Below, piece by piece: positions 1 to 64,000 of a stretch of DNA of 64,000 nt. Positions within the stretch are counted from its first letter, which is position 1, and each line of letters starts with the position of its first letter. The notes beneath the pieces were generated by a model, which did no database searches, had not been told where the DNA came from, and saw only the letters and a list, made by a program, of their open reading frames with translations. Position numbers and translations under genes: made by a program. This DNA is from Desulfurispora thermophila DSM 16022 (GTDB lineage: Bacteria > Bacillota > Desulfotomaculia > Desulfotomaculales > Desulfurisporaceae), in contig NZ_AQWN01000009.1 of assembly GCF_000376385.1 (NCBI RefSeq), positions 62,001 through 126,000 on the forward strand, written 5' to 3'.

Positions 1-1234
1 GAGCAACAGCTTTGCTCCAGGGTACGGCAGTTTCCAGCGTATCCACTGCGTAGCCACCTTCCCAAAGGCTGTTGCGCAGGTAAGGCACCTGAAAGCGGGT
101 ATGATACCATTGCTGACCCGGCTTACTGCCCAGCATCACACCCCCGTAGCACCGCACCACCTGGGCCACCCGCCGGCGGGCAAAATCAACCTCGGGTTCG
201 CTACCGGCCGCACCAAATAACAACAAACACTTATTCCCACCCACACCACGCCAGGTCAGATATTTCTCCAACCAGCGTATTAGTCTGGAGTGTCCGGCCA
301 TGGCCAGGGTTGTAGCCGTTTCCTGCGGGTCGCTCAACCGCAGCATCACCAAGGGCAGCCGCTGCCGTACCAATTCCTGCACAGCAGCAACACCAGCATC
401 CAGGTCGGGCAAAAAACAGCCACCAAAATACTCCCTTCCCGGCCGGCGACGTACCCGCACCGTAACCTCGGTCAATACACCGCATCTTCCTTCCGAACCC
501 AGGACCAGTTCTTTCAAGTCCGGGCCGGCAGCACTGGCCGGCAGGGGAGGCATAAAAAGCGTCCCGCAAGGCGTTTCCAGCCTCCCCCCGGCAAAAAGCC
601 GCTCAATCCGCCCGTATCCCAGGGACTGCTGGCCACTGGAACGGGTAGCCACCCAACCGCCCAGGGTGGAATACTCAAAGGACTGGGGATAATGCCCCAA
701 TGTATATCCCCTCTCGGCCAGCTGCTCTTCCAAACGCGGGCCGCTCACGCCGGCCTGAAATGTCGCCAGATGACTTTGTTCATCCAGATCCAGCAAACGA
801 TCCATACGGCTGAGGGCCAAAACCAGCACCGGTGCGTCACCTACCGGCGTCAGATGACCCACCACACTGGTGCCACCTCCATAGGGTATCACACTAATAC
901 CGTGTTTTTGGGCATAGCCCAGAAGTTGCCGCACCTCATCACTGCTCACAGGAAAAGCCACCCCGTCCGGCACGCGCCCCACCCGCCCGCTGCGCAACTC
1001 AATCCAGTCCGGTAAGCTCTGTCCCCGGCTGTGACGCAAGCGGATCTCGGGATCCGTAACTACTAGAGAATGATGGGGCAAGCGCCCGGGAGGCAATGTG
1101 GCCAGCACATCGTCCAAACGCGCATCAAGTGGCGGGGTACCCGGTCCCAGGAGCTGCTTTAGCAATTCCAGCGCCCCTGCCGGGAGGGGCAAATTTATCT
1201 CCTCCTCACCCCAACCGTTCCAACGCCGTACCAT
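1..1234 (-). CDS. FAD-binding oxidase, AGPS/GlcD-like (3' end outside window)
   Basis: Start is the ATG at 1234-1232 behind GGGAGG; the reading frame stays open to the left edge, so the C-terminus is missing. The N-terminus has MVRRWNGWGEE and LPHHSLVVTDPEIRLRHSRG, which resemble the bacterial alkyl-dihydroxyacetone-phosphate synthase-like branch of the FAD_binding_4 family. The PP-loop of the FAD site is seen as VIPYGGGTSVVGH, followed by the LGSEGRCGVLTEVTVRV segment that covers the flavin. These enzymes oxidise hydroxy acids or make ether-lipid precursors using bound FAD; the substrate cannot be read from sequence. It is monocistronic as far as visible, downstream of the tyrS terminator on the same strand. 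A glycolate or lactate dehydrogenase subunit is the main alternative. Confidence 0.82.
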   Translation of the reverse strand, partial: MVRRWNGWGEEEINLPLPAGALELLKQLLGPGTPPLDARLDDVLATLPPGRLPHHSLVVTDPEIRLRHSRGQSLPDWIELRSGRVGRVPDGVAFPVSSDEVRQLLGYAQKHGISVIPYGGGTSVVGHLTPVGDAPVLVLALSRMDRLLDLDEQSHLATFQAGVSGPRLEEQLAERGYTLGHYPQSFEYSTLGGWVATRSSGQQSLGYGRIERLFAGGRLETPCGTLFMPPLPASAAGPDLKELVLGSEGRCGVLTEVTVRVRRRPGREYFGGCFLPDLDAGVAAVQELVRQRLPLVMLRLSDPQETATTLAMAGHSRLIRWLEKYLTWRGVGGNKCLLLFGAAGSEPEVDFARRRVAQVVRCYGGVMLGSKPGQQWYHTRFQVPYLRNSLWEGGYAVDTLETAVPWSKAVA

Positions 1235-1311
1235 AAAAACTTTCACCTCCCATAACACCAGATTAAGATCAATACTCCTTAATTAGCAATATATTCTAAA
1301 TATTTTTATCC

Positions 1312-1361
1312 CAAAAAAAATCCGGGAACTTAACCTGCCCCATGGGCAGCCAGTACCCGGG
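1312..1361 (-). terminator. Rho-independent terminator of tyrS
   Basis: On the minus strand an outer stem CCCGGG/TTCCCGG encloses an inner perfect stem CTGCCC-ATG-GGGCAG and is followed by eight T residues. It starts 28 nt after the tyrS stop codon and separates tyrS from the FAD oxidase gene. Confidence 0.85.
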
Positions 1362-1388
1362 TTATTCAACGGTACAAAATTACTCGTC

Positions 1389-2615
1389 TTACTCCTGCAC
1401 CCGCAGGCGCAGAAACTTGCGTTTCCCCACCCGCAGGACGCTGCCATCTACCGGCCGCAACATCATCTGCGGGTCGCTCAATTTCTCTCCGTCCAACTTC
1501 ACGCCGCCCTGCTGGATCAAGCGTTTGGCCTCGCTGTTGCTGGCGGCCAGACCGGACTGGTACAGCAGTTTGGAGAGCAATATGGCCCCACCTTCCAACA
1601 TGTCGGTCGTCAGCACATACTCCGGCACTTCATCGGGCAGGTCGTGTTGCTGAAAAATGCGCTTAAACTCCTCCTCTGCTTCCAACGCCGCCTGTGGCCC
1701 GTGGTAAAAGGAAACAAGCTCCCGGGCCAGACGCATTTTAGCATCGCGCGGGTGCAAAGTGCCGTCTTTCAGCCCCTGCGCTATCTCCTTTACCTCTTCC
1801 AGAGAAAGCGGTGTCACCAGTTCATAGTAACGGAGCATCAACTCATCGGGCAGGGACATGGTCTTGCCGTACATCTCGCGCGGTGGCTCGTCAATACCAA
1901 TGTAGTTGCCCAGGCTCTTGCTCATCTTGTGCACGCCGTCCAGGCCTTCCAAGATAGGCATCATAATGGCAATCTGGGGCTCCTGGCCGAACTCTTTTTG
2001 CAGGTGGCGCCCCATGAGCAGGTTGAACTTCTGGTCGGTGCCGCCCAACTCCACATCACAGGCCAGGGCCACCGAGTCATAGCCCTGCATCAGGGGATAG
2101 AAAAACTCGTGAATACTGATGGGCTGCCCCTCCCGGTAACGCTTGTTGAAATCCTCCCGCTCCAACATCCGCGCCACCGTATACTTGGCCGCCAGTTCAA
2201 TGACCTGGGCAAAATTCAAAGGGGCCAGCCAGGTGCTGTTAAACACAATCCGGGTTTTATTGCGATCCAAAATCTTAAAGATTTGTTTCTCGTATGTTTT
2301 AGCATTTTCTTTTACTTCTTCCTCGGTCAGCTGTTTGCGCGTTTCCGATTTACCGGTGGGATCACCTATCCGGCCGGTAAAATCGCCCAGAATGATCACT
2401 ACCTCATGACCGAGCTCTTGAAACTGGCGCATCTTTTGCAAAACTACCGTATGTCCCAGGTGAATATCGGGAGCGGTAGGATCCAGACCCAGCTTTATTT
2501 TTAGAGGACGGCCGGTGGACACCGAACGCTTCAGTTTGGCCACCAGTTCCTCCTCAGGTACAATTTCCGCCACACCCCTTTTGATAATTTCCAGTTGTTT
2601 GGCTACATCCAACAT
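1389..2615 (-). CDS. tyrS: Tyrosyl-tRNA synthetase
   Basis: Class I aminoacyl-tRNA synthetase that charges tRNA-Tyr in the cytoplasm. It carries the ATP-binding signature as HLGH (about residue 47) and KMSKS (about residue 231), and a C-terminal S4 RNA-binding domain (about residues 340-405). HLGH together with KMSKS is the TyrZ-like subtype rather than the KFGKT-bearing subtype. The frame is open 24 codons further upstream, but the ATG at 2615 is preceded by AAAGGAG at good spacing and begins [15 protein letters not shown], the family's normal N-terminus, giving 408 aa. The roughly 220-nt leader shared with the divergent PBP gene has no T-box consensus, unusual for a Firmicutes synthetase but common enough for this subtype. 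Confidence 0.96.
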
Positions 2616-2838
2616 ACAGCTACTCCTTTCAGTTGTGCTATTAACTAACATCAACCAAACTACAGACAGTTTTCCCCGGAGAGGCACACCCGTTAAAAAG
2701 CTGGAATTATTGCCCTCCCCGGTGCAAAATGCCGATCGTAAGCCTTAACAGGCAGGCAGTCAACCCAATTCTCTTAATTATAGCAAAAAGCAGGAAAAAC
2801 TGACAAGGCGGACGTATTCCCTGTTTGTTTTAATGTGA

Positions 2839-2844
2839 TATAAT
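2839..2844 (+). promoter_or_regulatory. Probable -10 box of the class A PBP gene
   Basis: A perfect TATAAT. No convincing -35 element lies 16-18 nt upstream. Its position overlaps the first in-frame ATG (2843), so transcription would start about 2851, which argues for the downstream TTG start of the PBP. Confidence 0.5.
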
Positions 2845-2881
2845 GCTGCATATCAGGCTGAGAAGGGGAGGTTGGAATGTT

Positions 2882-5071
2882 TTGACTGCCAGAAAAAGAC
2901 GCCGCAAGTTGCGGGTAGGGCGGCTGCTCACTGTCCTGGCTCTGGGCTTTGCCTGCATTGTGCTGCTGGCCGGGCTGGGGCTGTTCTTTATCAGCCTGCG
3001 CGACCTGCCTTCTTTTGATACCGCTGCTTTGAGCACAGCCAACGCCACCACGGTTTACGACCGGGAAAACAAGCCGGTGGGCACTATAGGGGTGGAAAAC
3101 CGGGTGCCGGTTAAAATCAAAGATATCCCGGAACGTGTACAACAGGCCTTCCTGGCCGCGGAAGACCACCGCTTTTATGAACACCACGGGGTGGACTTCA
3201 TCGGTATTTTCCGGGCAGCTATTACCGATTTACTAGGCCGCGGACTGCACCAGGGAGCCAGCACCATCACCCAGCAGTTGGTAAAACAATCTTTCCTGAC
3301 ACCGGAAAAAACTTTTAAACGTAAAATCCAGGAGGTGATCCTGGCCGTACAGTTGGAAAGGCACTACACCAAGCCGGAAATTCTCGAAATGTATTTGAAC
3401 AAGATATATTTTGGTGAGGGGGCATACGGGATCCAGTCGGCAGCCAGGCTATACTTCAATAAGGACGCGGCCAAGCTCTCTCTACCGGAGGCGGCATTGC
3501 TGGCCGGCGTAATTCGGGCGCCATCCTACTACTCTCCCTACCAAAACCCGGAAGCCGCTAAAAAACGCCGCGACCTGATTTTGGACAACATGTCCCGTTA
3601 TGGCTTCATCACTGCCCGGGAGGCGGAGGAAGCTAAAAAAAGCAAATTGGATCTGGCCACCGGCACGCCGGAAAACCGTAAATATCCTTACCCCTATTTC
3701 ATTGATTACATTACCAGCCTGCTGGTGGACAAGTACGGATCAGACATGGTTTATAAAGGTGGGCTGAGGGTCTACACCACATTGGACACCAGAATACAAA
3801 AAATCGCCGAAGAAGTGCTGGCCAACAGCAAGAACTACCCTCCGGTCAAGGATGTGCAGGGAGCCATGGTCGTGCTGGATGCCCGCAAAGGCTATATCCT
3901 GGCCATGGTCGGCGGCCGGGAACACAAGGGGCGGCTGGCCTGGAACCGGGCCGTCCGCCCCCCCGGACAACCGGGTTCGGCATTTAAACCGATCATCGCC
4001 TATGCTCCCGCCATTGAACTGAAGGGCATGGGCCCGGCCTCGGTAGTGGACGACATTCCGGTCAATTATAACGGATATCAGCCTCAAAACTCCGACCGGA
4101 AATATCGTGGTCTAATCACCCTGCGCACCGCCCTGACCCACTCGGTCAATGTGGTGGCCGTAAAACTGGTGATGGACAGTGTGGGACTAAACCAGGCCAT
4201 TGATTTTGCCGGACGCTTCGGATTTAAAATTGACCCGGCACGCACTGGCGCCAGCATCGCACTGGGCACCTGGGAGGTTTCTCCGCTGGAATTGGCCAGC
4301 GCCTATACAGCCTTTGCCAATGAAGGCATTCAGAGCCGGCCGCTGGCCATACTGCGTGTGGAAGACTCCAGCGGCAATATCCTGGAGGAATACCACCCCC
4401 AGCAAAAGCAGGTAATCAGTCCCAGCACAGCTTTTCTGGTCACCGATATGTTACGTTCTGTAGTGGAGAATGGCACCGGCCAAAACGCTCGTCTGGCCCG
4501 TCCGGTAGCCGGTAAAACCGGCACCACAGAAAAAGGCACCGACCTGTGGTTCGCCGGCTACACACCGCAGATGGTGGGGGTAGTATGGATGGGAACCGAA
4601 AATAACCGTTCCATGCCCCGGGCTTACGGCGGCACATACCCGGCGGCTATCTGGCGCCAGGTGATGGCCCGGGCACTGCAGAATGTACCAACTCAGGATT
4701 TCAGCCGTCCGGCGGACATCACCACAGCCACCGTGGACAGCAAGTCCGGCTTGCTCCCCGGGCCCAACACGCCACCCGAACACCAGATAACCGACTATTT
4801 TGCTGCCGGCACAGTACCCACGGAAATAGACAACACCCACGTACCGGTAGAGGTATGTGCCACCTCGGGTCTACTGCCCACGGCAAACTGCCCGGAGCGC
4901 GTTGTACGCAACCTGGTCAAGCTACCGTATGAAGTACCGGACTTTGTGCTGGACTATCTGGAGAGGGTTCCAACCAAGACCTGCCCGGTACACAATCCAG
5001 CAAGCGGTGGTTTTTTACCGCCTGAGCAAAACGCCGGTCAGGTTCCCTCAGAAGGTGGGTTTATCCCTTAA
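2882..5071 (+). CDS. Class A penicillin-binding protein (PBP1A type)
   Basis: Bifunctional peptidoglycan glycosyltransferase/transpeptidase at the outer face of the membrane. A basic cytoplasmic tail (ARKRRRKLR) precedes one membrane anchor. The GT51 domain has EDHRFYEHHGVD (about residue 94) and GASTITQQLVKQ. The transpeptidase domain shows SAFK (catalytic Ser near 365), SVN and KTGTT (near 543). The C-terminal tail is Pro-rich with two Cys pairs, low complexity at the very end. An ATG at 2843 is in frame but overlaps a TATAAT box; the TTG at 2882 has AAGGGGAGG ten nt upstream and gives 729 aa. Divergent from tyrS; followed by a strong terminator. Confidence 0.95.
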   Translation: MTARKRRRKLRVGRLLTVLALGFACIVLLAGLGLFFISLRDLPSFDTAALSTANATTVYDRENKPVGTIGVENRVPVKIKDIPERVQQAFLAAEDHRFYEHHGVDFIGIFRAAITDLLGRGLHQGASTITQQLVKQSFLTPEKTFKRKIQEVILAVQLERHYTKPEILEMYLNKIYFGEGAYGIQSAARLYFNKDAAKLSLPEAALLAGVIRAPSYYSPYQNPEAAKKRRDLILDNMSRYGFITAREAEEAKKSKLDLATGTPENRKYPYPYFIDYITSLLVDKYGSDMVYKGGLRVYTTLDTRIQKIAEEVLANSKNYPPVKDVQGAMVVLDARKGYILAMVGGREHKGRLAWNRAVRPPGQPGSAFKPIIAYAPAIELKGMGPASVVDDIPVNYNGYQPQNSDRKYRGLITLRTALTHSVNVVAVKLVMDSVGLNQAIDFAGRFGFKIDPARTGASIALGTWEVSPLELASAYTAFANEGIQSRPLAILRVEDSSGNILEEYHPQQKQVISPSTAFLVTDMLRSVVENGTGQNARLARPVAGKTGTTEKGTDLWFAGYTPQMVGVVWMGTENNRSMPRAYGGTYPAAIWRQVMARALQNVPTQDFSRPADITTATVDSKSGLLPGPNTPPEHQITDYFAAGTVPTEIDNTHVPVEVCATSGLLPTANCPERVVRNLVKLPYEVPDFVLDYLERVPTKTCPVHNPASGGFLPPEQNAGQVPSEGGFIP

Positions 5072-5080
5072 TAAGAATAA

Positions 5081-5122
5081 GGGACGGGACGGGGCAAAAT
5101 GCTGCCCTGTCCCGTCTCTTTA
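5081..5122. terminator. Bidirectional terminator between PBP and rnpB
   Basis: A 14-bp GC-rich stem GACGGGACGGGGCA paired with TGCCCTGTCCCGTC around a short loop. T-rich sequence follows on the plus strand (TCTCTTTAG) and an A/T-rich run on the minus strand. It ends the PBP gene and can also stop the convergent rnpB transcript. Confidence 0.85.
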
Positions 5123-5149
5123 GCCTATTTTCAGGCAAAAATCAAACAA

Positions 5150-5512
5150 AAAGCACGACTGTAAGCGAGATTCTGTTATTTCAAGCAGTCATCTATCTAG
5201 GGAAGCCCGCTTATGGAGACCTTCCCTCCTCCCCCCGATGGGAGGTGCCCCTACCCGCAGCCAAAGCTGCCTATTTGGGTTGCACGCCGGTGGAGTTTAC
5301 CCTTGCACTCACCGGTCGCCCGGTGACATAGTTTCTGTGGCACTTTACGGCTACTCGGAACTGCGAGAGTCCCTTTTGCCGTCGTCAGGTCGCCCTGCCC
5401 CGGCTTGCGCCGGGCACCGTTTTACACGCCTTTGTTCAGGCGTGTGCGTGTCTCGACTTTCCTCTGCACTGCTCATCCGGCAGCACAGCGACTGCTCATC
5501 GTACTTTTTGTC
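5150..5512 (-). ncRNA. rnpB: RNase P RNA, class A
   Basis: Catalytic RNA that removes 5' leaders from pre-tRNAs. On the minus strand the universal core is readable in order: GAGGAAAGTC near 5465 (CR I), GACGGCAAAAGG, CCACAGAAAC near 5340, the AACCC of GCAACCCAAATAGGCAG near 5275 in the P15 loop region that normally binds tRNA CCA, and the 3' signature ATGACTGCTTGAAATAACAGAA ending in CTTACAG. Length near 360 nt and the P15/P16/P17-type region indicate the ancestral A type rather than the Bacillus B type. Ends are approximate because P1 pairing was judged by eye. It fills most of the 500-nt stretch without protein genes. Confidence 0.94.
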
Positions 5513-5575
5513 TTCATTTTGCCTGGAAACATATTATACTTTAAATGTTGCCAGTCAGACAAGTGCCAAATCATG

Positions 5576-6352
5576 TCAACTCTGGCCCGTAGAGGTAAAT
5601 TCTCGCTTGATCACCTGGCCCACACCGCCCAGCACACCCAGGTTTCGTCCGTTGAGCTGCACCTGTACCACACCGGCATTGCCCAACTTGACATAGATCC
5701 TTTCCTGCCCACGAAACTGCCTCACTTCACCGGCCTGCAAAATGCCGGTAAACTCCTCCCTCCCGTCCACAACCACCTGCATCCAGCTACGGCTGTCGGT
5801 AACATTGAGCACCAGGTCCACTCCTTCCGGCGCCGGAGTTACGGGAGGAACATTGGCTGCCGGGGGTAAACTGGACCTGTTGTCCTTTTGCGCTACCGGC
5901 GGGGGGTTTTTTTCCGGTTGTCCCTGCTGCCAGGCGGCGTAAATAACCCAACCGCCCAGCATTATCAACACCGCACCGGCCATAGCCAGCCATATTTTGC
6001 CGCGCGTTTTCCGTTCCCCTGGTTCTTTTTTCCACTTAACTGGTCGTTTGCGCCTCGTGGAGGTCTGTTCTTTCTCCTCACCAGCACCCCGCTCGCCGCG
6101 CTGGTCCTCTGGCAGTGCTGCTTGAGTTATAGCATTATCCATTTCCTGCACCAGCGCCTCGCCGGAAAGACCAAGGTAACGGGCATAATTGCGCAAAAAC
6201 CCCCGTGCATATACTACACCGGGCAACTGATCGTAGGCTTCATTTTCCAAAGCCTCCAAATATTTGCGGCGAATCTTAGTGGCATTCTCGGCATCCTCCA
6301 GGGAAAGACCCAGTTTTTCCCTCGTCTGGCGCAATTTTTGACCAATTGTCAT
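5576..6352 (-). CDS. RodZ-like helix-turn-helix membrane protein
   Basis: Cytoskeletal scaffold-type protein linking MreB to the membrane. Residues 1-70 are an HTH_25 (XRE-like) domain, GQKLRQTREKLGLSLEDA, with the family's LPGVVYARGFLRNYARYLGL. A Lys/Arg-rich stretch precedes one membrane segment (IWLAMAGAVLIMLGGWVIYA, about residues 130-150), then a Pro-rich linker, then an extracellular DUF4115 beta domain (DLVLNVTDSRSWMQVVVDG). Start ATG at 6352 has GGGGAGGTG at 6-7 nt and yields 258 aa. It overlaps the 3' end of mnmH by 77 nt, so both are probably on one mRNA. Confidence 0.88.
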   Translation of the reverse strand: MTIGQKLRQTREKLGLSLEDAENATKIRRKYLEALENEAYDQLPGVVYARGFLRNYARYLGLSGEALVQEMDNAITQAALPEDQRGERGAGEEKEQTSTRRKRPVKWKKEPGERKTRGKIWLAMAGAVLIMLGGWVIYAAWQQGQPEKNPPPVAQKDNRSSLPPAANVPPVTPAPEGVDLVLNVTDSRSWMQVVVDGREEFTGILQAGEVRQFRGQERIYVKLGNAGVVQVQLNGRNLGVLGGVGQVIKREFTSTGQS

Positions 6353-7430
6353 ACTGTTCACCTCCCCGCACCATCCGTCCATATTCCGGCAAGGATTTGA
6401 CAAAAGCAGCTATTTTTTCCAATGCCTTTTCCAGATTTTTAGTATCTACACACAGGTGATAATCGGCACTGGGAGAGTCTGGGTACCTGTACAACGGATC
6501 ATAGTAGTCACAGAGCAAAAACTCCACCGCCGGCCGGTAGTTCCCTGCCGCAATCCATTGCTTGAGCTGCTCGCTCCGGCTTTTACCCAGATACTTTACC
6601 AGCACATCCACAGCCTCCATCAGTGCATGCACAACATCCTGCGAACCGTCCAACACATATCCACTCAGGCTCCTTTCCACGCGGGTGGGCACATCGGCGT
6701 ACAATAACACTCGATAACCATCGCGTATGGCTTGCATTACCGGGAGCGGCACCAACAGGCGTCCCAGTCGACGACTTTCGCATTCTACTACAAAAATACC
6801 ATATTTTTCAGCGGCGCGCAAAGCCTGGACAATCAAACCTTCAAACATTTTCTGGCTGGGCGAAGCGGGCATGCCCACCTTACCAAAAACCGAGCCCCGG
6901 TGCGCTGCCAGGGTTTCCAGGTCCAGTACCGGCACGCCGTAGGAAGGCAATTTTTTTATTATCTCGGTTTTGCCCACCCCGGTTAAACCGTGCAAAACCA
7001 CCGCCCGGTGCGGCAACGCAGTGCCCAGGTAGCTGTTTACATAACGCCGGTAGGACTTAAAACCTCCCATAATGCGGCAGACGTTAAAGTCCATCTGCTC
7101 CAGCATATAGGCGACAAACTGGCTGCGCATCCCGCCGCGCCAGCAAAAAAGAATCACCTTTTCCCCGGCCGGTGCCACCTGTTCAAACTTTTCCAGCAGG
7201 GCGGGCAGTTTGGGTGCCACCAGCTTCAGGCCCAGCCGCCGGGCAGCGGTGGGTGAAACCTGTTTATAAACTGTCCCGATTTGCGCCCTTTCTTGATTGT
7301 TAAATAAAGGTATATTGATTGCCCCGGGTATGGTCACTTCAGCAAATTCGCCTTCGGAACGCACATCCACCAACACCGCTCCGGAGCCCATTGCTTCCAG
7401 TGCTTCTTCAACGGTAATATTTCTAATCAT
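6276..7430 (-). CDS. mnmH: tRNA 2-selenouridine synthase
   Basis: Replaces sulfur by selenium at the wobble 2-thiouridine of some tRNAs, using selenophosphate. An N-terminal rhodanese domain (about 1-130) carries the catalytic Cys96 in ILFCWRGGMRSQ, and a P-loop GLTGVGKT (about 148-155) starts the second domain. The 384-aa length fits the family. Start ATG at 7430; its GGAGAT is about 13 nt upstream, a weak arrangement. A strong SigA-type promoter lies about 110 nt upstream. Presence implies the host makes selenophosphate (SelD), not seen here. The last 77 nt overlap rodZ, an unusually long overlap, so part of the C-terminal tail may be dispensable. Confidence 0.93.
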   Translation of the reverse strand: MIRNITVEEALEAMGSGAVLVDVRSEGEFAEVTIPGAINIPLFNNQERAQIGTVYKQVSPTAARRLGLKLVAPKLPALLEKFEQVAPAGEKVILFCWRGGMRSQFVAYMLEQMDFNVCRIMGGFKSYRRYVNSYLGTALPHRAVVLHGLTGVGKTEIIKKLPSYGVPVLDLETLAAHRGSVFGKVGMPASPSQKMFEGLIVQALRAAEKYGIFVVECESRRLGRLLVPLPVMQAIRDGYRVLLYADVPTRVERSLSGYVLDGSQDVVHALMEAVDVLVKYLGKSRSEQLKQWIAAGNYRPAVEFLLCDYYDPLYRYPDSPSADYHLCVDTKNLEKALEKIAAFVKSLPEYGRMVRGGEQYDNWSKIAPDEGKTGSFPGGCRECH

Positions 7431-7538
7431 TTGTTACAGACATCTCCATAAGTTAGTTCTGTAGCGCTTTGTTTGTACGCTTGCGGCGGAAAATATTCCG
7501 CAAAAGTCTGAGTAATCACCCGGCACTTTCCAGGGATA

Positions 7539-7567
7539 ATTATAAACAGCAAACAAAAAGCTATCAA
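7539..7567 (-). promoter_or_regulatory. SigA-type promoter of mnmH-rodZ
   Basis: Minus strand reads TTGATA (7567-7562), a 17-nt spacer, then TATAAT (7544-7539). It is the best match to the vegetative consensus in the host part and points to mnmH with a leader of about 100 nt. Confidence 0.8.
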
Positions 7568-7600
7568 CAGTCCCGGGCAATAAATTAATAAAGACGGCCA

Positions 7601-9727
7601 CTACTCAGGCACGTTTTCTAACCCGCTCCCCTCTTCCAATCCCGCTCCGGCCTGTTCCAGACCCGCCTGCCTCACCAGTACCATCCTTTGCCTGCCGTTA
7701 CCACTCGACCCGACAATGCCCATGTTTTCCATAGCTTCCAGCAGGCGGACTGCCCGGGTGTAGCCAATTTGTAACCGGCGCTGCAATAAAGAGACCGAAG
7801 CCTGGCCCGTGCTTGTGACAAGATTGATGGCCCGCTCCAACATTTCTTCGTCATCCTTTCCCCCCTGGGCAGTATCCGACCGGCCTGTTCTGCGCCAAAA
7901 ATCCACCAGCCCGGTCAATTCTTCATCGGAAATGTATGCCCCCTGTACCCTAACCGGCCGGCTGGAACCACCGGGCAAGAAAAGCATATCCCCTTTCCCC
8001 AGCAGCTTCTCCGCCCCGGCCTGCTCCAGAATGGTGCGGGAATCAACCTGGGAAGAAACGGCAAAGGCAATACGGGCCGGAATATTGGCTTTAATCAGAC
8101 CGGTAATCACGTCCACTGAAGGGCGCTGGGTGGCGATGATCAAGTGAATGCCGGCCGCCCGGCCCATCTGCGCCAAACGGCAGATACCCCTTTCAATGTC
8201 TCCCGGGGCAGTCAACATCAAGTCGGCCAGCTCATCAATCACGACCACGATATAGGGCAAACATTCACCCATGTCCCCATCCCGTTCACGAATCAGCTGG
8301 TTGTAGCGCATAATCTGCCGCACACCTTGCACGGCAAACAACTTGTAACGACGCTCCATCTCTTGCATGACCCAGCCCAGAGCCTGAGTTGCCTGACGGA
8401 CAGAGGTGATTACGGGAAAAACCAGGTGGGGCAGGTCTCGAAACACCGCCAGGTCGACTTTCTTAGGATCCATGACCACAAAGCGTAACTGCTCCCCGGT
8501 AGCACGAAACAACAAACTGGCCACAATACTATTTAGGCATACGCTCTTGCCTGCACCGGTAGCCCCGGCCAACAACAAATGCGGCAACCCGGCCAGATCA
8601 ACAAACACCGGTTCACCGGCAATATCCCTGCCCAGAGCTACCGTGAGCAAAGAGGGGCTCTGCCAAAATCCATCCTCTTCCAGAAGTTCACGTAAATATA
8701 CAATACTTTGCTGGTCATTGGGCACCTCAATACCCAGGCAAGCTTTACCCGGCACTGGAACCTCTATGCGCACTCCGGGCGCAGCCAGACTCAGGGCCAG
8801 GTCATCAGCCAGTGCCACAATGCGGCTGATTTTCACACCCGGCGGCGGCACAATCTCATAACGGGTGATAGTTGGCCCACAGGAAACACTGACGACCTTG
8901 ACCGGCAAGCCAAAACTTTTCATTGTCTCCTGCAAAAGCCGGCTACGGTTGGCAATTTCCCTTGCCCCCGCCGCTGTTTTTTTCTCCGGCCTGCGCAACA
9001 ATGTAAGCGGAGGTAGTTTACCGCGAGCCAACCGGTATAATGAGCCCTGCTCGCTGTTATTGCCACTCATCTCCGCATCCACTACTATCTTCGCCATTCT
9101 ATCCTGGGAAACAGTGAGCGTTTCCCGACCATTAACTTTTGCCAGAAGTGATTCTCCCTTGTTTAATGACTCTTCTTCCTCAAAAAGATAGGCGGTTATC
9201 TTTTGCCATACCCGCTGTCCCCAAGTCCCCCCATACCAGTACACATGTCGCCAGCCGGCTTGCTCCCCATTGCTCCAGTAGAGTTTTCCCCCAATCAGAG
9301 CCATGGCCAGCAGGCAAATAGCCAGGCCGGGCAAACCAAAAGCCCACTTGCCGGTCAAAACAATTGCTGCTCCAATGATTCCACCTCCCCGCCCCTGCAG
9401 CGCTGCCGGCCATTCCTGTCCGGTAAACAGTAAAAGGTGCCAGGCTGCCTGTACAACCAAAAATAACAACATGCCACCGGCAAGCTGACGCACACTGCCC
9501 ACCCTGTTACGTCCCCAAAGACGATTATATCCTTTTATTAATAGCCAGGCAGGCAAAAAGTAACGCCCGTACCCCAACAAAGCCCCGCTGCCAGTGGAAA
9601 TCCAGCCGGTCACCAGGCCGGCCGCCGGACATAAAAAACAAAAGGACAGCAATAAACCCAGGGCCAAAAGGGCAATCCCAGCCACTTCATTTTTCAACCT
9701 TTCATTAACCCGTCCCGCATTGCTCAC
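7601..9727 (-). CDS. DNA translocase FtsK/SpoIIIE
   Basis: Membrane-anchored hexameric dsDNA pump that clears chromosomes from the septum or drives DNA into the forespore. The N-terminal 160 residues hold about four membrane segments, then a linker, the alpha domain, and the RecA-like beta domain with Walker A GATGAGKSVCLNS (about 388) and Walker B VVVIDELADLM. The C-terminal 65 residues are the winged-helix gamma domain (QASVSLLQRRLQIGYTRAVRLLEAMENMGIV) that reads KOPS/SRS sites. At 708 aa it is at the short end of the family, with a short linker. Start is GTG at 9727 behind AAGGGAGGGG. FtsK and SpoIIIE cannot be told apart by sequence alone. Confidence 0.95.
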   Translation of the reverse strand: MSNAGRVNERLKNEVAGIALLALGLLLSFCFLCPAAGLVTGWISTGSGALLGYGRYFLPAWLLIKGYNRLWGRNRVGSVRQLAGGMLLFLVVQAAWHLLLFTGQEWPAALQGRGGGIIGAAIVLTGKWAFGLPGLAICLLAMALIGGKLYWSNGEQAGWRHVYWYGGTWGQRVWQKITAYLFEEEESLNKGESLLAKVNGRETLTVSQDRMAKIVVDAEMSGNNSEQGSLYRLARGKLPPLTLLRRPEKKTAAGAREIANRSRLLQETMKSFGLPVKVVSVSCGPTITRYEIVPPPGVKISRIVALADDLALSLAAPGVRIEVPVPGKACLGIEVPNDQQSIVYLRELLEEDGFWQSPSLLTVALGRDIAGEPVFVDLAGLPHLLLAGATGAGKSVCLNSIVASLLFRATGEQLRFVVMDPKKVDLAVFRDLPHLVFPVITSVRQATQALGWVMQEMERRYKLFAVQGVRQIMRYNQLIRERDGDMGECLPYIVVVIDELADLMLTAPGDIERGICRLAQMGRAAGIHLIIATQRPSVDVITGLIKANIPARIAFAVSSQVDSRTILEQAGAEKLLGKGDMLFLPGGSSRPVRVQGAYISDEELTGLVDFWRRTGRSDTAQGGKDDEEMLERAINLVTSTGQASVSLLQRRLQIGYTRAVRLLEAMENMGIVGSSGNGRQRMVLVRQAGLEQAGAGLEEGSGLENVPE

Positions 9728-9932
9728 GGCTACCCCTCCCTTCTGGAAAATTATAACATATAAATGGTGTTTTTATATTAATTTGGTAATATTTACTTTA
9801 TTGTTTTACCGCTGTTTTCGAGAAACACGCACTAAGAAAACAAAATATGCCGCGCAGCAGGAAGGGTTTTTCCTGTCCGCCAGCGAACAAAAATGGTAGG
9901 CACAATATTTTACACAAGCAGGAGATCTTATC

Positions 9933-10850
9933 ATGGAAAAGAAAGGATTTATGCTAATTATTACAGCTGCCACCATGTGGGGGGTTGCTGGCACGGTAGC
10001 AAAATATATGTTTAACAACAACGCTTCGCCCTTCGACCTGGTACAAATGCGCCTGCTTATCTCTTTTTTTATTTTGGTGCTATATTTATCTCTAACAAAC
10101 AGGTCATTGCTCAAAATAAATCGCCGCGATGTCACCTATTTTCTAGTATTTGGCACAGCGGGCGTGGCCATGGTACAGTTCACTTACCTGTACACCATCA
10201 GCCAGACCAATGTGGCTACAGCTATCTTTCTTCAATACCTGGCCCCGGCTCTGGTCATGGTTTACGGACTGCTTACGCGCAGCGAAAGCCCCACACCGGC
10301 CAAATTCGCCGCCCTGGCCTGCGCCATTGGCGGAGGTTTTTGCATTGTCCGCGGCAATCTACAGGGCGGGCTATCCGTAAACACGATAGGACTTATCTCG
10401 GGTCTGGCTTCCGCCCTGGCCTTTGCCTTTTATACCATTTACGGTAAACGCGGCCTGCGCACTTACAACCCCTGGACCATGCTCACCTGGGGGTTTGGTG
10501 TAGGAGCCCTGGCCTGGAGCTTTTATGCCCCACCTTGGCAGACCTGGCTGGCCGCCGACTGGCCCACCAGGGTATTTTTCCTCTACATTGCGGTTTTCGC
10601 CACTACACTGCCTTTTGGTTTTTTCTTCGTGGGTTTGAAGTATATCAGCCCGGTAAAAACAGGCATCACCAGCACTCTGGAACCGGTAGTGGGTGCCCTG
10701 GCTTCATTTATCTTCCTGGGGGAAGTACTCACACCGGTACAAATCGCCGGTTGTCTGCTGATTTTGGTAGCGATTGTGCTAATCAACCTGCAACAAAATG
10801 ACACCGCATCCGCTACGGCCACTTCCAACGCCTCCTCCCCCACCGGTTGA
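9933..10850 (+). CDS. EamA/DMT-family transporter
   Basis: Inner-membrane permease of the drug/metabolite transporter superfamily: 305 aa with about ten hydrophobic segments arranged as two EamA repeats (roughly 5-135 and 150-285). The first begins MLIITAATMWGVAGTVAKYMF and the second ends LGEVLTPVQIAGCLLILVAIVLI, both typical. AGGAG lies 8 nt before the ATG. It is a single-gene unit, diverging from ftsK and closed by a terminator shared with uppP. The exported or imported substrate is unknown. Confidence 0.9.
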   Translation: MEKKGFMLIITAATMWGVAGTVAKYMFNNNASPFDLVQMRLLISFFILVLYLSLTNRSLLKINRRDVTYFLVFGTAGVAMVQFTYLYTISQTNVATAIFLQYLAPALVMVYGLLTRSESPTPAKFAALACAIGGGFCIVRGNLQGGLSVNTIGLISGLASALAFAFYTIYGKRGLRTYNPWTMLTWGFGVGALAWSFYAPPWQTWLAADWPTRVFFLYIAVFATTLPFGFFFVGLKYISPVKTGITSTLEPVVGALASFIFLGEVLTPVQIAGCLLILVAIVLINLQQNDTASATATSNASSPTG

Positions 10851-10906
10851 CAATTGGCCATCCCAATAGATACCGGCGCACCAAGTAAGCACACCCGTAC
10901 CTGAAA

Positions 10907-10949
10907 AATAAAAATACCTGCCGTTTTTTTGGCAGGTATTTTTATTTTG
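10907..10949. terminator. Bidirectional terminator between DMT transporter and uppP
   Basis: Stem AAAAATACCTGCC / GGCAGGTATTTTT around a T-rich loop, flanked by A and T runs on both sides, lying between two convergent genes. Confidence 0.93.
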
Positions 10950-10954
10950 TAAGT

Positions 10955-11752
10955 TTATATGTGCAACTGCCCTCGTATTGCTGCCAGCACAATGACCGCT
11001 ACACCCAACAAAATGCGATAGCCTACAAAAATGTTAAAGGTGTTGCGCGCCAAATAGCGCAGGAGGAACTTAATGGCCAGGAACCCTACCAGCGCCGATA
11101 CCAGCACCCCCGTAACAAAGGGTGGATTCAAATCAGCAACAGTCAGGTCTTTCAGCTTGAGCAATCCCGCACCCACCACAATGGGAGTAGAGAGCAAGAA
11201 AGAAAAGCGGGCTGCCGTTTCCCGGGACAAACCCAATATCCGCCCCATGCTCATTGTCACACCGCTACGCGAAACACCGGGGATAATGGCCAGGGCCTGG
11301 GATAAACCAATTAGCAAACTGTCGGCAAAGCTTAGCTGGTGCATTCTTTTGTAACTGGCAGCCAGGGTATCGGAAAGGTACAGAATTACCGCCATCACAA
11401 TAAGCATTATACCAATGAGCAAAGGAGAGCGAAAAATGGTTTCCGCATAATTTTCCAAAAAATAGCCTACCAGTGCACCCGGTACCGTCGCCAGTAACAA
11501 ATACCAAAACAGCCTGCCTTCCGCCGACCTGCGCCTGGTGAACCCCTCATAAATAATTACCAGCCAGTCCTGCCAGAAGTAAAACAAAACTGCCAATAGC
11601 GTACCCAAATGCAAAGCGACATCAAATCGCAAGCCAGCATACTCCCAACCAAAGAACCAGGGTAACAAGACCAGATGGGCTGAACTGGAAATTGGTAGAA
11701 ATTCCCCCAGCCCCTGTACAATACCTAACAAAGCAGCTTCCCACACTGTCAA
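10955..11752 (-). CDS. uppP: Undecaprenyl-diphosphatase
   Basis: Recycles undecaprenyl pyrophosphate to the lipid carrier used for peptidoglycan; overproduction is linked with bacitracin resistance. Polytopic protein with both catalytic signatures: GEFLPISSSAHL near the N-terminus and PGVSRSGVTM near residue 165. The frame is open 32 codons further upstream to an ATG at 11848, but that extension has no homologous look. The TTG at 11752 has AAGGGGGTG at 6 nt and gives a 265-aa protein starting MTVWEAALLGIVQG, the usual length and N-terminus. Confidence 0.94.
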   Translation of the reverse strand: MTVWEAALLGIVQGLGEFLPISSSAHLVLLPWFFGWEYAGLRFDVALHLGTLLAVLFYFWQDWLVIIYEGFTRRRSAEGRLFWYLLLATVPGALVGYFLENYAETIFRSPLLIGIMLIVMAVILYLSDTLAASYKRMHQLSFADSLLIGLSQALAIIPGVSRSGVTMSMGRILGLSRETAARFSFLLSTPIVVGAGLLKLKDLTVADLNPPFVTGVLVSALVGFLAIKFLLRYLARNTFNIFVGYRILLGVAVIVLAAIRGQLHI

Positions 11753-11932
11753 GCTTATCACCCCCTTGCCTCGCAAACTGATAAAATTATACCACATCAG
11801 GAGAAAAAAGCTACCAACAAACATTTCTATAGCCAATACCTGGCTCATATAATGATTTCAGAAATTTATGCCACTTTACTGAGTCCGTTATTTTTGCTAT
11901 CATTGTTTGCAAAGGGGGGAATTTAAACTTCC

Positions 11933-12025
11933 GTGGAATCTGAAATAGGTTTAATTCTGTTGAGCACTGTACCACTAATTATTGTCATCGGAACGTTTAA
12001 AATGGTCTTCCTAAAAGATAGATAA
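11933..12025 (+). CDS. Candidate 30-aa single-span membrane peptide
   Basis: Reading GTG at 11933 to TAA at 12023-12025 gives a 30-residue peptide: a short acidic N-terminus (MESEIG), a hydrophobic core LILLSTVPLIIVIGTF, then a basic end KMVFLKDR. A G-rich AGGGGGGAA lies about 13 nt upstream, rather far for an RBS. A strong terminator follows 27 nt after the stop, so some short transcript certainly ends here. No family recognised. It could instead be a small RNA. Confidence 0.4.
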   Translation: MESEIGLILLSTVPLIIVIGTFKMVFLKDR

Positions 12026-12051
12026 GAAGAATACAGCTATAGAACCTCCCG

Positions 12052-12103
12052 GGCTACCCTTATTTCTTAACAACATTGAATTAAGGTAGCCTTTTTATTT
12101 TTG
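12052..12103 (+). terminator. Rho-independent terminator after the 30-codon ORF
   Basis: GGCTACC paired with GGTAGCC plus inner TTA/TAA pairs, followed by a run of TTTTTATTTTTG. Since uppP points the other way, it must close a short plus-strand transcript from the 11849-12025 interval. Confidence 0.8.
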
Positions 12104-12105
12104 TA

Positions 12106-12134
12106 TCGACAAGCAACCTGGTTGTGTATATAAT
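12106..12134 (+). promoter_or_regulatory. SigA-type promoter of the zinc-ribbon gene
   Basis: TCGACA (12106-12111), 17-nt spacer, TATAAT (12129-12134). The predicted start leaves an untranslated leader of about 130 nt before the ATG at 12270, in which no known riboswitch was recognised. It sits directly behind the preceding terminator. Confidence 0.68.
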
Positions 12135-12269
12135 ATTAACAACTGGTTTGCGACTCCCGGCAAAAACTTTTCCCTCCGGTATCCTGGCTTGGTATCCCTG
12201 GAGTAGGAAGGTTTTGCTCAAGCGTGTCCCCAAGACCAGGAATTACCCAGGAGGAGGTTTTCCCCAATC

Positions 12270-12560
12270 ATGTCTTTTGCCGACAAAACACTGGTATGCC
12301 GCGACTGTGGCGAAGAATTTGTTTTTACCGCCGGCGAGCAGGAGTTTTTTGCTGAGAAGGGTCTGACCAACGAGCCCAGCCGTTGCCGCCAGTGCCGCCG
12401 CCTGCGCAAATCGCAGCGCGAAACCCAAACCGAACGGCAGATGTATGAAGCTGTCTGTGCTGAATGCGGTGCAGTAACCGAGGTACCCTTCAAGCCCTCG
12501 GGTCGCCGACCCATTTACTGCAGTACTTGTTACAGCAATTATCGCCGTACAGCGTATTAA
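12270..12560 (+). CDS. Zinc-ribbon domain protein
   Basis: A 96-aa basic protein with two Cys4-type zinc ribbons. The first, residues 6-45, has CRDCGEEFVFTAGEQEFFAEKG ending at CRQC, characteristic of the zf_Tbcl probable zinc-binding domain common in Clostridia. The second is CAEC...CSTC in the C-terminal third. Two ribbons suggest nucleic-acid or protein binding; no enzymatic motif is present and the cellular role is unknown. AGGAGGAGG precedes the ATG, and a strong terminator follows, so it is transcribed alone. Confidence 0.85.
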   Translation: MSFADKTLVCRDCGEEFVFTAGEQEFFAEKGLTNEPSRCRQCRRLRKSQRETQTERQMYEAVCAECGAVTEVPFKPSGRRPIYCSTCYSNYRRTAY

Positions 12561-12582
12561 TACATTTATTAGCCGCGACAAG

Positions 12583-12625
12583 CAAGCAGGGATGTTCACA
12601 CAGCTGAACATCCCTGCTTTTTTGT
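12583..12625 (+). terminator. Rho-independent terminator of the zinc-ribbon gene
   Basis: Thirteen-bp stem GCAGGGATGTTCA/TGAACATCCCTGC with a 6-nt loop and a run of six T residues. Confidence 0.95.
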
Positions 12626-12702
12626 TGCTTTATGGAAGGTAAATAATTACATACAGAGAATATATTACCAGGTCAATTATTGTTATTGGGGGAGGTCTTG
12701 CT

Positions 12703-13305
12703 ATGGATTTTGCTCGTTACCGGGAAATACAAGAAACTTTGCTCAACCTGGGGCAAAACATTTTGGATTTGACTTCTGACGATGGAGAAAAAGTGCTACA
12801 GCTCTTGCAGGAAAGAGAAACCTTGAGCCGGAAAATACTGCAACAATTGCACGATAAGCTGGACAAGTGCCTGAAACACGTAACCGGTCTGCACCGCCGG
12901 GTAGCTCCCCTGCAGGAAAGGCTGGGCGCGCTACAAAAATGTCCTGGTTGGAAAGAAGGAGAAATAGATACGCTGCAGGAATTAAACCACCAACTGGACG
13001 CCCTGCTTACGGCTCTGGCATTTGTGAGCGGTAGTCTCGATGCCGATTCCAGCCCCGCAACGCCAGCAACCTGCCAGGTAGCTGCCAGCCGGGAAAAAGA
13101 CATTCCAGCATCATCAGTTCATGATGGCCAGGAGTCTACTCACTCCCAGAAGACCAAAAACAATCACCAGAACTCCCCGGCCCCGAAGTTAACGCTTCCA
13201 ACGCTTAAAAATATGCGGATATCCGCTCCGAACACACTGGCAGAACTGGAACAAATCGTACAGGCCGAATTAAAAAAACGCCAGACCGGTCTCTTGTCAA
13301 CATAA
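12703..13305 (+). CDS. Hypothetical coiled-coil protein upstream of pilus genes
   Basis: Not recognised. The 200-aa product is predicted helical with heptad-like Leu spacing through residues 1-120 (ETLLNLGQNILDL, LLQERETLSRKILQQLHDKL), then a polar linker rich in Ser, Thr and Asn, and a short helical end. No signal peptide or membrane segment. GGGGGAGG stands 6-7 nt before the ATG. It is the first plus-strand gene before the type IV pilus cluster and may be cotranscribed with it. The helical N-terminus resembles export chaperones such as FlgN in general character only. Confidence 0.6.
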   Translation: MDFARYREIQETLLNLGQNILDLTSDDGEKVLQLLQERETLSRKILQQLHDKLDKCLKHVTGLHRRVAPLQERLGALQKCPGWKEGEIDTLQELNHQLDALLTALAFVSGSLDADSSPATPATCQVAASREKDIPASSVHDGQESTHSQKTKNNHQNSPAPKLTLPTLKNMRISAPNTLAELEQIVQAELKKRQTGLLST

Positions 13306-13410
13306 TTTACTGATTTCCGGCAGGATTTTGCAGCATTAGCAAGAATACTGCTAACAACAACCTGAAATTATGAAAACATCTAAAATATATCCAGTTAAGG
13401 AATGATCTTT

Positions 13411-13887
13411 TTGACTGGAAAGCCTGCCTTTACGCTGGTGGAACTGGTAATAGTGCTGGCCATCACATGCATTCTTTCTGCAATTGCTTTTCCGGTAATG
13501 GTGGCGGCATATCACAAACAGACCCTTTATTTGGCCGCCCGTCAGATGGAAGCTGACATCCTGGAACAACAACAGGCGGCGATCAGTTACCAAAATACCA
13601 GCAACACTTATGAGGTATTGCTGGATGTGGAAAGAGACCAGTACACCCTGCGAATTGGCGCACTGGAAATAATAAGAACCGTCCGCTTACCCCCCAATGT
13701 AGACATGGAGAATGCCAGTGGTTTTGGCTCATATTTAAACCAAAAAATACTTCAATTTAATTGTAACGGTGTACCCACACAGGCCGGCCATGTCACACTT
13801 CGTGACAGGAGTTCGGGCAAGCGTTATTATGTGATTATCACACCGGTTACAGGCCGGGTGAGAATTTCTACCGCATCGCCATCATGA
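13411..13887 (+). CDS. Type IV prepilin-like protein (GspH/minor pilin)
   Basis: Short leader, then FTLVELVIVLAITCILSAIAF, the type IV pilin N-terminal helix with Glu5, followed by a globular domain of about 120 residues. An ATG at 13402 is in frame, but AAGGA almost touches it; the TTG at 13411 has proper 8-9 nt spacing and leaves the compact six-residue leader MTGKPA. The residue before the cleavage site is Ala, where Gly is normal. Probably a minor or pseudo-pilin priming fibre assembly. It opens the pilus operon, 92 nt before pilB. Confidence 0.85.
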   Translation: MTGKPAFTLVELVIVLAITCILSAIAFPVMVAAYHKQTLYLAARQMEADILEQQQAAISYQNTSNTYEVLLDVERDQYTLRIGALEIIRTVRLPPNVDMENASGFGSYLNQKILQFNCNGVPTQAGHVTLRDRSSGKRYYVIITPVTGRVRISTASPS

Positions 13888-13979
13888 ACACATTTCAGGT
13901 AGCTTCAATAATGAACAACTGTCTCCAGAAAAACAACATGCATTCATGATTTTACAAAAGCCCGAAAGGAGCGTTTTAC

Positions 13980-15677
13980 TTGCCGCCCCGTCCTCCCGTG
14001 CCCCCCAAACGCCTGGGAGATTTGCTGATTGACAGTGGACTGATCACCCAGGAACAATTGCAACTGGCTCTGCGCGAACAAAAACGCACCGGTGAACGTC
14101 TTGGCCGCACACTGATTAAAATGGGTATGGTCAGTGAGCAGGACATCATGAATGTGCTGGAGATGCAGCTGGGTATACCCCAAATCCAGCTGAACAAACT
14201 GCTTAATGTGGAACTGGTGCGCAGCTTTCCGGAAGAGTTAATCCGGCGTACCCGCATAGTGCCGGTGAAAAAAGAGGGTCAGAGATTGATTGTTGCTCTG
14301 GCCGACCCGCTCAACGTTGTGGCCCAGGATGATTTCCGGGTAGCCACCCGCCTGGACATCACCCCCATGCTGACCACCGAGAGCGAAATAGACCAGGCTA
14401 TTTCCAAGGCCTTTGCCATGGCCGACCTGGAAAGAGAGTTTGCCGGCCCCGCCCCGGAGGAAACCGGTCGCCCGGAAACCATCCGCATCTCATTTCAAGA
14501 AAACATGGGTGCCGGCGAAGCACCGGTGATCCGCCTGGTCAACTCCATCTTCGCCCAGGCCGTAAACGAGCGGGCCAGTGACATCCATATTGAGCCGCGG
14601 GAAAAAGGCCTGCTGGTGCGTTTTAGAGTGGATGGCATCCTGCGTGATATTCTCGAATTGCCAGCCCAGGCCCGTATACCGGTCATTTCCCGCCTGAAGA
14701 TACTCTCGGGCATGGATATTGCAGAAAGACGCCTACCTCAAGACGGCAGGTTGCAACTGGATTTTTCCGGCCGCAGCATTGATATGCGCGTTTCCAGCCT
14801 GCCCACCGTTTACGGCGAAAAAATAGTCCTGCGCCTGCTGTATAAAAGCGACCAGCTTTTCGACCTGCACCAACTGGGCTTTTCCACCCATAACCTGGAG
14901 CGCTTCCGCAGTGTGTTGAAAGCTGCCTACGGACTAATTCTGCTCACCGGTCCGACCGGTAGCGGTAAAACAACCACCCTCTACGCTGCTCTGCGCGACA
15001 TCAGCTCCGCCGAACGCAATATCATCACCATTGAAGATCCGGTGGAATACCTGCTGCCGGGAGTAAACCAGACCCAGGTCAATGTGCGGGCGGGGCTGAC
15101 TTTTGCCACAGGCCTGCGGGCCATCCTGCGCCAGGACCCGGATGTGATCATGGTGGGGGAAATCCGCGACACGGAAACCGCGGAAATTGCCGTGCGGGCA
15201 GCCACCACCGGCCACCTGGTTTTGAGTACACTGCATACCAACGACGCGGTAGGTGCGGTGGGACGTTTGATAGACATGGGAGTGGATCATTTTCTGGTGG
15301 CCGCTTCCCTCCTGGGCGTGACCGCCCAGCGGCTGGTACGCCTTTTATGCCCGTATTGCAAGCAGCCTTACCAGCCCGGTCCGGAGGACAGGCTGCTTTT
15401 GGGCCCCCACTGGCAGGAAGGCACCGTCCTCTACCAGCCCGCCGGTTGTCCGCAGTGCCACCATACCGGGTACAAAGGCCGCACCGGCATCCATGAAGTG
15501 TTGCTGGCCTCGGGCGTCTTACGGGAAATGATCAATAACCGCCGCCCCCACGATGTGATCAAAAAGCAAGCTGCAGCCGAAGGAATGGTCTTGTTGCAGG
15601 AAGACGGCATCCAGAAAGTACTGCAGGGCCTCACTTCACTGCAGGAAGTAATGCGTGTGGCTTACACCCGTGAATAA
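13980..15677 (+). CDS. pilB: Type IV pilus assembly ATPase PilB/GspE
   Basis: Cytoplasmic hexameric motor for pilus extension. N-terminal MshEN-type domain (LGDLLIDSGLITQEQLQLAL, residues 10-70), second N-domain to about 150, then the secretion ATPase: GPTGSGKTTTLYAAL (about 322-336), Asp box, Walker B DPDVIMVGEIRDTETAE (about 386) and a His box. Tetracysteine zinc site CPYC (about 457) and CPQC (about 490). In some relatives the MshEN domain binds c-di-GMP. Start TTG at 13980 follows GAAAGGAG; 565 aa is a normal length. No PilT-type retraction ATPase is present nearby. Confidence 0.95.
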   Translation: MPPRPPVPPKRLGDLLIDSGLITQEQLQLALREQKRTGERLGRTLIKMGMVSEQDIMNVLEMQLGIPQIQLNKLLNVELVRSFPEELIRRTRIVPVKKEGQRLIVALADPLNVVAQDDFRVATRLDITPMLTTESEIDQAISKAFAMADLEREFAGPAPEETGRPETIRISFQENMGAGEAPVIRLVNSIFAQAVNERASDIHIEPREKGLLVRFRVDGILRDILELPAQARIPVISRLKILSGMDIAERRLPQDGRLQLDFSGRSIDMRVSSLPTVYGEKIVLRLLYKSDQLFDLHQLGFSTHNLERFRSVLKAAYGLILLTGPTGSGKTTTLYAALRDISSAERNIITIEDPVEYLLPGVNQTQVNVRAGLTFATGLRAILRQDPDVIMVGEIRDTETAEIAVRAATTGHLVLSTLHTNDAVGAVGRLIDMGVDHFLVAASLLGVTAQRLVRLLCPYCKQPYQPGPEDRLLLGPHWQEGTVLYQPAGCPQCHHTGYKGRTGIHEVLLASGVLREMINNRRPHDVIKKQAAAEGMVLLQEDGIQKVLQGLTSLQEVMRVAYTRE

Positions 15678-15747
15678 TACATAATTGAATTTTTCAGTCC
15701 CAATAACTATAATTAAATTCAAAAACAATCAGTTAACCGATTCCACT

Positions 15748-15822
15748 AAAGGCTACTGCTTTTGAAAAAAAGCAGGCGCAAAGCCACGGGCCTAAAGCAA
15801 CCTCTGCCATGGCAGCCGGGCC
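15748..15822 (+). promoter_or_regulatory. GEMM-I cyclic-dinucleotide riboswitch
   Basis: Aptamer for c-di-GMP (or cGAMP in the Ib variant). P2 is a perfect stem CTGCTTTT-GAAA-AAAAGCAG with the GNRA loop (15756-15775), followed by the conserved GCGCAAAGCCACGGGCCTAA core and P3 ending ATGGCAGCCGGGCC. The 5' GGC (15751-15753) can pair with GCC at 15820-15822 as P1, and those bases also begin the terminator stem. Binding should therefore stabilise P1 and block termination (an ON switch); this is inference. It lies between pilB and pilC. Confidence 0.9.
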
Positions 15823-15848
15823 GCTGGTGTCACCCGGCGGCTTTTTAT
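15820..15848 (+). terminator. Riboswitch expression-platform terminator
   Basis: GCCGCTGG paired with CCCGGCGGC around TGTCA, followed by TTTTTAT. It overlaps the 3' strand of the aptamer P1 and lies 53 nt before pilC, so it controls read-through into pilC and everything downstream. Confidence 0.85.
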
Positions 15849-15901
15849 CTTATAAAAGACCACCCTTTGCTGCAGATCTAGACAGGAAGTGAACTTGGCA
15901 A

Positions 15902-17158
15902 ATGGGCGAAACAGTATTTGTTTATTCCGGCCGGGACAGACAGGGAAAACTGGTGCGGGGCCGGCAGCGGGCTGCAAACAAGGAAACCGTCATCAGGCAG
16001 TTGCGCCAGAGCAATATTTACCCCCTGGAAGTAAAACAGGCTCCCCGCCTGCCGGACAGACGTAATATTACATTACCCATTACATTACCCAGACCGAACT
16101 GGCGGCACTGGTTGGAAAAGCCGGTCAAAAGCCGGGATCTGGCCATCTTTTCCCGCCAGTTCCACACTCTGATTGAAGCCGGCGTACCCATGCTCAACGC
16201 CCTGCAGGTACTGCAGCAACAGACGGCCAATCCAAAACTCAAACGAGCAATTAACTCTCTGCAGGCAGGACTGCAGCAGGGGGCTACCTTAAGTGAATCC
16301 ATTGCCCGGCACCCGACTGTTTTTCCTTATTTATATGCCCACCTGGTGGAAGCGGGAGAGTTGGGCGGTGTGCTGGACAAGGTTATGGACAGTTTATCTG
16401 TCACTTTTGAAAAGGACCACCAGTTGAAAGAGAAAATTAAATCTGCTCTTATTTATCCGGCAGTCATTATTACCATGACCATGCTGGTGGTGGCCGCACT
16501 GCAGTTTTTTGTCCTGCCCAATCTGGTGGGAGTACTCCTCTCTCTCCAGGTTCCCCTGCCTGCCACCACCAGGATTTTGCTGGGCGTGAACAGCTTTTTG
16601 CAACATTACTGGTTCACTGTACCGCCAATTTTTTTCTGTCTTTTCCTGACTCTGCGCCTGGCCTTAAAAACCGATAAAGGACGCTACTACTTTTCCGCAG
16701 CCTCCTTAAAGGCTCCCATCTTCGGTCGTCTGGTCGGGAATACCATTGTCGCCCGCTTTTGCCGCACTTTCGGAGAATTGCTCAAAAGCGGCGTACCCAT
16801 ACTGGTGGCCCTGGAAGTGGTGCAAAAATCCACCGGCAATGTTTTGTTTGTACAAGCCTTAAGCAACGTCATTGAAAGCATCCGCGCCGGTCAGGGGCTG
16901 GCCCGCCCGCTGGCGGAAAGCGGTGTCTTTCCCCCGCTGGTAGTCCAGATGATCAGCGTTGGCGAAGAATCGGGCGCCCTGGAAAAATTGCTGGAAAAAG
17001 CTGCTGTTTTTTATGAAAATGAAGTGGAAGCCGTTGTCACCCGCCTGACAGCTGTGATCGAGCCGGTCATGATCGTAATCATGGGCGGCATGGTGGGGTT
17101 CATCGCCATTTCGGTGTTGATGCCCTTGATGACATTAGTGGGTCGGATGTCTCAGTGA
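15902..17158 (+). CDS. pilC: Type IV pilus inner-membrane platform protein PilC/GspF
   Basis: Polytopic platform that couples the ATPase to pilin insertion. 418 aa with two T2SSF repeats (about 75-198 and 280-400), each ending in hydrophobic segments (AVIITMTMLVVAALQFFVLP; VMIVIMGGMVGFIAISVLMP). Typical motifs FSRQFHTLIEAGVPML and FCRTFGELLKSGVPIL start the repeats. The N-terminal FVYSGRDRQGKLVRG is also typical. First gene behind the riboswitch terminator, so its expression should follow the second messenger. Confidence 0.95.
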   Translation: MGETVFVYSGRDRQGKLVRGRQRAANKETVIRQLRQSNIYPLEVKQAPRLPDRRNITLPITLPRPNWRHWLEKPVKSRDLAIFSRQFHTLIEAGVPMLNALQVLQQQTANPKLKRAINSLQAGLQQGATLSESIARHPTVFPYLYAHLVEAGELGGVLDKVMDSLSVTFEKDHQLKEKIKSALIYPAVIITMTMLVVAALQFFVLPNLVGVLLSLQVPLPATTRILLGVNSFLQHYWFTVPPIFFCLFLTLRLALKTDKGRYYFSAASLKAPIFGRLVGNTIVARFCRTFGELLKSGVPILVALEVVQKSTGNVLFVQALSNVIESIRAGQGLARPLAESGVFPPLVVQMISVGEESGALEKLLEKAAVFYENEVEAVVTRLTAVIEPVMIVIMGGMVGFIAISVLMPLMTLVGRMSQ

Positions 17159-17228
17159 ACCACCTGCTGCGCCGGTTGCCCTTTTCCCAGTCAGCCCGAA
17201 CCGTGTTACCCCGGGAGGAAAAGATTGC

Positions 17229-17624
17229 ATGGCTACAAAGAAAAAACAGAATGCTTTCTCCCTGGTGGAAGTCCTGATTGCCACCCTGCTGCTGGTAGCC
17301 ACACTGATCCCCCTGCTGCATACCCTGCTGGGGAGTTCGGCCTGGACGACAGAATCCCGCCAGATGCTCAAAGCACTCAACCTGGCGCAAGATAAAGTTG
17401 AAGAACTGCAAAACTTGTCTTACAACTCTTTGTACATTTTATTGGCCAATCCGGAAAAGCTGGCGGGAACATTTCCCGGTGAAGCAGAATATACATACTC
17501 TATTCAACCGGACCTCAGCTATGCCGCATCCGGCCTGATCTCTTTCCGGGTCACAGTACAATACAAAGACCCGCGTGGTCAGCGCTCCCTCACCCTGACA
17601 GCAGAAAAAGGTGACTGGCGATGA
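17229..17624 (+). CDS. Type IV prepilin-like protein (PilV/PulJ-like)
   Basis: Basic leader MATKKKQNA, then FSLVEVLIATLLLVATLIPLL, the pilin N-terminal helix with Glu5; 131 aa. Ala, not Gly, precedes the cleavage point. The globular part contains the AQDKVEELQNLSYNS segment commonly seen after the helix in PilV-type minor pilins. Strong RBS GGGAGGAAAA. Its stop overlaps the start of the next pilin gene by 4 nt, so the two are translationally coupled. Confidence 0.85.
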   Translation: MATKKKQNAFSLVEVLIATLLLVATLIPLLHTLLGSSAWTTESRQMLKALNLAQDKVEELQNLSYNSLYILLANPEKLAGTFPGEAEYTYSIQPDLSYAASGLISFRVTVQYKDPRGQRSLTLTAEKGDWR

Positions 17625-18190
17625 GAAAAAAGCGGCAAAGTGCTTTCACACTGGTGGAAGTAGTCATAGCCATGCTGGTTTTCACCCTGGTCATGGGTGC
17701 GGCCATGCTCATCTACCAGCACTCCCTGCAATCATGGTCGCGCACCGACTCGGCCACCACCGTGCAGGAAAGCCTGCGCCTGGCCCTGGACCGGATGACC
17801 AGGGAACTGCGCACGGCTACCAGCATTGAGAAGGCTACCGTGGAGAACGGCAAAACAATAATATCTTTCCAGACTTATATCAGCGAAAACAACCAGCTCA
17901 AGCTGAAGACCATCACCTATCACCATGACCCGGTCAGTCAGCAAATATACCGGGCTGTCGGCACCGGTTCGCCCAACCCGCTGGCCGACAACATTGCCGT
18001 GCTTGATCTATACTACTATGATACCGCACAGTCCCTCCTGGGCAAAAATAATGTTTCTACCCGGGACTTGAACAAGATTAACCTGATCCGTATCACCATC
18101 CAGGGAGAAAGGGGGCGCAGGGGTCAGTTAAACTATACAGGGCCACTGAGCCTTTCTTCTTCTGTAGCGCTACGGGCCTCCAGCCGCTGA
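17621..18190 (+). CDS. Type IV prepilin-like protein (PilW/GspJ-like)
   Basis: Leader MRKKRQSA, then FTLVEVVIAMLVFTLVMGAA; again Ala at -1. The 189-aa product has the SLRLALDRMTRELRTATS helix typical of GspJ/PilW minor pilins, then a beta-rich domain. ATGA overlap with the preceding pilin gene. Probably part of the minor-pilin tip complex with the neighbouring pilins. Confidence 0.85.
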   Translation: MRKKRQSAFTLVEVVIAMLVFTLVMGAAMLIYQHSLQSWSRTDSATTVQESLRLALDRMTRELRTATSIEKATVENGKTIISFQTYISENNQLKLKTITYHHDPVSQQIYRAVGTGSPNPLADNIAVLDLYYYDTAQSLLGKNNVSTRDLNKINLIRITIQGERGRRGQLNYTGPLSLSSSVALRASSR

Positions 18191-18208
18191 CTGCAGGGGT
18201 GTTGATTT

Positions 18209-19468
18209 ATGTACGCAGGAAAAAACAAACATCCGGGACAGGCTATGGTTGGCGTGCTGATCATTTTTTTACTCGTAGCCGCCCTGGCTATAGCCAGTGT
18301 AACCCTGGCCGCCAGCCACCGCCAGAACACTGCCCGGCAAAAAGATACAGTCCAGGCCTACTACGCCGCGGAGGCCGGGGTGGAGAGAACTCTGTTGCGC
18401 ATTAAAACAGATCCGGGCTGGTTCATGGACTGGCTGAATCAAATCAATATAAACACTGAAAAAGATTTTATAACCTATATCACACCTGATTACATGCCCC
18501 CGCTGAGTGCACCGCTGGAGAAAATAAAGATAAAAAAAATAGCAGGTTTCCCCACCGCGCAAATTGAGATTAACTCTACCGGCAAGTCCAGGCCCGGTGA
18601 AGGTGCGGCCCGTAAAACATTGCTGATTAACGCCCGGCTGTACCACCCGGCAGGATTGCTGAACGGTTGCAGTATACTAAGTGAAAGCCGGCTTGATGTG
18701 ACACTGGGGGCCAGTTTTTCCCTCACAGGCAGTAACGGACAAAAACCGGTTTTCTATGTCAATGGCAACTTGACGCGAAAAGGCCAGGGCCATAGTGATG
18801 AAATAAATGCCGATATTTACGCAGCCGGAAGTATCACTGGCAACTTCGGCAGCAGTACGCTTCATCCAAATTACCATAACATTCCATCCTTTCCCGTGCT
18901 GGATGAAAACTGGTACCGGACAAACGCCCAGAAAATCTTTAATGGAGACACCGTTTTTGGCAACCCATCCCGGCAGAATGGGCAGGGCAATAACTCGCAG
19001 CACGGACATGGTAATAGCTCCGGCAACAACCCGCACCAGGAACCTGATGCTACCCCCCCTTATAACGGCATTTACTATGTAAACGGCGATGCGCACATCT
19101 CCGGCACTTATACCGGCAAGGCCGTCATCTTTGTCACCGGTGACGTCACCATCACAGATGATTTAGAGGCACAGGACAACAATTCCATCCTGGTGATCAT
19201 CGCCCTGAACAACCCGGTTGAGATCAAGAACTATAATGTGGATGCATTTATCATTGCGAAAAAAGGAATTGATTACAATGGTAACGCCACAATAAATGGC
19301 GGCCTGCTGGCCGGATCCTTTGAGGAAAAAGTCAACGGTAATCTGACCATAAATTGCCTTCCGGCACTTATTAACAACAACTTCGACTTTTTCCTGCGCA
19401 CAGCTTTCAATCCGGACCTGCTGGAAATAAAGATTGACAGCTGGCGGGAACAATATGACATATTTTAA
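18209..19468 (+). CDS. PilX-like pilus-associated protein
   Basis: 419 aa. N-terminus GQAMVGVLIIFLLVAALAIASVTL is a PilX/GspK-type pilin helix; Gly precedes a likely cleavage point, but no Glu is at +5, as in GspK/PilX tips. AYYAAEAGVERTLLRI follows, a hallmark of this group. The middle has a Gly/Asn/His-rich low-complexity stretch (about 255-280), and the last third forms short beta repeats (GTYTGKAVIFVTGDVTIT) like the right-handed beta-solenoid domains attached to Firmicutes PilX proteins. Probably a tip or adhesive component. Confidence 0.78.
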   Translation: MYAGKNKHPGQAMVGVLIIFLLVAALAIASVTLAASHRQNTARQKDTVQAYYAAEAGVERTLLRIKTDPGWFMDWLNQININTEKDFITYITPDYMPPLSAPLEKIKIKKIAGFPTAQIEINSTGKSRPGEGAARKTLLINARLYHPAGLLNGCSILSESRLDVTLGASFSLTGSNGQKPVFYVNGNLTRKGQGHSDEINADIYAAGSITGNFGSSTLHPNYHNIPSFPVLDENWYRTNAQKIFNGDTVFGNPSRQNGQGNNSQHGHGNSSGNNPHQEPDATPPYNGIYYVNGDAHISGTYTGKAVIFVTGDVTITDDLEAQDNNSILVIIALNNPVEIKNYNVDAFIIAKKGIDYNGNATINGGLLAGSFEEKVNGNLTINCLPALINNNFDFFLRTAFNPDLLEIKIDSWREQYDIF

Positions 19469-19499
19469 CTTTGTAAGTTGCGAGGAGGCAGAAAGTCGC

Positions 19500-20753
19500 T
19501 TGTCGCTATTTAATAAATATTATGCCGGTATAGATGTGGGTAGTCAAAATGTCAAAGTTGTACTCATCACCCAAACCCGCCGCCAGTGGGAATTAGTCGA
19601 ACAGCACCTGCTACCCCGCCCGGCCGAACAAGGTGAAAATTTTTCCAACTCCAGCCTGACAGAAGCGGAACCCAATTCGTACGAAGGGCAAGAAAACTCC
19701 ACGCTGACCGGAATCCTGGCCCGGCTGGCCGACAACCCGCTGTTAAAAAAGGCGGCCGTTGTATCCGCTCTGCCCGGTCACCAGGTATTGACCAGACACA
19801 TCATGCTGCCCCCCATGCCGGATAAAGACATTGCCAAAGCCCTTGCCTTTGAACTGGAAAAAATCCTCCCGGGCAACACCGGGCATATGATCACCCGCCA
19901 TGTCAACCTGGGACGCGTCAGCACACCGGAAGGTCCCCAGCAACATGTGCTTCTGGCAGCAGCACCCCGGGAGGAAATTTACCAGCACTATAACCTTTTT
20001 CACCAGGCCGGGTTAAAACTGGTTGCCGTGGATCTGGCGCAATTGGCTCTGTGGCGTGTCTTTGGTCCGGGCAGCCCTTTCCAGGCCGGTGCTGCTGTAT
20101 ATGCCGTGGTGGACATCGGTCATGAGAACACCCACCTGCTGATTATCAAGAGTGGTCGCCTGGCTTTTACCCGTACCCTGAACACGGGTGGACGCCAGGT
20201 GCTGGAAACGCTGGCCGTAATGCTGGGCACCGACTCAGCGGGCGCCCTGAACCTGCTACAATCTATAAAGGAGTCCCCCGGCAGGGAAATCTTACCGGTA
20301 CCCAACGGCGTTGAACCTGTGGAAGAACCATTCCATATCGCTACGGCCGAAAACAACCAGCCCGTCGTGAAAATCTCCGGTGAGCTACTAGAAGATCTTC
20401 TTACTGGCGAAGGGGAGCCGATCAACAACCCACCCCCCTTCCCCTCACGTCTGGAAGCAGCAGCCGCCATAGATCAGGCCGATGTGAGTGCGGCGTTAAC
20501 CACCGCACTGGCCGAACTGCTGCGCGAGATTCGCCGTTCGCTGGACTTTTACAAGTTGCAGGATCGCCAGAGTGAACTGGAGAAAATAATTATTACCGGT
20601 GGCGCAGCACAACTACCTCTGCTGGCGGAAACAGCCACAAGTGAACTGGGCTTGCCAACCGAAATAGGCTATCTGACACTGCCAAACGATTGCCAGCTGG
20701 AGCCAAACATGAGCATAGCTTACGGACTTGCTCTGCGGGAGATAAGCAAATGA
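19500..20753 (+). CDS. pilM: Type IV pilus assembly protein PilM
   Basis: Actin-like cytoplasmic ATPase that binds the N-terminus of PilN. Motifs: YAGIDVGSQNVKVVLI (phosphate 1), AVVDIGHENTHLLI (phosphate 2) and IIITGGAAQLPLL (adenosine). The frame is open from 19434, but the TTG at 19500 has GAGGAGG 11 nt upstream, avoids overlap with the previous gene, and gives the family-type start MSLFNKYYAGIDVGS (417 aa). Coupled to pilN by an ATGA overlap. Confidence 0.92.
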   Translation: MSLFNKYYAGIDVGSQNVKVVLITQTRRQWELVEQHLLPRPAEQGENFSNSSLTEAEPNSYEGQENSTLTGILARLADNPLLKKAAVVSALPGHQVLTRHIMLPPMPDKDIAKALAFELEKILPGNTGHMITRHVNLGRVSTPEGPQQHVLLAAAPREEIYQHYNLFHQAGLKLVAVDLAQLALWRVFGPGSPFQAGAAVYAVVDIGHENTHLLIIKSGRLAFTRTLNTGGRQVLETLAVMLGTDSAGALNLLQSIKESPGREILPVPNGVEPVEEPFHIATAENNQPVVKISGELLEDLLTGEGEPINNPPPFPSRLEAAAAIDQADVSAALTTALAELLREIRRSLDFYKLQDRQSELEKIIITGGAAQLPLLAETATSELGLPTEIGYLTLPNDCQLEPNMSIAYGLALREISK

Positions 20754-21514
20754 AAAATTACCGGATTAATTTGCTACCGGAGGAACTGCAACCCGGCCTG
20801 CATTTGAAATGGCGCAACCTGATGCCGCTCTTAATCGCCTGCGGCATCACCGGTGCTCTCTTGAGCGGTTATATTTTTACCAAAATGGCCTCAGCCAACC
20901 TGGAAGAGGAACTGGCCAGTCTGGAAGCAGCCATTAATAACACAAAACCGGCAGCGAACCAGGTGGAACAATGGCAAAAAGAAACAGCCACACTCAAGAG
21001 CTGGACCAATCAGATCAACAAAACCAGAGCAGAGCGCCTCACCATTTACCAGATCCTGCGTGACATAAACAGCTGCGTACCTCTGGATCTGCAACTTACA
21101 GCAATAACCACCGGGGCGTCCCAGACCAGTACGTCCAACACCGTACAGGAGACAGATGGTGAATCGGCGGAAAAAACAACCAACCAGCAACCTACCCCGC
21201 TTCAGCCACAAAACACTGCACCGGATACCACCAGAACAGGTGACGCCCGGGTGGGAGAAGCGCTCGACAAAACCGCATCAGCAGACCATACTTCAGACAC
21301 CGAGCCAAAAGCAAACAAACCAGTGAGTGATCATCCCCCCCGACCGACCAGCATAACCATGCAGGGGATTACTCCCGGTTTGTCCGAAGTGGGAGTGCTG
21401 ATATACAACCTGCAACAATTACCACATTTTAAGCAGATTCAATTGCGCGAAATAAGCAGAAATCAAACCGGACAATTAACTTTCACCATTCTTGCTGTAT
21501 TGCAGGAGAAATAA
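20750..21514 (+). CDS. pilN: Type IV pilus assembly protein PilN
   Basis: Bitopic alignment-complex protein. It starts with MKNYRINLLPEE, the PilN motif that docks into PilM, then one membrane helix (about 25-47), a coiled coil, and a C-terminal fold. It is interrupted by a long polar insertion rich in Thr, Gln, Asn and Pro (about residues 125-205), longer than in Gram-negative PilN. Start at 20750 overlaps the pilM stop. Confidence 0.88.
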   Translation: MKNYRINLLPEELQPGLHLKWRNLMPLLIACGITGALLSGYIFTKMASANLEEELASLEAAINNTKPAANQVEQWQKETATLKSWTNQINKTRAERLTIYQILRDINSCVPLDLQLTAITTGASQTSTSNTVQETDGESAEKTTNQQPTPLQPQNTAPDTTRTGDARVGEALDKTASADHTSDTEPKANKPVSDHPPRPTSITMQGITPGLSEVGVLIYNLQQLPHFKQIQLREISRNQTGQLTFTILAVLQEK

Positions 21515-21517
21515 ACC

Positions 21518-22459
21518 ATGGCCTCTAACATGTCTGCGAGGAAACTGCTCTTAATCCTGCTCTTTTTTCTGGGCACTGCTGCATTCTATTTTTTCCAGCT
21601 CGTGCCCGTCCGGCAGCACATGCAGGAACTGCAGCAACAAGTGGAACAAAAAAAAGCTGAACTAGCAGCATTACGAGCACGGGCAGCCAAAACCAACCTG
21701 GCGAAAGAGGAACTGGACCAGGCCCGCTTATATTGGCAGAACGCCTCCAGCGTACTGCACACCAAAATGGACGATGGGCTTTTCTTTGTGCAGTTCGGGC
21801 AAAATCTGCGGCAGCAGCAGGTTCAATTGAACAAACTTGTCCCCGGTTCGATTGAGGACCTCACCTATGTGCTCTGCCTGCCACTGGACATGGAAATGCA
21901 GGGCCTGTATCCAAATGTGCTGGAAATAATCAACTATTTGGAAAACGCCTCCAATTTAACCCAATTGAGTAATTTGGCTTTCACGGCAGTGCAAGACCAA
22001 AGGGCGAATCAGACCGAACAAAATCAAACCCCGCCTGTTACGCCTCCAGTACCGGAGGGTACTGTTAAAGTAACAGGCAAGCTCTTTATTTACACTGCCC
22101 GCACTCCGGAGGGCAGACTACGCCTGGAAGAAATCAGCCGTTTTCTGACCGGTCGCGCCAACCCCTTTTTGCCAACAGCGGCCACCACACCCAGCGCACC
22201 GGGAACAGGCAGCTTTTTGCCTTTAGAAACATCGCCTGAGTTACTGCTGCCCCCTGTGACCGGCACTAATAGTTCCCCTGTAGCAACCAGGCAACCAGCT
22301 AACAACCATCTGGATAAAATCACGCCGGCAGAAAGCCGGCAGGCGAAAAAGAACTCTGATTTCCGCACCGGAGGTTTCATTGCCCCACCCGCTTCAGGGG
22401 AGACAGACAAGCAGATCAAACCATCCGGCGACGAAGATATAGCCAGGGGAGGAGTATAG
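21518..22459 (+). CDS. pilO: Type IV pilus assembly protein PilO
   Basis: 313 aa; membrane helix at about 8-27 (LLLILLFFLGTAAFYFFQL), coiled coil (QQQVEQKKAELAALRARAAK), then a ferredoxin-like fold with LPLDMEMQGLYPNVLEIINYLE, the most conserved PilO stretch. The C-terminal 100 residues are Pro/Thr/Ser-rich and probably disordered, an extension not typical of short PilO proteins. It pairs with PilN to form the inner-membrane alignment complex. Confidence 0.88.
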   Translation: MASNMSARKLLLILLFFLGTAAFYFFQLVPVRQHMQELQQQVEQKKAELAALRARAAKTNLAKEELDQARLYWQNASSVLHTKMDDGLFFVQFGQNLRQQQVQLNKLVPGSIEDLTYVLCLPLDMEMQGLYPNVLEIINYLENASNLTQLSNLAFTAVQDQRANQTEQNQTPPVTPPVPEGTVKVTGKLFIYTARTPEGRLRLEEISRFLTGRANPFLPTAATTPSAPGTGSFLPLETSPELLLPPVTGTNSSPVATRQPANNHLDKITPAESRQAKKNSDFRTGGFIAPPASGETDKQIKPSGDEDIARGGV

Positions 22460-22463
22460 TTAA

Positions 22464-23255
22464 ATGGGCGATCCTTGGTTGCTCTTTTGCTTTTTCCTGC
22501 TCGGTTTGGTCATGGGCAGTTTTTACAACGTCTGCATTTACCGCCTGCCCCGCGGCCAATCTTTACTCTTTCCATCTTCCCATTGCCCTTCCTGCGGCCG
22601 CCGTCTGCTTCCCGCCGAACTGGTACCGGTTTTCAGCTATCTCTGGCAAAAGGGCCGCTGCCGGCAATGTCGCACCCGCATCAGCCCGCGTTATTTGCTG
22701 GTTGAACTGCTCACCGGCGTTCTTTTTGCCGCTGTCTATATCAAGTACGGGCTGACTGTCTTATCAGTTAAGTATATTTTTCTTTTTTCTCTCCTGTTGG
22801 TGATCAGCTTTATCGACCTGGACTACCAGTACATAATATCTACACATCTCTATTGGGGACTGGCCGGTGCCCTTTTTTTTCAGCTGATCAGCCGTGAACA
22901 TAACTGGCCTGGATTGCTCCTGGGCAGCTTTGTTTCAGCAGGTTTTTTGCTTCTCTTATATCTGATCAGCCGGGGCGGCATGGGGCAGGGCGATATTGAG
23001 CTGGCCGCCATCATTGGCCTTTACCTGGGCTGGCCGGTAACCCCCCTGGCCCTGATTTTGGCCTTTACTCTGGGCGGACTGGCCGGATTGTTTTTAGTTG
23101 TTCGCAAACACAAAAAGAGAAAGGACAAGCTGGCTTTCGCCCCTTTCCTTTCCCTGGGAACGGTCCTGGCCGTTTTTGCCGGCCGGCCACTTGTAAACTG
23201 GTATGGCAGCCAATTTCTGGCCATACCCCACCTTTATGAATGGCTGGCCAAATAA
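22464..23255 (+). CDS. pilD: Prepilin peptidase (PilD/GspO)
   Basis: Membrane aspartyl protease that removes prepilin leaders and usually N-methylates the new N-terminus. N-terminal GLVMGSFYNVCIYRLPRG, then two CxxC zinc pairs (CPSC, CRQC). Catalytic Asp residues are in SFIDLDYQYIIS and GMGQGDIELAA. The usual Pro of the first motif (DxxxxxIP) is Ile/Ser here and the usual GD(V/I)K is GDIE. 263 aa, about seven membrane segments. The site may be adapted to the Ala(-1) prepilins of this operon. Last gene of the pilus operon, one nt from the convergent PBP stop. Confidence 0.93.
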   Translation: MGDPWLLFCFFLLGLVMGSFYNVCIYRLPRGQSLLFPSSHCPSCGRRLLPAELVPVFSYLWQKGRCRQCRTRISPRYLLVELLTGVLFAAVYIKYGLTVLSVKYIFLFSLLLVISFIDLDYQYIISTHLYWGLAGALFFQLISREHNWPGLLLGSFVSAGFLLLLYLISRGGMGQGDIELAAIIGLYLGWPVTPLALILAFTLGGLAGLFLVVRKHKKRKDKLAFAPFLSLGTVLAVFAGRPLVNWYGSQFLAIPHLYEWLAK

Positions 23256-23256
23256 G

Positions 23257-25425
23257 CTACCTGGGAGGTACAAACTCCACTTTCACCCGGCTACCCCGCA
23301 CTAAAGAGCTGCCGGCCTGCGGTTCCTGTTTCATGGCCAGCCCGCTGCCCAGCGGTTCCAGCACAAAACCCAGTTCCTCCAGCAACATGCCGGCCTGGCG
23401 CATGGTTAAACCACGCAAATCCGGCACTTTGAGCACAGCAGCCTCACCGGACGGCAGGGCTGTCAGTTTTAGCTTAATGAAAGTTCCCGGCGCTGCCAGG
23501 TAGCCGGGCCCCGGCTGTTGCCCAATAACCATTTCTCCTGTATTTTTTTCCACACTCGCCCGCAAACCAGCCTGCTGCAGTTTTTCCCGGGCCAAGGGCA
23601 GAGTATAGCCCACCAGGTTGGGAACAGGTATTTTTTCCTGATTGTCCGGCAAAGCGAGCTCTTCCGGCACCGGTTGACCGAAATTTTTCGGTCGTGGCAG
23701 TCCGGACTTTTCCGGTACTTGCAAATAATGCAGGGTATCCTGCGCCACCTGGCGAAAAACCGGCGCCGCCACATCTCCACCATAAAAAAGCCCCTGGGAA
23801 GGCTCGGCCACCATCACCAGCACAGCAATGCGCGGGTCATCGGCCGGTGCGAAGCCGGCAAAGGAAGCCACATACTTGCCCGGTTCATATCCGCGCGGTC
23901 CGGGCACCTGGGCTGTACCGGTCTTGCCGGCCACCAGGTAGCCGTCCACATAGGCCTTCTTGCCCGAACCCTCCAGCACAACTTTGGTCAACAAGCGGGC
24001 CAGCTGGCGGGAGGTATCCGTCGCGATCACCTGGCGCACCACTTCAGGTTTATACTCGCGCAACACTTTACCCTGCCCGTCCAGCACTTTTTGCACCAGC
24101 AGGGGGCGCATAAGATAGCCACCGTTGGCCACCGCGCAAACCGCCCGCAAAAGTTGCAAAGGCGTCACAGCCAGCGACTGACCGATGGCCATGGTGGCCA
24201 CATTCAGCTCGCTGGCCGACTTTTCCGGTATGACAATACCATTTTCCTCGGCTGCAAAGTCAATGCCCAACGGTTGTCCAAAACCAAACCCCCGCACATA
24301 TTTATATAGCCTTTCCCGGCCCAATCGCTGGCCGGTCTGTACAAACACCGTATTGCAGGAATTCTGAATCCCCTCCGCAAAGGTCTCCAGGCCATGCCCC
24401 CGGCGATCCCAGTTATTTATCCTTCGTTTGCTGACCACAGCGTACCCCGGACAATTAAATGTGGTGGTTTCATTCACCAGGCCCTCCTCCAGAGCGGCAG
24501 CAGCGGTAAACATTTTAAATGTGGACCCCGGCTCGTATGTGTAGGTGGTAGCCAGGTTTTTACCCCACACCTCCCGGGGGTATTTTTGCCAGTTGGCGGG
24601 GTCAAATGTGGGGCGCTCCCCCATGGCCAAAATAGCACCGCTTTTCGGTTCCATAACCAGGATAGCCGCCCGGGCCGGTTTATGCTCGGCCATTACACCA
24701 TCCAGAGCCTTTTCCACATAGTACTGAATGGTCTGATCAATAGTCAGCACCAGGCTGTGTCCCGGCTGGGGAGGAATGTAGCGAGTGCGGGTCTGGGGCA
24801 TTTCCCGCCCCTGGGCATCGTATTCCACCACCAGATGTCCCACCACGCCCTTCAGCTCGCTGTCAAAGCTGCTCTCCAGCCCACTGAGGCCCTGGTTGTC
24901 CATGCCCACCACGCCCAGGAGACCGGCGGCCAAATTTCTTTCCGGGTAGTCCCGCCGGCTGCCCGGCACAAACCCGAGACCAGTTACGGGTAACTTTTTC
25001 AGCTTATCCACTGTCTCCACATCCACCTGGTGTTTCAGCCAGACAAAGGGCTGCTTGCTGTTCAGCAACTTGTTCAACTCGGTCAGCGGCATATTGAGCA
25101 GTGCGGCAATCTCCTCCCGCACCCGGGCGTTCTTCTCCCCAGCATCTTCCCCTTTATTCACGCGCACGGAAAAAATATCAGCGTTAACATAGACCGAACT
25201 GACCGGCACATCGCTGGTCAGCACCCGCATGTTGCGGTCATAAATTGTGCCCCGGTTGGGACGCAGTTCCTCGTCATGCACCCGGATTTGCTCGCCCCGC
25301 GCCCGGTACTTTTCACCCTGCCAGATCTGTACCCAGACCAACCGCACCAGCAGTGCAGCAAACAGCACTGCCGCAGCAGCGGCAACAAAAGCCAGGCGGG
25401 GCGCCGGGTTGAATTTTTTCGCCAC
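23257..25425 (-). CDS. SpoVD/FtsI-type class B PBP with two PASTA domains
   Basis: Transpeptidase for septal or spore-cortex peptidoglycan. One N-terminal membrane anchor (LAFVAAAAAVLFAALLVRLVW), PBP dimerisation domain (RPNRGTIYDRN...), transpeptidase domain with STFK (about 302), SCN and KTGTAQ (about 500), then two PASTA domains (about 600-660 and 662-722). PASTA plus GTG-started short tail fits SpoVD, with PbpB/FtsI as the alternative. GTG at 25425 follows GGGGAGAA. It lies only 15 nt behind the CobC-like gene on the same strand, which is odd company. Confidence 0.93.
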   Translation of the reverse strand: MAKKFNPAPRLAFVAAAAAVLFAALLVRLVWVQIWQGEKYRARGEQIRVHDEELRPNRGTIYDRNMRVLTSDVPVSSVYVNADIFSVRVNKGEDAGEKNARVREEIAALLNMPLTELNKLLNSKQPFVWLKHQVDVETVDKLKKLPVTGLGFVPGSRRDYPERNLAAGLLGVVGMDNQGLSGLESSFDSELKGVVGHLVVEYDAQGREMPQTRTRYIPPQPGHSLVLTIDQTIQYYVEKALDGVMAEHKPARAAILVMEPKSGAILAMGERPTFDPANWQKYPREVWGKNLATTYTYEPGSTFKMFTAAAALEEGLVNETTTFNCPGYAVVSKRRINNWDRRGHGLETFAEGIQNSCNTVFVQTGQRLGRERLYKYVRGFGFGQPLGIDFAAEENGIVIPEKSASELNVATMAIGQSLAVTPLQLLRAVCAVANGGYLMRPLLVQKVLDGQGKVLREYKPEVVRQVIATDTSRQLARLLTKVVLEGSGKKAYVDGYLVAGKTGTAQVPGPRGYEPGKYVASFAGFAPADDPRIAVLVMVAEPSQGLFYGGDVAAPVFRQVAQDTLHYLQVPEKSGLPRPKNFGQPVPEELALPDNQEKIPVPNLVGYTLPLAREKLQQAGLRASVEKNTGEMVIGQQPGPGYLAAPGTFIKLKLTALPSGEAAVLKVPDLRGLTMRQAGMLLEELGFVLEPLGSGLAMKQEPQAGSSLVRGSRVKVEFVPPR

Positions 25426-25440
25426 TTCTCCCCACCCCGG

Positions 25441-26076
25441 TTAAGCCAGCTCTTGCGGCAGGTGACTGCGGTCGTTAAAGAGGGTCAGGATGGCTTTGTC
25501 CGGAGGATAATACTCCAGAATGTTCAAGGCGGCGTTGTCCTGCCGCAGGCGCCAGTGCTGGTTTAAATCCATTTGCAGAGCGGCGGCAACCAGGGCGCGC
25601 ACCGGGCCACCGTGACAGACCACCAGGATGCTGCTACCCAGATGCCGGTTGACCAGCTGGCTGACAAAACTATTCACCCGTTCGGCCATGGAGCGCATGG
25701 TCTCCCGGCTACCGGGCACGGCCGTGTCCAGAGGGCTTTTCCACCACGCTTTGAGCTCGGCGGGGTAGCCCTCCTGCATTTGGTTGAATGTAAGCCCTTC
25801 CCAGTGACCAAAATGCAGCTCGCGCAATTCCGGGCAGGCCTGCACCGGCAGTTCGTGCGGCACAGCCAGAATCTCCGCCGTCTGCAACGCTCGCTGCAAA
25901 TCGCTGGCATACACAGCCGCTATCTTAAACTCCTGCAAGCGCCTGCTTAAAGCCCGGGCTTGCTCCACGCCCCGCTCACTCAAAGCGATATCGGTGTGCC
26001 CCTGGAAGCGGCGGTCCTTATTCCAGAGGGTTTCGCCATGCCGTACCAGATAAACCCGGCAGCCATTCTCAAGCAT
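25441..26076 (-). CDS. cobC: Histidine phosphatase, probable alpha-ribazole phosphatase
   Basis: Phosphoglycerate-mutase-like phosphatase of 211 aa. RHGET with the catalytic His is near the N-terminus (VYLVRHGETLWN); the second His is in LVVCHGGPVRAL. Start ATG at 26076; the frame runs 51 codons further upstream but those lie inside cobD. Context with cobD, cobS and cobU suggests removal of the 5'-phosphate from alpha-ribazole phosphate or cobalamin phosphate. A general phosphoglycerate mutase-like role cannot be excluded from sequence alone. Confidence 0.8.
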   Translation of the reverse strand: MLENGCRVYLVRHGETLWNKDRRFQGHTDIALSERGVEQARALSRRLQEFKIAAVYASDLQRALQTAEILAVPHELPVQACPELRELHFGHWEGLTFNQMQEGYPAELKAWWKSPLDTAVPGSRETMRSMAERVNSFVSQLVNRHLGSSILVVCHGGPVRALVAAALQMDLNQHWRLRQDNAALNILEYYPPDKAILTLFNDRSHLPQELA

Positions 26077-27163
26077 TGGCAGCAAGCACCTCCTGCATAG
26101 CGCGGCACAGCACAGCGTTTTCCTCCTCGCTGCGCACAGCCACGCGAATGTATTTGTCGTCCAGACCGGCAAAATTGGCTGCGTTGCGCACCAGCACCCC
26201 CCGCCTGGCCAGAGCATCGGTAAAAACATCCGCAGTTAATCCCGGTTGTTCCAGTTGCAGCAAAACAAAATTTGCTGTGGTGGGCCAGACCTTCAGTCCG
26301 GGCAGGGAGGACAACAATCCAGTTAGATGCCGGCGCAAATGGGCCATGGCCTGCCGGCTGGCCTGAATATGCTCGCCATCCCCCAGAGCGGCCAAAGCAG
26401 CCACCTGGGCCAGAGCATTGACACTCCAGGGATCCTTCACCCGGCGCAACTGCGCCAAAAGCGGTGGAGCGGCAGCCACCGCCCCCAGGCGCAAACCGGG
26501 CAGAGCAAAAAATTTGGTCAGAGAGTACAGAACAATCATCCGCTCCTGCCGCGGCAACACTGGCAACAGCGAGCTTTCCGGCGGCTCAGGCACAAAATCA
26601 ATAAAGGCCTCGTCAACCACCAGAAAACAGCCTGCCTCCGCCGCCCGACCGGCCAGCCATTGCAGTTTGTCTGGAGATAGCAGTACCCCGGTGGGGTTGT
26701 TGGGGTTGCAAATATATAGCGCATCATACCCCGCAAGACGAGCAGCCAGTTTGTCCAGCACCGGCTCAAAACCGCCGGCCGGCTCGGTCAAAAAGTAGTC
26801 CACCCGGCCACCGCCCGCTTCCACCGACCTGGCGTACAGGCTGAAGGTGGGTGCCACCACCAGCGCCCGGCTGATTCTAAGCGCCCGGGGCAGCAAATAG
26901 ATTAGCTCGGCCGCCCCGTTACCGGTCAGCAAATACTCGGGTGGCAGACCCAGATAAGCGGCCAGTTGCCCGGTCAGTTCCCGGCAATAGGGGTCGGGAT
27001 AGTGCATTACCCGCCAGAACTCCTCCTGTACAGCCCGGGCCACAGCCGGGGAAGGGCCCAGCGGGTTGATGCTGGCACTGAAGTCCAGCCAGTCCTTTTC
27101 CGGGCGGCCGTATTTGCCGGCCGCCGCTTTAAGGTCGCCACCGTGCGGATTATTATAAGTCAT
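26069..27163 (-). CDS. cobD: L-threonine-phosphate decarboxylase
   Basis: PLP enzyme making (R)-1-amino-2-propanol phosphate, the linker attached to cobyric acid. Aminotransferase fold I with HGGDLKAAAGKYG at the start, ICNPNNPTG, and PLP lysine in YSLTKFFALPGLRLG. Histidinol-phosphate aminotransferase is the close relative; the HGG start and operon context favour CobD. ATG at 27163 has GAGGAG 8 nt upstream (364 aa). Overlaps the phosphatase gene by 8 nt. Confidence 0.9.
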   Translation of the reverse strand: MTYNNPHGGDLKAAAGKYGRPEKDWLDFSASINPLGPSPAVARAVQEEFWRVMHYPDPYCRELTGQLAAYLGLPPEYLLTGNGAAELIYLLPRALRISRALVVAPTFSLYARSVEAGGGRVDYFLTEPAGGFEPVLDKLAARLAGYDALYICNPNNPTGVLLSPDKLQWLAGRAAEAGCFLVVDEAFIDFVPEPPESSLLPVLPRQERMIVLYSLTKFFALPGLRLGAVAAAPPLLAQLRRVKDPWSVNALAQVAALAALGDGEHIQASRQAMAHLRRHLTGLLSSLPGLKVWPTTANFVLLQLEQPGLTADVFTDALARRGVLVRNAANFAGLDDKYIRVAVRSEEENAVLCRAMQEVLAANA

Positions 27164-27176
27164 ACTATCGCGCTCC

Positions 27177-27947
27177 TCACATCCACCAGAAGTGAATACC
27201 CGCCAGGCGATAGAGAGGATAAACCGCCATGAGCAGGCACACTTCCAATATTTCATTGGTGGCCCCGTATGTATCGCCGGTCAGGCCGCCCAGGTGCCCC
27301 TGCCACCACCGCCCCAGCCCGTGGGCCAGCACTGTGGAGGTCAGCAGCAAAACCAGCCCCCCCGGGCCGCCAACCAGCCCGCCCGCCAGCAATGCGGTCA
27401 TACCGCCCACCGCCAGTTCCCGCCCTCCGGTGTACTGGTGAAAAAGCCGGCCCAATCCCTCCGGCCGGGCATAGGGAAAGCGGGCAATCACATACAACAT
27501 GCCCCAGCGGCTCAAAACCGGCACCAGGAGCAGCACCCGGGGCATGATAAACGCCGGCAGACAAAAAATCAGCACCAGCTTGAGCATAAGCAGGCAAACC
27601 ACGCTCAAGGCGCCAAAGGCACCCACGCGGCTGTCCCGCATTATTTCCAGTTTGCGCTCCGGGCTGCGACCGCTTAACACACCATCCATGGTATCCATAA
27701 ACCCGTCCAAATGCAGGCCGCCTGTCAACAGCACCAGCCCCACCACCAGCAGGGCGGCTGTCACCAGGGGAGGAAAAACCATACCGCACAGCCAGTAGAT
27801 GCCCACCAGGAAGCTGCCCAGCAAAAGGCCCGCCAGGGGAAAAAACATGCCCGACCGGCCCAGGGCCAACGGGTCGAATTCCCCATCCCAGATATGCAGC
27901 CGTGTCAGATGTTGCACAGCATAGGCCAGGCTTTTAGGCCATGACAT
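27177..27947 (-). CDS. cobS: Adenosylcobinamide-GDP ribazoletransferase
   Basis: Membrane enzyme joining alpha-ribazole to adenosylcobinamide-GDP, the last step of the nucleotide-loop pathway. 256 aa, hydrophobic, with GGLHLDGFMDTMDGVLSGRSPERKLEIM, the Asp-rich catalytic segment, near residue 80. Starts at ATG 27947 (MSWPKSLAYAVQHLTRL), overlapping the cbiA stop by 14 nt; the longer open frame upstream is antisense-like filler inside cbiA. Confidence 0.94.
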   Translation of the reverse strand: MSWPKSLAYAVQHLTRLHIWDGEFDPLALGRSGMFFPLAGLLLGSFLVGIYWLCGMVFPPLVTAALLVVGLVLLTGGLHLDGFMDTMDGVLSGRSPERKLEIMRDSRVGAFGALSVVCLLMLKLVLIFCLPAFIMPRVLLLVPVLSRWGMLYVIARFPYARPEGLGRLFHQYTGGRELAVGGMTALLAGGLVGGPGGLVLLLTSTVLAHGLGRWWQGHLGGLTGDTYGATNEILEVCLLMAVYPLYRLAGIHFWWM

Positions 27948-29355
27948 GCTCACCACCCCCGCCTTTCTTTTCCCGCCGGGCATACTGCCGGCAGGCCCGG
28001 CTGAAATTGAGCGCCGCCCGGGGGTTGGCTGCCCAGTGCAGGTGCAGATAAGAGGCAAACAAATTGCCGGCAGCATAACCACCGCTGCTGGTAGCAGTAG
28101 CAAAGGCCTGCTGCATTTCCAGGGCCGGCGACGGCGGTGTGCCATCATACTGCAAAGTGGAGTAATGAAACTCATGACCTTTGAGCACGGTGCCCGCCGG
28201 CCCCAGCAAAGTCGGACGGGTGGTATGGGCGGTAACATATCCCAAAGCGGCACGTCGTTTTTGCATGATACAGCGGGCCGGTATTAAACCGGCCATGCAG
28301 TGCCCTTCCCCATCCAGATCCACCAGTTCGCGGCACAGGTACATCAGGCCGCCACACTCGGCATACACCGGCAGGCCACGGCTATAGTACTCCTTAAGGT
28401 CGGCCATGAACTGCCGGTTGGTCGCCAGGCGGGAAGCAAACATCTCCGGAAAACCACCACCGATGTACAGCCCGTCCAGGTCGGCAGGCAGACGCCCGTC
28501 CAATGCCCGGCAAAAGACCAGTTCGGCACCCAGGGTAGCAAGATAGTCCAGTCCATCCCAGTAATAAAAATTAAAGGCCTCATCGTAGACCACGCCCAGC
28601 CGGAAGGTTTTCGCACCGGCATCCCGATCGCCCCAAATAGCCGGCCTCACTCCGGACACCGGCACAGCTGTGCGGGCGATTTGCCACAGGCGATCAGCGT
28701 CCAGTGCTCCGGACAAGCGGTCCACCAGCGTGTCCACCAGTTGTTTTACTTGCTCCATCTGTTCGAAAACCGGCTTTAAACCCAGGTGCCTTTCGGGCAA
28801 AGCCAGGTCGGACCAGGAAGGCAACACTGCCAGCACGGGCAGGGCACAGTTCTCCTCAATGGCCTGTTTGACCATCGCAGCATGGCGCGGGCTACCCACC
28901 CGGTTGACAATCACACCGGCCAGATGCAGGTCCGGATCAAAAACCTGCAGCCCCCGCACCAGGGCCGCCGCCGTGCGGGCCAGCGAGCGCACATCCAGCA
29001 CAACCAGCACCGGCGCGTTAAGAATTTTGGCGATGGAGGCCGTGGATCCCGTACCCTGACTGCCGTAACCGTCGAACAGGCCCATCACGCCTTCAACAAT
29101 GGCGATATCCGCCCCCCGGCAGGCCCGGACGAATGCTTCTTTAACACCATCCGCTCCTAAAAACCATTCGTCCAGATTACAGCCCGGGCGACCGGTAACC
29201 AGCTGGTGATAGGCCGGATCTATATAATCGGGACCCACTTTAAACCCCTGCACACTGTAGCCCTGGCGTGTGAGCCAGGCCATCAATCCCGTGGCCAGAG
29301 TGGTCTTGCCGGAACTGCTGTGGGCAGCAGCAATGACCAGGCGCGGTATATCCAT
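27934..29355 (-). CDS. cbiA: Cobyrinate a,c-diamide synthase
   Basis: Glutamine- and ATP-dependent amidation of the a and c side chains of cobyrinate. N-terminal DRTGG/AAA-like P-loop VIAAAHSSSGKTTLATGL, VGPDYIDPAYH and EGVMGLFDG; C-terminal class I glutamine amidotransferase with nucleophile Cys in YAECGGLMYL (about 336). 473 aa. Two Met codons six nt apart (29361, 29355) are possible; 29355 has a G-rich RBS at better distance. The frame extends upstream into cbiB as an artefact. Confidence 0.95.
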   Translation of the reverse strand: MDIPRLVIAAAHSSSGKTTLATGLMAWLTRQGYSVQGFKVGPDYIDPAYHQLVTGRPGCNLDEWFLGADGVKEAFVRACRGADIAIVEGVMGLFDGYGSQGTGSTASIAKILNAPVLVVLDVRSLARTAAALVRGLQVFDPDLHLAGVIVNRVGSPRHAAMVKQAIEENCALPVLAVLPSWSDLALPERHLGLKPVFEQMEQVKQLVDTLVDRLSGALDADRLWQIARTAVPVSGVRPAIWGDRDAGAKTFRLGVVYDEAFNFYYWDGLDYLATLGAELVFCRALDGRLPADLDGLYIGGGFPEMFASRLATNRQFMADLKEYYSRGLPVYAECGGLMYLCRELVDLDGEGHCMAGLIPARCIMQKRRAALGYVTAHTTRPTLLGPAGTVLKGHEFHYSTLQYDGTPPSPALEMQQAFATATSSGGYAAGNLFASYLHLHWAANPRAALNFSRACRQYARREKKGGGGEHVMA

Positions 29356-29357
29356 AC

Positions 29358-30314
29358 TCATCCCCCCAGCAAATAGCGCAGGCCGCAGCCCAGCAGCACG
29401 CCAAAGGCCGCCGCCAGGTACATTAAATCCACAGCGGCCCTGATATGGCCCGGCTGCAGCGGATAAATCTCCCGGCCCAGATAAGGGCGAAAGGAAACCC
29501 GGCCATGATAGTAGTTGTGGCCACCCAGACGTACGCCCAACGCTCCGGCCACCGCTGCTTCCGGGTAACCGCTGTTGGGGCTGGGGTGCCGGCGGGCGTC
29601 CCGCCGCATGGTCAACCAGGCCAGGCGGGCCCGGCGTCCGGACCACCAGGCAGCCAGCACCAGCAAAAGGCCGGTCAAGCGGGCCGGTACAAAATTGGCT
29701 ATGTCATCCAGGCGGGCAGCGGGACGGCCAAAATAAAGGTAGCGTTCATTCTTGTAGCCCAGCATGGAATCCAGCGTATTCACCGCTTTATAAGCCATGG
29801 CCAGCGGCGCACCACCCAGCAGGGCGTAAAAAAGGGGTGCCACAAACCCGTCGGAAGTATTTTCCGCCACGGTTTCCACCGTAGCCCGCACAATCTCGGA
29901 TGGCGGCAGACCACCGGTCTGCCGTCCCACTATATAACCCAGCATGCGTCGCGCTTCTAACATATCGCCCCGGCACAGCGGCTTTAGCACCTGCCGGGCG
30001 GCCTGAGCCAAACTGCGCGCCGCCAGCGTGGTGGAGATCAACCACACCTCCAACATCAGCCCCAGCCAATAATGCCCGGCGTAGGCAAACAGCAAAAGCA
30101 GCCAGGTCAGCGCATAAGCAACGCCTACCACAAAAAACACCAGCAGCGCCCCGGCCAGTTGTTGGGCAACAGCTGAACGGCCCGGCCTGTAGAGCAGATT
30201 TTCCAGGGCAGAAATAAGTTTGCCAATTAATATTACCGGGTGGGGCAGGCGCGGCGGATCGCCCACGACAAAATCTAAAGCCGCAGCCAGAAATATTTTC
30301 CCGGAAAGCAGCAT
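29358..30314 (-). CDS. cbiB: Adenosylcobinamide-phosphate synthase CbiB
   Basis: Membrane protein that attaches aminopropanol phosphate to adenosylcobyric acid. 318 aa with several membrane spans. Family signatures: DFVVGDPPRLPHPVILIGKLI, GYIVGRQTGGL, VETVAENTSDGFVAPLFYALLGGAPLA (split here: VETVAENTSDG and APLFYALLGGAP), and KAVNTLDSMLGYKNERYLYFG. Lies 2 nt from cobQ and just ahead of cbiA. Confidence 0.95.
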   Translation of the reverse strand: MLLSGKIFLAAALDFVVGDPPRLPHPVILIGKLISALENLLYRPGRSAVAQQLAGALLVFFVVGVAYALTWLLLLFAYAGHYWLGLMLEVWLISTTLAARSLAQAARQVLKPLCRGDMLEARRMLGYIVGRQTGGLPPSEIVRATVETVAENTSDGFVAPLFYALLGGAPLAMAYKAVNTLDSMLGYKNERYLYFGRPAARLDDIANFVPARLTGLLLVLAAWWSGRRARLAWLTMRRDARRHPSPNSGYPEAAVAGALGVRLGGHNYYHGRVSFRPYLGREIYPLQPGHIRAAVDLMYLAAAFGVLLGCGLRYLLGG

Positions 30315-30316
30315 AT

Positions 30317-31873
30317 CTACACCGCCCGGCGCGGACCGGGCAGTCCAAGCAGAGAATAGACCAGCCCCATATCCAGACTGCCCCGCACCACTTCGGCCAG
30401 GGCATCAAAGTCTTTTTGCCTCTGCTGGGCCGCCGTAAGCAGGGCTACATCGGTAAGCGGCATTAGCCCCTTGCGCCGGCGCAGGTTGTTGAGTAACTGC
30501 CGGCGGAAAGCGGGCTGGTCGAAAATACCGTGAATATAAGTACCCAGCACCATACCGTCCGGGCTGATCGCCCCGTCCGGCTGTTCTACCACTACGCCCA
30601 GGGAAGAGGTGATCACAAAGGCCGGCCGCACTCCCGCTCCCAGACGGCTGCGCCCCATGTGTATTTCATAGCCGCTGACAGGCAGGCTCTGGCATTGCTC
30701 TAAAAGCCCGTCGGCTACCGCCGCCATCCCCTCCACCCGGGTGGTGATTTTGTCCCGCTCGAATACAGTAATCACATCCAGCAGGCCCAGACCGTTCAGG
30801 CAGGGGATGCTGGACTCGGTACGCTCCGGGTCATGCAATTCCCTGCCCAGCATCTGGAAACCGCCGCAAATGCCCACCACCGGTGTACCGGCCGCGGACA
30901 GCTGAACGATTTGCCCGGCCAGCCCGCTGCGCTGCAGGTAAGCCAAATCCTCAATGGTATTTTTACTGCCGGGCAAAATGATCAAATCGGGGTTACCCAG
31001 CGGGGTACCCCGCCCCACATAGCGCAGGTGCACATCGGGTTCGGCGGCCAGCGGATCAAAGTCGGTAAAATTGGAGATATGGGGCAGATGAATAACAGCA
31101 ATTTCCAAGTCCCGCCCCACTGTTTGCCGGGATTGGGCCAGAGTCGCTTCGGAAACCGTATCCTCCTCCTGGATGGCAAAGCTGTCAAAGTAAGGCACCA
31201 CACCCACCACCGGCAGGCCGGTGCGCTTCTCCAGAAAATCCACGGCCGGCTGGAATAAAGACAGGTCACCGCGGAACTTGTTGATAATGATCCCGGCCAC
31301 CCGCTGCCTGTCCGCCGGAGGGAGCAGTTCCAGCGTGCCCACCACCGCGGCCAGGGCTCCTCCTTTGTCTATATCTGCAGTGAGCAGCACAGGCGCCTCC
31401 GCCTGGGCAGCCACGCGCATATTTACTATTTCGGTCGCCTGCAAGTTCACCTCGGCCGGACTACCGGCCCCCTCAATGACAACAATGTCATATGTATTCT
31501 TAAGCCGCTCCAGGGCCTGGCAAATGACATCCCAGGCCTGCTGAGCGTATGAACGGTGATACTCCCAGGCCGAAAGGTTACCCACCGGCCGCCCCAGCAC
31601 AATCACCTGGGAAGAGGCCTGCCCGGTGGGTTTAAGCAGCACCGGGTTCATATCCACACTGGGCTCCAGCCCGGCCGCCTCGGCCTGCACCACCTGCGCC
31701 CGCCCCATTTCGCCACCGTCTGCCGTAACATAAGAATTCAGCGCCATGTTTTGCGACTTAAAAGGCGCCACCCGGTAACCGTCCCGGTAAAAAATACGGC
31801 AGAGGGCCGCCACCAGCACGCTTTTACCCACATGTGAGGCAGTCCCCTGCACCATGATCGTCCTGGCTGTCAT
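30317..31873 (-). CDS. cobQ: Adenosylcobyric acid synthase (CobQ/CbiP)
   Basis: Amidates the b, d, e and g side chains of adenosylcobyrinate diamide. N-terminal MVQGTASHVGKSVLVAALCR P-loop, FKSQNMALNSYVT, and IEGAGSPAEVNL; C-terminal amidotransferase with Cys in VVGICGGFQMLG (about 334) and the HGIFD His. Start ATG 31873 has GGGGAGG upstream; seven extra codons further up are ignored. 518 aa is normal. Two nt from cobU. Confidence 0.96.
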   Translation of the reverse strand: MTARTIMVQGTASHVGKSVLVAALCRIFYRDGYRVAPFKSQNMALNSYVTADGGEMGRAQVVQAEAAGLEPSVDMNPVLLKPTGQASSQVIVLGRPVGNLSAWEYHRSYAQQAWDVICQALERLKNTYDIVVIEGAGSPAEVNLQATEIVNMRVAAQAEAPVLLTADIDKGGALAAVVGTLELLPPADRQRVAGIIINKFRGDLSLFQPAVDFLEKRTGLPVVGVVPYFDSFAIQEEDTVSEATLAQSRQTVGRDLEIAVIHLPHISNFTDFDPLAAEPDVHLRYVGRGTPLGNPDLIILPGSKNTIEDLAYLQRSGLAGQIVQLSAAGTPVVGICGGFQMLGRELHDPERTESSIPCLNGLGLLDVITVFERDKITTRVEGMAAVADGLLEQCQSLPVSGYEIHMGRSRLGAGVRPAFVITSSLGVVVEQPDGAISPDGMVLGTYIHGIFDQPAFRRQLLNNLRRRKGLMPLTDVALLTAAQQRQKDFDALAEVVRGSLDMGLVYSLLGLPGPRRAV

Positions 31874-31875
31874 TT

Positions 31876-32457
31876 TTATAATTCCTCCCCGCATAATTGC
31901 GTCACTCCGGCCAGTTGCCGCAAATCCACCGCCAGACCGGCCACCACCAGATAAACACGGTCGGACACGGCCGCCAGGCGCTGGTTGACCATGCCCGCCA
32001 GGTCTCTGAAAAGCCTGCCCAACGGGTGTGCCGGCACTACGCCCAGCCCCACTTCGCTGGCCACCATGATCACGCCGGCCGGCACCTCGCGGCAGGCCAC
32101 AGACAGTTCATCCACCTGCTGCTCTACGAAAGCCTGCACATGCTCGGGCGGTTGTTCTTCCCGGCTGTACAGGATATTACCCAGCCAGACGCTCAGACAA
32201 TCAATCAAAATCACCCGGCTGTCATGTCCGTACAGCCGCACCGCACCGGCCAGATTCAGGCTTTCTTCCACTGTTCGCCAATATTCCGGCCGGCGGATCC
32301 GGTGGGCAGCAACCCGCCGGGCCATTTCTGGGTCTGTTACCACAGCTGTAGCTATGTATGTCACCAGACCACCGGCTTGGGCGGCCAGACGCTCGGCAAA
32401 AGCACTTTTACCGCTACGCGTCCCGCCCAGCACCAGTACAATTTGCTTGGATTGCAT
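31876..32457 (-). CDS. cobU: Adenosylcobinamide kinase/guanylyltransferase
   Basis: Phosphorylates adenosylcobinamide and transfers GMP to it. 193 aa with P-loop VLVLGGTRSGKSAFAE at the N-terminus, the TYIATA motif, HRxxRP (HRIRRPEYWRTVEE) and LIDCLSVWLGN. Follows the DUF3842 gene by 3 nt. Confidence 0.95.
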   Translation of the reverse strand: MQSKQIVLVLGGTRSGKSAFAERLAAQAGGLVTYIATAVVTDPEMARRVAAHRIRRPEYWRTVEESLNLAGAVRLYGHDSRVILIDCLSVWLGNILYSREEQPPEHVQAFVEQQVDELSVACREVPAGVIMVASEVGLGVVPAHPLGRLFRDLAGMVNQRLAAVSDRVYLVVAGLAVDLRQLAGVTQLCGEEL

Positions 32458-32460
32458 CCA

Positions 32461-32907
32461 CTAAAGCCCCTTTTCATTGGTCATAATTTCCTCAGCCAGT
32501 CCCAGCGCCCTGCGCACCCGCAGCACCAGCTCGTCAATCAAATGGGGCAGGGGCTCGGACTTAATGCCCACCAGTTCCACATTGCCCCGCCCCAGGGGCA
32601 GCAGCACCTTTGGCGCCGGACTGGTGGCCAGAGCAGCGGCCATGGCCGGCGTCATCTCTCCCAACATGGAGTGCGGCACCAGAATGCTCACGGTGCCTGT
32701 AATCAAATCCACCCGGCTGGCGTTGAAGATGATGGCATTTTCCCCGGTGGCACCTTCGTTGGCTCCTGCTTTGAGCATGGCCGCTGTAGCCAGCGCATTG
32801 GTTCCCAGGGCCAGGATATCACATTCTTCCGGCAACTGGCGGCGCAATTTGTCCACAATGTGTTTACCGATACCGCCGCCCTGTCCATCCACAACTGCTA
32901 TCCGCAT
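32461..32907 (-). CDS. DUF3842 family protein
   Basis: 148 aa starting MRIAVVDGQGGGIGKHIVDKL, a Rossmann-like Gly-rich turn, and containing LALGTNALATAAMLKAGANEGATGEN (split; Gly/Ala-rich), which is characteristic of the Clostridia DUF3842 family. No function known. It heads the cobalamin cluster with 3 nt to cobU, so it is almost certainly on the same mRNA. No cobalamin riboswitch was recognised in the 250 nt upstream. Confidence 0.82.
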   Translation of the reverse strand: MRIAVVDGQGGGIGKHIVDKLRRQLPEECDILALGTNALATAAMLKAGANEGATGENAIIFNASRVDLITGTVSILVPHSMLGEMTPAMAAALATSPAPKVLLPLGRGNVELVGIKSEPLPHLIDELVLRVRRALGLAEEIMTNEKGL

Positions 32908-33040
32908 TTGGACTCATCCCTTTAGCCCGGATCTTGTTGTATATTAATTAATTCTAACCCTTAGCCGCGCTTACCTGCTTCTAAACAGGATATTTTTTCT
33001 TTATCTACATGCTATCCAGTCATTGGGTCGCGGGAACCGG

Positions 33041-33071
33041 CAAACAAAAACCGGCCAGATTTCTGCCGGTT
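33041..33071 (-). terminator. Terminator downstream of the coiled-coil gene
   Basis: Minus strand: ACCGGC-AGAAATCT-GGCCGGT followed by TTTTTGTTTG. It separates the upstream minus-strand gene (33156-33437) from the DUF3842/cobalamin operon, so that operon must have its own promoter in 32908-33040. Confidence 0.8.
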
Positions 33072-33130
33072 GATGTATATAAAATTAATATCCTGTCGCA
33101 TCTTCCAATATTTTGAAAATATCCCCAGCC

Positions 33131-33151
33131 TGTGCATAAACCTGTGGATAT
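33131..33151 (-). promoter_or_regulatory. Two adjacent DnaA-box-like sequences
   Basis: Minus strand carries ATATCCACA (33151-33143, one mismatch to TTATCCACA) and TTATGCACA (33139-33131, a full TTATNCACA match), in the same orientation 12 bp apart, directly after a stop codon. Too few boxes for an origin; could titrate DnaA or regulate. Confidence 0.4.
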
Positions 33152-33155
33152 TTTT

Positions 33156-33437
33156 TCATTTTGCTGAATCATGTTGTCCATCCAATCCCAGACGGGATTT
33201 CAGCTCCATAATTTGCCTGTTTTTACACAAGAGCCAGCGCGCATAGCGATAATTAGTCAGGTGCAACCGCTTATTCTCTTTCTCCAGCCGCGATAAGCAA
33301 AAATTTTTTTCCTTCTCCAGTTTTTCCACCAAGTTCATGAGCACCCGCCGGGATAGGCGCAGCTGTTCAATTTTTTCTTCCAGTTCCTGCACACGGCGCT
33401 TGAAATAAACCAGCTCCTGCTGTTCGCCCACCAGCAT
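33156..33437 (-). CDS. Small coiled-coil protein
   Basis: 93-aa, strongly charged and predicted to be one long helix: heptads run through VYFKRRVQELEEKIEQLRLS and VEKLEKEKNFCLSRLEKENK. No membrane segment. Not recognised as a named family. GTG at 33440 or ATG at 33437 could start it; a G-rich AGGGG lies just upstream. It follows the DapL-like gene on the same strand after 75 nt and ends at a terminator. Confidence 0.65.
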   Translation of the reverse strand: MLVGEQQELVYFKRRVQELEEKIEQLRLSRRVLMNLVEKLEKEKNFCLSRLEKENKRLHLTNYRYARWLLCKNRQIMELKSRLGLDGQHDSAK

Positions 33438-33512
33438 CACCCCTGCCCTGTAGATTGCCAGCTTTATCTAAAATATATGCCATTGGGACAGGGAATAGAA
33501 TTTTCCATACCA

Positions 33513-34682
33513 CTAAGCTGTGAAATCATAGCAACTGCTGATGCGCTGCACGGCTTCCTCCAGCAAACCGTCATCCTGCACCATGGCTATACGCACATAA
33601 CCCTGGCCACAACTCCCAAAAGCCGTGCCGGGGATAACAATAACGCCCGTTCTCTCCAAAAGTTCCAGGGCAAACTGGCGGCTATCGCTGTAACCCGGCG
33701 GCAGAGGGGCCCAGATAAACATGGAAGCCCGGGGCTTGGGCATCTGCCAGCCAATCCTGGCCAGCCCGTCCACCAGAATATCCCGCCGCCGCTGATAAGT
33801 GCGGGCATTTTCCACCACGCAGTCCTGCGGCCCGGTGAGGGCGGCTATACCCGCCTCCTGCACCACCTGAAAAACTCCATAGTCGATGTTGGATTTAAGG
33901 CGGGCCAGCACCTCGATCACCGCTGGATTGCCCACGGCAAAGCCAATCCGGCACCCGGCCATATTGTAGGTCTTGGACAAAGAGTAAAACTCAATGCCCA
34001 CCTCTTTGGCCCCCGGCGCCTGGAGAAAGCTCACAGGCCGGTAACCGTCGTAGGCCAACTCGCAGTAGGCTATGTCATGGCAAACCAGCACATCGTACTG
34101 CCGGGCAAAATCCACCACCCTGGTAAAAAACTCCAGGCCGGCCACCGCCGCCACCGGGTTGTTGGGATAGTTGATCCAGAGCAGTTTGGCCCGCCGGGCT
34201 ATATCAGGTGGAATGGAATCCAAATCGGGTAAAAAGTTGTTTTCCGCCCGCAGGGGCAGGGGATGGATTTCCCCGCCGGCCAGTCCTATGCCGCAGGCAT
34301 AGATGGGATAACCGGGATCAGGGACCAGGGCTATATCACCCGGGTCGATATAGGCCATGGCAATGTGGGCCAGGCCGTCCTGCGATCCCATCAACACCAG
34401 CACTTCGCTGGCCGGATCCAGTTGCACACCGAAGCGCTGCCGGTACCAGCCGGCCACCGCCTGATAAAGCCGCGGCATGCCCTCCAGCGGATAGCGGTAA
34501 TTCTGCGGGTTGTCCAGCGCCCGGTGCATGGCCTGCACAATGTGTGGTGCCGGCGGGCGATCCGGCGTTCCCACACCCAGATTAATCACCTTCATACCCC
34601 GGGCCTCTACCTGGCGCTTGAGCACTTCCATCTCATTAAAAACAGCGGCACACAAGGAGGCCACTCTTTTGGCTGCCTGCAT
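33513..34682 (-). CDS. LL-diaminopimelate aminotransferase-like enzyme
   Basis: Fold-type I PLP aminotransferase, 389 aa. INLGVGTPDRPPAPHIVQAM, VLVLMGSQDGLAHIA, LWINYPNNPVAA and PLP Lys in YSLSKTYNMAGCRIGFAVG match the DapL/MJ1391-like branch that makes LL-diaminopimelate from tetrahydrodipicolinate in Desulfotomaculum-type hosts. Several paralogues exist in such genomes, so the exact substrate is uncertain. Possibly cotranscribed with the downstream coiled-coil gene. Confidence 0.85.
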   Translation of the reverse strand: MQAAKRVASLCAAVFNEMEVLKRQVEARGMKVINLGVGTPDRPPAPHIVQAMHRALDNPQNYRYPLEGMPRLYQAVAGWYRQRFGVQLDPASEVLVLMGSQDGLAHIAMAYIDPGDIALVPDPGYPIYACGIGLAGGEIHPLPLRAENNFLPDLDSIPPDIARRAKLLWINYPNNPVAAVAGLEFFTRVVDFARQYDVLVCHDIAYCELAYDGYRPVSFLQAPGAKEVGIEFYSLSKTYNMAGCRIGFAVGNPAVIEVLARLKSNIDYGVFQVVQEAGIAALTGPQDCVVENARTYQRRRDILVDGLARIGWQMPKPRASMFIWAPLPPGYSDSRQFALELLERTGVIVIPGTAFGSCGQGYVRIAMVQDDGLLEEAVQRISSCYDFTA

Positions 34683-34747
34683 ACTCTATTCCTCCTCTCT
34701 CCCTGATACTACAGCTTAATGTTTATTTCGCAGCCCCCGGCGGGGGC

Positions 34748-35575
34748 CTATTCTTTCAGTTCTGCAACCATTTTTTCCATGGCCCGCACCACCTGGATGT
34801 CCACAGTCGCCGAGCCCAGTTCATTGTGCTCCCGGTGCAGAGCACCGTGATAATCCGAACCACCTGTAGCCAGCAAATTGTACCGGCGGCAGAAGGCCAG
34901 ATAGCGCTGCACATCGTTTGCATCGTGCGCCGGGTAGTACACCTCCAGACCCATTAGCCCCTCTTCCACCAACCGGGGAATAAGCTCATCCACTCCGGCC
35001 AGCGCAGGGTGGGCAAAAACCGGTACACCCCCCGCGCGGCGCAGCAGCCTGACCCCTTCCTCCGGCGTGTATTTAAAACGCGGCACATAGGCCGGTCGGT
35101 CCTGGCCCAACCATTTTTCAAATGCCTCTTCCACCGAACCTACCGCCCCTGATTCCAGCAGGGCCCGGGCCAGGTGAGGGCGTCCCACCGAACCACTGCC
35201 GGCAATTTCCAGTACCCGGTCCATGGTCACGGGAAAGCCCAGCTGGTTAAGCCTTTGCGTCATTTTGCGCACCCGGGTCAGCCGGCGCTGTTGAAAATCG
35301 GCCAGTTGTTCTAAAAAAAACTCCTGCCGGTAATTGATAAAATAGCCCAGCAAGTGCACTTCCCGGCCGGATATTTCTGTACCCAGCTCAATGCCCGGGA
35401 TGACCTCGATGCCATACTCCCGGGCGGCCAACAGAGCCGGTTCAATGCCCTGCACAGTATCATGGTCGGTTATGGCCAGTGCCCTCAGGCCCAGTTCAGC
35501 CGCCCGGGCCACCACCTGCTGCGGAGAATCGGTGCCATCAGAGGCACTGGTGTGTACATGCAAATCGGCCTGCAA
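34748..35575 (-). CDS. PHP-domain phosphoesterase (TrpH/RNase AM-like)
   Basis: Metal-dependent PHP hydrolase. Motifs: ADLHVHTSASDGTDSPQ, AITDHDTV, GIELGTE, HLLGYF, FAHPAL and GGSDYHG supply the trinuclear metal ligands. Family members degrade 3',5'-bisphosphonucleosides or the 5' ends of RNA. The frame is open to 35698, but the TTG at 35575 has GAGGAGTG 5-6 nt upstream and puts the first metal motif at residue 4, giving 275 aa. Divergent from the phosphohexomutase gene. Confidence 0.88.
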   Translation of the reverse strand: MQADLHVHTSASDGTDSPQQVVARAAELGLRALAITDHDTVQGIEPALLAAREYGIEVIPGIELGTEISGREVHLLGYFINYRQEFFLEQLADFQQRRLTRVRKMTQRLNQLGFPVTMDRVLEIAGSGSVGRPHLARALLESGAVGSVEEAFEKWLGQDRPAYVPRFKYTPEEGVRLLRRAGGVPVFAHPALAGVDELIPRLVEEGLMGLEVYYPAHDANDVQRYLAFCRRYNLLATGGSDYHGALHREHNELGSATVDIQVVRAMEKMVAELKE

Positions 35576-35707
35576 GATCTCACTCCTCAAATCCAGCCTG
35601 GAAGGAATTTTCGACAGGGAAAGGGGTTCTTCCTTTGTGGACGGATATTTTTTTAAGTATGCGCATAAAAACAAATTCGCCCTCTGCCGGAAAAGCAAGC
35701 ACTTTCT

Positions 35708-35737
35708 TTGGGATTAACAGGCAGCTTATGATATAAT
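35708..35737 (+). promoter_or_regulatory. Probable SigA promoter of the phosphohexomutase gene
   Basis: TTGGGA (35708-35713), 18-nt spacer, TATAAT (35732-35737). Leader of about 110 nt to the ATG at 35853. Confidence 0.55.
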
Positions 35738-35852
35738 CTTAATGTATATTTTTGCCACTATAATGGCAGGATTTATGGTGTAGACTGGAGTATTTCTCAC
35801 TTTTAAGCATAACCGCCATGAAGAATTACACAAATAGAGGAGGGATGTTAGT

Positions 35853-37232
35853 ATGCAAGTCAATCCAACCATCTTTCGCGAATACGATATCCGCGGTGTG
35901 GCCGACCGGGATCTGACCGATGAGACGGTACGGCAGCTGGGGCGTGCCTTTGGTAGCAAGGTGCGCCGGCTGGGAGACTTGAAAGTAGTAGTGGGAGCTG
36001 ACAACAGGCAGAGTTCTCCCCGCTTGAAAAAAGCTCTGATGGAAGGGCTTACCGCCACCGGCTGCCAGGTGCTGGACATTGGCACAGTGGTCACCCCCAT
36101 TCTATACTTCGCCCGCGTGCACTATCAAATAGAGCCGGCCGTAATGATTACGGGCAGCCACAACCCGGCTGAAGACAACGGATTCAAAATAGCCCTGGGA
36201 CCCGGCACCATTCACGGAGCGAAAATCCAGGAGCTACGCCAAATTATTGAAAAAGAAGATTACGTCTCCGGGCAAGGAACAATAGAGCAAAAAGACCCGG
36301 TACCTGCTTATCTGGCCATGTTGCAGGAAAAAATCCGGTTGGGCCCGCGCCGGTTAAAAGTGGTTGTGGACTGCGGCAGTGGCACGGCATCTTATTTTGC
36401 CGTGCGCATTTTCCAAAACTGGGGCTGTGAGGTAATTCCCCTTTACTGCGATCCCGACCCAACTTTCCCCCACCACCATCCCGACCCGGTAAAACGCAAA
36501 AACTTGCAGGACCTGATTAAGACAGTAAAGCAGGAAAAGGCCGATGTAGGCATAGCCTTTGATGGCGATGCCGACCGCATCGGTGTGGTGGACGACCAGG
36601 GTGAGGTCATCTGGGGTGACCAGTACATGGCCCTGCTCTGGCCCGAAATTGTGCAAAAATATCCCGGCGCCCCGGCAATTATTGAAGTAAAGTGTTCTCA
36701 GGCCCTGGTGGACGAAGTCACCCGCCTGGGGGCAAAACCGGTGTTTTACAAAACCGGCCACTCCTTGATTAAAGCCAAAATGCGCGAACTGAACGCTCCC
36801 TTCACGGGTGAAATGTCGGGGCATATGTTTTTTGCCGACGAGTACTTCGGATACGACGATGCTTTCTACGCCGCAGGCAGATTGCTGCGCCTGCTGTCCA
36901 ACCAGGACCAGCCCCTTTCTGCACTGGCCGCCCGTTTGCCCAAATATTATGCCACAGCGGAAACCCGCCTGCCCTGTGCGGACGAAGTAAAGTTCGAAGT
37001 GGTCCGCCGCCTGCAGGAACATTTCCGCCAACAGTATCAGGTGATTGATGTTGACGGTGTGCGCGTGCAATTCGGAGACGGCTGGGGCCTGGTGCGGGCA
37101 TCCAACACCCAGCCCGTCCTGGTAGCCCGCTGCGAGGCCCGAACGCCGGACCGGTTACAGGAGATCGCCGCAATAATGAAAGAGGCCCTCATTGCTCAGC
37201 CGGAAATTGCCGACTTCGACTGGGAATATTGA
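35853..37232 (+). CDS. Phosphomannomutase/phosphoglucomutase
   Basis: Alpha-D-phosphohexomutase of 459 aa, cytoplasmic, interconverting hexose 1- and 6-phosphates for cell-surface sugar nucleotides. Phosphoserine loop MITGSHNPAEDNGFK, metal loop FDGDADRIG, sugar loop GEMSGHMFF, and the phosphate-binding VRASNTQPVLVARCEA. The bifunctional PMM/PGM (AlgC-like) branch fits by length and motifs. Starts MQVNPTIFREYDIRG behind GAGGAGGG. Ends at a terminator. Confidence 0.93.
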   Translation: MQVNPTIFREYDIRGVADRDLTDETVRQLGRAFGSKVRRLGDLKVVVGADNRQSSPRLKKALMEGLTATGCQVLDIGTVVTPILYFARVHYQIEPAVMITGSHNPAEDNGFKIALGPGTIHGAKIQELRQIIEKEDYVSGQGTIEQKDPVPAYLAMLQEKIRLGPRRLKVVVDCGSGTASYFAVRIFQNWGCEVIPLYCDPDPTFPHHHPDPVKRKNLQDLIKTVKQEKADVGIAFDGDADRIGVVDDQGEVIWGDQYMALLWPEIVQKYPGAPAIIEVKCSQALVDEVTRLGAKPVFYKTGHSLIKAKMRELNAPFTGEMSGHMFFADEYFGYDDAFYAAGRLLRLLSNQDQPLSALAARLPKYYATAETRLPCADEVKFEVVRRLQEHFRQQYQVIDVDGVRVQFGDGWGLVRASNTQPVLVARCEARTPDRLQEIAAIMKEALIAQPEIADFDWEY

Positions 37233-37241
37233 TTTTCACAT

Positions 37242-37283
37242 TTCGGCCGGCGCAAATTATTATTTGCCCGGCCGAATTTCTTT
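37242..37283 (+). terminator. Rho-independent terminator of the phosphohexomutase gene
   Basis: TTCGGCCGG paired with CCGGCCGAA, extended by GCAAAT/ATTTGC, followed by TTTCTTT. Confidence 0.88.
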
Positions 37284-37375
37284 CCACCCGGGCCATAGTC
37301 TGCTAAAATGGACTTTAGTTGAAAGACTATTCAGCCATCAAAAACTGAATCATACTAGATTATCAGGAGAACACC

Positions 37376-38443
37376 ATGCTGGCCATTATTCAATCCTATA
37401 CTTTGCTGGGGCTGGAAGGACAGCCCGTACAGGTGGAAGTAGATATTCAAAACGGTCTGCCGGCTTTCGACCTGGTAGGTTTGCTGGACACGGCCGCCCG
37501 GGAGGCGCGGGACCGGGTGCGATCGGCCATAAAAAACAGCGGTGCCGATTTTCCACTCCAGCGCATCACGGTCAATCTGGCCCCCGCCGACCTGCGCAAG
37601 GAGGGCGCCCAGTTTGACCTGGCCATCGCGGCGGGCATCCTGTGCGCCACCGGCCAGGTGCCACCAGACAGTCTGCAGGATACAGTCCTCTGGGGAGAAA
37701 TGTCTTTAAGCGGCGAACTGCGCCCCGGACACGGCGTGTTGCCCCTGGTCCACAGCGCCTGCCAGGCGGGCTTTCGTCACTTCATTCTACCTGCCGCCAA
37801 CGCCGCTGAAGCCGCCCTGGTAGCCGGTGCCGTCATCTATCCGGCCCAATCGCTCAGCCAGCTTATCTCCTTCTGGCGCGGCGAAGCCAGCATCCAACCT
37901 ATTACACATGATTCTTCCCCACCCATACCATCCGGCTCCGCACCGGCCTGTGATTTGAGCGATGTGCGCGGACAGCTGGCCGCCCGCCGGGCTCTGGAAA
38001 TTGCTGCCGCCGGCGGACACAACCTGTTACTGGTAGGCAGTCCGGGCAGCGGCAAAACCATGCTGGCCCGCTGCCTGCCGGGAATCCTGCCCGCCCCGAC
38101 AATCGAGGAAGCACTGGAAATAAGCAAGATTCACAGCCTGGCCGGCCTGTTACCTCCCGACAGGCCCCTATTGACCGAACGGCCATTTCGCGCTCCCCAC
38201 CACACCGCTTCCGCCGCCTCCATCATCGGCGGCGGAAAGGTACCGGCCCCGGGGGAAATCAGCCTGGCCCACCTGGGCGTGTTATTCCTGGACGAGATGC
38301 CCGAATTCAGCCGTCCGGTGCTGGAAGCGTTACGCCAGCCCCTGGAGGACGGCCGGGTGACCATTGCCCGCACCAGCGCCACCATTACCTACCCGGCCCG
38401 CTTTATGCTTGTGGGGGCCTGCAACCCGTGGCGGTTCGTATAA
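37376..38443 (+). pseudogene. comM: comM/yifB, 5' part, interrupted by prophage
   Basis: Mg-chelatase-like AAA+ ATPase; ComM is a hexameric branch-migration helicase for recombination during natural transformation. Present: the N-terminal ChlI/Lon-like domain ([20 protein letters not shown]), Walker [20 protein letters not shown] (about 221) and Walker [12 protein letters not shown] (about 302). The frame then reads [10 protein letters not shown] followed by WRFV and a stop, where the family continues NPCPCG. About 150 C-terminal residues (sensor 2 and Mg_chelatase_C) are cut off by the integrated element. RBS CAGGAG precedes the ATG. The remaining half should lie beyond the right end of the window. 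Confidence 0.93.
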
Positions 38444-40025
38444 CATCCTTGGAAAAAGTATATCTAGCGGTAACTACGGCAATTGGACGCCCATTTTCTG
38501 CTGGTTTGGTATCAACGATAATTTCCTTCACTAGGGCCCGGACAATTTCCCTGCGGACTTCAAAGGGAGGGTCGGAATGTAGTTTAGCCCGTAGGTCCGC
38601 CAGGAGCTCCTCGGCGGTGTTAAACTGATTAATCAACGTCTCCTCTGCGGCAATCTGCCGGTCGAGCTCCCGCACTCGCTCTTCCAGAGCTTTTCTTTCC
38701 TGGGTGATTTTCTGGAGCTGCTGCTCTACGTCCAGACTGCTGATAATCCTTTTGCGGTAGAGGTCGAGAATGCTTTGCTTCTCGGCCTCTTTTTCGTTTA
38801 AGGCCATAAGTGCCTTTTGCTTCTCGGCTTCCAGTGCCGCCCGCTGCGACTTTCTGACCTCCATCGTGGCCGCCAGCTCCTGGATAGCTTCCCCTGGGTT
38901 TTCGATGAAATTGACACACTCCTGCCATACAAGGTCCTCTATCCACTCTGCCGGCACGTTTTTAGACGTACACCTACCCTGGAGCGGACCTCTGTAAGCC
39001 GTTTTTCCACCGCAAACATAGTATACCTTCGGCTTACCACCGGGACCACCGAAGGCCGTCCCGTGATAGGTCAGGCCGCATATCCCACATTTGATGAGCC
39101 CGCGAAGCAAATACTGGCGGTGCTTGCTGTTTTTTACTGCCTCCAGCTGATTTTCTCTGAGCACCTGTTGAGCTTTCTCCCAAATTTCTTCCGACACTAT
39201 AGCCGGCACTTCGCGGGGGATGAGCTCGCGCTTCTTATTAGTCCTGCGGCCATAGTAATGTATGCCCTTATAGGTGGGGTTAACAATCATATTCCTCACC
39301 CGCGCGGGCCTCCATATGCCGGCAGTATTTACCTTGCGCTTGCCACGCTTTACCTGCCTTCCATCCTTGACGTAAGCCGGCGGCACCCCAAGGGCATTAA
39401 GGTAATCGGCCACCTTGATAGTGGAATACCCTTCTTCTGCGACAAGGCGGTAAATAAGCCTGATAACGTCGGCCTCGCTCATATCCATACCTGGGAGAGG
39501 GTCTTCGTTAATTTCAAGATAGCCGTCCTCGTTCACCCGGTACCCATAGGGCACAATCCCACCCAGCCACTTTCCAGCCCGGGCGGCCCTATTAGCCCCG
39601 TGCCACATCCGTTCTAAGATTGTTTCACGCTCAAGGTCGGCTACACCAGCCAAGACCGTAAGTAAAAAGCGACCGTTAGGGTCGCCAGTGTCAAAGGGTT
39701 CAGTCATGCTTCTGATTTTTACGCCGTGCTGTTCCAGCTCGTACACGGCGTTCAAGATTATTCTCGCGGAACGTCCCAATCGGTCGAGGCGGTAAATGAG
39801 AAGCAGGTCAAACTTTCTCTTCTTTGCATCTTCTAAAAGCCTTTGCCCTTCAGGCCGCTGCTCCAACGGAATAGTGCCGGTCACTCCGTCGTCCTTATAC
39901 CATTCGATTATCTCAAGCTGGTGGAGGTCGCAGTATTTGGCCGCAAATTCTATTTGATTTTCAATCGTCCCGCGTTCTGCTTGGTCCTCCGACGAGACGC
40001 GGGCATAGACTGCTACTCGGTTCAT
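38403..40025 (-). CDS. int: Large serine recombinase (prophage integrase)
   Basis: 540-aa site-specific recombinase. Resolvase domain with [18 protein letters not shown] (catalytic Ser11, Arg9) and [14 protein letters not shown]; recombinase domain (about 160-270); zinc beta-ribbon with [10 protein letters not shown] and a later Cys pair; then a long coiled coil (about 370-460) that governs integration versus excision. ATG 40025 has GAGGTGA at 8 nt. The gene reads outward across attL: its last roughly eight codons (TGCRPPQA) and stop lie in antisense comM, so the circular phage must encode a different tail. Confidence 0.96.
38420..38432. other. attL junction of prophage in comM
   Basis: Host comM reading continues through CTGCAACCCGTG (Ala-Cys-Asn-Pro, first two bases of Cys); after about 38430 the sequence no longer encodes ComM. 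The crossover core must be in or just before these bases. Exact boundaries need attR or an empty site. No tRNA is involved. Confidence 0.75.
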
Positions 40026-40056
40026 TACCACATCACCTCAATATGACTTATGGGGA

Positions 40057-40638
40057 CTATAGCTTGACTTTATCGAGCTTCACGTTTCTAAGTATCCCAG
40101 GATGAATGTAGTAGTCTTTAGCCAGGTGGTATATATTGGCCGGGTCTGCTGTATGCCTGTCCGCCAAGCCCTTCCAATCGACTTTTTCAGCTATTTCCCT
40201 TGAGAGCACAATCTTTGCGCCTACTTCCAAACTCTTTTTACCATACTGGTCCGTCATCTCTGTCTGAGCGAATAAAGCCACCTGCTCGATTTTCGGGTTC
40301 GTGAATAAAACGCTGCCTACCTGTATCGCAGTTCCCCCGACCCGCTTAACAAAGTCGGTTTCATCCCAAACGGTGCCTGACTTATAGTAGATTAGAATGT
40401 TCTTTTGCCCCGGCTTAGCAACGTTATCGAGAACCTGGACATCGGTAATATTTTGGGGAAAGTCGGTATCGCTGAACACCGGCTTTGCTGGCGTTTTTTG
40501 TTCAAGCGCCTTCTTTACGGTATCAACCGTTACATCTGAGCCTGCCCAATTGAATGCCTCTTTCTTCTCACCACCACAACCAGCCATTAATAGCATTATT
40601 AAAGTTATGCCAATCAATAAAGCCAGAAGCCTTTTCAT
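40057..40638 (-). CDS. Prophage lipoprotein of unknown function
   Basis: 193 aa. Signal peptide MKRLLALLIGITLIMLLMAG followed by the lipobox Cys (LMAGC), so the mature protein is lipid-anchored outside the membrane. The rest is soluble, mixed alpha/beta, with no recognised domain. AAAGGAGGAGG precedes the ATG. It sits between integrase and repressor, where lipoproteins of temperate Gram-positive phages that block superinfecting DNA entry are known (for example Ltp of phage TP-J34). Superinfection exclusion is therefore a reasonable but unproven role. Confidence 0.8.
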   Translation of the reverse strand: MKRLLALLIGITLIMLLMAGCGGEKKEAFNWAGSDVTVDTVKKALEQKTPAKPVFSDTDFPQNITDVQVLDNVAKPGQKNILIYYKSGTVWDETDFVKRVGGTAIQVGSVLFTNPKIEQVALFAQTEMTDQYGKKSLEVGAKIVLSREIAEKVDWKGLADRHTADPANIYHLAKDYYIHPGILRNVKLDKVKL

Positions 40639-40660
40639 TACATTCCTCCTCCTTTCCTAT

Positions 40661-41302
40661 TCAGCCTTCTAGTAACTTTCCATTAAACCCGTAAGCATAT
40701 TTCTTGCCATCACGATAAACAAGGTAGAGAACCCTGCTGCTGACATCAAATTCGTAAGAATCGGCCCAACCCGTTTCCGGTTCTTTTGCCCATAGAAGCT
40801 GTCCCTCTCTTAAGTCGAAAAAATAAAGCTTCCCAAATGATTTCTCTGTGTGACAAGTTTGAGCAACCGCATACCACCCATCGGAGGAGAGGCCATTGTT
40901 GTATAGATTAGCTGACACTTTCTTTTTGATTATCACATTCCCTTGGCGGTCAAATGCATAGAACGTTCCTTTTGCTCCCAATCCAAACAGCCAATCATTA
41001 AAGATAAAAGTCCCGTTATCGGCCACTTTACCGTGATTTGGTCGCTGAATCTGGCGACCATAAAGTATCAAACGGGCGTCTTCGAGCAATATGTATGTTC
41101 CATGTCCTCTCTTTCGGCAACCTGCTCTTCCGCTTTCAGGGTCTGAATCAGACCATGCCAAGATATACCTCTGGTTTGGAGAAACAGAAAAAGGACCAAA
41201 AAAGTCAATGTCTCGGACGGATAAAAAATCTCCCATAACGCTAAAACGTACTCTCGACTTAAGATGGCGCTGCATCTTAAGCTCAAGAGCCGTCCAATTC
41301 AT
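40661..41302 (-). CDS. Hypothetical beta-propeller-like repeat protein
   Basis: 213 aa, no signal peptide. Three to four blade-like repeats are visible, such as GTFYAFDRQGNVIIKKKVSA, GKLYFFDLREGQLLWAKEP and KKYAYGFNGKLLEG, resembling PQQ/WD40-type strands, with SSDGW and SPNQRYILAW turns. Start ATG 41302 lies behind AGGAGG. Same strand and 22 nt upstream of the lipoprotein, so likely expressed in the lysogen. Function unknown; a lysogenic-conversion or sensing role is only a guess. Confidence 0.65.
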   Translation of the reverse strand: MNWTALELKMQRHLKSRVRFSVMGDFLSVRDIDFFGPFSVSPNQRYILAWSDSDPESGRAGCRKRGHGTYILLEDARLILYGRQIQRPNHGKVADNGTFIFNDWLFGLGAKGTFYAFDRQGNVIIKKKVSANLYNNGLSSDGWYAVAQTCHTEKSFGKLYFFDLREGQLLWAKEPETGWADSYEFDVSSRVLYLVYRDGKKYAYGFNGKLLEG

Positions 41303-41322
41303 CAATCAGACCACCTCCTTCT

Positions 41323-41766
41323 TTAACCCGCCAACCGGAGCTCCAGCATATCCGGTAGGCTTAACCTAAACCTCACCATATCCTCCGTCACATCGAAATA
41401 CTCTGCAAGCTCCCATACCTCAACAATGCCCCATTTAAACGCTTGTGCAAGCTTGTCCAAGGGTATTAACCATTGCGCCGCCCACCTTAAAGCCCTATAC
41501 TCTGCTCTGCTCACCTCCATACGGTCCCGGTAGTGGAAATAGGTGCGAGGTATACGGCAACCTACAGTGGTAAAATGGTGACCCAACTCCTCAGCCAACA
41601 CACACCTGAAATACGCCCTGGGTGCATAGTCGAGGGAGTTGGCCAGCCCAATTACCGGCGGTAACTTTGGGGCCGCCCAGTAGACAGCTTCCAGCGGGGG
41701 TTCAAAATCCCACCATTCAATGATTATCCCCTCCCGTTCCGCAAGCTGAAACAACTCCATCGGCAT
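41323..41766 (-). CDS. ImmA/IrrE-like metallopeptidase domain protein
   Basis: 147 aa. CVLAEELGHHFTTVGCR corresponds to the metal motif of the ImmA/IrrE (DUF955) family, but the first His of HExxH is replaced (AEELGHH), a variant often seen in phage copies. In ICEBs1 ImmA cleaves the ImmR repressor after DNA damage; here the neighbouring XRE repressor at 41859-42200 would be the target. Whether this variant still binds zinc is open. AGGTGA precedes the ATG. Confidence 0.8.
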   Translation of the reverse strand: MPMELFQLAEREGIIIEWWDFEPPLEAVYWAAPKLPPVIGLANSLDYAPRAYFRCVLAEELGHHFTTVGCRIPRTYFHYRDRMEVSRAEYRALRWAAQWLIPLDKLAQAFKWGIVEVWELAEYFDVTEDMVRFRLSLPDMLELRLAG

Positions 41767-41826
41767 AGCATCACCTGCCCGTTCACAATATGGCGAAAAA
41801 TGTCGAACGTCCTAAATAAGCCGAAA

Positions 41827-41854
41827 CCTGCTACCCCTTGGCCGAAGTAGCAGG
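41827..41854 (-). terminator. Hairpin after the repressor gene, weak terminator or attenuator
   Basis: Minus strand: CCTGCTAC paired with GTAGCAGG around a 12-nt loop, 4 nt after the repressor stop, followed only by TTTCGGCTTATTT. May reduce rather than stop transcription into the ImmA-like gene. Confidence 0.5.
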
Positions 41855-41858
41855 TCCG

Positions 41859-42200
41859 TTAATCTTTCTTTTTGCCGTATTTGCGGAGAATGTACTCCTG
41901 AAATTCTTCCAAGCTTCGTCGCGCCTCTTCGGGGAGTTCCTTTAACGGGTCGTCGGTACGGTGGGTGCCAAGGGTTTCAAAGTCATGAACTGATGCTTTA
42001 GGCCCATTCAACAAGTAATCAACCGATACGTCCAGTACCTCGGCGAGTTTACGGAGCATCTCGGGGTCTGGTTTTCTTTGCTCGCGTTCGTACCTATTAA
42101 TTGTAGCATCGGAGACATTTAATAGCTTGCCTAATTGAGCCTGTGTAAGCCCCTTCCTTTGGCGGGCCTTTTTTAGTCTTTCTCCAAAACCCATACTCAT
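41859..42200 (-). CDS. XRE-family phage repressor (CI/ImmR-like)
   Basis: 113 aa. N-terminal HTH: FGERLKKARQRKGLTQAQLGKL and SDATINRYEREQRKPDPEML, recognition helix near residues 28-40. C-terminal part DPLKELPEEARRSLEEFQEY is helical, likely for dimerisation, and lacks a LexA-type peptidase, consistent with control by the neighbouring ImmA-like protein. Divergent from the cro-like gene with palindromic operators between them. AAGGTGG precedes the first ATG; a second ATG six nt on is possible. Confidence 0.9.
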   Translation of the reverse strand: MSMGFGERLKKARQRKGLTQAQLGKLLNVSDATINRYEREQRKPDPEMLRKLAEVLDVSVDYLLNGPKASVHDFETLGTHRTDDPLKELPEEARRSLEEFQEYILRKYGKKKD

Positions 42201-42225
42201 ACCACCTTACCAACTTGGTAATTTT

Positions 42226-42253
42226 ATTCTACCACAAGAGCAAGGGGAAACAA
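42226..42253 (-). promoter_or_regulatory. Leftward lysogeny promoter (repressor)
   Basis: Minus strand TTGTTT (42253-42248), 16-nt spacer, TAGAAT (42231-42226). Flanked by operators at 42207-42221 and 42261-42275, which allows autoregulation. Confidence 0.6.
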
Positions 42254-42283
42254 AATATTTCTACCAACATGGTAATTTTCCTC

Positions 42284-42312
42284 TTGACACTACCATATCG
42301 GTAGTTTATAAT
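42284..42312 (+). promoter_or_regulatory. Rightward early promoter
   Basis: Consensus TTGACA (42284-42289), 17-nt spacer, TATAAT (42307-42312). The spacer contains a complete operator (42290-42304), so a bound repressor would exclude RNA polymerase. Confidence 0.88.
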
Positions 42313-42356
42313 CAGAAGTGAAAGCTACCAGATTGGTAGGAAGGGGGTCGATAAGC

Positions 42357-42602
42357 ATGAAACGGTATATAGACCTTGCTAAAATCAGAGCACTTCGCAA
42401 GCAAAAAGGCCTTACTCAAGAGGACATGGCGCAAGCCTTAGGATATATGACTGCCATCGGTTATCACTATTTAGAAACCGGTAAGCGTCGTATTACTGCT
42501 GAAAGGCTTGCAGATATAGCAACCATTTTGGGTGTAAACGTCGATGATTTGTATACCAATGAGCCTACCAATATGGTAGATAGCCCCGCCATCAACGAAT
42601 AA
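42357..42602 (+). CDS. Cro-like XRE regulator
   Basis: 81 aa, HTH_3 domain: LAKIRALRKQKGLTQEDMAQ and ITAERLADIATILGVNVDDL. Starts at ATG 42357 behind AAGGGGG; the earlier GTG in frame lies within the operator region. First gene under the rightward promoter. Its 3' end (encoding PTNMVDS) contains a fifth full operator. Confidence 0.85.
   Translation: MKRYIDLAKIRALRKQKGLTQEDMAQALGYMTAIGYHYLETGKRRITAERLADIATILGVNVDDLYTNEPTNMVDSPAINE
42565..42579. promoter_or_regulatory. Fifth operator copy inside the cro-like gene
   Basis: CTACCAATATGGTAG, the most symmetric copy of the operator, within codons for PTNMVD and about 230 bp from the nearest upstream copy. It could serve as a roadblock or looping site. 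Confidence 0.75.
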
Positions 42603-42615
42603 GGAGGTGATACCC

Positions 42616-42963
42616 ATGTCCCTTCCGGCCCAAGCCCTCACAAAGCAAAAACAGTTTCTCGGCACGGTGGAAGCCCGGGACGAATACGGCACATGGCCGG
42701 TCAAAATCGAGCTGCTAGGTGACCAGTTCATTATCAGCGGCAGATACACCCGCCTTGATACCTACCTCATCGAGACCGACCGGGGCTACCTGGTAGCGGT
42801 CACCAACTACAACCGCTGCGGCCACGTCCCGGAAGATTGCACCGCATACGACATCATGGACTACGTGGGCATAGAGAACAAGGTTGACGCCACCACTTTA
42901 GCCGCAGCCGTAAGGCATCTGATAGCCGCAGGGCTTGCATTCAGACAACAACCTTCACTTTAA
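42616..42963 (+). CDS. Hypothetical early phage protein
   Basis: 115 aa, not recognised. Mixed beta/alpha: FLGTVEARDEYGTWPVKIEL, FIISGRYTRLDTYLIETDRG, ending in an Ala-rich helix. No membrane segment or metal motif. AAGGAGGTGA at 42601-42610 selects the ATG at 42616 over the in-frame GTG at 42607, which lies inside that RBS. Confidence 0.65.
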   Translation: MSLPAQALTKQKQFLGTVEARDEYGTWPVKIELLGDQFIISGRYTRLDTYLIETDRGYLVAVTNYNRCGHVPEDCTAYDIMDYVGIENKVDATTLAAAVRHLIAAGLAFRQQPSL

Positions 42964-43026
42964 GCCTAACTCAAGTGGACGCGGAGTTACAGCCGGGTAA
43001 ATTCCGCAAAGAAAGGGGGTGAGGGC

Positions 43027-43569
43027 ATGGCTTTTGGGCAGGCGCTGAGGGAGGCGAGGCTGAAGCGAGGCGTTACGCAGCAGGCCCTGGGCAGCGAAGC
43101 TTACGTAAGTGATTCGTTAATCAGCGATATAGAGCACGGGCGAAGGAAAGGGTCAAAGGAAATCAGGGCTGCACTGGCAAGGGCACTGGACTACGCCAAG
43201 CTCTACATGGAAGCAGCGGAAGAAGTAACTGGAGGGGTTTACTGCACGCCCTGGCTCGATGGCGACGGGGTGGACCTTTACCGGACCAGCGTATGGGCTA
43301 AAACCTGCGAGGAGCTTAACGAGGCTATCAAAGCGGTGTCCAGTGCGGACGTAATCAACGCCCCGAGCAAGGCGGACGAAGCCCACCGGCAGTTGGTATG
43401 GGACAGCTTAATGCAGGTACTCGACGCCCGGGTGGCTATCGACCACTACGTGGCGGTGATATGCGAGGAGTACGGCTACAGCATCCTGGAAGTTTACCAG
43501 GAGCACCGCCGGAAACTCGAAAGCCGGGGCTATGTAAAACCCCGGCAAAAAAGAAATGGCTCTTTTTAG
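43027..43569 (+). CDS. XRE-family HTH protein, 180 aa
   Basis: N-terminal HTH FGQALREARLKRGVTQQALG and SDSLISDIEHGRRKGSKEI, then about 110 residues, largely helical (TCEELNEAIKAVSSADVINA, LVWDSLMQVLDARVAIDHY), that may mediate oligomerisation. Third XRE gene in 2 kb; probably an early-gene modulator or Xis-like activator rather than the main repressor. RBS AAAGGGGGTGA. Confidence 0.72.
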   Translation: MAFGQALREARLKRGVTQQALGSEAYVSDSLISDIEHGRRKGSKEIRAALARALDYAKLYMEAAEEVTGGVYCTPWLDGDGVDLYRTSVWAKTCEELNEAIKAVSSADVINAPSKADEAHRQLVWDSLMQVLDARVAIDHYVAVICEEYGYSILEVYQEHRRKLESRGYVKPRQKRNGSF

Positions 43570-43592
43570 AGCCGCTGGAAAAATTCCCTTAG

Positions 43593-43629
43593 CCCCATTT
43601 TACCGCAATCTGGCGGTAAAAGCAAGGGG
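43593..43629 (+). promoter_or_regulatory. Hairpin between early phage genes
   Basis: CCCC, then TTTTACCGC (43598-43606) paired with GCGGTAAAA (43613-43621), then GGGG. It precedes the RBS of the next gene. No U tract, so a mRNA-stability or regulatory element, or protein-binding dyad, rather than a terminator. Confidence 0.5.
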
Positions 43630-43656
43630 CACGGTCGGAAAGGAGGCTCGCAGGGA

Positions 43657-43848
43657 ATGAAACAGCCAAAAGGGTTGGTCTACAAAGCTGAATATGAGCC
43701 TGACATGGCCAGGATGGTCCAGGCCCTGCGGGTGCTCCTGGACTATAATCCACAGAATCCACAGGTTGAGCCAGAGAAAATCCTGGCCATTACCAAAAAG
43801 GAGGAAGTTAACCTATGGCTACGTGCACAAGGTGCAACATGCCGTTAA
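43657..43848 (+). CDS. Small hypothetical phage protein
   Basis: 63 aa, MKQPKGLVYKAEYEPDMARM..., helical, charged, no known domain. AAAGGAGG lies 11-12 nt upstream. Overlaps the following gene by 34 nt. Confidence 0.55.
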   Translation: MKQPKGLVYKAEYEPDMARMVQALRVLLDYNPQNPQVEPEKILAITKKEEVNLWLRAQGATCR

Positions 43849-44240
43849 AAGACCCCGATAGTGTTAAACGACGGTTTGGCCCAGTCTGCTGGGCAAAGGT
43901 CCAGGCAGAGAAAGTCAAGGAAGAAGCCAGAGAGTCCGGCGGATTTTACGATGGCGGCGACATTATCCTGCGCCGTGTGAATGGGTGTGCTACTGCTAAC
44001 GTGCCTCACGCCATAGTGTACCATAGCCCAACTGGTTTCGAGTGGGGCTATGGAGGAAGCGGACCGGCTGATTTGGCGCTCAACATCCTCTATGCCGTCA
44101 CTGGAAACAAGGAACTGGCCATGAAACACTACCAGCAGTTTAAGTGGGACTTTATCGCCAAAGTGCCGGCAGAAGGCGGAGTGATAAAGCGGGATGAGAT
44201 AATCGAGTGGCTGCGGCGCAACGGCTGTGAAGTGGACTGA
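43815..44240 (+). CDS. DUF6011/DUF6166-like phage protein
   Basis: 141 aa. N-terminal zinc-finger-like CTRCNMPLKDPDSVKRRFGP ending VCWAK, as in DUF6011 proteins, and a C-terminal part with VYHSPTGFEWGYGGSGPADL-ALNIL resembling DUF6166. Such fusions are common in phage early regions; function unknown, possibly nucleic-acid binding. AAAAGGAGG precedes ATG 43815. Confidence 0.65.
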   Translation: MATCTRCNMPLKDPDSVKRRFGPVCWAKVQAEKVKEEARESGGFYDGGDIILRRVNGCATANVPHAIVYHSPTGFEWGYGGSGPADLALNILYAVTGNKELAMKHYQQFKWDFIAKVPAEGGVIKRDEIIEWLRRNGCEVD

Positions 44241-44257
44241 CAAAAGGAGGTCCGTAA

Positions 44258-44491
44258 ATGTTTCGTAAGCTATCTCACATAGTAGTTGCCTTCATTGCCG
44301 GCGGACTGGTATGGCACTTCTTCATGATGAGCCTACAGGTACTAGCAAACAGAGACGGCACAGTTGGAGGAGAAATCTTATTTCTTCCCCTTATGGCGCT
44401 CATCTTTTACCTCGGCTGGGCCGTAAAGGACGAGATAAACGAACTAAGGCAGATTGAGAAAAATCAAGGAGGCGGTATAGATGTCCGTTAA
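44258..44491 (+). CDS. Small membrane protein
   Basis: 77 aa with two membrane segments (HIVVAFIAGGLVWHFFMMSL and EILFLPLMALIFYLGWAV) and a charged cytoplasmic end KDEINELRQIEKNQ. Not recognised. RBS AAAGGAGG. Its C-terminus overlaps the next gene by 11 nt. Odd among DNA-metabolism genes; could act in membrane attachment or exclusion. Confidence 0.65.
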   Translation: MFRKLSHIVVAFIAGGLVWHFFMMSLQVLANRDGTVGGEILFLPLMALIFYLGWAVKDEINELRQIEKNQGGGIDVR

Positions 44492-45623
44492 CAATTCTAC
44501 CATGCAAATCGATGCCAGCAAAGCCAATGTGCTCGTGCCAACCCAGTATCTTCAACAAGTCTCGCCCTGGCACGTTGCGAGAACATCCATTGTCACCGTT
44601 AACCCAGACCCCAACTATGGAGACGTTTATAAAGTCGGCAGCCGCTGGAATGAGCAGAAAAAAGCTGCAGAAGACATCTTCGCTCTCGGAAAACCGGCTC
44701 TCATGCGCATCGCTGCTGCTGCCGGCATCGTTTGGAACTGGAGGGAAAGCGGCCCCCAGGTCATCCAGAAGGACTATGTGGTTTACAAGGCCGTGGGGGC
44801 CCTGCGCCTCCCCGATGGTTCATGGCAGCCCATTGTTGCCACGAAAGAAATTGACCTCACCGTTATTGAGGAAGAAACCTACGAAGCTAACCTCAAGAAA
44901 GCCCTCGAATATGCTTCCGACCCTAAGAAGCAGGCTGCCTTGAAGGGTATGACGCCCGAGCAGTGGGCGCAGGCCCAGACCAAGGCGGCAATGATACAGT
45001 GGCGCAAGAACAAGCTCATGCGGGCGGAAACCGGGGCTATGCTCAGGGTCATTCGTGCGGCCCTGGGCATGAAGTCGCAATATACCCGCGAAGAGCTGGA
45101 GAAGCCCTTCATTGTGCCGCGCATAGACTTTTCCCCTGACTACTCAGACCCCGAGGTTAGAAAGGCTCTCATTGAAAATGGCATCCAGGCGATGGCGACT
45201 TTATTCGGCCAATCGGCACCGACTTCGCCGGCACTCGGCCCGGGTAGCGGTAGTTCGCCTTTCTCTGGCTCTCATCCTGCTCTGACCGGGCCTGACATTG
45301 ACGACGATACCCCTTATGCGGTCGAGGATGCGGCCTTCATTGAAAATGAAGCTTCGCAGTCCCAAGAAGAGGAGCAGCCGAGCGCTCAGGAACAGCCGCA
45401 ACAGGAGGAACAAACTGCCCAGGGACAAATGGGATTATTCCCGGGAGCTCCTGCGCCCTCCCCGCCTACAGCTGCCAAGGCAACAGCTAAGAACGGCAAG
45501 GCAGTGGCTTATTGCGAAGTATGCGGAAACGGCATAACCGAGAAAGTCCTTCAATATAGCCAGCAGAAGTACGGTAGGGCCTTGTGCTACAAATGCCAAA
45601 GCAATGGAGGTGCTAAGGCATGA
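44481..45623 (+). CDS. Putative phage recombination/annealing protein
   Basis: 380 aa, not firmly recognised. Residues 1-215 form a compact domain (VNPDPNYGDVYKV, WQPIVATKEIDLTV, KLMRAETGAMLRVIRAALGM) followed by an acidic, Gln/Glu/Pro-rich linker (about 265-335) and a C-terminal zinc ribbon CEVCGNG...CYKC. Placement directly before SbcD- and SbcC-like nuclease genes is where phages carry single-strand annealing proteins, and the linker-plus-tail layout is also common there. Annealing activity is inference from context. Confidence 0.5.
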   Translation: MSVNNSTMQIDASKANVLVPTQYLQQVSPWHVARTSIVTVNPDPNYGDVYKVGSRWNEQKKAAEDIFALGKPALMRIAAAAGIVWNWRESGPQVIQKDYVVYKAVGALRLPDGSWQPIVATKEIDLTVIEEETYEANLKKALEYASDPKKQAALKGMTPEQWAQAQTKAAMIQWRKNKLMRAETGAMLRVIRAALGMKSQYTREELEKPFIVPRIDFSPDYSDPEVRKALIENGIQAMATLFGQSAPTSPALGPGSGSSPFSGSHPALTGPDIDDDTPYAVEDAAFIENEASQSQEEEQPSAQEQPQQEEQTAQGQMGLFPGAPAPSPPTAAKATAKNGKAVAYCEVCGNGITEKVLQYSQQKYGRALCYKCQSNGGAKA

Positions 45624-46786
45624 AAATCCTTGCAGCTCCCGACCTCCATTGCTTCTGGCCCAACTACAGCCGAACTCTAGAAGACGGTACCCCTTCCCGG
45701 CTCCATGACTGGCGCAGAACTGCCAGCGCCCTGGCGGACGTGGCGATGGTCCATAACGTGGCCGTCGCCCTCTTCCCGGGCGACTTCTTCCCGAATTCGA
45801 GGCCGGCACCAGCGCAGGTGCTGGAAGTGGTCGAGTTATTCTCTCGCTTGGAGCAGCTCGGAATTTCCGTCGTGGGGTGTGCCGGCAATCATGACCTGCT
45901 TGGTCCTGGCCAACCGTCGCCAGTGGACGTGGTGGCTCGTTTCTCTCCTGACGGAATGCGCTGGGGGATAACTAAGCCAAGCTGGGTTAAGCTCGACGGG
46001 CTCAACGTGGTGGTGCTACCTTCGGTCAAGGTTCCACAAACCAACGGGGACCCGGCTGCTGCCGCCCAGGAGCTATCCGAGGAACTCATTAAAGTAGCCC
46101 GTGCCCTCGTTGCCCAGGCTATGGATTGGAAACCCCAGCCTACCGTGATAATGGGCCACTGGGCGATTTCGGGGTGCAGTTTAGCCGCCGGGAATGTCCT
46201 GGCTGCCACTGAGCCAACATTGCCGCTCGGAGAACTGCAAAGCCTCCCGGTTCAGGCCGTGGTAATGGGCCACATCCACACTCCGCAGGTGCTGGCTACC
46301 AACCCCCTGGTGCTGCACACCGGGACTTTTGAACGACACGACTTCGGTGAAGAGGGCATCCAACCGGGGTGCTATGTCATCGACCTTGACACCCAAAAAG
46401 CAGAATTTATTCCCCTGCCGGCCCGGAAATTCGTCACCCTGGACCTCAACAACTTACCGCCAAACACCTTGGACGATAAAAAGCGTATGGCCGAGCTCGT
46501 AAAGGATGCCGTGGTGCGGGTGAAATACCGTTGCACCGAAGAAGATGCAAAGTTCATGGACCATACAAAGATAGCCCAGAAGATTAACGAGGCCGGAGCA
46601 TTCATGCTGGCCGGCATTTATCCAGACATAATTCGTTCAGAGCGCAGCCGGGAGGCCAGCATCAATGAGAGCACGTCTCCTATCGAAGCCTTGAAGAAGT
46701 GGCTGGCCCTGCGTGATGACATCAGCCCAGAACTAAAGGCCAAAGTTATAGCCGCAGCCGAGGGCCTTATAAAGGAGGTGGCGTAG
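45620..46786 (+). CDS. SbcD-like exonuclease subunit
   Basis: Metallophosphoesterase of 388 aa, the nuclease partner of the SbcC-like gene downstream (compare T4 gp47). Metal motifs in order: APDLH (Asp8, His10), FPGDFF, CAGNHDLLG (about 89), MGHWAISG and MGHIHTP (about 217). Processes DNA ends for recombination-dependent replication. Coupled by ATGA to the upstream gene; RBS TGGAGGTG. Confidence 0.9.
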   Translation: MKILAAPDLHCFWPNYSRTLEDGTPSRLHDWRRTASALADVAMVHNVAVALFPGDFFPNSRPAPAQVLEVVELFSRLEQLGISVVGCAGNHDLLGPGQPSPVDVVARFSPDGMRWGITKPSWVKLDGLNVVVLPSVKVPQTNGDPAAAAQELSEELIKVARALVAQAMDWKPQPTVIMGHWAISGCSLAAGNVLAATEPTLPLGELQSLPVQAVVMGHIHTPQVLATNPLVLHTGTFERHDFGEEGIQPGCYVIDLDTQKAEFIPLPARKFVTLDLNNLPPNTLDDKKRMAELVKDAVVRVKYRCTEEDAKFMDHTKIAQKINEAGAFMLAGIYPDIIRSERSREASINESTSPIEALKKWLALRDDISPELKAKVIAAAEGLIKEVA

Positions 46787-48988
46787 ATGGAACCGGTATT
46801 GCTGGACCTACAGAATTTCCTTAGCTATAGACGTGAAACTGTGGACCTCTCTCCTATTACCTGTGCCGCACTTGTGGGCGAGAACGGAGCCGGTAAAAGC
46901 AGTTTACTCGATGCCCTTACTTGGGCGCTCTTCGGGCAGGGCACAAGGGGTGGAACGAAAGAGCTCGATAACTACGTCACCCGAGGCGAAAAAGAGGCCC
47001 GCGTTGAGGTGCAGTTCAGGCTTAACGGAGCCACCTACAAGGTAGTGCGGGGCAGGAGTATAGCACGAAACAAGAGCACACTGGAATTCTTCATCCTGGA
47101 TGGCGAAAACTGGCGGCCTCTATCCGGTAAGACCCTGGCCGAGACACAGAAGGTTATCGAGGAAACCCTTCGCATGGACTACCGGACATTCACCGCCAGT
47201 GCCCTGGTGCTCCAGGGGCAGGCGGATGCATTCACGGCCAATATGACCGACCAGGAGCGGAAGGAAGCCTTGGCCCGCATCCTGGGTTTAGACCTCTGGG
47301 ACCGGATGCAGGAGCGGGCCCGGGAGAAGGTACGGCAGCTTAAAGCTGAGGCTCAGGCCATGGAGCTCAACCGCAAGCGGCTTATGGAGCTGGTAAGCGA
47401 AAAGGACGGGCTAGTTAGCCGGCAGGCGGCTATCAACCAGGAACTCGGCACCATGGCCGCCCAGGTCGAGGATATATCTTCAAAAGCGACTGACCTGGAA
47501 GCCAAGCTAAAACAAAAGCCCGTCCTGGAGCAAACCCTGGCCGACACCCGCAGGGCAATGCAAAAGGCTTTAGCGGAAATACAGGCCAACGACCAGGAGA
47601 TAACAAAGGCCCGCCAGCAAATAGCCCAGGCTGAACAACAAATTAAAGCCGCTGAAACCATCCTGGCACGCAGGGAAGAGATTGAGGCTGCCGTGGAAAT
47701 GGAAGCAGAGATAGCTCAGGACGTGGCCGAATTCGACCGCCAGGCCCAGGAATACATGAAGCTCCAAGGAGAAATAGCAAAGCTTCAGCAGCAGGAAGCG
47801 GCGTGGAACCAGAAGATGGCGGCAGAAGTGGCAAGGCTGGAGGCCCAGGCCGAAAGCGCAGCCAAACAGGCTGGGCTTTTAGGAAATGTTCCATGCTCAG
47901 GTGAAGTCAAAAGCGCCTGCCCTTTGCTGGCCTCGGCCAGAAAAGCTTCGGAGCTATTATCTCAGGTCAAAGCAAGGTTGGCTCAGTTAAGAGCCCAGAC
48001 CAACCCTTACACCCAGCAACGTACGAAGCTAGAACAAACCTTAGTATCGCTGGAATATGACCAGGAAGCCCATAAAGCCGCCAAGGCTGCCCTGGAAGAT
48101 GTGCGGAAGACGGCACGGCTTAAAGCAGAATTGGACGCCGCTGCGGAAAAGGTGGCGATGCTCACGGCAAGGATAGCGGAGCTCCAGGACCATATTGCCG
48201 CCCTGGAGCAAAAGAACCGGGACCTTTCCGCTGAGGTCGATAACCTTAAAGCTCGTGAGGCCAGCATTGTTCAGGAGATAGAGGCACTAAAACCAATAGC
48301 CTTGGAGCTCTCCCAAGTGCAGAGCCAGCTCAACGACCTGCGCCGCCAGGAAGCAGCCCTCCGAACCGAGTTGGGGAGAATTGAAAGTTCCCTGGAGCAG
48401 GTAGCTAAGGCAGAAGTCGAGCTGGCCGAGCATGAGAAAAAAGCCCAGGCGCTTAAAGAAGAGCTGGCCGTTTACGAGGTCCTTGACCAGGCGTGCGGCA
48501 AAAAAGGCGGCGTTCCCGCCCTGGTGGTCGAAAACGCAGTTCCGGAGATTGAGCGGTTGGCTAATGATATACTCTCCCGCATGGCCGGCGGAAGGCTGGC
48601 AGTACGGTTAGATACCCAGGCCGAGGGCAAGACCACCGGCACCATGCAGGAAGTCCTTCGGATTACGGTACTGGACGGTGGTATTGAGCGGCCATATCAG
48701 ACATACTCCGGCGCTGAACGTTTCATGGTGGACCTGGCCCTGCGAGTAGCGCTCTCGAAGTTTCTGGCCCACCGGGCTGGAGCGGAAATAAAGCTGTTCG
48801 TGCTTGACGAAGGACTGGGGGCCTGCGACCAGGCCAACCGGCAGGCGGTAATGCAGGCCATCCAGACCGTGGCTCAGGAGTTTGGAAAGGTGCTGGTGAT
48901 AACCCACATAGCTGAGCTGCAGGATGCACTGCCGCAGAGGATTGAGGTAACTAAAGGGCCTGATGGAAGCAAGGTGAGGATAGCGTAA
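46787..48988 (+). CDS. SbcC/Rad50-like ATPase
   Basis: 733 aa. Walker A GENGAGKSSLLDAL (about 32-39), long antiparallel coiled coil (about 180-365 and 385-575), ABC signature TYSGAERFMVDLALRVALS, Walker B LFVLDEGLGACD (about 671). At the apex the zinc hook is not CxxC but PCSGEVKSACPLL (Cys about 370 and 378). Forms the ATP-gated complex with the SbcD-like subunit, like T4 gp46/47. Starts directly after the previous stop. Confidence 0.92.
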   Translation: MEPVLLDLQNFLSYRRETVDLSPITCAALVGENGAGKSSLLDALTWALFGQGTRGGTKELDNYVTRGEKEARVEVQFRLNGATYKVVRGRSIARNKSTLEFFILDGENWRPLSGKTLAETQKVIEETLRMDYRTFTASALVLQGQADAFTANMTDQERKEALARILGLDLWDRMQERAREKVRQLKAEAQAMELNRKRLMELVSEKDGLVSRQAAINQELGTMAAQVEDISSKATDLEAKLKQKPVLEQTLADTRRAMQKALAEIQANDQEITKARQQIAQAEQQIKAAETILARREEIEAAVEMEAEIAQDVAEFDRQAQEYMKLQGEIAKLQQQEAAWNQKMAAEVARLEAQAESAAKQAGLLGNVPCSGEVKSACPLLASARKASELLSQVKARLAQLRAQTNPYTQQRTKLEQTLVSLEYDQEAHKAAKAALEDVRKTARLKAELDAAAEKVAMLTARIAELQDHIAALEQKNRDLSAEVDNLKAREASIVQEIEALKPIALELSQVQSQLNDLRRQEAALRTELGRIESSLEQVAKAEVELAEHEKKAQALKEELAVYEVLDQACGKKGGVPALVVENAVPEIERLANDILSRMAGGRLAVRLDTQAEGKTTGTMQEVLRITVLDGGIERPYQTYSGAERFMVDLALRVALSKFLAHRAGAEIKLFVLDEGLGACDQANRQAVMQAIQTVAQEFGKVLVITHIAELQDALPQRIEVTKGPDGSKVRIA

Positions 48989-49001
48989 GGGGGATGGTAT
49001 C

Positions 49002-49295
49002 ATGCTGGAAGTATTTGCGTTAGCGGCTGAATTAGCAATCAAAGACGGCGTAGCACCCTTGTGCAGATTGCCGGGGGTATGGGAGCGTCAGATAGACGAT
49101 AATTGGAAGATTGTTCTTAACGGGCATAATTCGCCCAAGGACTACAATGTCTTAACTATACCGCCGTTCCATATGTACGTTGAGTTTAACGGGTGGCCGG
49201 CTGGTCTGCTGTCACCTTTCGGAGGAACCATCGCTGCCGGAACTGTAGCCAATGAAAACGCCTTGATAAGTGCCCTGAAGAAGGCCCTGGAATAA
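49002..49295 (+). CDS. Hypothetical phage protein
   Basis: 97 aa, not recognised. Beta-rich middle (WERQIDDNWKIVLNGHNSPK, IPPFHMYVEFNGWPAGLLSP) flanked by short helices; no metal or membrane motif. RBS AAGGGGGA. Between the recombination and replication modules. Confidence 0.6.
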   Translation: MLEVFALAAELAIKDGVAPLCRLPGVWERQIDDNWKIVLNGHNSPKDYNVLTIPPFHMYVEFNGWPAGLLSPFGGTIAAGTVANENALISALKKALE

Positions 49296-49307
49296 GGGGG
49301 CACGAGA

Positions 49308-50396
49308 ATGGCGTGGATAGAAAGTCATCAAACACTGGGGCAACACCCAAAGACCAGGAGGTTAGCAAGATACTTAGGAGTTTCTCTGCCGGCTGCTGTT
49401 GGCCACTTACACTACCTGTGGTGGTGGGCACTGGATTATGCCCAGGATGGTGATTTAAGCCGATATGAGCCTGAAGATATAGCCGACGCCGCATTGTGGG
49501 ATGGAGATGCTAAGGCTTTTGTGGAAGCTCTGATTAGAGCAGGTTTCTTGGACCAGGTCAATGACAAGCTACTTATTCACGATTGGGATGATTACGCAGG
49601 CCGGTTGATTGATAAAAGGAAAGCCAACTCAGAAAGGGCTCGAAGATGGAGAGAAAAGAAAAGTAACGAATGCGTAACGAATGCATTCGTTACGCATAAC
49701 GAATGCGCAACGAATGGCACTACCGTACCTAACCTAACCTTACCTAACCATACCAAACCAGAGAATAATAATTTACTTACTTGCGCATCGCCTGACGACG
49801 ATGCGCGTGCGGGCAACGGCCAATCTCCTGCTGTAAATAATCCGGTTGATGACGTAGAGGCCGTTAAGGTGACTGTCCAACCGGATGAGCAATTAACCAA
49901 CGAAGCGGGCCAAGACCCTGGCGGAAGCGTAGAGGCCGAAATGGTGACTGCTACGCCAGGCGAGCAGCAGGCCAAAAATCTATTGGAAGTAGCAGGAGAA
50001 AAGCCAAATAAGCCCAGACCTCCTTTTACCAGCAAGAAGCAGGAACAACTTTTCGACCAGTTCTGGCAGCTGTATCCGCGCAAAAAGAATAAAGGCCAGG
50101 CTGAGCGGGTATGGGCCAGACTACGCCCAAATGATGAGTTATTTGCGGCGATTCTCGTCGGCCTTGAACGAGCTAAAGCCAGCTACGACTGGCAAAAAGA
50201 GGGGGGTAAGTATATCCCTTATCCCGCCACATGGCTTAATGCGAAAGGCTGGGAAGATGAGTATACGCCAGCTGAGGAGGTGAACCGTGGCAATGGAACA
50301 TATCAGCAAAGCTTTATCAAGCCTGGGGTTACCAAGTCACTCGACGAAGCCAGAAGGAACCGCTTCGCGGCCCTCTACCAGAACACCGAAGGCTGA
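49308..50396 (+). CDS. Phage replication initiator/organiser (DnaD-like)
   Basis: 362 aa. The N-terminal 110 residues form a winged-helix type domain (ESHQTLGQHPKTRRLARYLG, VGHLHYLWWWALDYAQDGDL) as in Firmicutes phage replisome organisers; then a low-complexity linker; the C-terminal part has FDQFWQLYPRKKNKGQAERV and YIPYPATWLNAKGWEDEY, a motif common to phage replication proteins. The DNA of the linker holds a putative origin. Overlaps the DnaC-like gene by 110 nt. Confidence 0.82.
   Translation: MAWIESHQTLGQHPKTRRLARYLGVSLPAAVGHLHYLWWWALDYAQDGDLSRYEPEDIADAALWDGDAKAFVEALIRAGFLDQVNDKLLIHDWDDYAGRLIDKRKANSERARRWREKKSNECVTNAFVTHNECATNGTTVPNLTLPNHTKPENNNLLTCASPDDDARAGNGQSPAVNNPVDDVEAVKVTVQPDEQLTNEAGQDPGGSVEAEMVTATPGEQQAKNLLEVAGEKPNKPRPPFTSKKQEQLFDQFWQLYPRKKNKGQAERVWARLRPNDELFAAILVGLERAKASYDWQKEGGKYIPYPATWLNAKGWEDEYTPAEEVNRGNGTYQQSFIKPGVTKSLDEARRNRFAALYQNTEG
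49664..49782. repeat. Putative phage replication origin: iterons, palindrome, pentamers, AT-rich tract
   Basis: Direct copies of TAACGAATGC at 49664, 49675 and 49697, and CAACGAATGG at 49708: spacing 11, 22, 11 bp, thus on one helix face. An inverted copy at 49683-49692 makes a perfect 28-bp palindrome (49670-49697, centre ATGCAT). Then eight tandem WACCN pentamers (49721-49760) and AT-rich GAATAATAATTTACTTACTT. All lie in the linker-coding part of the initiator gene, as in lambda O. Confidence 0.75.
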
Positions 50397-51237
50397 TTAT
50401 GACTTTGAGGAGCGGTTTAAGCAAATCCAGGAAGAAATAGCCCGCCGCCGCGAGATTATGGAGCGGTCTCCGGTGGTCAATAAGACCATACACGACCCCA
50501 AGGAATGCCCATGGAAAGACGACTACTTCCGCAAGTGCGAGGACTGCAAAAACGGGCAAAGGACAGTTGAACGTTGGGAACCTAAGCCGCATCGCATTAT
50601 GTACGACGTTAGTGCCTGCTTTCGGGAGGTTCGCTACCGCGAGCTCCTTCAAAAGAGCGGGCTGGTAGGCATTGAGCTTGAGCACACCTTTGAGGCGGCG
50701 GTGATAGATGAGCATAACCGGGCGGTTTACCGACGGCTTATGGAGTGGGACCCAACACAGGGGCGAGGAATATACATTTCCGCCGACAAGAGCCCTGATA
50801 ACCCACAGGGGAACGGAACAGGCAAGTCTTACGCCCTCCATGCCCTCACTCACCGGCTTTGCCGCATGGGTATCCGGTGCCTGTATGCTCGCACGGTTGA
50901 TTTCCTCATGGAGCTGCGTGCGGCATACGACGAAAATACCCAGGAGAGTGAATGGCGGGTGCTGGACCGTTATATCCATGTGCCAGTGCTGCTATGGGAC
51001 GACATGGGAAAAGAAAGTTTCCGCACTGAGTGGGGCCCGGAGCGGTTTTACTATGTGATAGACGCCAGGGTGCGGCTTGGTAAGCCAATTGTGATAAGCT
51101 CAAACTTTGACCTGCCGGAGATAGAGGAGCGGTTTGGGATTGATAACTTTGGTCCGGCTATAGCCAGCAGGTTGGCCGGGTTCTGCGAGTTTCTTAAACT
51201 TGGTGGGCCGGACCGCAGGTTGAGGAGGGTTAAGTGA
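50287..51237 (+). CDS. DnaC/IstB-like helicase loader
   Basis: AAA+ ATPase of 316 aa that would load the host replicative helicase at the phage origin. A four-Cys zinc-binding segment (CPWKDDYFRKCEDCKNGQ, plus an upstream/downstream Cys) sits near 75-95; Walker A GNGTGKSYAL (about 175), Walker B VLLWDDMGKE (about 235), sensor 1 PIVISSNFDL. GTG at 50287 is placed 5 nt after GAGGAGGTGAACC, a clear start despite the long overlap with the initiator gene. Confidence 0.9.
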   Translation: MAMEHISKALSSLGLPSHSTKPEGTASRPSTRTPKADYDFEERFKQIQEEIARRREIMERSPVVNKTIHDPKECPWKDDYFRKCEDCKNGQRTVERWEPKPHRIMYDVSACFREVRYRELLQKSGLVGIELEHTFEAAVIDEHNRAVYRRLMEWDPTQGRGIYISADKSPDNPQGNGTGKSYALHALTHRLCRMGIRCLYARTVDFLMELRAAYDENTQESEWRVLDRYIHVPVLLWDDMGKESFRTEWGPERFYYVIDARVRLGKPIVISSNFDLPEIEERFGIDNFGPAIASRLAGFCEFLKLGGPDRRLRRVK

Positions 51238-51440
51238 TGCCTGCTTGGGGTGATATAGCGGCGAGACTGGAGGCTGCGGGGTTTAACGACTTTTGTATCG
51301 ACTACGAGCGCGGTATTGCTATCGTGTTTTTCGATGGATTGCTGACTAAAGAAACACCACGCCAGACGGAAGAGTGCCGAAAAAATGAGTTTCAAGCTAA
51401 TTTCCGCTGGGCGGAATATGAATTGAGGAGGGTTAAATAG
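51237..51440 (+). CDS. Small hypothetical phage protein
   Basis: 67 aa, MPAWGDIAARLEAAGFNDFC..., not recognised. Its ATG overlaps the end of the loader gene, whose final TTGAGGAGGGTTAA serves as RBS; nearly the same TTGAGGAGGGTTAA recurs at the end of this gene (51424-51437) for the next one. Confidence 0.6.
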   Translation: MPAWGDIAARLEAAGFNDFCIDYERGIAIVFFDGLLTKETPRQTEECRKNEFQANFRWAEYELRRVK

Positions 51441-51727
51441 TGAGCGGAGAAGTTATAGAGCTTTTTCAGCCCGGAGATAAGGTCCGGGCAAAGATACGGA
51501 GCTACACCGGAAAAGGCATGACCACTTACACTGGCTTAATCGAGTTTGTCCATGAGCGGTTTATTACGGTCCATACCGGAAAATACCGCGTGACTGTTTC
51601 GACCGCAGACCTGCGCTGCGGAGATGCTTCAATCGAGCTTATTAAGCGAGGTGGTAGTCTTGATAGCTTTGCAAAATACCCTGGAAGGGCAGCTCTGGCA
51701 AATTATACTGGATGGCTATGGCTATGA
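51440..51727 (+). CDS. Small hypothetical phage protein, SH3-like
   Basis: 95 aa starting from GTG: FQPGDKVRAKIRSYTGKGMT and FITVHTGKYRVTVSTADLRC suggest a small beta-barrel like KOW/SH3 folds; function unknown. The last 22 codons overlap another open frame (51660 onward) and look less protein-like, so the true end may be affected by a nearby frameshift. Confidence 0.5.
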   Translation: MSGEVIELFQPGDKVRAKIRSYTGKGMTTYTGLIEFVHERFITVHTGKYRVTVSTADLRCGDASIELIKRGGSLDSFAKYPGRAALANYTGWLWL

Positions 51728-51907
51728 CTGCGATACCCACCTGTTTCTGCGGAAAGCGACCTAGCTTTTTTAAGGCATATTAAGGGCATTCCAGTATGGG
51801 ATGAGACGATACGGGATGCCACGATAGCCAGGCGGGTTCTTGAGGTGCTTACCACGGGGAATGACCGAGGGCTGTACCTCGGTCCGGGAGACCCGAGGTT
51901 GAGGTGA
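51660..51907 (+). pseudogene. Small phage gene with apparent -1 frame break
   Basis: TTG at 51660 behind AGGTGG reads IALQNTLEGQLWQIILDGYG and YDCDTHLFLRKAT to a TAG at 51762. In the -1 frame coding character continues without its own start: DLAFLRHIKGIPVWDETIRD then ARRVLEVLTTGNDRGLYLGP to TGA 51905-51907, directly before the next RBS. Together they would make about 82 residues. No canonical slippery heptamer lies in the overlap, so mutation or a sequencing error is at least as likely as programmed frameshifting. Confidence 0.4.
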
Positions 51908-51913
51908 TAAGCG

Positions 51914-52336
51914 GTGGCTACGCTGCGGGAAATTCTTGAAGCGAGAAACGAAATAGCACTGGAAGGGCCGATAGACCTGGAAAAGCTGGAGAAGATACTT
52001 GCGGCTAAGCGGCAGGAAAAGCGGGAGAAGAAAAAAACTGCGGGGCCACAACCTCAGCAACCGACCAGAAAGAACTACATGAACCGAGCGGAGCGGGAAG
52101 AGTTTATGATTCTTGCTGCCATGGCAGGAAAGCTTGAGGAAATTATCGAGAACTGGGTAAACCTCAATCGGCCTAAAGACAGGATTAAATGGGCCAGGAT
52201 GGCCCTGGCCTATCTTTACAAAGCGATGGACGACTGCGTGCGCGGCATTCCCCTTGATGTTATCGCCCAGGTGGTCCGGGAAGTGGGGCTTTGCACAATT
52301 GGCGTTATCGAATATCACCCGACAAGGAGGCGGTAG
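51914..52336 (+). CDS. Hypothetical phage protein
   Basis: 140 aa, helical and charged: LREILEARNEIALEGPIDLE, a Lys/Glu-rich coiled stretch LAAKRQEKREKKKT, then LAYLYKAMDDCVRGIPLDVI. No family recognised. GTG at 51914 follows GAGGTGA at 6 nt. Confidence 0.6.
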   Translation: MATLREILEARNEIALEGPIDLEKLEKILAAKRQEKREKKKTAGPQPQQPTRKNYMNRAEREEFMILAAMAGKLEEIIENWVNLNRPKDRIKWARMALAYLYKAMDDCVRGIPLDVIAQVVREVGLCTIGVIEYHPTRRR

Positions 52337-52338
52337 AC

Positions 52339-52521
52339 ATGCCTGCACAGCATAAACGACCAGGCCGGAAGGCCAAAGAAGAGCGCATAAGGCGAGACAG
52401 AGAACGCGAAGCAGCGAAAAAGATTAAGGTGCTCGTGAGAAGGCCGCGCTATGAGGAAAGATATGACGGTATAAGCCCGGGCAGGTTGGTAATCTATGCG
52501 GAGGTTAAACATGGAGCATAA
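52339..52521 (+). CDS. Small basic phage protein
   Basis: 60 aa, very rich in Arg and Lys (HKRPGRKAKEERIRRDRERE), likely nucleic-acid-binding or disordered. ATG 52339 is 2 nt after the previous stop with AAGGAGGCGG upstream. Overlaps rusA by 11 nt. Confidence 0.55.
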   Translation: MPAQHKRPGRKAKEERIRRDREREAAKKIKVLVRRPRYEERYDGISPGRLVIYAEVKHGA

Positions 52522-52909
52522 CACCTGGGACGCGAAGGTTTACCCGGGACCGCCCTGCCAGGTATGGATTTCAATTCCAACCTTGCCACCAAGCCTAAAT
52601 GTCTGGACCCGCAAGCACTGGAGGATTAGGCACCAGGAAGTTGAAGAAATGGCGCGGAACCTGAAACTATTGGCCTTATCGTTTAACATACCGCGCTTTG
52701 AAAAGGCGGAAGTTAAACTCACGTATTATTTCCGCGATAAGAGACGCAGGGACCCGGATAACTACGTGGGCAAATTTATCCTTGACGGACTTAGAAAAGC
52801 TGGGATTATCGCCGAGGATAATGCTGAGGTGTTAAGGCTGCCGCAGCCGGAATTCAAAATTGACCCGCAAGCCCCAAGAACAGAGGTGATTATTCGAGAA
52901 TGGACATGA
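52511..52909 (+). CDS. rusA: RusA-family Holliday junction resolvase
   Basis: 132 aa. The signature RDPDNYVGKFILDGLRKAGI (about 78-97) supplies the catalytic Asp residues, with LPPSLNVWTRKHWRIRHQEV near the N-terminus. Cuts four-way junctions before packaging, complementing the SbcCD-like module. ATG 52511 behind GCGGAGG chosen over an upstream ATG at 52496 that lies in the RBS region. Confidence 0.88.
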   Translation: MEHNTWDAKVYPGPPCQVWISIPTLPPSLNVWTRKHWRIRHQEVEEMARNLKLLALSFNIPRFEKAEVKLTYYFRDKRRRDPDNYVGKFILDGLRKAGIIAEDNAEVLRLPQPEFKIDPQAPRTEVIIREWT

Positions 52910-53073
52910 AAGTTAGCAAACAGATAATCTCCGAGGTCAATGCGAGACCCGATAAGATAGATGCCGTAAGCTACGGCAAAGTCACTTTCGTTATCCAAGG
53001 AGGAAGGCTCGTAAGGGTGGAAATCCAGGACGGTTGGGTAACGGAACAAAAACAGGAGACCAAAGAAAAGTAA
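52906..53073 (+). CDS. DUF2292-like small protein
   Basis: 55 aa read from ATG 52906 (overlapping the rusA stop as ATGA) to TAA 53071-53073. ISEVNARPDKIDAVSYGKVT then FVIQGGRLVRVEIQDGWVTE resembles the short YezD/DUF2292 family, a small beta-rich protein often found in Firmicutes phages and chromosomes near sulfur or phage genes. Function unknown. Followed by a terminator. Confidence 0.65.
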   Translation: MKVSKQIISEVNARPDKIDAVSYGKVTFVIQGGRLVRVEIQDGWVTEQKQETKEK

Positions 53074-53098
53074 ATCTTGGCTGACCCGAATATCGGGA

Positions 53099-53142
53099 GG
53101 CCGACATTTCTGGCTATGTGCCAGAGTGTCGGCCTTTTTGAT
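53099..53142 (+). terminator. Terminator ending the early/middle operon
   Basis: GGCCGACA plus inner CTGGC/GCCAG paired with TGTCGGCC, followed by TTTTTGATT. It separates the replication region from the late regulator and structural genes, which therefore need another promoter or antitermination. Confidence 0.92.
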
Positions 53143-53157
53143 TGATTGGAGGTGGGA

Positions 53158-53640
53158 ATGTTGAGAGAAGAGCTCCGGGGACTTGTGGAAGAGTATTGCC
53201 AATCACTGGCGTTGGTAAGGAAGGCTATCCGCAGGGCGGAGAAAGAAGGCCGTGAGCGTGATTTATCGCTCCTCCGTGGCATGGAGCGTGACCTGGAGTG
53301 GACGATTGAGTATATGGTGACCGGCTATCCACCAGAGCCGAGCCGCCCCCGCCGCTATATTCCGATTGACCCGCAGAAGGCTATTACATTGTTACGTTAT
53401 CAACCACAACCGGAGCCGACATTGAAAGTAGAGAAAGTTAGGCTGCAAATACTGGAGGCGCTGGATATTTTGAGCGAAAGAGAGCGGGAGGCGTTTTTGA
53501 TGGTGGTAGGTGAAGGGCTCTCATATGGGGAGACTGCAAAGTATATGGGCGTGAGCAAGGCCACGGTCCAGGAATATGTCAGGCGGGCAAAAGAAAAGAT
53601 TTCTGCACGGCGTGTCATACGGTCTGCACCTAAAGGGTGA
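53158..53640 (+). CDS. Sigma-70 region 4-like phage late regulator
   Basis: 160 aa. C-terminal helix-turn-helix ILSEREREAFLMVVGEGLSY and ETAKYMGVSKATVQEYVRRA is the sigma region 4 type, as in ArpU/RinA-like phage late-gene activators; there is no region 2. N-terminal helix-rich half may contact RNA polymerase or oligomerise. ATG 53158 with GGAGGTGG. It directly precedes the iterons and terminase genes, so control of the late operon is likely. Confidence 0.78.
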   Translation: MLREELRGLVEEYCQSLALVRKAIRRAEKEGRERDLSLLRGMERDLEWTIEYMVTGYPPEPSRPRRYIPIDPQKAITLLRYQPQPEPTLKVEKVRLQILEALDILSEREREAFLMVVGEGLSYGETAKYMGVSKATVQEYVRRAKEKISARRVIRSAPKG

Positions 53641-53649
53641 AGGGGGTTT

Positions 53650-53694
53650 TTAACGTTAACAGCATTAACGTTAACGAAATTAACGTTAACTGAA
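53650..53694. repeat. Three tandem 15-bp iterons upstream of terminase
   Basis: Units TTAACGTTAACAGCA, TTAACGTTAACGAAA and TTAACGTTAACTGAA at 53650, 53665 and 53680: an invariant 11-bp TTAACGTTAAC, itself palindromic over ten bases, in exact 15-bp register. They lie between the late regulator stop and the small-terminase RBS. Either a packaging (pac/cos) site for the small terminase or an activator site of the late promoter. Confidence 0.85.
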
Positions 53695-53710
53695 ACAGGA
53701 GGTGCCCGGT

Positions 53711-54229
53711 ATGCCGGTGGGATATTCGGCCCGGTGCCGGGTCTGCAACTCACCGCACCGGGTGGAAATAGAGCAGTGGTGCAAAGACGAAGGGCTAAGC
53801 CCGAGAGCCGCAGCTGCAAGATTACTTGAACGTTACGGTGAAAAGATAACCCATGTGACCATCTGGAGGCACATGCAAGAGCACTTCGATATTAGGGCTG
53901 AAGCTCGGGAGCAATATCGTAAAAGCCAAGAGCAAATGCAGACTTCGGTTAAAAAATGCTTATCCGACCTCCAGATGCTGGATTCAATTGCCCAGGACAG
54001 CTACGAGCTACATCAGGCGGTTAGGGCGTGGCTGGCGGACCTTATAAAAGAGAGGGGCAAAATCCCCAGGGTATTGGTGGAGCTGCTTGCGGTAACTGCG
54101 TCGGAAGTCCGTCAGCAATTGAAGCAGAAAGCCGAGCTCCTTGGTGACGACCCAGTAAGCCGTTTGGCCGATGGTGTAGCAACTTGGGCGGAGCTGGTGC
54201 AGGCAGCGGCATCGGATGAAGATGAATAA
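53711..54229 (+). CDS. terS: Putative terminase small subunit
   Basis: 172 aa. N-terminal zinc/HTH region: CRVCNSPHRVEIEQWCKDEG, SPRAAAARLLERYGEKITHV, TIWRHMQEHF, i.e. a DNA-binding domain, then a long helical part suited to ring oligomerisation. Position before terL and after tandem repeats supports packaging-site recognition. ATG 53711 with AGGAGG at 8 nt. Overlaps terL by 14 nt. Confidence 0.75.
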   Translation: MPVGYSARCRVCNSPHRVEIEQWCKDEGLSPRAAAARLLERYGEKITHVTIWRHMQEHFDIRAEAREQYRKSQEQMQTSVKKCLSDLQMLDSIAQDSYELHQAVRAWLADLIKERGKIPRVLVELLAVTASEVRQQLKQKAELLGDDPVSRLADGVATWAELVQAAASDEDE

Positions 54230-55604
54230 AGCCGAAGCAAGAATTCTCCTCGACCGTGCAAAAAGGGACCCAGTATTCTTTGTCACCAAGGTACTTGGCG
54301 GTGACCCATGGGAAAAGCAGGAGGAAATCCTGAAGGCAGTTAGAGACCATCGACGTGTGGCCGTCCGGGCCTGCCATGGCGTAGGAAAGACCAGGGTAGC
54401 TGCTTGGGTGGCCTTGTGGTTTCTATACTGCCACAAAAACAGCAATTTTATAACAACCGCTCCTACATGGCACCAGGTGGAAAACTTGCTCTGGCGAGAA
54501 ATAGCAGCTGCACATGCCAGTTCAAAGTATCCGCTTGGGGGTAAGGTTCTACAAACGCAGATTGAACTCGGAAAACAGTGGTTTGCCCTGGGGTTATCGA
54601 CCGACAAGCCGGAGCGGTTCCAAGGATTTCACGCCGAGCATATCCTGCTGATAGTGGACGAGGCCAGCGGCGTTGCCCAGCGCATATTTGAAGCAGCGGA
54701 AGGTTTTCTTACAAGCCCTGGAGCAAGGCTTTTGCTTATCGGGAACCCGACACAGCTTTCCGGTGAATTTTACAATGCCTTTCGGTCGCCCCTGTACCAC
54801 AAGATACACATTAGTGCGTTCGATAGTCCTAATCTTAAGGCTGGAAAGATTATCCGGCCTTATTTAGTTACCCCGGAATGGGTAGAAGAGAAGCGGCTCA
54901 AGTGGGGGGAAGATAGCCCGCTGTGGTACAGCAGAGTGCTGGGAGAATTCCCGGAACAAGGCGACGATACGCTTATCCCACTTGCCTGGATTGAAGCGGC
55001 ACAGCAAAGGTGGCAAATGACGCCGCGCGGAGAACCGGTAGAGCTCGGCGTAGACGTTGCCCGCTATGGCACGGATACTACAGTTATCATATTGCGCCAG
55101 GGCAGTAAAGCTGAAGTTATTGCCCAGCTTCGTGGCCAGGACACAATGGAAGTCACCGGCGCGGTTATCAATGCTTTAAGAGAAACTGGGGCTAAAGTTG
55201 CCAAGGTAGATGTAATCGGTCTTGGGGCTGGTGTGGCAGACCGTCTAAAAGAGCAGCGTTATCCGGTTCAGGAAATGAATGCCGGCGAAGCGGCCCAAGA
55301 TAAAGAGCGGTTCGTTAATAAGAGGGCCGAATGGTACTGGGCTTTACGAGAAAGATTTCAGGTTGGCGATATTGCCATCCCTCCGGATGATGAGCTGGCT
55401 TCTCAGCTCGCAAGTTTGAAGTATAAGTTCGACAGCAGGGGCCGCATACAGGTTGAGAGCAAAGAAGATATGCGAAAACGAGGGCTGCCCAGCCCCGATA
55501 AAGCCGATGCCCTTATGCTTGCTTTTGCGCCAACCCAGTCGCTCACTTTGAAGGCGGCTCCTAGAATAATAGGCCGGAACAGCATAGCCGGCATAGCGTG
55601 GTGA
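54216..55604 (+). CDS. terL: Terminase large subunit
   Basis: 462-aa DNA-packaging motor. ATPase: CHGVGKTRVAAW (Walker A, about 50-57), LLIVDEASGV (Walker B, about 143), coupling motif LIGNPTQLSGEF. Nuclease of RNase H fold: GVDVARYGTDTTVIILRQG (about 278-296), VDVIGLGAG, and a late Asp in SPDKADALMLAF. Complete, so packaging should be functional. Confidence 0.95.
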   Translation: MKMNKAEARILLDRAKRDPVFFVTKVLGGDPWEKQEEILKAVRDHRRVAVRACHGVGKTRVAAWVALWFLYCHKNSNFITTAPTWHQVENLLWREIAAAHASSKYPLGGKVLQTQIELGKQWFALGLSTDKPERFQGFHAEHILLIVDEASGVAQRIFEAAEGFLTSPGARLLLIGNPTQLSGEFYNAFRSPLYHKIHISAFDSPNLKAGKIIRPYLVTPEWVEEKRLKWGEDSPLWYSRVLGEFPEQGDDTLIPLAWIEAAQQRWQMTPRGEPVELGVDVARYGTDTTVIILRQGSKAEVIAQLRGQDTMEVTGAVINALRETGAKVAKVDVIGLGAGVADRLKEQRYPVQEMNAGEAAQDKERFVNKRAEWYWALRERFQVGDIAIPPDDELASQLASLKYKFDSRGRIQVESKEDMRKRGLPSPDKADALMLAFAPTQSLTLKAAPRIIGRNSIAGIAW

Positions 55605-55608
55605 TTTT

Positions 55609-56862
55609 ATGAGTGTACAATCTGGTCAATTAGGCAGCCAGCTAAACTGGGTTCTATCTCAGATTGACGGCACTGTTTTCAACCCCGATAGCATCAGCGT
55701 CCAAGAGTACCAGCGGATGCTGGACACGGACGAAACCGTAGGCGCTGCGTTTGACTTTCTGGTTCTTGTAGTGCTCACCATGTTGGGCGAGTACCACCAC
55801 GAAAACCCGCAGATAGCTCAATTCGTCCATGATGCCCTTGAGCAGATGAAAGGGTCATTTATACGAACGCTGGAGGATATGCTTTCTTACCTTTGGGCAG
55901 GGTTTTCGGTGACCGAGATAGTCTGGAACCCGGAAGGCACAACAGTAAAGCTCGAAAAACTGGCCACTTACCACCCGGCCACGATTTCCTTCCGGGTAGA
56001 CGATAGTGGCAACCTGAAGGAGATAGTGCAAAGGCGGCTATTTGCAGCCCAGGAAGCTGTTATACCGCCGGACAAGGCGGTGCTTTTAGTTAGAGGCGGG
56101 CGTTTCGGGAACCTCTATGGTCAAAGCCTGTTTAAGCGCATCCGAAAAAATTGGCTTTTAAAGGATGCCTTCTTAAAGATGTGGGGCCGTGCTCTGGACA
56201 AATTCGGCACTCCTCTGGTGGTGGCCGTGGTCCCGGACGCCGAGGTTAAGGACCCGGAAACCGGTGAGGACATTCATCAGCTCGACTACGCCGTAAAGGT
56301 GCTGGCAAACCTCCAAAACGGTACAGCTTTGGCGTTCGCGAAAAGCGCTGACCAGGCACCGGATATAAAGGCGCTCACTACCGGCGGAGCCGGGGTTGGC
56401 GAAGCCTTTAGCCAGGCCATCCAGTACCTCAACAAGATGATTTGCCGGGGGTTATTAATCCCCAGCCTGGTCATAGACGAGGGTATGCGCACTGGGTCCT
56501 ATGCCCTGGGGGCATCGCATTTTGATGCTTTCTACCTGGCGGCCAGGGCGATATACCAGGACCTCACCGAGAACCTGCTGGAGCAGCTTATCCGCAGGCT
56601 TATTGACTACAATTTTGGCCCGCAGACGGACTACGGTACCTTCACGGAGCAGCCACCAGATGCGGAAAGCATGAAGCTTTACGCCGAGGCATTTCGACAG
56701 CTCGTGGATGCTGGATTCCTGGACCCGCAGGTGGCCGAGGATTTGCGGTGGGCCCGCTCTAAACTGGGGCTCCCTGACCGGGAACCTGCTTCGGTAGTGG
56801 CTCAGGCTGCGATAGACGCATTCCCCCGCTACCTGCGTGCACCGGAAGGTGGTGAGGAATGA
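55609..56862 (+). CDS. Portal protein (DUF935, Mu gp29-like)
   Basis: 417 aa. MLDTDETVGAAFDFLVLVVL, AGFSVTEIVWN, VLLVRGGRFGNLYGQSLFK and the wing/stem order match the Mu gp29/DUF935 portal family, the dodecameric channel at the head vertex. Follows terL by 4 nt and overlaps the gpF-like gene by 4 nt. Confidence 0.9.
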   Translation: MSVQSGQLGSQLNWVLSQIDGTVFNPDSISVQEYQRMLDTDETVGAAFDFLVLVVLTMLGEYHHENPQIAQFVHDALEQMKGSFIRTLEDMLSYLWAGFSVTEIVWNPEGTTVKLEKLATYHPATISFRVDDSGNLKEIVQRRLFAAQEAVIPPDKAVLLVRGGRFGNLYGQSLFKRIRKNWLLKDAFLKMWGRALDKFGTPLVVAVVPDAEVKDPETGEDIHQLDYAVKVLANLQNGTALAFAKSADQAPDIKALTTGGAGVGEAFSQAIQYLNKMICRGLLIPSLVIDEGMRTGSYALGASHFDAFYLAARAIYQDLTENLLEQLIRRLIDYNFGPQTDYGTFTEQPPDAESMKLYAEAFRQLVDAGFLDPQVAEDLRWARSKLGLPDREPASVVAQAAIDAFPRYLRAPEGGEE

Positions 56863-57668
56863 GAGATGACTTAGAGTTGAAGTTTGCAAAGGAACTGGAC
56901 AAAGCCGAAGAAGAGGTGCTGAAGAAGATAGCCCGTTGGCTTAGCGAGGCTCTGGCCCACTTGCCCTGGGGTAAGGCAGCTGAGATACAAAAGTGGCACC
57001 CTACGACAAGGCTATCGCTATACAAGATACTGGCCGAGCACGTGGGGAAAGTATTTGCCGCAGGCCGGGCACACGGGAAAAAGTTATGTGCTGCTGCCAG
57101 ACGGAGGGAACTGGCGGATTATGAGCTGCCGGAGTTCAACTTCAACTACGAAGGCGACATCAAGGTGATGCCGGTCCAGGCCATGCGTGCCTTGGAAGCA
57201 AGGCAACTGGTCCTATCTGGTGTATTTGAGAGCGACCTAATCAACGCCGTAAAAAAGGTGCTTATCAGCCACCTTGGTGGCTTGCCTCGCAAAGAAGCCG
57301 AGGAGGAAATCGCTAAAGTGCTCAATTCTGCCCGGGATAGAGCAAGCCTTATCGTGACCACCGAAACGACTTACGCCTATAACCGTGGAAGGTTGATTTC
57401 ATTCAAAGAGGCTAAGGTGGATTATGTTCGCTTTTCGGCAGTTATGGATTCCCGCACCTCGCCCCAGTGCCGCTCCAGGCACGGGCTGGTGATGGCCATA
57501 GACGACCCGGCACTACCTTATAACACTCCCCCGCTCCACGGGAGGTGCAGGTCAGTGCTGACACCTATCTATTCGCGCTATCAGCCAGAATACATCACAC
57601 CTGAAACGCTGGACTGGTCCAATGTGGTGCCGCTGCCCAAGGGGTGGCGGGCCGGCGGGATAGATTGA
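56859..57668 (+). CDS. Head morphogenesis protein (Mu gpF/SPP1 gp7-like)
   Basis: 269 aa minor head protein. C-terminal Phage_Mu_F domain: DRASLIVTTETTYAYNRGRL, YVRFSAVMDSRTSPQCRSRH and NTPPLHGRCRSVLTPIYSRY carry the conserved Cys/His/Asp set. Binds portal and interior DNA during head assembly. ATGA overlap with the portal gene. Confidence 0.9.
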   Translation: MRDDLELKFAKELDKAEEEVLKKIARWLSEALAHLPWGKAAEIQKWHPTTRLSLYKILAEHVGKVFAAGRAHGKKLCAAARRRELADYELPEFNFNYEGDIKVMPVQAMRALEARQLVLSGVFESDLINAVKKVLISHLGGLPRKEAEEEIAKVLNSARDRASLIVTTETTYAYNRGRLISFKEAKVDYVRFSAVMDSRTSPQCRSRHGLVMAIDDPALPYNTPPLHGRCRSVLTPIYSRYQPEYITPETLDWSNVVPLPKGWRAGGID

Positions 57669-57683
57669 AAGGAGGTGAAGTAA

Positions 57684-59012
57684 GTGAGCGACGAGCGGGA
57701 AAAACTGCGCAAGGAAGCCGAGGCCCGGGCCAAGAAATACGGCATCTCCTTTAAAGAGGGCAAAGGTCACCTTACGCCGCCCAAGGGCTACCCAAGTGAC
57801 CCGGACCAATACGGCGACCCGGTTAACTACGCTTACCCGATAGATGAGGGCCACATCAGACCAGCAGTTGCTTACTTCAACCACGAAGGTCAGCGGGAAG
57901 CCGGCGGCTATACTCCCGAGGAGTGGGCCGTCATTGGCAAACGCATCGCTTCTGCGGCTTCGCGACTGCTCGGGGGAAAATACGAGTACAAAAACGGCAA
58001 GGTTGTCCGGGTTGATGATGAGGGTAAAAAGCTGGCCGAGCAAGGGCTGCTGAAGATACCCTTCTTCCGTCTTGGTAGGTGGAAACATCCTATCTACGGC
58101 GAGATAAAAGCCGATAGGCAGCTTTTTGCCCAGATGGTCAAGAACTTCAAAGAAGGGGTACTTGGACGCCCCGTATTCGTGCGGCTTGGACATGATGCTG
58201 GACACAAGGCCACGTTTGGGGATGCGCCGGCGGAAGCTTGGGTTAAGGACATCGTGGAAGAAAACGGCGTGCTCTATGCCATAGCCGAGCCCACTTCGCC
58301 GGAAGTGCTGGAAATGGTCAAGACTGGCCGCTATCGCTTTGCCAGCGCCGAGTATACCCCGGACTATGTGGACAAGGAGACCGGGGAGCGTAAGGGCCCG
58401 GTGCTCACCGCGATAGCCCTGACTAATGAGCCGTTTTTGACAAGGTTACCCGAGGCGAGGGTTCTATCCGACCCGCCTGACACTATTTACCTTGACTATG
58501 CGGAGGTGGATAACGAAGTGGAAACTAAAGAACTTTTACAGGAGAACAACAGCCTTTTGAGGCAGCTCGCCGAGCAGATTGGTAAACTGTTTGGTGGCAA
58601 AAAGGAGGATAAGAATTTGCAGGACGATGTGAAGGTTAACCTTGCGGAAATCGAGGCTATGAAGCAGAAGTTGGCCGAAACTGAGGCGAGGTTGAAGGCT
58701 GCCGAAGCCCAGACCAGAAAGGTGGAAATCGAAAAGCGCCTTTCCGAGCTTGTGGCGAAGGGTATCCCGCCCGTGATGTGCAACAAGGCTAAGGAGATAT
58801 TACTCGCCTTGCCGGCTGACGAGACCATTAAGCTTGCCGAAGACAAGACTGCTAAACTCTCTGACCTTATCTTTGAGCTACTGGAAGCTTTGCCGGAGAG
58901 CAGCAGGATAAAGTTTGCCCAGTTAGGCGCTCAGGAGAGCGTAAAACCTGGTAGCGCCGCCGAAATCTACGGCGATGTAGTTCCAGAACTGAAGAAAGGA
59001 GCTGATAAGTAA
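57684..59012 (+). CDS. Mu I-like protease/scaffold
   Basis: 442 aa. Residues 1-105 contain an additional small domain (HLTPPKGYPSDPDQYGDPVN, a known phage addition). The middle is the I-type prohead protease (AQMVKNFKEGVLGRPVFVRL-GHD, RFASAEYTPDYVD, LTAIALTNEPFL), and the C-terminal 150 residues form a coiled-coil scaffold (LLQENNSLLRQLAEQIGKLF, KLAETEARLKAAEAQTRKVE). GTG start behind AGGAGGTGA. Overlaps the capsid start by one base. Confidence 0.88.
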   Translation: MSDEREKLRKEAEARAKKYGISFKEGKGHLTPPKGYPSDPDQYGDPVNYAYPIDEGHIRPAVAYFNHEGQREAGGYTPEEWAVIGKRIASAASRLLGGKYEYKNGKVVRVDDEGKKLAEQGLLKIPFFRLGRWKHPIYGEIKADRQLFAQMVKNFKEGVLGRPVFVRLGHDAGHKATFGDAPAEAWVKDIVEENGVLYAIAEPTSPEVLEMVKTGRYRFASAEYTPDYVDKETGERKGPVLTAIALTNEPFLTRLPEARVLSDPPDTIYLDYAEVDNEVETKELLQENNSLLRQLAEQIGKLFGGKKEDKNLQDDVKVNLAEIEAMKQKLAETEARLKAAEAQTRKVEIEKRLSELVAKGIPPVMCNKAKEILLALPADETIKLAEDKTAKLSDLIFELLEALPESSRIKFAQLGAQESVKPGSAAEIYGDVVPELKKGADK

Positions 59013-60328
59013 TGCCCGAACTCACTGCTCTTGAGTTTACTGTCTTAACCGAGCTTGCTAAGACTTTTGAGAACTTTGATACCACGGTTGGGCAGTTTTT
59101 CCCTAGCCGCAACGTGCCTAACTACAGCGTGAAGATTGAGAGAGTCTACAACGGAGTGGGCATTGCTCCTATCGTGGACCCTAAGAAACCTGATTTCTTT
59201 GCAGATAGGGCTAACGTCCAATCGATGGATGTGACCCCGGTCTATAGCCGTGAATCTGACTACCTGGACCAGAACACCATCAACAACCTGCGTCAGCCCG
59301 GAACCTTAAACGAGAAGTATGGCAAGCAAATTGTGGCCGATACCATGAAGCGCCTGGTGGCCAGGAACGACCTGCTTTTTGACTTCCTTCGCAGCCAGAT
59401 GCTTCTTGGGGGTATTAACTACACTGACCCGAGAACTGAGCAAACGGTCAACGTCTCGGCAGGCATTCCGGCTGAACACTTTGTGACTGCTTCTACTGCT
59501 TGGACCGACCTGGCCAATGCTAAGCCAATCGACGACATCGAGGATTGGAAGCAGCTCATTTACAACAATGGTAAGGTCCAGCCAACCCATATCATCATGA
59601 CTTCTGTAATGCGCTCTAAGCTCAGCCGCAACGCCCAGGTGATTGCTCGCGGTGAATCGGCAAGAGATACCGGCTTTGTGGTGTTTCAAAACGGGGAGCT
59701 CGCCAGGATTGCAGGGCTAGAAGTTGTAGTACAGGACGCCGTTTACGAGGAGCTCACTCCTGCTACCGTGCCGACTGCGACTGTGAAGGTAACCGCAACG
59801 ACCATCAATGAAGGCGACACTATCGAGCTTATCATTGGCGGCGTGAGCAGCGGGGTTTATACTGCGGTGGCCGGGGATACAGCAAATAAAGTAGCTATTA
59901 ACCTTGCGAACTTTATAAATGGTAATCCTTTCATGCCAGTAAGAGCCACTGTATCCAGCGCTACTATTACCCTGACTCCGAAAGAGCCGAAGAAAGACCA
60001 GAGCATTGAGATTACCAAGAGCGGAAATATCAGCGCTACCATTACCGGTTCGCCCATTGTAATTACCGGCCAAGGGCTTGTTAAGACTGTCAAGAAGATG
60101 ATTCCCGACAACAAGGTGGTCATATGCTGCAAAGCGGCTGCCGGCGAGCCTCTTGGCCGCACCGACTTCGTGATTGGCGAGCATCCCGCTGGCCAGCCAG
60201 GTATCTGGAGCCGCTCGGTGGAGACCCAGCCGCCCAACCCGCCCGGCGTGCTCTTGCAGGTGGGCCGTGCTGGACTGCCTTACGTGAGGTATCCTGAGTG
60301 GATTGTGGTGGCTACCGTTGCGGCTTAA
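59012..60328 (+). CDS. Major capsid protein (gpE-like) with inserted domain
   Basis: 438 aa. The core resembles the lambda gpE/major capsid E group: VTPVYSRESDYLDQNTINNL, VADTMKRLVARNDLLFDFLR, MTSVMRSKLSRN, and a C-terminal KMIPDNKVVICC...LLQVGRAGLPYVRYPEW. Between about residues 250 and 356 is an extra beta-rich module (TVKVTATTINEGDTIELIIG, YTAVAGDTANKVAINLANFI, ATITLTPKE) like domains in phage tail and surface proteins. The insert may project from the shell. Confidence 0.88.
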   Translation: MPELTALEFTVLTELAKTFENFDTTVGQFFPSRNVPNYSVKIERVYNGVGIAPIVDPKKPDFFADRANVQSMDVTPVYSRESDYLDQNTINNLRQPGTLNEKYGKQIVADTMKRLVARNDLLFDFLRSQMLLGGINYTDPRTEQTVNVSAGIPAEHFVTASTAWTDLANAKPIDDIEDWKQLIYNNGKVQPTHIIMTSVMRSKLSRNAQVIARGESARDTGFVVFQNGELARIAGLEVVVQDAVYEELTPATVPTATVKVTATTINEGDTIELIIGGVSSGVYTAVAGDTANKVAINLANFINGNPFMPVRATVSSATITLTPKEPKKDQSIEITKSGNISATITGSPIVITGQGLVKTVKKMIPDNKVVICCKAAAGEPLGRTDFVIGEHPAGQPGIWSRSVETQPPNPPGVLLQVGRAGLPYVRYPEWIVVATVAA

Positions 60329-60342
60329 GGTGGTGAGCAATA

Positions 60343-60759
60343 ATGTACTGCTCGCCAGATAACGTGCGAAAGCTGACGCAGCTATTGGCTAACGAACCGG
60401 ATGAGGCGATAATCCCGTATATCGAAAAGGCAGGGGCACGCATAGACGCATACCTTTCCAAGCGCTATGTTGTGCCCCTCGCTTCTACCCCGCCGATTAT
60501 TGCTTCCATTGCGGCGGATATGGCAGCCAGCTTCATTCTCGATGAACACACCACTGAACGGTTTAAGGACCAGACCACCTATGGGGAGGTCCTCTTCAAG
60601 CGGGCACAGCAGGACCTTGAGCGGATTGTGGCGGATGGGCTGCTGGACAACTACCCTGGCGTAGTGCTGGCGGAAGGTGTAAGCCCGGGCGTGAGGCCCT
60701 GTATTGCGTCAACAACGAAAGGCCCCAGCCCGTTAGAGGAGGTGCTGGGCCAGTGGTAA
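60343..60759 (+). CDS. Head-tail connector, Mu gp36-like (DUF1320)
   Basis: 138 aa: YCSPDNVRKLTQLLANEPDE, YIEKAGARIDAYLSKRYVVP and SIAADMAASFILDEHTTERF are the DUF1320 pattern of Mu gp36, a connector/adaptor below the portal. RBS AAGGTGG. Overlaps the next gene by 7 nt. Confidence 0.88.
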   Translation: MYCSPDNVRKLTQLLANEPDEAIIPYIEKAGARIDAYLSKRYVVPLASTPPIIASIAADMAASFILDEHTTERFKDQTTYGEVLFKRAQQDLERIVADGLLDNYPGVVLAEGVSPGVRPCIASTTKGPSPLEEVLGQW

Positions 60760-61349
60760 AGGTTGAGATTGAGGTAAAGGGCATGGAAGCAGTTATGAAC
60801 GTAATAGGCAGCATGGCCCAGCGGGGAGTAAAGACCAGACCGCTGATGCGGGCAGCCGGAAACATCCTCCTTCAAAGCGTTGCCCGCAACTTTGAGGAAC
60901 AGGGCCGCCCGAGGTGGAAACCGTGGAGCGAGCTCACCAAGGCAATTTACGAAGGGCTGGCGGTAGCAAGGGCCCAAAGCACCAAGGCTTGGCAGCGGGC
61001 TGGTGAAAGAGGACGCAGGTCCATTGAACAGCGTTACGTTCAGCGGTATGTGGCAGGAGCTAAAATCCTGCAACGCTCGGGCGACTTAAAGAAGAGCATC
61101 GAGATAGGCCGGATTGGCGATACCTACGTTGAAATCGGCTCCTCCCTGCCGTATGCCCGCATCCACCAGCTCGGCGGGGTGGTAAGGCCGAAGCGGTATC
61201 GCTTCCTTTTTGTCCCCACCGCCAGCGGGTTCTTGAGACTGCGCGAGGCCCGTATACCGGCACGGCCATTCTTGCTGGTCCAGGACGAGGATAAGCGGGC
61301 TATCATATTGGCCACCCGTGACTATTTACTTGAGGGGAAATTGCCATGA
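60753..61349 (+). CDS. Virion morphogenesis protein (Mu gpG/tail-completion S-like)
   Basis: 198 aa. Phage_tail_S/virion morphogenesis family: LMRAAGNILLQSVARNFEEQ, GRPRWKPWSELTKA, ILQRSGDLKKSIEI, YARIHQLGGVVRPKRYRF and RPFLLVQDEDKRAII. Acts at the head-tail joining step. GTG start behind GAGGAGGTG. Confidence 0.85.
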   Translation: MVKVEIEVKGMEAVMNVIGSMAQRGVKTRPLMRAAGNILLQSVARNFEEQGRPRWKPWSELTKAIYEGLAVARAQSTKAWQRAGERGRRSIEQRYVQRYVAGAKILQRSGDLKKSIEIGRIGDTYVEIGSSLPYARIHQLGGVVRPKRYRFLFVPTASGFLRLREARIPARPFLLVQDEDKRAIILATRDYLLEGKLP

Positions 61350-61810
61350 TAGACATTGCGAATGCCGTGCTTACCGTGCTCAAAAACGACCCTGCTTTAG
61401 CCCAAATTCAGGAATGGCAGCCGGTGAACGGCCTTATAACCCTGAAAGCACCTGGCGTGAGCGTGGGAATCGAAAAGGAAGTGTTTGCGCCGGACACCAG
61501 GTCTGTGGACGCGGCATCCGCAACATTAAAAATAGTGGTCTGGACCAGGGACAAAGACCCTGCCGCCGGCGAGGCTGCGGTGCGTGAACTTGCCCATACT
61601 GTCCGCTATTGCCTTAACGAAAACCGCACTCTCGGTGGTTTGGTGGACGGCGGTTTCATCAGCCAAATCGAATACTTGACCGCTGAGGCAAACCAGGGGC
61701 TGCTTTTGCACCTGGCTGAAATAACCTATGAGGTTGATTATTCGGCTGAGCGAGTGAGGAAGGAAACTTACCCAACTGTGGGTAGCGTGAATGCTGAAAT
61801 CGGACAATGA
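61346..61810 (+). CDS. Tail terminator-like protein (Mu gp37-like)
   Basis: 154 aa, mixed alpha/beta: MIDIANAVLTVLKNDPALAQ, SATLKIVVWTRDKDPAAGEA and LLLHLAEITYEVDY. Position between gpG-like and sheath genes matches Mu gp37/DUF1834-type proteins that cap the tail tube. ATGA overlap with the gene before. Confidence 0.72.
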   Translation: MIDIANAVLTVLKNDPALAQIQEWQPVNGLITLKAPGVSVGIEKEVFAPDTRSVDAASATLKIVVWTRDKDPAAGEAAVRELAHTVRYCLNENRTLGGLVDGGFISQIEYLTAEANQGLLLHLAEITYEVDYSAERVRKETYPTVGSVNAEIGQ

Positions 61811-61824
61811 GGGGGTATGAATAA

Positions 61825-63228
61825 ATGGCGCTTGAGTACATCGTCCCCCGCGTGGCCGTGGACGAATCGGATGTAGGCCCTCGCCCTACTCCATCGGTGA
61901 GCCTTGCGTCCATCGGTATCGTGGGGACTTTTTCCAAGGGCCCAGTTAATACGCCGGTGACCATTGGAAGCCTGGAGCAACTGATTGAAGTCTTTGGTGA
62001 GTATAAGCCCGGGTTGACCGGGTATTTAACGGCCCGCGGAGCTTTACACCAAGGGGCAAATGACTTAAAAGTTGTGCGAATCGGCAGCCCCAACCTTAAG
62101 GCGGCCAGCCTGGTACTTAAAGACAGCACCAATGGCGACAGCGTACTGGTAGAGGCTGTCACGCCTGGAACTTGGGGCAACGACATTAAGGTGGCTGTAG
62201 CGAGCGGAACCCAGACCGGAACTTTTAAGCTCGTTGTGACTTACGGTAAAGTCTCTGAAACGCATGATAACCTTACTCTGGATAACCTGAGCGGTGTTAA
62301 GTCTAATCTGGTGAAACTGAGCAAGGCAACGGGAGCCACTAATATCCCGGCCAATATCACTGCCACTCCGCTTTCCGGTGGCAACGACGGTGCTGATACT
62401 ACCGACAGCGATTACATTGGTACCATTGACGCCCAAGGTAACAGGACCGGGCTTAAGGCTATGGAGCCGGTTAGGGTGGCAATTGTGGTCTGCGCCCAGC
62501 AGTATTCAGAGCAGATTCATGCGGCGTTAATCGCCCACTGCGCGGCGGCTACTATCGGCCAGGGCTTGCGCATGGCGGTACTTAATACCGCTCCCGGGCT
62601 CACGGTTGATGCGGCCACCCAGGTAACTACAGAGCTGGACAGCATGAGGGCTATCATGACTTATCCGTGGCTGGAGCCGCTTGAAGAAGCTGGAACTTAC
62701 GTTGCTCCGGATGGCTACTATGCCGGCAGGCTTGCGGTATTGGCTTCGCAGCAAAGCCCGAGCAACAAGGAAATCGTAGGCATTACGGGGACCGAGCGTT
62801 ACTTTACCGACGCCGAGGTAAAGGCTCTTACTCTGGCCCGCATTTCTCCTATCACCTTGGTGCCCGGGCGGGGTTATCGCATTAGGAACGGCTTGACGCT
62901 CTCTTCTGACCCGGCATGGAATCAGACGAACATCAGGCGGCAATTCGACCAGCTTGAGATGGAGATTTATGATGCCCTCCAGTGGGCTATTTCGGAGGAG
63001 AACACTCCGGAGCTCAGGATGGCGGTAGCTGCCCAGATTGATGCCCACCTGGAGAACAAGAAGCGCAAGGGCGAGATTTACGACTATAAGCCAACAATCT
63101 GCGACGATACCAACAATACTCCTGAGACCATTGCGGCTCGCATACTGAACGTCAAGGTACGCGTGCGGCCAGTTTATGCTTCGGACTATATCGATGTGGC
63201 CGTACAGCGGCTCCTGACCACGGCGTAA
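61825..63228 (+). CDS. Contractile tail sheath protein
   Basis: 467 aa. VGPRPTPSVSLASIGIVGTF, VTIGSLEQLIEVFGEYKPGL, a central variable domain, and a conserved C-terminal domain (RLAVLASQQSPSNKEIVGIT, YRIRNGLTLSSDPAWNQTNI, RRQFDQLEMEIYDAL) identify the phage sheath family. Proves a myovirus-type tail. RBS GAGGGGG. Next gene starts 14 nt after its stop. Confidence 0.95.
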   Translation: MALEYIVPRVAVDESDVGPRPTPSVSLASIGIVGTFSKGPVNTPVTIGSLEQLIEVFGEYKPGLTGYLTARGALHQGANDLKVVRIGSPNLKAASLVLKDSTNGDSVLVEAVTPGTWGNDIKVAVASGTQTGTFKLVVTYGKVSETHDNLTLDNLSGVKSNLVKLSKATGATNIPANITATPLSGGNDGADTTDSDYIGTIDAQGNRTGLKAMEPVRVAIVVCAQQYSEQIHAALIAHCAAATIGQGLRMAVLNTAPGLTVDAATQVTTELDSMRAIMTYPWLEPLEEAGTYVAPDGYYAGRLAVLASQQSPSNKEIVGITGTERYFTDAEVKALTLARISPITLVPGRGYRIRNGLTLSSDPAWNQTNIRRQFDQLEMEIYDALQWAISEENTPELRMAVAAQIDAHLENKKRKGEIYDYKPTICDDTNNTPETIAARILNVKVRVRPVYASDYIDVAVQRLLTTA

Positions 63229-63242
63229 GAGGGTGATGAGCG

Positions 63243-63455
63243 ATGCTGAAGATTAAGAATACCTGCCCTGGCTGTGGGTTGTGCCTCCCGGCCTGCCCCA
63301 CCGGGGCATTGAAGCTGGAGAACGGGAAAGCGGTGATAGCGGGTGAATGCGTAGAGTGCGGCTTATGCGTAGCTTCCTGCCCGGTCAAAGCTTTGAGTAT
63401 TGAGCAGGAGGCTAAGCCACCCGAAACCACCAAGGAGGTGAAGAAGCGTGGCTAA
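63243..63455 (+). CDS. 2[4Fe-4S] ferredoxin encoded in the tail operon
   Basis: 70 aa. Two complete cluster motifs CxxCxxCxxxCP: Cys8, 11, 14, 18 (CPGCGLCLPACP) and Cys36, 39, 42, 46 (CVECGLCVASCP), pseudo-twofold as in clostridial ferredoxins, plus a Lys/Glu/Thr-rich tail. No signal peptide. RBS GAGGGTGA; its last 8 nt overlap the tail-tube gene, whose RBS lies inside it, so it is built into the late operon. Either a structural Fe-S protein of the tail or an electron carrier for the infected anaerobe. Identification as a ferredoxin fold is firm; the role is unknown. Confidence 0.9.
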   Translation: MLKIKNTCPGCGLCLPACPTGALKLENGKAVIAGECVECGLCVASCPVKALSIEQEAKPPETTKEVKKRG

Positions 63456-63879
63456 AATACAGGGTTATGACGCATCGGTGCTGATTACCGGACCACAAGG
63501 ACCTGAGCTCGTGGGAGACTACCAGGAAGCTGAGTTCTCCATCAAGGAGGACACCGAGGAATACCTGGAACTCGGCGAGCGTATCCCAGCCATTCTGGAC
63601 GGCGAAATCAAAATCGAAGGTAAGTTGAAGCGCGGGCATATGCTGCTCGACATTATCAAGCGTATTTGGGGACAGTCTTCCTTGAAGCGAGGCAGCCGTA
63701 TTCCGCCGTCGCCCAGGTTTACTATTATCGTCAACATCAATGCCCCGGAAAAAGGCTTTGTCGGTCGTTATCGCTTACTGAATTGCAAAATTAGCGACCT
63801 GGGGCTAAAGCTCAAGGCAGGCAAGGACATCATGGAAGAGGACATTGACTTTAAAGCTGAAGGTATTGAAGGGGCTTAA
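63448..63879 (+). CDS. Tail tube protein
   Basis: 143 aa, beta-rich with one helix: ASVLITGPQGPELVGDYQEA, FSIKEDTEEYLELGERIPAI, FTIIVNINAPEKGFVGRYRL, typical of contractile-tail tube proteins that follow the sheath gene. GTG at 63448 behind AAGGAGGTGA located in the end of the ferredoxin gene. Confidence 0.85.
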   Translation: MAKIQGYDASVLITGPQGPELVGDYQEAEFSIKEDTEEYLELGERIPAILDGEIKIEGKLKRGHMLLDIIKRIWGQSSLKRGSRIPPSPRFTIIVNINAPEKGFVGRYRLLNCKISDLGLKLKAGKDIMEEDIDFKAEGIEGA

Positions 63880-63892
63880 GGAGGGTTAATAG

Positions 63893-64000
63893 ATGGAGGC
63901 TAAAATTTATGGTCCGCTGGAGCTCCCCAGCGGAAGAAAGATTAAATTCCGTGCTCCTACCGGCAAAGATAGGCTTGACGTTATCCGTATGCTCAGGGTG
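63893..64000 (+). CDS. Tail assembly chaperone-like protein (partial)
   Basis: First 36 codons only: MEAKIYGPLELPSGRKIKFR followed by APTGKDRLDVIRMLRV, cut by the window edge. AGGAGGG lies 10 nt upstream. Position after the tube gene and the short beta start fit the Mu gp41-like tail assembly chaperone, which often uses a frameshift further on. Confidence 0.6.
   Translation, partial: MEAKIYGPLELPSGRKIKFRAPTGKDRLDVIRMLRV

What the first reader, a model, noticed from the sequence alone, without database searches (positions are those of the whole stretch)
63243..63455. A ferredoxin gene built into the phage tail operon between sheath and tube
Seen: two perfect CxxCxxCxxxCP motifs in a 70-aa ORF, 14 nt after the sheath stop and overlapping the tube gene, whose RBS lies inside it. 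It has no promoter or terminator of its own, unlike typical cargo genes. Known: sheath and tube are normally adjacent or separated by small tail proteins; a [4Fe-4S] cluster is known in the lambda tail-tip protein gpL, but not as a separate two-cluster ferredoxin beside a contractile sheath, as far as I know. Inference: an iron-sulfur protein of the tail (assembly clamp or redox trigger), or a late-expressed electron donor in anaerobic hosts.
Basis: partly seen in the sequence, partly recalled or inferred. Interest (0 to 1): 0.85.

Follow-up and report, generated by a model that had tools for sequence, protein, structure and literature searches.

The report
Ferredoxin fixed in phage tail operons
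A small iron-sulfur protein (a two-cluster ferredoxin) is an invariant gene of one lineage of contractile phage tails in anaerobic bacteria: it always sits between the sheath and tube genes, even in a tail-only locus without capsid genes, so it is probably a working part or helper of the tail rather than borrowed metabolic cargo.

Summary
The 70-aa ORF at 63243-63455 has two perfect CxxCxxCxxxCP motifs, starts 14 nt after the sheath stop and overlaps the tube start by 8 nt. All 17 distinct members of this sheath family carry such an ORF as the next gene; in the 16 with visible flanks the tube follows. None of 70 unrelated sheath loci from the same phylum has one. All eight cysteines and both CP prolines are invariant, although the rest is only about 35% identical. 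Selection is purifying and divergence tracks the tube. Host ferredoxins are more distant, so it is no recent cargo insertion. One genome has a headless, tailocin-like locus that keeps the gene with the tail module. No precedent turned up in annotated phages or the held papers.

Best reading: an iron-sulfur protein of the tail module, made in step with sheath and tube and used in tail assembly or structure. Cluster binding, presence in particles and mechanism are untested. A late-made electron carrier is the main rival; redox triggering is possible but unsupported.

The parts
63243..63455 (+). Two-cluster ferredoxin gene (70 aa, 8 Cys)
   Evidence: Sequence; Pfam Fer4; ferredoxin-fold model; family conservation
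61825..63228 (+). Tail sheath gene, directly upstream
   Evidence: Pfam sheath domains, PHROG 23 E=2.6e-55
63448..63879 (+). Tail tube gene, overlaps the ferredoxin gene by 8 nt
   Evidence: PHROG 365; fold match to R-bacteriocin tube CD1364
63432..63440 (+). Ribosome-binding site of the tube gene (AAGGAGGTG), inside the ferredoxin reading frame
   Evidence: Sequence
61346..61810 (+). gp37-like gene (tail terminator position), kept in the headless locus too
   Evidence: Synteny; role inferred from position
54216..61349 (+). Terminase, portal, head morphogenesis, protease, capsid and connector genes of the same prophage
   Evidence: PHROG matches

Best explanation
It is a ferredoxin-fold 2[4Fe-4S] protein that has become a fixed gene of one lineage of contractile tail modules in prophages of anaerobic Bacillota. 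Shown: position, presence in every member found, invariant cluster ligands, purifying selection, co-divergence with the tube, retention in a tail-only locus. Inferred: it is translated in step with sheath and tube, folds around two clusters in the reducing cytoplasm, and binds tail proteins, most likely the tube, as an assembly factor or minor structural piece, the clusters acting mainly as a folding staple for a very small protein.
For: 17 of 17 sheath-family members have it directly after the sheath, 16 of 16 visible ones before the tube; 0 of 70 other sheath loci do. Eight Cys and both CP Pro invariant at about 35% identity elsewhere. dN/dS 0.08-0.26. Distances follow the tube (Mantel r=0.73; partial r=0.75 given sheath). 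G446 has repressor, amidase, late activator, holin and a complete tail module with the gene but no head genes. The best capsid or portal match is lost in several relatives while the ferredoxin stays.
Against: No biochemical data. Outside the cluster ligands it is the fastest-changing of the four genes compared, unlike a tightly packed subunit. Co-divergence with the tube may only reflect linkage. Its fold is that of ordinary electron carriers.
Confidence: 0.5

Rival explanations
1. A late-made electron carrier (auxiliary metabolic gene): the phage supplies its own ferredoxin to host or phage enzymes and uses the tail operon only for strong late expression.
For: Complete 2[4Fe-4S] motifs and a fold matching electron-carrier ferredoxins; hosts are anaerobes rich in ferredoxin enzymes; variable surface.
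Against: Fixed place between two structural genes in every member and kept in a locus without replication or head genes; absent from other contractile systems of the same phylum.
Confidence: 0.27
2. A redox or oxygen sensor of the tail: the cluster state controls assembly or firing of the contractile machine.
For: Only that oxygen-sensitive clusters would sit in the tail module of anaerobe phages; none direct.
Against: No partner cysteines or regulatory feature found; other sheath systems of the same phylum lack it.
Confidence: 0.1
3. Electron donor for radical-SAM enzymes that modify tail-fibre proteins.
For: The headless locus G446 has two radical-SAM genes around a Cys-rich repeat protein after its tail genes.
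Against: No comparable radical-SAM gene was seen in the tail regions of the other members scanned; part of that output was cut.
Confidence: 0.05
4. Recent insertion of a host ferredoxin as cargo.
For: None found.
Against: Present in all 17 members, mostly 33-50% identical to the window copy; best host relatives score 46-54 bits against 74-88 in leave-one-out tests of the members with a known host genome.
Confidence: 0.01

Closest known systems
Clostridial-type 2[4Fe-4S] ferredoxins (1fca, 1dur, 1fdn)
   Same: Two CxxCxxCxxxCP motifs, size of the core, predicted fold (TM 0.82-0.85 by target length)
   Different: Encoded inside a phage tail operon; adds a variable, low-confidence C-terminal tail; closer to each other than to host ferredoxins
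Lambda gpL and gene-transfer-agent gp13 tail-tip proteins
   Same: Iron-sulfur cluster protein encoded by a phage tail module (PMC10721106)
   Different: There one [4Fe-4S] cluster is a domain of a tail-tip protein of non-contractile tails, held by widely spaced cysteines; here a separate two-cluster ferredoxin beside a contractile sheath
C. difficile R-type diffocin and PBSX-like contractile tails
   Same: Tube fold (best fold match CD1364) and a contractile sheath-tube module
   Different: Sheath and tube there bear consecutive gene numbers (CD1363, CD1364; PMC6088184); no ferredoxin between them is known to me
Phage-borne ferredoxins annotated as moron or auxiliary metabolic genes (PHROG 16249)
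   Same: A ferredoxin carried by a phage
   Different: Only a weak match (5.2e-5); here the gene is fixed between structural genes

Membership tests
2[4Fe-4S] ferredoxin | Two CxxCxxCxxxCP motifs | tested here: met
   Exact in the window; eight Cys invariant in the family, three members with two extra residues in motif 1
2[4Fe-4S] ferredoxin | Ferredoxin fold | tested here: met
   Model pLDDT 79, best matches 1dur and 1fca
2[4Fe-4S] ferredoxin | Binds two clusters and carries electrons | not testable with these tools
   Needs protein and spectroscopy
Contractile tail module component | Always encoded with the tail genes of its lineage | tested here: met
   17 of 17; kept in a headless locus
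Contractile tail module component | Present in particles or needed for their assembly | not testable with these tools
   Needs mass spectrometry and deletion
Auxiliary metabolic or moron gene | Sporadic presence at variable places, close to a host gene, own promoter or terminator | tested here: not met
   Invariant place, distant from host genes, no signal above chance
gpL-like iron-sulfur tail-tip protein | Cluster domain within a tail-tip protein, four widely spaced cysteines | tested here: not met
   Stand-alone 70-aa protein with eight cysteines in ferredoxin motifs, against gpL Cys173, 182, 205, 212
Tailocin (for the G446 locus) | Complete tail module with lysis and regulation genes and no head genes | tested here: met
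   particle production not testable here

The most novel reading that the evidence does not exclude
A two-cluster ferredoxin is a structural or regulatory subunit of a contractile tail, bound to tube or sheath, and its cluster state sets tail assembly or firing: a redox-active contractile injection machine.
Probability: 0.15. Interest if true: 0.92.

Novelty: new variant of a known kind. Interest (0 to 1): 0.72.

Why it matters
Contractile tails are among the best-studied protein machines, and to my knowledge no iron-sulfur protein is a fixed part of their core gene set. If it is a tail part, it adds a metal-cluster protein to this class, implies a possible oxygen-sensitive step in anaerobe phages, and bears on the unresolved role of the cluster in lambda gpL. 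The family offers natural variants, including a tail-only version, in which to test it.

Tried and rejected
Recent host cargo: rejected by family-wide conservation and distant host copies. Spurious ORF: rejected by invariant cysteines and dN/dS. A feature of all contractile systems in this phylum: rejected, 0 of 70. Ferredoxin hits in 'Bacteriophage sp.' faecal records: six were read; none holds this sheath or tube, all are flagged UNVERIFIED, and five look like bacterial Rnf operons from their reading frames, so they were set aside. L081 is a different ferredoxin with no tail gene of this kind near it in the stretch read. A tree of phage and host ferredoxins (56 columns) could not resolve origin; one clade neither shown nor rejected, p-AU 0.107. 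The plasmid search gave only distant sheaths. A viral scan with the 14-row ferredoxin alignment could not run for want of conserved stretches. Profile search of solved structures with the tube found nothing. Paper searches found no report of a ferredoxin between sheath and tube; only open-licence papers are held.

Full report
Observation. The ORF at 63243-63455 is as described: two exact CxxCxxCxxxCP motifs, 14 nt after the sheath stop, 8 nt overlap with the tube, the tube's ribosome site inside the frame, and no promoter or terminator beyond chance. The window lies in a 175-kb contig of a 2.8-Mb genome. Terminase, portal, capsid and connector genes precede the sheath; chaperone, tape measure, LysM, hub, spike and baseplate genes follow beyond the window end (names by similarity and order).

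Conservation. Searches with the sheath and the tube in viral contigs, species genomes and whole genomes gave 17 distinct members: window, L004, L014, L015, L006, L069, L038, L019, L073, L018, L055, L056, L057, L058, L105, L111, L115. Each has a two-motif ferredoxin ORF directly after the sheath; in 16 the tube follows, and in L073 the contig ends. Named hosts are Desulfofundulus thermosubterraneus and Desulfocucumis palustris. In the first sweep no sheath scoring 210 bits or less in the listed output had it (that output was cut). None of 70 control sheath loci from the same phylum, with roughly 1.5-2.3 kb of flank, has it, nor does the Alicyclobacillus phage that holds the closest sheath among annotated phages.

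Sequence. In a 14-row alignment the eight cysteines and the two CP prolines are invariant and one glycine nearly so. Three members (L058, L105, L115) have two extra residues before the fourth cysteine of motif 1. Mean identity of the core outside the cysteines is 35%, against 52-53% for sheath and tube and 47% for the chaperone. dN/dS is 0.08-0.26 where it could be estimated, above the tube's 0-0.06. The model is a ferredoxin fold with a low-confidence tail and matches clostridial ferredoxins.

Origin. In each of nine genomes the phage ferredoxin is by far the best match to the family profile (80-99 bits against at most 55), and leave-one-out profiles keep that order within each genome; the host sequences compared were those picked by the profile. 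In 398 genomes the six top hits are exactly the six with this sheath, although those six are also in the profile. The tree neither shows nor rejects a single origin.

Link to the tail. Ferredoxin distances follow tube distances (r=0.73) better than sheath distances (r=0.36), also after controlling for sheath or chaperone. This fits a partnership with the tube, but equally a linked block of genes. The head-tail comparison is stronger. In G446 a locus with repressor, amidase, late activator, holin, gp37, sheath, ferredoxin, tube and the rest of the tail, flanked by host genes, has no head genes: the layout of a tailocin (inferred, no particle shown). In G059, G431 and G115 no match to the window's capsid protein is found, yet the ferredoxin stays.

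Mechanism. Committed reading: a tail-module iron-sulfur protein that acts in assembly or structure, probably with the tube, the clusters serving mainly as a folding staple (0.5). Shown: place, conservation, selection. Inferred: cluster binding, partner, function. The late electron carrier is the main rival (0.27); a redox trigger stays open (0.1); the radical-SAM donor idea rests on one locus.

Known work. Lambda gpL and gene-transfer-agent gp13 carry an iron-sulfur cluster in the tail tip, with function unresolved (PMC10721106). No paper found here reports a ferredoxin fixed between sheath and tube; the library is open-licence only, so this is not proof of absence.

Noticed in passing
L089 7297-10653 (G446:C5, after the headless tail module): Two radical-SAM genes flank a 326-aa protein with about 52 cysteines in repeats (CNCVSRTGTGGCTCN-like), at the place where tail-fibre genes are expected.
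   Followed up: partly
L013 10969-14328 (just beyond the window's end): A reverse-transcriptase gene (Pfam RVT_1, 5.9e-21) follows a 516-aa putative tail-fibre gene; this could be a diversity-generating retroelement. Template and variable repeats were not sought.
   Followed up: partly
window 59012-60328: The capsid protein (Phage_cap_E) has a stretch, residues 252-324, that matches a tail-sheath PHROG family (165), perhaps a shared inserted domain.
   Followed up: no
window 45620-48988: A phosphoesterase and an SbcC/Rad50-like ATPase gene pair lie upstream of the head genes.
   Followed up: no
L218-L221, L223 (MT835490, MT836965, MT837448, MT835868, MT835508): Records labelled 'Bacteriophage sp.' (UNVERIFIED, human faeces) whose reading frames look like bacterial Rnf operon genes; probably mislabelled bacterial scaffolds.
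   Followed up: partly
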